Assembly (NCBI GenBank): GCA_046760705.1
Contig: JBHIER010000026.1
Coordinates: 1-14,213 of the forward strand
DNA: 14,213 bases
Direction: 5' to 3'
DNA from: JBHIER01 sp046760705 [NCBI: bacterium]
GTDB taxonomy: Bacteria; JBHIER01; G020348925
Positions 1 through 14,213 of this stretch are shown in pieces. Each line of letters begins with the position of its first letter. Positions within the stretch are counted from its first letter, which is position 1. The notes under the pieces are model-generated. The model did not search any database and had not been told where the DNA came from. It saw only the letters and a list, made by a program, of their open reading frames with translations. The position numbers and the translations under genes were made by a program.

Positions 1-528
1 CAGTGGATGGCTACCAGGTCACTATCGGGGAGTTGACCTACAGGGTAGCCTTCACGTATGGGGGGAGTGGCGTTTGGAAGCAGCGTTACGTCACCAGAAT
101 ACCCATCGGGGGCAACGGTTCTGGTGTGCTCTCCGACGGCCATTATCTCCTGCCCATCCATTACAGGGAGCCGGATGGGGTGTGGAAGAGGTATCATCCG
201 GAGAACTGGTACGATATCGAGGCCAAGACACCTTTATATGACAACATATGACAACTCGACCATCTATGGTGACATCATCGCCACAGGGGAGAGCTTTGAT
301 AGGGGCCGATGCACTCGACAGCGCTCCTTTGAGCGCGGTTTTGGGTTACGATTTCAGCGGTGACGGCAATATTGACGAGATCAACATTGGTTGTGAGGCC
401 TGTCATCACAGCGACTTTCAACGCGACGACCAACATCACCTTCGACATCGAAGAAGCGGGGAGAATAACTTTAACTCGTCAATGTTCCCCCAAAAGAGGT
501 GGAGAGTTTCTCGAGAGAAGGAAACGTG
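1..528 (+). pseudogene. Decayed multiheme c-type cytochrome fragment with C-terminal sorting domain remnant
   Basis: Coherent pieces of one protein lie in successive frames. Frame 3 (1-251) reads a segment with GVWKQRYVTRI, LPIHYREPDG and RYHPENWYD, a pattern I know from periplasmic multiheme cytochromes, then stops at TGA 249-251. Frame 1 briefly continues (YDNSTIYGD). Frame 2 gives GDGNIDEINIGCEACH, with a CxxCH heme site at 392-406. Frame 3 again (411-476) reads FNATTNITFDIEEAGRITLT, which resembles a FlgD-like/type IX C-terminal sorting domain. After one extra base (C477) frame 1 continues the same domain (NVPPKEVESF). The many hemes expected between CEACH and the sorting domain are missing, so there is internal deletion as well as frameshift. 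The gene starts left of the window. I infer a nonfunctional relic of an exported or surface cytochrome; assembly error would not easily explain this many shifts. Confidence 0.7.
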
Positions 529-1038
529 ATTGTCGGTCACCTGTTCGATACAAGAATCACAGTGTGCCGTCTGATGGATGTCCCTCAGCTCAAAGAGAGC
601 GTCTCGCTGGACCTTGACATCGATTACTTTATTTTCGATAGCGCCCTTTACCTCAACCGGCTCAAAGTACCTCGCATCTGGCCTCAAGAATGTATCGATA
701 TCCTCCAGCAGAAAGAGATAAAAACAGACCTGGTAACTATCTGCTATTCTGTTGAGCAGGGCTACATGAGTTTGCAAAAAGGTCTGTACGATAAAGCCGC
801 GATGGAATTCCATCGCACCGTAGAAATTCGGCCAGAAGATCCCTTGATCTGGTATAATATGGCTCTGGTTGAGTTGCTAAAAGGTAACTTTGTTGCGGCC
901 ATTTCTCATCTCGGAAAAGCGATCTATTTGGGTGGGGAGACGTATCGGGAAATGGCCAAAAGGGATTCTGGATTTCAGAGCTTGCGAGATAATGCTGAGT
1001 TTCATGAGCTTGTTACAAAGACGTTAAGTAAAAGATAA
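499..1038 (+). CDS. UPF0489-like (arginase-fold) C-terminal part with TPR tail, probably N-truncated
   Basis: A 179-codon frame from GTG 499. Residues 30-40 carry VSLDLDIDYFIFD, like the D-x-D-x-D-Y-F metal-site strand of UPF0489/arginase-fold proteins. KTDLVTICYSVEQGYMSL then matches the following core strand. From about residue 93 to 150 there is a TPR-like stretch (GLYDKAAMEFHRTVEIRPEDPLIWYNMALVELLKGNF...), and the tail RDSGFQSLRDNAEFHELV is typical of TPR proteins. The N-terminal half of a UPF0489 domain, including its histidine/aspartate metal site, is absent. The frame runs straight out of the sorting-domain relic upstream, so the start is not native. GTG 499 has AAAAGAGG directly against it, with no normal spacing. 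Likely a truncated remnant; a short expressed TPR protein cannot be excluded. Family assignment is from motif memory. Confidence 0.5.
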   Translation: MESFSREGNVIVGHLFDTRITVCRLMDVPQLKESVSLDLDIDYFIFDSALYLNRLKVPRIWPQECIDILQQKEIKTDLVTICYSVEQGYMSLQKGLYDKAAMEFHRTVEIRPEDPLIWYNMALVELLKGNFVAAISHLGKAIYLGGETYREMAKRDSGFQSLRDNAEFHELVTKTLSKR

Positions 1039-1175
1039 CGCTAATGCACACAAGATGTTATGCCATTCAATAATCCACAGATATTCTGCTGAGGGCCGTT
1101 TATTATCCAAAAGTGGCCGAAATATTTTTGTTGACATTGTGGAGAAGATTTATTAAGTTTGAGCAGTGTTTGGCT
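1039..1175 (+). other. Intergenic stretch before the merR relic
   Basis: AT-rich spacer with no coding frame I trust. Its only recognisable element is a sigma-70-like TTGACA near its right end. No hairpin followed by a T-run was seen after the gene ending at 1038. Confidence 0.4.
1131..1158 (+). promoter_or_regulatory. Possible sigma-70 promoter of the merR relic
   Basis: A perfect TTGACA at 1131-1136 is followed 16 bases later by TTAAGT (1153-1158), a weak -10. The ATG of the regulator is at 1176. The -35 box is convincing but the -10 is not (TATTAA at 1151 is better but only 14 bases away). Confidence 0.3.
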
Positions 1176-1510
1176 ATGGACAGCGAAATTGGCAAAAATG
1201 AGCCGATTTTTACCATCGGTATTGCAGCCAAGAGGCTGGAGCTCTCCGTCCCCACCTTAAGGATGTACGAAAGGGCAGGGTTGTTGATCCCTTTTCGGAC
1301 AGAAACAGGGAGGCGGATTCACTCCCAGTGAGGACATTGAAAGGGTTGCCTGCATTAAATTACCTCATTTATGGTGTTAAACCTTGCTGGATGTTCGAAG
1401 AAACGAGCTGTTCGCATACGAGGACAGATTGTCGGCTTTGTTCCGTCTATCAAAAAAGTTTTCGTTACATCGGAGAAATGAAACAGATATTTAAGGGAGT
1501 GATATCTTGA
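1176..1510 (+). pseudogene. Broken MerR-family regulator with cysteine-rich C-terminal tail
   Basis: Frame 3 from ATG 1176 reads an excellent MerR helix-turn-helix: FTIGIAAKRLELSVPTLRMY, then ERAGLLIPFRTETGRR. It stops at TGA 1329-1331. Skipping one base, frame 1 continues the expected wing and helix as EDIERVACIK, then stops after LPHLWC. Frame 2 then supplies the family's cysteine tail: PCWMFEETSC, DCRLCSVYQ, EMKQIFKGVI, ending at 1510. MerR/HspR-like regulators of this type normally carry an extra stretch between the wing and the tail, and that stretch is missing here. So one frameshift plus an internal deletion with a second shift are visible. The cysteines suggest the ancestor sensed metal or redox state (inference). 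It sits just ahead of the porin and may once have controlled it. The start could also be GTG 1113, but ATG 1176 precedes the conserved domain more closely. Confidence 0.75.
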
Positions 1511-1584
1511 GGATAGAGCCGACTGAAGGGCGGTGGAATGGCAACCATAAAGATCAATCTCTGGCAAGCCGAAAGGAGAGAAAG

Positions 1585-2937
1585 ATGGGGGGACTATTTA
1601 CAGTTGTTACGGCTTTGGCTTTATTGGCCACCATTTCCTTGAAATCGGAGGCCGGTGAAGAGGGCAATGATTTCGATCGTATGAAATTCACCGGAGCCTA
1701 TCGGGTCAGAACCGTATTTTTCAACTACGGTACGGCCACTCCTCTCTTTTCTTTAGATTTAGATTTAGATCCAGGAATAGGTCCTGAGACCGATTCGAAG
1801 ACACGAAAACTTGTCGACCAGAGGTTCAGATTTTCTCTGGTCAGCCAAGCCAGTGAGAACCTCAAGGGTGTCCTGGCCTTCGAGATCGGCGATATTGTGT
1901 GGGGTGTGGGAACACACGGTGTGGGCGAAAATTACGGCGGGGCGCAGGGCGCGGACGTGGTCAACGTAGAGACCAGAAACGCTTACCTGGATTTCAATAT
2001 CCCCGATACCCGCACGAACATTAAAGCCGGCATTCAATCGCCCTTGGATGGATTTAAGGGTTACCTCTTCGACTGGGACTGGGATTTCGATGTGGCCGGA
2101 ATTGAGGTCAATACTAAATTCAATGCCCATTCTTTAACTGTTGGAGCCTTTAGATTGAACGAGGGAGGCGATCTCACCCAGGCTGACGATAGAGATCTGT
2201 TAAAGATCGGGGCCGACTTATCCTTCTCTGGCAAATGTAACGTGAGCCCACATATCTATTTCCTCAACGATGACAGGAAAATCGATAGAGGGACGGGAAT
2301 GCTCTCCACCGCCCGGGATTTATGGGCTGGTGTAAGTTGTGTCAAAGAATGCGGAGGATTTGATCTTAATGGTTTTGTTCTGTACAACAAAGGTAAGACG
2401 GACTTCGACAGCGTCGGTGTTGAGGATGTAGACAATTCAGGCTTCGCAGTTAACTTTGAAGGCAGTAAGGATTTCGGCTCGACAGCCCTCAGCCTTCAAG
2501 CTACCTATTCCACCGGGGAGAAGGAGAGCTCAACAAGTACCAGTCGCGGGGATTTCCATGTGATTCTCGGTCCCAATTATGCCGGCTACTTGGAGATCTT
2601 CACGGCTTTAAATGAGGACGTAGCTGGCCTCAACGTCGATCTCAACAACAGTGGCTTGGGGCTTCTGTCTCTTCAGGCGCGAGCCAGATTCGAACCCAGA
2701 GAGAGGATCTGGACCACCTTTGCTGCTGGCTATCTCCGCTCGACAGCGGAGAATGCTTATGGTAAGAAAGATATGGGGATAGAACTCGATGCGGTAGTGG
2801 GATATGAATTTACCGGTGGCCTGACGGCCGAATTGGGAGCAGCTTATGGTTTGGTGGGCGATTTTTATAACACCACCGCTAACCCGGATCCGGACGACAT
2901 GTTTGAGATCTATACCCGATTGCAATATAGTTTTTAA
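1585..2937 (+). CDS. Outer-membrane beta-barrel protein (porin-like)
   Basis: 450 residues from ATG 1585, which has AAAGGAG at 1572-1578 with 6-base spacing. The frame is open further up to a TTG at 1507 that also has a GGGAG ahead of it, so a 476-residue form is possible. The upstream form would place RKERK before the hydrophobic segment and give a more classical positive n-region. After the signal segment (GLFTVVTALALLATISLKSEA) the protein shows alternating amphipathic strands (MKFTGAYRVRTVFFNYG, FRFSLVSQA, GVLAFEIGD, AYLDFNIPD), aromatic girdle residues and a C-terminal phenylalanine (YTRLQYSF), the usual barrel-assembly signature. An Asp-rich SLDLDLDPG loop comes from a three-fold GATTTA-type repeat. 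No specific family recognised; it resembles the putative porins found beside respiratory gene sets. It probably passes substrate or anions to the periplasm (inference). Confidence 0.7.
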   Translation: MGGLFTVVTALALLATISLKSEAGEEGNDFDRMKFTGAYRVRTVFFNYGTATPLFSLDLDLDPGIGPETDSKTRKLVDQRFRFSLVSQASENLKGVLAFEIGDIVWGVGTHGVGENYGGAQGADVVNVETRNAYLDFNIPDTRTNIKAGIQSPLDGFKGYLFDWDWDFDVAGIEVNTKFNAHSLTVGAFRLNEGGDLTQADDRDLLKIGADLSFSGKCNVSPHIYFLNDDRKIDRGTGMLSTARDLWAGVSCVKECGGFDLNGFVLYNKGKTDFDSVGVEDVDNSGFAVNFEGSKDFGSTALSLQATYSTGEKESSTSTSRGDFHVILGPNYAGYLEIFTALNEDVAGLNVDLNNSGLGLLSLQARARFEPRERIWTTFAAGYLRSTAENAYGKKDMGIELDAVVGYEFTGGLTAELGAAYGLVGDFYNTTANPDPDDMFEIYTRLQYSF

Positions 2938-3088
2938 GTAGAGGAGGTGATGCCCAAAAGGCAAATTGAAAAATAGGAAAAAGGTAAAAGAAGAAAGGGG
3001 GTGATCGCTATTCCGTATCGATTGTCAGGATATATACAAACAGGTAGTTTTAGACCGAGTGAGGAAAGAGAAAGGAGATTTGTATAAA
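2938..3088 (+). other. Spacer between the two porins with orphan ribosome-binding sites
   Basis: No terminator-like hairpin is visible after the first porin. Two strong Shine-Dalgarno-like purine blocks occur. GAGGAGGTGA at 2941-2950 leads only into an 8-codon frame (ATG 2950 to TAG 2976). GAAAGGGG before GTG 3001 leads into a 28-codon frame that stops at 3085-3087. Neither peptide is recognisable. A very weak promoter-like TTGTCA (3022-3027) is present. Confidence 0.35.
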
Positions 3089-4174
3089 ATGAGAGCGGTT
3101 AAATTGATGCTTTGTCTGGCGGCATTTCTATTTGTGTGGTCAAGCGCCAATGGCCAGGAGAATGTGGTCTCCAAAAAGTCAAGGTTGACCTTTGCCGGAA
3201 GGCTGCATGGCCAGTTCCACACTTCCAATGTGGAAGCGGCTGAGGAGATGAACAACACCTTTTATATCCGCAGAGCGAGGCTGACTGCTAAGTATGAAAA
3301 CCCCCAGGGCACAATGAAGGCAAAGGTGCAATATGATCTGGGAGGGGGAGGGGTAAAGCTCAAGGACGGTTACGTGGATTTAACCCTCGACCCCAAGTTC
3401 AACATCAAGCTCGGCCAGTACAAGAAGCAGTTTTCGCTGTGGGAGCTGACCTCGAGTACCAAAACTATGGTCATCGAAAGGGGGAATAAGCTCATTGGTA
3501 GCGACTGGAAGGCCACCAATCAGATCATCATCAAAGACGGGCTGTACGCCGGTCGTGATATTGGTGTTACGCTGCACGGAAAGGTAGAAAAGGTTAAATA
3601 CTACCTGGGAGTATTCAATGGCAACGGGTATCACAAGAAGGCTGACGACGATAACGGGAAGTTGATTGGTGGTCGAGTTGTCCTCAGTGCTCTGGAGGAT
3701 CTGGCTTTTGGTGCGAGCGTTGCCAATCGGACCGTCTCTAACTATGAAAAGGTTGCAGATAGCGACACGAGCTATTCGAAGGAGAACTTCCAGGCCTTTG
3801 AGGCCGATGTGGAGTACGGCATAAAACACCATGTCTCCAAGACCGGCCCCTGGGTACAAGCAGAATTTCTCTACGGCTCTAATCCCTATTACGATGACGA
3901 GACAGATTTCATGGGATTTGCCTTTATAGGGAGCTACAACGTGAAGTTGGCTGAGGGAGGAAAGATCTATTCGGTGCGCCCGGCAATTCGGTTTGACTAT
4001 GCCCAGAGGGACACGGATGACGATGACACCAGGAATATTCTGGTCACCCCCGGCGTGGATATCTTCTTCGATAAGTACAACAGAGTCCAGATAAACCTGG
4101 ACGTGAACATGCCACAGAAGGATGGGGCCGATACCGAGTACGGTCTGAGGGTTCAATTCCAGATGCACATCTAA
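3089..4174 (+). CDS. OprP/OprO-like porin (phosphate-selective porin family)
   Basis: 361 residues from ATG 3089; AAAGGAG lies at 3071-3077. I prefer this start to GTG 3059 because it opens directly into a classical signal peptide (MRAVKLMLCLAAFLFVWSSA, cleavage likely near ANGQ). The mature protein begins RLTFAGRLHGQFHTS and contains NTFYIRRARLTAKYENPQG, VQYDLGGGGVKLKDGYVDL and NIKLGQYKKQFSLWELTSS. This is the pattern of OprP/OprO-type trimeric anion porins, in which FxIRRAR and the LGQFKxPF-like strand are hallmarks. The C-terminus (EYGLRVQFQMHI) is a terminal strand. The gap to the ferredoxin subunit is 24 bases with no terminator, so it is probably cotranscribed with the reductase. The inferred job is to admit an anionic substrate across the outer membrane. 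Family fit is good; phosphate specificity should not be assumed. Confidence 0.82.
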   Translation: MRAVKLMLCLAAFLFVWSSANGQENVVSKKSRLTFAGRLHGQFHTSNVEAAEEMNNTFYIRRARLTAKYENPQGTMKAKVQYDLGGGGVKLKDGYVDLTLDPKFNIKLGQYKKQFSLWELTSSTKTMVIERGNKLIGSDWKATNQIIIKDGLYAGRDIGVTLHGKVEKVKYYLGVFNGNGYHKKADDDNGKLIGGRVVLSALEDLAFGASVANRTVSNYEKVADSDTSYSKENFQAFEADVEYGIKHHVSKTGPWVQAEFLYGSNPYYDDETDFMGFAFIGSYNVKLAEGGKIYSVRPAIRFDYAQRDTDDDDTRNILVTPGVDIFFDKYNRVQINLDVNMPQKDGADTEYGLRVQFQMHI

Positions 4175-4198
4175 TCGAGATATCAGGGAGGTGAGATC

Positions 4199-4993
4199 AT
4201 GGAGAAGCTGCTGGAAAAACCGGCTGGCCGACGCGAGTTTTTGAAGCTGGGTGGCGGTGCAGCCGTCGCTCTGGCCACAACGAGTATACCAGAACAGCTC
4301 TTTGCCGCTGCTGAAAAGAAGGCGGCAGTCGCCAGATACGCCATGGTCATCGATCTGGGGCGCTGTGTCGGCTGCCGCGGGTGTACGGTTGCCTGCAAGA
4401 GTGAGTATCACGATCCTCTGGGATACTGGCGGAGCTGTGTGCAGCAGAAGGACAGGAGGAAATATCCCCAGACCGAGCGGCATTTTCTCCCCGTATTGTG
4501 CAATCACTGCGCCAATCCGCCCTGTGTAGAGGTCTGCCCGGTGGATCCCATCAAGCGAACCTACAAGGGCATTGAATATGAGGGCAAGGCCACCTATCAG
4601 CGGCCGGACGGCGCGGTGCTGGTCGATGAGTCCATCTGCGTGGGCTGTGGCGCCTGCATCGAAGAATGTCCCTACGGTGCCCGCTTCTCTCATCCTCTCA
4701 GAAAGGCAGGGGCTGAACCCGAAAACAACACCATTGGCAAGTGCACCTACTGTGCCCATCGAGTCGATCAGGGGGTCGTCCCCTCGTGCGTGAACACCTG
4801 CCTGGGCAGAGCCAGAACCTTCGGGGACATCAACGATCCTGGTAGCGAGGTTTCGAAACTGCTTAAAGCTCACAAGACGCAGGTTCTGCTTCCGGAAGAG
4901 GGCACTGATCCTCATACCTTTTACATCGCCTTCGAACCAGGCGTCTACCAGCGATACAAAGCAGGGGAGGGGTTACGCGATGAGATTAAATAG
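4199..4993 (+). CDS. Tat-exported four-cluster [4Fe-4S] ferredoxin subunit of a molybdoenzyme (TtrB/PsrB-like)
   Basis: 264 residues with a textbook ribosome site (GGGAGGTGA, 4186-4194). A Tat signal with RREFLK at residues 11-16 precedes a GGGAAVALA core, so this subunit carries its own export signal. Sixteen cysteines form four complete cluster motifs: C56-C59-C62-C66, C101-C104-C109-C113, C147-C150-C153-C157 and C182-C185-C197-C201. The length and the LPVLCNHCANPPCVEVCP block match electron-transfer B subunits of tetrathionate, polysulfide, thiosulfate and arsenate reductases. It passes electrons between a quinol or cytochrome donor and the catalytic subunit, whose start codon lies inside its last 14 bases, implying translational coupling. 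No NrfD/PsrC-type anchor follows. Function as electron-transfer subunit is near certain; the substrate-specific family is not. Confidence 0.92.
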   Translation: MEKLLEKPAGRREFLKLGGGAAVALATTSIPEQLFAAAEKKAAVARYAMVIDLGRCVGCRGCTVACKSEYHDPLGYWRSCVQQKDRRKYPQTERHFLPVLCNHCANPPCVEVCPVDPIKRTYKGIEYEGKATYQRPDGAVLVDESICVGCGACIEECPYGARFSHPLRKAGAEPENNTIGKCTYCAHRVDQGVVPSCVNTCLGRARTFGDINDPGSEVSKLLKAHKTQVLLPEEGTDPHTFYIAFEPGVYQRYKAGEGLRDEIK

Positions 4994-7442
4994 ACGAAAT
5001 TTTTTGAAATTGGGGGCCGCCAGCGCCGCCGTGTTGGCCGTGGGAAAAGGATCCGAGAGCCTGGTCGGTGAGGTGACCCTTCAAAGAGGAGGTAAAGATT
5101 TTTCTCCTGAAACGGGCAAGGAACGCCAGGCCATCCCCAGCGCCTGCTGGCAGTGCGTCTCCAGAGACGGGATCATCGGCTACGTCGAAGACGGCCGGGT
5201 GGTGAAACTGGAGGGCAATCCCGAACTGCCGAGAACCGGCGGCGTGCTCTGCGCCAGGGGACAGGCCGGCATCAACCAGCTCTACAATCCCGACCGCCTC
5301 CTCTATCCCATGAAGCGGGTGGGCAAGCGCGGCGAGGGGAAATGGAAGCGCATCTCCTGGGACGAAGCCTTAGATGAACTGGTGTCCAGGTTGAAGAAGC
5401 TGCAGGATGCGGGAACGCCGGAAAAGTTCATGTTCCACTACGGCCGGATGAAGGCCTCATCCAGCAAGATCATCAAGAGCTATTTTCTCCCGGCCTACGG
5501 AACCAAAACCATTGGCAACCACACCTCCATCTGTGAGGGGGGCAAATGGACGGCCCAGGAGCTGGTCTGGGGCAAGCACTACGATGTCAACGACCTGACC
5601 CGCACCAACTTCATCCTCAATTTTGGCTGCAACTTTCTGGAGACGCACACCTCTCACATTCCCATCGCCCAGCGAGCTGTGGACGCTCTGGCCCGTGGGG
5701 TGCCACTGGTAACCTTTGACGTCAGGCTATCGAACACCGGGGCTAAATCGCGGGAGTGGATACCCATCAAGCCAGGTACTGACGGGGCAGTGGTGCTGGC
5801 TATGGCCCACGTGGTCATGGAGGAGGGTCTTTACGATAAGGACTTTATCGAGACGTGGACCAACGTCACGGTGAACCAACTCAAAGACCACCTGAAAGAG
5901 TATACTCCGGAGTGGGCCGAAAAGATCAGCGGTGTTCGCGCCTCAAAAATAGAGTCACTGGCCCTCGAGTATGCCCAGGCCAAACCCGCCACCATCGTCT
6001 CCTATCGGGGCGCTATTGCTCACTACAATGGTGTTGAGAACGAGCGGGCCATCCTGATGCTGGAGGCCATCTGCGGGAATATCGATGTGAAGGGAGGTCG
6101 GTGCAAGGCGGTGGGGGCGAAGTGGAAGAATTCCTTCCCTAAGCCCAAAGGCCATCCCAAGAAGCTGAAGATCGTCGATGGGTTCGAAGGTCAGGCGGCC
6201 TATCCTACCCACCACGTGAACCATCAGGTGCTCAAGCTCATCAAGGAGGGCCAGCACGGCCGGCCGGAGATCTACATGATCTATTGCTACAACCCAGTCT
6301 ACGTCAATGGTGAGTGCCAGGAGAACATCGATATCTTGAAGGATGAGAGTTTGATACCCTACATTGTGGCTGTGGATGTATGCACGAGCGAGTCCACGGC
6401 TCTGGCCGACCTCATCCTCCCCGATGCCACCTACCTGGAGCGCTGGGACTGGGAGGATATGGTTTCCTACGACCAGATCCCAGAGTACTACATCCGTCAA
6501 CCACTGGTTCGGCCTCTGGGCCAGGCCCGGGATTTCAAGGACGTGTGCTGCGAAATTGCGCGCAGATTGGGCGGCCAGGTGGCTGAGGTGATGGCCTTCA
6601 AGAGCGCCGAGGAGTTCGTGCGCGACGCCTGCGAGCATACCCCTGGAGTGAAGGAGGCAGGTGGATTTGAGTACATGAAAAAACATGGCGCCTGGTACGA
6701 TAAGACCGCCAAGCCGAAATACAGATCCTATGCCAAAGAGGTGAAGTCTGAGGATCTTGAGGGCGCCATCCTGGATGAGAAGACGGGTGTCTATTGGAAG
6801 GGAAAGGAGGGTGAGGATTACACCACCACAAAGGGTGCCTACAAGAAGTATGTGGGTCAGAAGATTGGGGATAAGGTCTATGTGGGGTTTAAACCCGATA
6901 AGGTCAACAAGTCCGGAAAATTCGAGATCTACTCCGAACTTCTGAAGCTCAAGGGGTTTGATCCCATGCCCACGTATCTACCCATCCCGGAGCATGAGAA
7001 GATGAAGAGGGATGAGCTGATCCTCACCACTTACAAGGTCAATGTCCAGACCCACTCCCGCACCCAGAACTGCAAATGGCTGACGGAGATCTACCACGAC
7101 AATCCGGCCTGGGTTCATCCGCAGACTGCGGCGGCCAGGGGTATTAAAGACGGGGACAAGATTCGGGTGAAATCCTCTGTCGGACAGATTGTGACCAAGG
7201 CCAAGCTGACCGAAGGGATCCATCCGCGAGTGGTAGCTATTTCCTATCACCTCGGACACTGGGAGTACGGCGAATACGCCTCCGGGAAGAAGACGGCCAG
7301 TCATGTGTGTGAGCCGGACTGTGAGTTCAAATGGTGGAAGGAGACGGGTGTTCATCCCAACTGGGTGATACCCAACTCACCTGAACCCATCGGCGGCCAG
7401 ATGCGCTGGATGGATACGGTAGTAACCGTGGAGAAGGCGTAG
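4980..7442 (+). CDS. Periplasmic molybdopterin oxidoreductase catalytic subunit (MopB/DMSO reductase family), substrate unknown
   Basis: 820 residues; ATG 4980 lies inside the end of the preceding gene, with GGGGAGG at 4964-4970. A Tat motif NRRNFLK (residues 4-10) precedes a short AASAAVLAV core. The FS0 motif is C56-x2-C59-x3-D63-x27-C91: the third cysteine is aspartate. The expected metal ligand is C185 in GNHTSICEGGK, a PsrA/Arr/Ttr-like type II site. FILNFGCNFLETHTSH, PIKPGTDGAVVLAMAHV and SESTALADLILPDATYLERW are standard MopB landmarks. The C-terminal dinucleotide domain starts near TTYKVNVQTHSRT and includes HPQTAAARGIKDGDKIRV. The length suits the PsrA/PhsA/ArrA range and is short for TtrA. 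The partner ferredoxin and TorD-like chaperone flank it, and a Moco-supply operon follows. Candidate substrates are oxyanions (arsenate, selenate, antimonate) or sulfur compounds; nothing seen decides between them. Confidence 0.92.
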   Translation: MRLNRRNFLKLGAASAAVLAVGKGSESLVGEVTLQRGGKDFSPETGKERQAIPSACWQCVSRDGIIGYVEDGRVVKLEGNPELPRTGGVLCARGQAGINQLYNPDRLLYPMKRVGKRGEGKWKRISWDEALDELVSRLKKLQDAGTPEKFMFHYGRMKASSSKIIKSYFLPAYGTKTIGNHTSICEGGKWTAQELVWGKHYDVNDLTRTNFILNFGCNFLETHTSHIPIAQRAVDALARGVPLVTFDVRLSNTGAKSREWIPIKPGTDGAVVLAMAHVVMEEGLYDKDFIETWTNVTVNQLKDHLKEYTPEWAEKISGVRASKIESLALEYAQAKPATIVSYRGAIAHYNGVENERAILMLEAICGNIDVKGGRCKAVGAKWKNSFPKPKGHPKKLKIVDGFEGQAAYPTHHVNHQVLKLIKEGQHGRPEIYMIYCYNPVYVNGECQENIDILKDESLIPYIVAVDVCTSESTALADLILPDATYLERWDWEDMVSYDQIPEYYIRQPLVRPLGQARDFKDVCCEIARRLGGQVAEVMAFKSAEEFVRDACEHTPGVKEAGGFEYMKKHGAWYDKTAKPKYRSYAKEVKSEDLEGAILDEKTGVYWKGKEGEDYTTTKGAYKKYVGQKIGDKVYVGFKPDKVNKSGKFEIYSELLKLKGFDPMPTYLPIPEHEKMKRDELILTTYKVNVQTHSRTQNCKWLTEIYHDNPAWVHPQTAAARGIKDGDKIRVKSSVGQIVTKAKLTEGIHPRVVAISYHLGHWEYGEYASGKKTASHVCEPDCEFKWWKETGVHPNWVIPNSPEPIGGQMRWMDTVVTVEKA

Positions 7443-8116
7443 TGGAGGCACCATTAACAAGAGAGAGGATGGCCGAGGTGGCTTCGAGCCGGAGCAACCT
7501 GTACGGTCTCCTCTCTCTCATTTTCAGGCAGGAACCGACCCTCGAGCTTCTACGACAAATCCGGCAACCAGAGGTTCTGAAGGCGCTGTCCGCCATGGGA
7601 CTCTCCTTGGAAAAGACATTCCTCGGCGGGAATGAAGAGCAGGTCTTGGAGGAGCTGGTGTTGGAATATACCAGACTGTTCCTCGGTCCAGGACCACACA
7701 TCTCCCCTCATGAGTCGGTTCATCGAGCCGATGAGTCCAGGCCAGGACTCATGTGGGGAGATTCGACGGTCGAGGTTAAGAAGTTGGTCGAATGGCTGGG
7801 CCTGAGCTATGGGGAGGAATATCGGGGGATGCCGGACCACATCAGTGTCGAACTGGAGTTGATGCAGAAGATCACCGAAAGGGAAAAAGAGGCCTGGGAG
7901 CAGCAGGACCGGGACACAGTAGCACGGTGTTTAGAATACGAGAAAAAATTCATTGACGAGCATCTCCTTCGATGGATACCGACTTTCTGTGACAGAGTGA
8001 TGGAGGGGTCTCAATTGGATTTCTACCGAGAGATGGCCAGGGTAACCAAAGAATATCTACGATTTGAAAAGGAACAGGTGCATAAATTGAGCGAAGAAAC
8101 AGGAAACTTCTTGTAA
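7442..8116 (+). CDS. TorD-family chaperone for the molybdoenzyme
   Basis: 224 residues from a GTG at 7442 that shares one base with the TAG of the catalytic subunit; an AAGG lies 5 bases upstream. ATG 7469 (residue 10) is an alternative. The all-helical sequence has the TorD/DmsD signatures EYTRLFLGPGPHISPHES (residues 75-92) and MPDHISVELELM (residues 130-141). Members bind the Tat signal of a MopB apoenzyme in the cytoplasm and hold it until the molybdenum cofactor is inserted. Its position directly behind the catalytic gene makes it the dedicated chaperone. The riboswitch-like leader of the next operon starts 14 bases after its stop. Confidence 0.9.
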   Translation: MEAPLTRERMAEVASSRSNLYGLLSLIFRQEPTLELLRQIRQPEVLKALSAMGLSLEKTFLGGNEEQVLEELVLEYTRLFLGPGPHISPHESVHRADESRPGLMWGDSTVEVKKLVEWLGLSYGEEYRGMPDHISVELELMQKITEREKEAWEQQDRDTVARCLEYEKKFIDEHLLRWIPTFCDRVMEGSQLDFYREMARVTKEYLRFEKEQVHKLSEETGNFL

Positions 8117-8117
8117 A
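8064..8117 (+). promoter_or_regulatory. Weak candidate promoter for the Moco-operon leader, inside the end of the chaperone gene
   Basis: The leader begins so close to the chaperone stop that a separate promoter must lie in the coding end. The best I see is TTGAGC (8087-8092) with TGTAAA (8112-8117) 19 bases later; TTGAAA at 8064 has no -10 at a proper distance. Read-through from the reductase operon is an equally good explanation. Confidence 0.15.
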
Positions 8118-8130
8118 CGATCAGAAAGTA

Positions 8131-8228
8131 ATCTCCGAGCCCTTCTGCCTAAGGTGTGGGCTAAGGCAGTTGGGCCGATTCGGGTAGAGAAGGAAACGAC
8201 TCTGCCTCCTCGTGCTTGGAAAGGAGAT
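8131..8228 (+). ncRNA. Moco-riboswitch-like aptamer
   Basis: An untranslated leader with strong nested folding. P1 is ATCTCC (8131-8136) with GGAGAT (8223-8228). A second helix pairs GCCC (8139-8142) with GGGC (8172-8175) and, across a TT/TT internal loop, CTGCCT (8145-8150) with AGGCAG (8164-8169). A third pairs GGGTAGAG (8182-8189) with CTCTGCCT (8200-8207), closed by a loop holding GGAAAC (8192-8197). CCGAG (8135-8139) can also pair CTTGG (8215-8219). The CTCCGAGCC, GGCCGA, GGAAAC, GCCTCC and TTGGAAAGGAGA blocks resemble the Moco RNA motif as I remember it; I could not run a covariance model. The downstream genes make and load Moco and import molybdate, exactly the regulon known for this class. 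A tungsten-cofactor variant is possible. Confidence 0.8.
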
Positions 8229-8267
8229 ATGAGTAAAGCCGGCCTCATAAAGCCTGCGTGCGAGGAG
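8206..8267 (+). promoter_or_regulatory. Predicted antiterminator helix of the leader
   Basis: CTCCTCGTGC (8206-8215), in the 3' part of the aptamer, can pair over 10 bp (two wobbles, core of 7 Watson-Crick pairs) with GTGCGAGGAG (8258-8267), the 3' arm of the terminator. Forming it breaks both the base of the GGAAAC hairpin and the terminator, which is the logic of a ligand-OFF transcription switch. The pairing is seen directly; the switching is inferred. Confidence 0.6.
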
Positions 8268-8277
8268 CTGGCTTTTT
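8235..8277 (+). terminator. Intrinsic terminator in the Moco-operon leader
   Basis: AAAGCCGGC (8235-8243) pairs GCTGGCTTT (8267-8275) with one G-T pair; the stem extends through CTC/GAG past a two-base bulge and is followed by TTTTT (8273-8277). It lies upstream of mobB, so it works as the riboswitch expression platform, and also as a terminator for read-through from the reductase operon. Confidence 0.75.
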
Positions 8278-8343
8278 CATTTTGGAGAACTATTTCATAA
8301 GATTTTTATGTTTTCCTCAGTTTGCCCGGGGAGCAATGACTCT

Positions 8344-8850
8344 ATGGTGCCTATCATATCTATTGTCGGTAAAAGGAAAAGTGGTAAGACCACTCTCATA
8401 GAGAGACTAATCCCAGAACTTAAGAACCGTGGGCTTCGAGTTGGGACTATCAAACACGATGTTTACGGCTTTGAAATGGACCGGGAAGGCAAGGACACCT
8501 GGCGACACTCCCAGCCTGGAGCAGAAACCGTTGTGATTGCTTCCTCATCCAAATTGGGCCTTTTTTCAAGGATTGGGCACGAACTGACCTTAGATGAGCT
8601 GGCCAACAAGTACTTTGCCCACGTAGACATTATTTTAACCGAAGGATACAAAAGCGGCTACAAACCGAAGATTGAAGTTCTTCCCAATATTGTTTCGGAG
8701 CCACTTTGCGGTGAGAATGATAATTTAATCGCGGTGGTCTCTGATGGAGAGTTGGAGTTAGGCGTGCCACTTTTTCACCGTGAGGAGACATCTCAGTTGG
8801 CAGATTTTATAATAGAGACTTTCGACTTAAAGGCTTCGAGGGAAAAATGA
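8344..8850 (+). CDS. mobB: Molybdopterin-guanine dinucleotide biosynthesis adaptor MobB
   Basis: 168 residues from ATG 8344, with GGGGAG at 8328-8333. I chose it over the upstream ATG 8308 because it begins directly at VPIISIVGKRKSGKTTL, the N-terminal strand and P-loop (residues 8-17) of MobB. Other family marks are GTIKHDVYGFEMDREGKDTWRH (cut here for length), QPGAETVVIASSS, IILTEGYKSGYKPKIEV and LIAVVSD. MobB is a GTP-binding accessory that helps MobA attach GMP to molybdopterin, giving the bis-MGD form that DMSO-reductase-family enzymes need, such as the one encoded upstream. It is the first gene after the riboswitch-like leader and overlaps mobA by four bases (ATGA). Confidence 0.9.
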   Translation: MVPIISIVGKRKSGKTTLIERLIPELKNRGLRVGTIKHDVYGFEMDREGKDTWRHSQPGAETVVIASSSKLGLFSRIGHELTLDELANKYFAHVDIILTEGYKSGYKPKIEVLPNIVSEPLCGENDNLIAVVSDGELELGVPLFHREETSQLADFIIETFDLKASREK

Positions 8851-9422
8851 CAGGTATTATCCTGGCCGGCGGCAAAAACAAACGCATCAAAACAGATAAA
8901 GCTTTTTTAAAGATAGGGTCGGTACCTCTTATCGACGGTCTGGTGGCGAAATTGGACCCGGTCTTTGAATCCATCCTCATCGTGACCAATACTCCTCAGA
9001 ATTACGAATACTTGGGGGTGAGCTTAGTTGAGGACCAGTGGCCCGGTCGAGGCCCGCTGGTGGGGATATATTCGGGCCTGTCTGTGTCCATCCACCATTA
9101 CAATTTTGTGGTCGCCTGTGATATGCCCTTCATAAATATCGATTTGATTCGCTACATGATGGACAGCGCCGCAGAGTATGATCTCGTCGTTCCCAAATTG
9201 GAGAGCGGCTATGAGTCGTTGTGTGCTGTCTATTCAAAAAATTGTCTCCAGCCAATCCAACGCCAATTGAGGAGTAACAATCTGAAGGTCATCGATTTTT
9301 TTGATCAGGTTAAAGTGAGAGAGATAACCCCCAGGGAGGTGAGAAGATTTGATCCAGACGGTATCTGCTTTTTTAATATCAACACCATTGAGGACTTTGA
9401 AAGTTCAAAAGAGATGGTTTAG
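8847..9422 (+). CDS. mobA: Molybdenum cofactor guanylyltransferase MobA
   Basis: 191 residues; its ATG overlaps the mobB stop (ATGA). The nucleotidyltransferase N-terminal motif is present as ILAGGKNKRIKTDKAFL (residues 5-21). The nucleotide-binding loop departs from the common LAGGxSxRMGxDK pattern: Asn for Ser at 11, Ile for Met at 14 and Lys for Gly at 15, while Arg13, Asp17 and Lys18 are kept. GRGPLVGIYSGL, VVACDMPFINIDLI and YESLCAVYSKNCL are further MobA blocks, including the metal-binding ACDMP. It transfers GMP from GTP to Mo-molybdopterin. The length is normal for the family. The mobBA pair looks more AT-rich than the reductase genes beside it. Confidence 0.9.
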   Translation: MTGIILAGGKNKRIKTDKAFLKIGSVPLIDGLVAKLDPVFESILIVTNTPQNYEYLGVSLVEDQWPGRGPLVGIYSGLSVSIHHYNFVVACDMPFINIDLIRYMMDSAAEYDLVVPKLESGYESLCAVYSKNCLQPIQRQLRSNNLKVIDFFDQVKVREITPREVRRFDPDGICFFNINTIEDFESSKEMV

Positions 9423-9454
9423 TAACAGCTAAAACCCCCTCGAAGGATGGGAAA

Positions 9455-10684
9455 ATGGTAAAAGAAGGATTGAAATTCAACCGCATGGAATTGGCCGGGG
9501 CCTTAGGCGATATTGGCACTCTGTTTCCCTTGGCCATAGCGTTGATCACCATAAACGGTCTAAATCCCACATCGGTGTTCTTGGTGGTTGGTTTAGTTTA
9601 CATTGGCGCGGGATTGTATTACCGCATTCCCATGCCTGTCCAACCGCTGAAAGCGGTGGCGGCCATAGCTATTGCCGCCAGAACATCGCCGGAAGTCATT
9701 GCCAGTGCAGGATTGATTATGGGTCTTCTGCTGCCGGTTTTTTGGATAAAGAGAGTGGCAGATTTTCTCCAGAGAGTCTTCACCCGCCCCATTGTCCGGG
9801 GCATCCAGTTGGGCATAGGGTTAATCTTAGTCCAACGGGGCGCCAGGTTGATCTTTGGAGAGAGGTTTTTTCTCAATGGGGCCGGCGCAATTTTGAGTCT
9901 GGGTGGGATTCCGGTCTCCATTCTGGTGGCTTCGGTCGGAGCTGGGTTGCTGTTGCTTTTTCGGAGGAACGGCCGGTGGCCGGCTTCCATTCTAATCATC
10001 TCGTTCGGGATCTTGGTGGGGTTGTTGGGTCAGGATTCCTACTCCCTTGCCCTGGGGCCGCTCGGGCCCCAATTGTTTTCGCCCACGATCGAAAGTCTTT
10101 GGGCGGCTTTTATTCTTATCGTAATCCCGCAACTGCCCCTGACTGTGGGTAACGCCATTGTGGCCACCACCGATACCGCGCGGACATATTTTGGTCAAAG
10201 GGCTGACAGGGTCTCACCCCGCTCTCTGCCTGTGAGCATGAGTCTGGGTAACATTGTGGCTGGGTTGTTCATGGCCATGCCGGTATGCCACGGGTCCGGC
10301 GGGCTGACGGCCCACTACAAGTTCGGGGCCCGCACCGGTGGGGCCAACCTAATGATCGGCGGCCTCTGTCTGATCCTGGCACTCCTCTTGGGAAAGGCCG
10401 CCGTGCCTGTCCTGTCCACCATACCTCTGCCTATAATTGGTCTGCTCCTCGTCTATGTTGGCTTGAATCACGCCCTTTTTGTCCGGGACCTGGTGGCCAA
10501 AAGGGATTTTCTCCTCGCTCTTGGAGTGGGACTGGTGGCTGTGATTGCTCAAAACCCGGCTTTTGGATTCGGGGCAGGCATTGCCTTCAATATGGTTCTG
10601 AAGCTGAAAGCGGGCTTCCTGTGGCGAACCATTGCAGGCCTTCAAAAAGAGGTTGAGGAGCCTGTCAGCTATGGAGATGAATGA
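9455..10684 (+). CDS. MOT1-type molybdate (sulfate/molybdate) permease
   Basis: 409 residues, ATG 9455 with AAGGATGGG upstream. A polytopic membrane protein with roughly ten or more hydrophobic segments. The N-terminal ELAGALGDIGTLFPLAIAL, the PMPVQPLKA loop (residues 59-67) and MPVCHGSGGLTAHYKFGAR (residues 275-293) match signature blocks of plant and algal MOT1 molybdate transporters and their bacterial homologues (MFS_MOT1 family, related to SulP/SLC26). It imports molybdate across the inner membrane, without an ABC system. Its place between mobA and moaA in a putative Moco-regulated operon argues for molybdate rather than sulfate as substrate. Tungstate is possible. No STAS domain is present. 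Confidence 0.85.
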   Translation: MVKEGLKFNRMELAGALGDIGTLFPLAIALITINGLNPTSVFLVVGLVYIGAGLYYRIPMPVQPLKAVAAIAIAARTSPEVIASAGLIMGLLLPVFWIKRVADFLQRVFTRPIVRGIQLGIGLILVQRGARLIFGERFFLNGAGAILSLGGIPVSILVASVGAGLLLLFRRNGRWPASILIISFGILVGLLGQDSYSLALGPLGPQLFSPTIESLWAAFILIVIPQLPLTVGNAIVATTDTARTYFGQRADRVSPRSLPVSMSLGNIVAGLFMAMPVCHGSGGLTAHYKFGARTGGANLMIGGLCLILALLLGKAAVPVLSTIPLPIIGLLLVYVGLNHALFVRDLVAKRDFLLALGVGLVAVIAQNPAFGFGAGIAFNMVLKLKAGFLWRTIAGLQKEVEEPVSYGDE

Positions 10685-10687
10685 AAT

Positions 10688-11677
10688 ATGGAAAAGTTGA
10701 TCGACCCTCACCGTCGACACATCAATTATCTGCGCATCTCCGTCACAGACCGGTGCAATCTGAGGTGTGTCTATTGTATGCCAGAGGGAGGAATTGTTCC
10801 TCTTCCCCACGATGACATTTTACGCTATGAAGAGATAGTAAAGGTGGTTGAATGTGCAGTCTGTCTGGGGATCAATAAGATTCGGATTACCGGTGGGGAG
10901 CCGTTGGTGAGAAAAGGTTTGGTTGGCCTCGTGGAGCGGATATCTCAGATAGCAGGGATTGATGAGGTGACTATGACCACCAATGGGATATTATTGAGCA
11001 GATATGCTAAGGAGTTGGCCGAGGCAGGGCTGAAGCGGGTGAATATCAGTCTGGATACTTTGAATGGAGATAGATCGAGACTGATCAGCCGGGTCCCTGG
11101 TGTCATCCGGTCTGTGCAGCGAGGAATAGAGACCGCATTGGCGGTGGGCCTACAGCCGGTGAAGATCAACGTTGTGGTCGTGAATGGCCTGAACGACAAT
11201 GAGATAGAAGATTTCGCCAGGCTAAGCTATGATCGGCCGCTTCATGTGAGGTTCATCGAGCTTATGCCCATAGCTAATGGCGGTTTCTACCGCCAAGATC
11301 GGTTTTTGTCGGTGGATGCTGTGCTGGATCGCTGTCAGAGGATGGGCTGCCTGCAACCCATCGATGGCCCCAAGGGTGGTGGCCCGGCCCGCTATTACAA
11401 GTTTGACGAGGCGCAGGGAACAGTCGGTTTCATAGGGGCGGTGACCCATTCTTTCTGTGACAGATGCAATCGGCTGAGGTTGACCTCCGACGGCCGGCTC
11501 AAGAGCTGTTTAGGTTCCGAGATGAGCGTTGACCTCAAAGGGGTTGTGGGAAGCAACAATGATAGAGCCCTCAGGAGCCTCTTCCGAACTGCCGTTATGA
11601 GCAGACCTAAAGGTCATGGAATGGGCTCTGGGAGCGGAGCGAAAAACCACGAATCGATGTCTCAAATAGGAGGCTAA
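10688..11677 (+). CDS. moaA: GTP 3',8-cyclase MoaA (radical SAM, first step of Moco synthesis)
   Basis: 329 residues, starting 3 bases after the permease stop. The radical-SAM cluster is C23-x3-C27-x2-C30 in DRCNLRCVYCMPEGG. ITGGEPLVRKG and MTTNGILL follow, then VNISLDTL. The second cluster is C257-x2-C260-x13-C274 in SFCDRCNRLRLTSDG. The protein ends SMSQIGG, preserving the C-terminal GG needed for catalysis in MoaA. It turns GTP into 3',8-cyclo-GTP, which MoaC converts to cPMP. Both cluster sets and length are canonical, so the gene appears functional. moaC, moaD, moaE and mog are not in the window and must lie elsewhere. Confidence 0.95.
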   Translation: MEKLIDPHRRHINYLRISVTDRCNLRCVYCMPEGGIVPLPHDDILRYEEIVKVVECAVCLGINKIRITGGEPLVRKGLVGLVERISQIAGIDEVTMTTNGILLSRYAKELAEAGLKRVNISLDTLNGDRSRLISRVPGVIRSVQRGIETALAVGLQPVKINVVVVNGLNDNEIEDFARLSYDRPLHVRFIELMPIANGGFYRQDRFLSVDAVLDRCQRMGCLQPIDGPKGGGPARYYKFDEAQGTVGFIGAVTHSFCDRCNRLRLTSDGRLKSCLGSEMSVDLKGVVGSNNDRALRSLFRTAVMSRPKGHGMGSGSGAKNHESMSQIGG

Positions 11678-11693
11678 TGATCCGGGGGAAAAG

Positions 11694-12926
11694 ATGATTG
11701 ACATAGAGGAAGCCAGAGAGAAGATTCGACAGGTAGTGAAGATCTTAGCTCCAGAAAAGATCAACATTCTGGACAGCTTGGGTCTCGTTTTGGCGGAGGA
11801 TGTTGTGGCCACAGATGATATTCCCCCCTTCGACAACTCGGCCATGGATGGATATGCTGTTATTGCCGAGGATACAGAAGGGGCATCGGAGAACAGTCCG
11901 GTCACGCTGAAGGTGATAGAGGATCTGCCGGCCGGATGTGTGCCCCAGAAGAGGGTCGCCCCAGGAGAGGCCACCAGAATAATGACCGGCGCTCCCCTTC
12001 CGGCTGGAGCTGACGCAGTGGTTATTGTTGAGCGAACGCGGCTCTGTGGTAACAAAGTGGAAGTCCTTACGCAGGTGTATCCCGGGGCAAACGTGCGTGA
12101 CCGGGGTGAGGACGTCAGCAGAGGAGAGACTGTATTGAGAAAAGGTGCAGAAATTCGCCCTCAAGAGATGGGTATGCTGGCTTCGCTGGGGAGAAGGGAA
12201 GCAGCGGTCATACGTCGAGCTGAAGTGGGCATCTTGGCTACCGGCGATGAGTTGGTGGAGATCGATGAGGAGATAAAGCCAGGGAAGATACGAAACAGCA
12301 ATAGTTATACCCTGTCCGGTTTAGCTCAACAGTACGGCGCAGTGCCCGTAGATTTAGGCAGAGCTAAGGATACTCCTGAAGAGATTGAAACCAAGATCAG
12401 AGATGGGATCGATCGGACCGATGTGTTGCTCATTTCTGGAGGTGTATCTGTCGGCAAGTACGATGTGGTTAAGATGGTGCTCGAGAAAATGGGTATGAGG
12501 ACAGTGTTTTGGAAAGTGGCCATGAAACCTGGCAAGCCACTGCTCTTTGGTATGCTGTCAGGAAAGCCCATTTTCGGTCTGCCCGGCAACCCTGTTTCAA
12601 GCTTCATCTGCTTTGAGCAATTTGTCAGGCCGGCGCTGATGAGGCTCATGGGGAAGAGAGACACCGGTAAGCCCGAGATGGAAGCTATTCTGGAGGAGGA
12701 AATCAGAGTGAAACCGGGCCGGACGCAATTCAAAAGAGGCCGGGTGGAGAAGAGGAACAGTGAGTATTATGTGAGAACAACCGGCCACCAAGGCTCGGGG
12801 ATTTTGAAATCATTGACGTTGGCCAATGGGTTGATCATCATTCCCAAAGAGGTGACTGTGATGAGAGCGGGGGAAAGGGTACGCGTGCAACTACTGGACC
12901 CTAAATATCTCTTGATATTAGAATGA
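11694..12926 (+). CDS. moeA: Molybdopterin molybdenumtransferase MoeA
   Basis: 410 residues from ATG 11694, with GGGGGAA a few bases ahead; 16 bases separate it from moaA. The family blocks appear in order: PPFDNSAMDGYAV (44-56), TRIMTGAPLPAGADAVV (94-110), NVRDRGEDV (133-141), EVGILATGDELVE (177-189), SGGVSVGKYD (248-257), KPGKPLLFG (278-286) and GLPGNPVSS (295-303), then a small C-terminal beta domain. MoeA inserts molybdate into adenylated molybdopterin in the cytoplasm, before MobA/MobB add GMP. Together with the permease and moaA it completes a supply line for the Moco enzyme upstream. No terminator was seen after it, so the kinase gene 58 bases downstream may be cotranscribed. Confidence 0.95.
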   Translation: MIDIEEAREKIRQVVKILAPEKINILDSLGLVLAEDVVATDDIPPFDNSAMDGYAVIAEDTEGASENSPVTLKVIEDLPAGCVPQKRVAPGEATRIMTGAPLPAGADAVVIVERTRLCGNKVEVLTQVYPGANVRDRGEDVSRGETVLRKGAEIRPQEMGMLASLGRREAAVIRRAEVGILATGDELVEIDEEIKPGKIRNSNSYTLSGLAQQYGAVPVDLGRAKDTPEEIETKIRDGIDRTDVLLISGGVSVGKYDVVKMVLEKMGMRTVFWKVAMKPGKPLLFGMLSGKPIFGLPGNPVSSFICFEQFVRPALMRLMGKRDTGKPEMEAILEEEIRVKPGRTQFKRGRVEKRNSEYYVRTTGHQGSGILKSLTLANGLIIIPKEVTVMRAGERVRVQLLDPKYLLILE

Positions 12927-12984
12927 TGTGTGTTTGCCTTCTCTTGTACCCCAAAGATGAGAACTTGGAGAGGACCAGGTTTTG

Positions 12985-14213
12985 ATGAGTCTTAAAAGCA
13001 AGATCATTCTGTCGTCAGTTTTGATTTTCAGTTTTACCGTAGGGCTCTCGACCTATTTGACCCTGCGGACCCAAGAAAAGCAGCTTCTTCAAGGGATAAA
13101 AGAGAAACTTAACATAATCGCCGACACTATCGAGAGAAGCGTCTCTATTGCCATGATGGAGGGGCAAAGCGATGAAGTTCAGAGTCTGTTGGAAGTCATT
13201 ACTGATCACGAGGATATATCGGCAGTTAGGATTTTGAATGAGAAGGGTAGAATTCTGAGGTCATCGAATAAAGATGAGATAGGATTGTCGATCCACTCAG
13301 AGGATATGGAGGCTTTCGCCGATGAGAAGAGGGAGGTGATGTTTTTAGAAGAGAACAAAGATGGTGAAATGTCTCTTTCAAGGTTCAAACCGATCAACAA
13401 CCTGCCCGAGTGTCACCGGTGTCATGATCCGGGTCAACGGATCAATGGGATATTCGAGGTCCATGTGTCGCTCAAGGACGCTTATGAGAAACTGGCCAGC
13501 AATCGAAAGCTGTGGATTATATCTGCCACGACGACTATTCTGTTATTGGTTTTGGCCATACATGTCCTCTTTTCACGCTTTGTTAACCGACCCATCACCC
13601 ATCTGGGAAGGGTGATGTCCCGGGTGGAGAATGGTGATCTGAGTGCCCGGTGTGGGGATTTCAAAAAGGATGAAATCGGCCGTATCGGCCGAAGCTTCAA
13701 CTCCATGGTCGAACGGCTGGAAGAGACGCAGCGGAAGGTGGAGAAACATCACCAAGAGCAGTTACAGCGGGCGGATCGTTTGGCGGCCATCGGAGAATTG
13801 GCCGCTGGGGTGGCTCACGAGATCAACAACCCCACCGGTATCATCCTGACCCGAAGTGGATACCTGTTGTCAAAGGCCAGGGAGAAGGACCTGCCCGAAG
13901 GGATCCTCAACGATCTGACGGTGATCAACAGACAGTCGAACCGCATCGCCAAAATTACTGAAGGTCTGTTGACTTTCTCCCGAAAATCGCCCTTTGAACT
14001 CAAGCCCACCTCTGTTCACGAGGTTATTGACAGAACGCTTCTTCTGGCTCAACATCGGTTGACCTCGACAAACATAGATTTGGAGAAAGAATTCTCCGCG
14101 GAGAAAGAATTCTCCTCGGATGGCCCCATCATTTCCGCAGACTCGAATCGGTTGGAGCAGGTCTTTTTGAACATGATCAATAACGCCATCGATGCCATGC
14201 CGGAGGGTGGAAC
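12985..14213 (+). CDS. Sensor histidine kinase with periplasmic CxxCH motif and HAMP domain (3' end beyond window)
   Basis: The first 409 residues, from ATG 12985 preceded by GGAGAGGACCAGG. Order of parts: TM1 (about 6-27), a periplasmic sensor region of about 140 residues, TM2 (about 172-194, LWIISATTTILLLVLAIHVL), HAMP (RPITHLGRVMSRVENGDLSA), a coiled coil, then the HisKA dimerisation domain with phosphorylated H278 in AAGVAHEINNPTG, and the start of the HATPase domain (N-box LNMINNAIDAM). The periplasmic part contains C143-H-R-C146-H147, a c-type heme attachment motif (CxxCH), close to TM2. The HATPase domain carries an in-frame tandem EKEFSA/EKEFSS. Its response regulator is probably just past the window. 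A role in controlling the respiratory module is inferred from position only. Confidence 0.9.
   Translation, partial: MSLKSKIILSSVLIFSFTVGLSTYLTLRTQEKQLLQGIKEKLNIIADTIERSVSIAMMEGQSDEVQSLLEVITDHEDISAVRILNEKGRILRSSNKDEIGLSIHSEDMEAFADEKREVMFLEENKDGEMSLSRFKPINNLPECHRCHDPGQRINGIFEVHVSLKDAYEKLASNRKLWIISATTTILLLVLAIHVLFSRFVNRPITHLGRVMSRVENGDLSARCGDFKKDEIGRIGRSFNSMVERLEETQRKVEKHHQEQLQRADRLAAIGELAAGVAHEINNPTGIILTRSGYLLSKAREKDLPEGILNDLTVINRQSNRIAKITEGLLTFSRKSPFELKPTSVHEVIDRTLLLAQHRLTSTNIDLEKEFSAEKEFSSDGPIISADSNRLEQVFLNMINNAIDAMPEGG
14083..14118 (+). repeat. 18-base tandem direct repeat inside the kinase gene
   Basis: Two adjacent copies of GAGAAAGAATTCTCCGCG (14083-14100 and 14101-14118) differing at one base. 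They encode residues 367-372 and 373-378. Each copy is also a small inverted repeat around GAATTC. It looks like a recent in-frame slippage duplication. Confidence 0.85.

Follow-up and report, generated by a model that had tools for sequence, protein, structure and literature searches.

A P3-less Moco/Tuco-family RNA as a predicted transcriptional OFF switch between reductase and cofactor genes

What does the short RNA between a reductase operon and a cofactor gene cluster control, and which metal cofactor might it sense? The question is raised by the window studied here, by which we mean the whole 14,213-nucleotide stretch of bacterial DNA that was analysed (contig JBHIER010000026.1; features in Table 1). 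An initial annotation, made from the letters alone, had read the leader ahead of mobB as a Moco-riboswitch-like element with a terminator and an antiterminator. On the sequence evidence, we consider it very probable that the leader is a P3-less Moco/Tuco-family RNA acting as a transcriptional OFF switch.

Table 1. Positions of genes and RNA elements in the window
Feature	Position	Strand	Evidence
4Fe-4S electron-transfer subunit (TtrB/DsrO/ArrB-like, below their cut-offs)	4199–4993	+	Pfam, NCBIfam
DMSO-reductase-family molybdopterin oxidoreductase (closest model PhsA, below cut-off)	4980–7442	+	Pfam, NCBIfam
TorD/NarJ-type chaperone	7442–8116	+	Pfam, NCBIfam
RF01055 aptamer (Moco/Tuco riboswitch), P3-less subtype	8121–8242	+	cmscan, 71.1 bits
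P1 5′ strand (partner 8223–8228)	8131–8136	+	MFE; Rfam alignment
P2 with CCUAAG/CUAAGG tetraloop-receptor-like internal loop	8139–8175	+	Rfam alignment, fold
P2-P4 junction CGAUUC, at the P3 position	8176–8181	+	Rfam alignment, relatives
P4 hairpin, GAAA tetraloop (GGAAAC 8192–8197)	8182–8207	+	Rfam alignment, fold
Putative antiterminator 5′ arm (overlaps P4 3′ strand and P5)	8206–8215	+	Fold, shuffles
P1 3′ strand	8223–8228	+	MFE
Intrinsic-terminator-like hairpin (U-rich tail 8273–8283)	8235–8275	+	Folding, energy scan
Putative antiterminator 3′ arm (overlaps terminator loop and 3′ arm)	8258–8267	+	Fold, shuffles
mobB (start 8344 more likely)	8308–8850	+	Pfam, NCBIfam
mobA-like nucleotidyltransferase	8847–9422	+	Pfam, NCBIfam
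MOT1-family transporter (PF16983)	9455–10684	+	Pfam
moaA	10688–11677	+	Pfam, NCBIfam
moeA-like (just under MoeA cut-offs, over molyb_syn domain cut-off)	11694–12926	+	NCBIfam

A Member of the Moco/Tuco Family without P3

Does the leader belong to a known RNA family? A covariance-model search had been named beforehand as a test that could overturn the Moco reading. When the window was compared with Rfam 15 (cmscan), a single match stood above cut-off: RF01055, the Moco/Tuco riboswitch, with a score well over the gathering score of 36, and the resemblance described in the initial annotation holds. The alignment spans model positions 1–135 with the P3 stem positions deleted, and the junction at that place reads CGAUUC (CGAUA is usual in P3-less RNAs). 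Judged against Rfam and 35 relatives, the RNA has P1, P2, P4 and the conserved junction letters, as well as the GNRA tetraloop of P4 and the tetraloop receptor of P2, whose 3′ half (UAAGG) differs at a single base from the Rfam consensus UAUGG. Its setting upstream of Mo/W cofactor and transport genes is also the one expected of RF01055. By its sequence, the window RNA is thus a further member of the known Moco/Tuco family, of the P3-less subtype.

The three helices and the GGAAAC loop that had been described are all present in the minimum free energy (MFE) structure of 8117–8283; the lack of a P3 stem, the helix that marks the P3-containing Moco subtype, had been overlooked. When the shorter stretch 8117–8235 is folded, a competing hairpin opens P1 in the MFE structure, but the centroid retains P1. 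Folding z-scores are −2.43 and −2.21, and the 3′ side of the aptamer reads UUGGAAAGGAG. We aligned 36 P3-less RNAs (window included) hand-picked for breadth: double changes occur in 13 of 20 predicted pairs, and P2, P4 and the GGAAAC hairpin are kept. P1 is nearly invariant and lies outside the predicted structure of that alignment; the helix is kept yet gives no covariation.

How does this RNA compare with described systems? The account of the P3-lacking (Tuco/Wco) subtype by Regulski et al. (PMC2408646) matches it in sequence, in P1, P2 and P4, in the GAAA tetraloop with its receptor and in the missing P3; cofactor genes follow those RNAs too, and terminators follow some of them. The window RNA differs in its receptor and junction letters and in its position, 14 nt past a chaperone gene and ahead of mobB-mobA with a MOT1-family transporter. 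The Moco riboswitch of Escherichia coli moaABCDE belongs to the same family and has the same class of target genes, but it contains P3 and carries its ribosome binding site within P1, according to the same paper; RNA-seq data give signs that it modulates termination (PMC12121620). Another P3-less RNA, in Calditrichota locus L027, also lies within a mob-moa-MOT1-moe cluster, although the gene order is different (mobA, RNA, moaA, MOT1, moaC-B, moeA) and a TTG-start ORF begins 7 nt past the aptamer core, a translational layout.

A Predicted Terminator and Antiterminator

Is there an expression platform? An energy scan found a hairpin resembling the intrinsic terminator that the initial annotation had placed after the aptamer, at −14.8 kcal/mol with a U-rich tail. 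The stem can be extended into AUGAG/UUCAU, reaching −17.4 kcal/mol; this would shorten the U-tail and counts against termination there. A terminator-like hairpin arose in 49 of 300 shuffles of 8228–8290, and one of −13 kcal/mol or better in 9 of the 300. A stock terminator scan, which allows loops of 3–8, reported none around 8235–8275 because the loop of this hairpin is long.

The alternative pairing between the 3′ side of the aptamer and the terminator is present exactly as had been proposed: 10 bp, two of them G-U. Together they form a putative terminator-type platform—a terminator plus a mutually exclusive pairing with the aptamer. An equal run length was reached in 3.6% of 3,000 shuffles and an equal pair score in 1.0%, yet the energy of the whole duplex is unremarkable (269 of 2,000 shuffles were equally good); the evidence for an antiterminator in the window alone is therefore suggestive, modestly better than chance. 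Folding both states showed them to be nearly isoenergetic, with −61.8 kcal/mol for aptamer plus terminator (the MFE structure of 8117–8283) and −60.2 kcal/mol with the antiterminator forced, a difference of 1.6. In the test of complementarity between the aptamer and the terminator region described next, the window ranks at a percentile of 0.17.

That test covered 201 of the 209 loci collected (window included), namely those with 90 nt or more of downstream sequence. Terminator-like hairpins were found in 129/201 loci vs. 18/64 shuffled stretches. In those 129 loci, the region up to the end of the hairpin is more complementary to the final 32 nt of the aptamer than its shuffles are (median percentile 0.205; Kolmogorov–Smirnov [KS] P = 6.6e-11; 34% of the loci at 0.1 or lower). 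Some places are shared between the locus sets; a repeat count without the window, a mislocated locus (L148) and duplicates gave hairpins in 122 of 191 distinct loci, a median of 0.2225 and a KS P of 8.5e-10, with 41 of the 122 at or below 0.1. Several strong relatives pair CCUCCCGUGUUU with AAACACGGG, and many of the strongest share the register of the window, in which the CCUCC-CGUG side of P4/P5 faces the terminator loop and its 3′ arm. The terminator/antiterminator plan is thus clearer in relatives than in the window itself, and its recurrence across the group is strong sequence support for it. The P1, GGAAAC-hairpin and terminator pairings that the initial annotation expected homologous leaders to keep are found there: the hairpin covaries, as do P2 and P4, P1 is conserved and the terminator plan recurs.

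A Switch inside an Operon?

What would such a switch control? The chaperone gene torD stops 14 nt before P1, and the genes downstream are mobB-mobA-MOT1-moaA-moeA by Pfam and NCBIfam; both the placement and the cofactor and transporter genes of the initial annotation were recovered. The ORF of mobB shows homology from its residue 14 or 16 onward and GGGGAG lies just upstream of 8344, which makes 8344 a more likely start than 8308. Within each of the gene groups flanking the RNA, intergenic gaps are short or negative. Farther downstream, past moeA, a sensor histidine kinase gene (12982–14211) is truncated by the end of the window; its CHRCH motif is a possible haem-binding site.

With cofactor bound, P1, P2 and P4 would close and hold the 3′ side of P4 and P5 within the aptamer; the terminator hairpin would then form and RNA polymerase would stop before mobB. 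With cofactor absent, the two antiterminator arms would pair and block the terminator, and the five genes from mobB to moeA would be transcribed. Family membership, the possible pairings and the gene layout can be read from the sequence itself; ligand binding, termination and read-through are inferred from them. Where would the polymerase come from? A scan limited to sigma-70-like sites found none above 8/12 in 7950–8131 and none at 9/12 in 7900–8500. Because there is no clear promoter between torD and the aptamer, we favor read-through from the reductase-torD genes as the input, an arrangement that would leave the enzyme genes on and let cofactor synthesis and metal import track demand. The RNA would probably be a mid-operon attenuator that parts enzyme genes from cofactor genes, and the gene layout suggests that the transcripts it would terminate come from the reductase operon.

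Is this placement unusual? We scanned genome contigs with a DNA pattern drawn from the aptamer core, which matched at least 119 loci and whose gap limits favor P3-less RNAs. One match (L008) looks false and was dropped; the other 118 listed were assessed by inspection, with covariance-model scores only for those that recurred in other sets. These 118 Moco-like RNAs among the matches listed come from Chloroflexi, Desulfuromonadales, Synergistales, Calditrichota, Actinomycetota, Clostridiales and others. In 15 of them a co-directional ORF of 150 aa or more lies no farther than 60 nt upstream of the RNA, so the window is not alone in having its RNA so near a preceding gene. Ten of these upstream proteins were scanned and all ten have a Pfam domain; they include FdhD (L023), a MobA-like protein (L027, NTP_transf_3) and an ABC ATPase with TOBE (L021), as well as glycosyltransferases (L074 and L108) and DXP synthase (L004). 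Loci with the same kinds of genes also exist. A Nitrospirae metagenome-assembled genome has reductase, ferB and torD followed, 1.8 kb on, by a P3-less Moco RNA with moaA and moeA (L012), while reductase-ferB-torD-moaA-MOT1 (L295, genome G141) and reductase-ferB-torD-MOT1 (L294, genome G847) each run on one strand. Neither of the latter two has an RF01055 match, nor did a low-threshold cmscan of the gaps after torD find a Moco RNA. These loci are kin of the window by layout and not close relatives, since reductase precedes ferB in them, opposite to the window, and the proteins are 25–46% identical.

Two other readings of the platform have to be weighed. A promoter inside torD would make the RNA an ordinary 5′-end riboswitch, with the reductase operon merely ending upstream; such independence would suit the 103 of 119 listed loci (window included) in which the RNA is not within 60 nt of an upstream ORF. 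Against it stand the gap of only 14 nt between torD and P1, the lack of any promoter-like site scoring above 8/12 and the two loci just described in which reductase-ferB-torD runs into MOT1 or moaA-MOT1 on one strand, and we regard it as rather doubtful. A 23-codon ORF (8229–8300) opens just past the GGAG of P1 and continues through the terminator, probably by chance. If it were real, the 3′ strand of P1 (AAAGGAG) could serve as its Shine–Dalgarno sequence in a translational or leader-peptide switch: its AUG stands 2 nt past GGAG, and in several loci (L013, L040 and L046) a long ORF starts about 10 nt or less after P1. However, a spacing of 2 nt is short for a ribosome binding site, a start codon so near is by our estimate common by chance and mobB homology does not set in until 8344, which together make this reading very unlikely. 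We retain transcriptional termination as the preferred mode of action.

Molybdenum or Tungsten?

Which cofactor would the RNA bind? In the survey of Regulski et al. (2008), 58 of 176 Moco-family RNAs lacked P3, 17 of 19 organisms carrying P3-less RNAs also had tungsten-cofactor (Tuco) genes, and such RNAs were proposed to sense the tungsten cofactor; an E. coli RNA deprived of P3 lost regulation and did not swap its ligand (PMC2408646). Since the window RNA is of the P3-less subtype, its ligand may be the tungsten cofactor rather than Moco. We found no later test of the P3 rule in titles and abstract openings of the riboswitch literature, in which few subscription journals were covered.

We compared P3 status with downstream genes in three samples of RF01055 hits, taken irrespective of P3 and limited to the better-scoring ones, with phylum labels inferred; the pattern-derived loci were kept out because their gap limits favor P3-less RNAs. 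P3 was called by eye from folds, automatic calling being unreliable for P3-containing RNAs, and part of the informative Bacillota calls were read a second time. TupA, WtpA or AOR downstream of the RNA counted as tungsten (W) genes and ModA as the molybdenum (Mo) gene, assigned by tblastn with reference proteins checked in NCBIfam (those for ModA and WtpA pass the cut-offs; those for TupA and AOR match their own models best, below cut-offs). In the Bacillota sample (G026), 116 of 199 genomes were over the RF01055 cut-off, and we used 69 RNAs, one per genome (30 loci with 1.5 kb downstream and 39 with up to 2.9 kb). The 25 informative ones comprised 13 W and 3 Mo cases among P3-less RNAs against 1 W and 8 Mo among P3-containing RNAs (Fisher P = 0.0021; two loci from different genomes with identical aptamer cores, L176 and L177, are both in the test). 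In the Actinomycetota sample (G009; 48 of 198 genomes over the cut-off, 25 of 30 RNAs informative), the P3-less RNAs gave 17 W (of which L196 is a weak match) and 0 Mo, and the P3-containing RNAs 8 W and 0 Mo. All eight informative P3-containing cases there precede TupA or WtpA; three are followed by a second Moco RNA (L193, L207 and L206, the last at 35.0 bits, just under the cut-off), and no second Moco RNA was found in the other five loci. The deltaproteobacterial sample (G027; 33 of 148 genomes over the cut-off) yielded 29 P3-less RNAs in 30 loci, with 9 W and 0 Mo; the remaining locus, L148, was mislocated, has no W or Mo gene assigned and is uninformative. The P3 rule is thus supported in the Bacillota sample and fails in the Actinomycetota sample; it is not universal, and the ligand is not readable from P3 alone. 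As the rule rested on 19 organisms, this sharpens the question of which metal P3-less RNAs sense.

Can the transporter gene help? An initial protein search of genome contigs returned no MOT1 relatives. Among samples from two phyla, 11 of 251 genomes in one and 44 of 247 in the other had a MOT1 match, with best identities of 48–49%, and in a third phylum sample 0 of 8 genomes had one; the best match to the window MoaA is 53% identical (G011; 40 of 42 genomes have a match). Identities at this level did not assign the window to a phylum. MOT1 mostly occurs without a Moco RNA, as only 2 of 20 MOT1 loci scanned have one within 1.5 kb (L271 and L274). Conversely, a MOT1 match lies within 2.5 kb in 7 of 119 pattern loci among the matches listed (window included, L008 excluded), and in L013/L271 the RNA is immediately ahead of a MOT1 gene whose product is 47% identical to that of the window. 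In L299, a P3-less Moco RNA is followed by TupA and then by a MOT1 homologue (2828–5503), which ties MOT1 to a tungstate-transporter gene. The window and L013, L027, L046, L050, L109, L114 and L299 together link MOT1-family transporters to the Moco/Tuco class. Near another MOT1 homologue, in L273, lies a fluoride riboswitch (RF01734; 613–673, minus strand; 40.9 bits).

The tungsten reading holds that the missing P3 marks a tungsten subtype and that MOT1 imports tungstate or both oxyanions; it narrows the OFF-switch explanation and does not oppose it. The 17 of 19 organisms, the Bacillota contrast and L299 speak for it, whereas the eight Actinomycetota cases, a MOT1 gene downstream of a P3-containing RNA (L274), the E. 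coli deletion and the window itself—which has mobA, mobB and a DMSO-reductase-type enzyme and, among its genes annotated with Pfam and NCBIfam, no TupA, WtpA or AOR—speak against it. On balance we hold it tentatively, at somewhat less than even chances. The fuller version, in which a tungsten-cofactor switch inside the reductase operon would split the transcript into a constant enzyme part and an on-demand cofactor part with MOT1 as the oxyanion importer, seems unlikely; if true, it would make MOT1 a riboswitch-controlled importer of tungstate (or of both Mo and W) in bacteria.

Tandem and Multiple RNAs

Three loci, from three genomes of the Actinomycetota sample, have tandem RNAs ahead of TupA, one P3-containing and one P3-less: L265 (201–346 and 416–534), L266 (201–350 and 493–612) and L267 (201–320 and 454–599; the second RNA, with two hairpins in its fold, was assigned to the P3-containing type by inspection). 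Should P3 determine the metal, such mixed tandems would act as two-input Mo/W gates. In the passages of PMC9481103 covered here, Moco tandems and Wco tandems are given separately, and mixed pairs go unmentioned. Two genomes, G250 and G378 (L250–L264), have 15 and 16 RF01055 matches and carry RNAs of both P3 types. These include a triplet of P3-containing RNAs (L251), P3-containing RNAs before ModA (L252 and L257) and P3-less RNAs before a NuoG-like/formate dehydrogenase pair (L250 and L260), before WtpA (L256) and once before ModA (L264).
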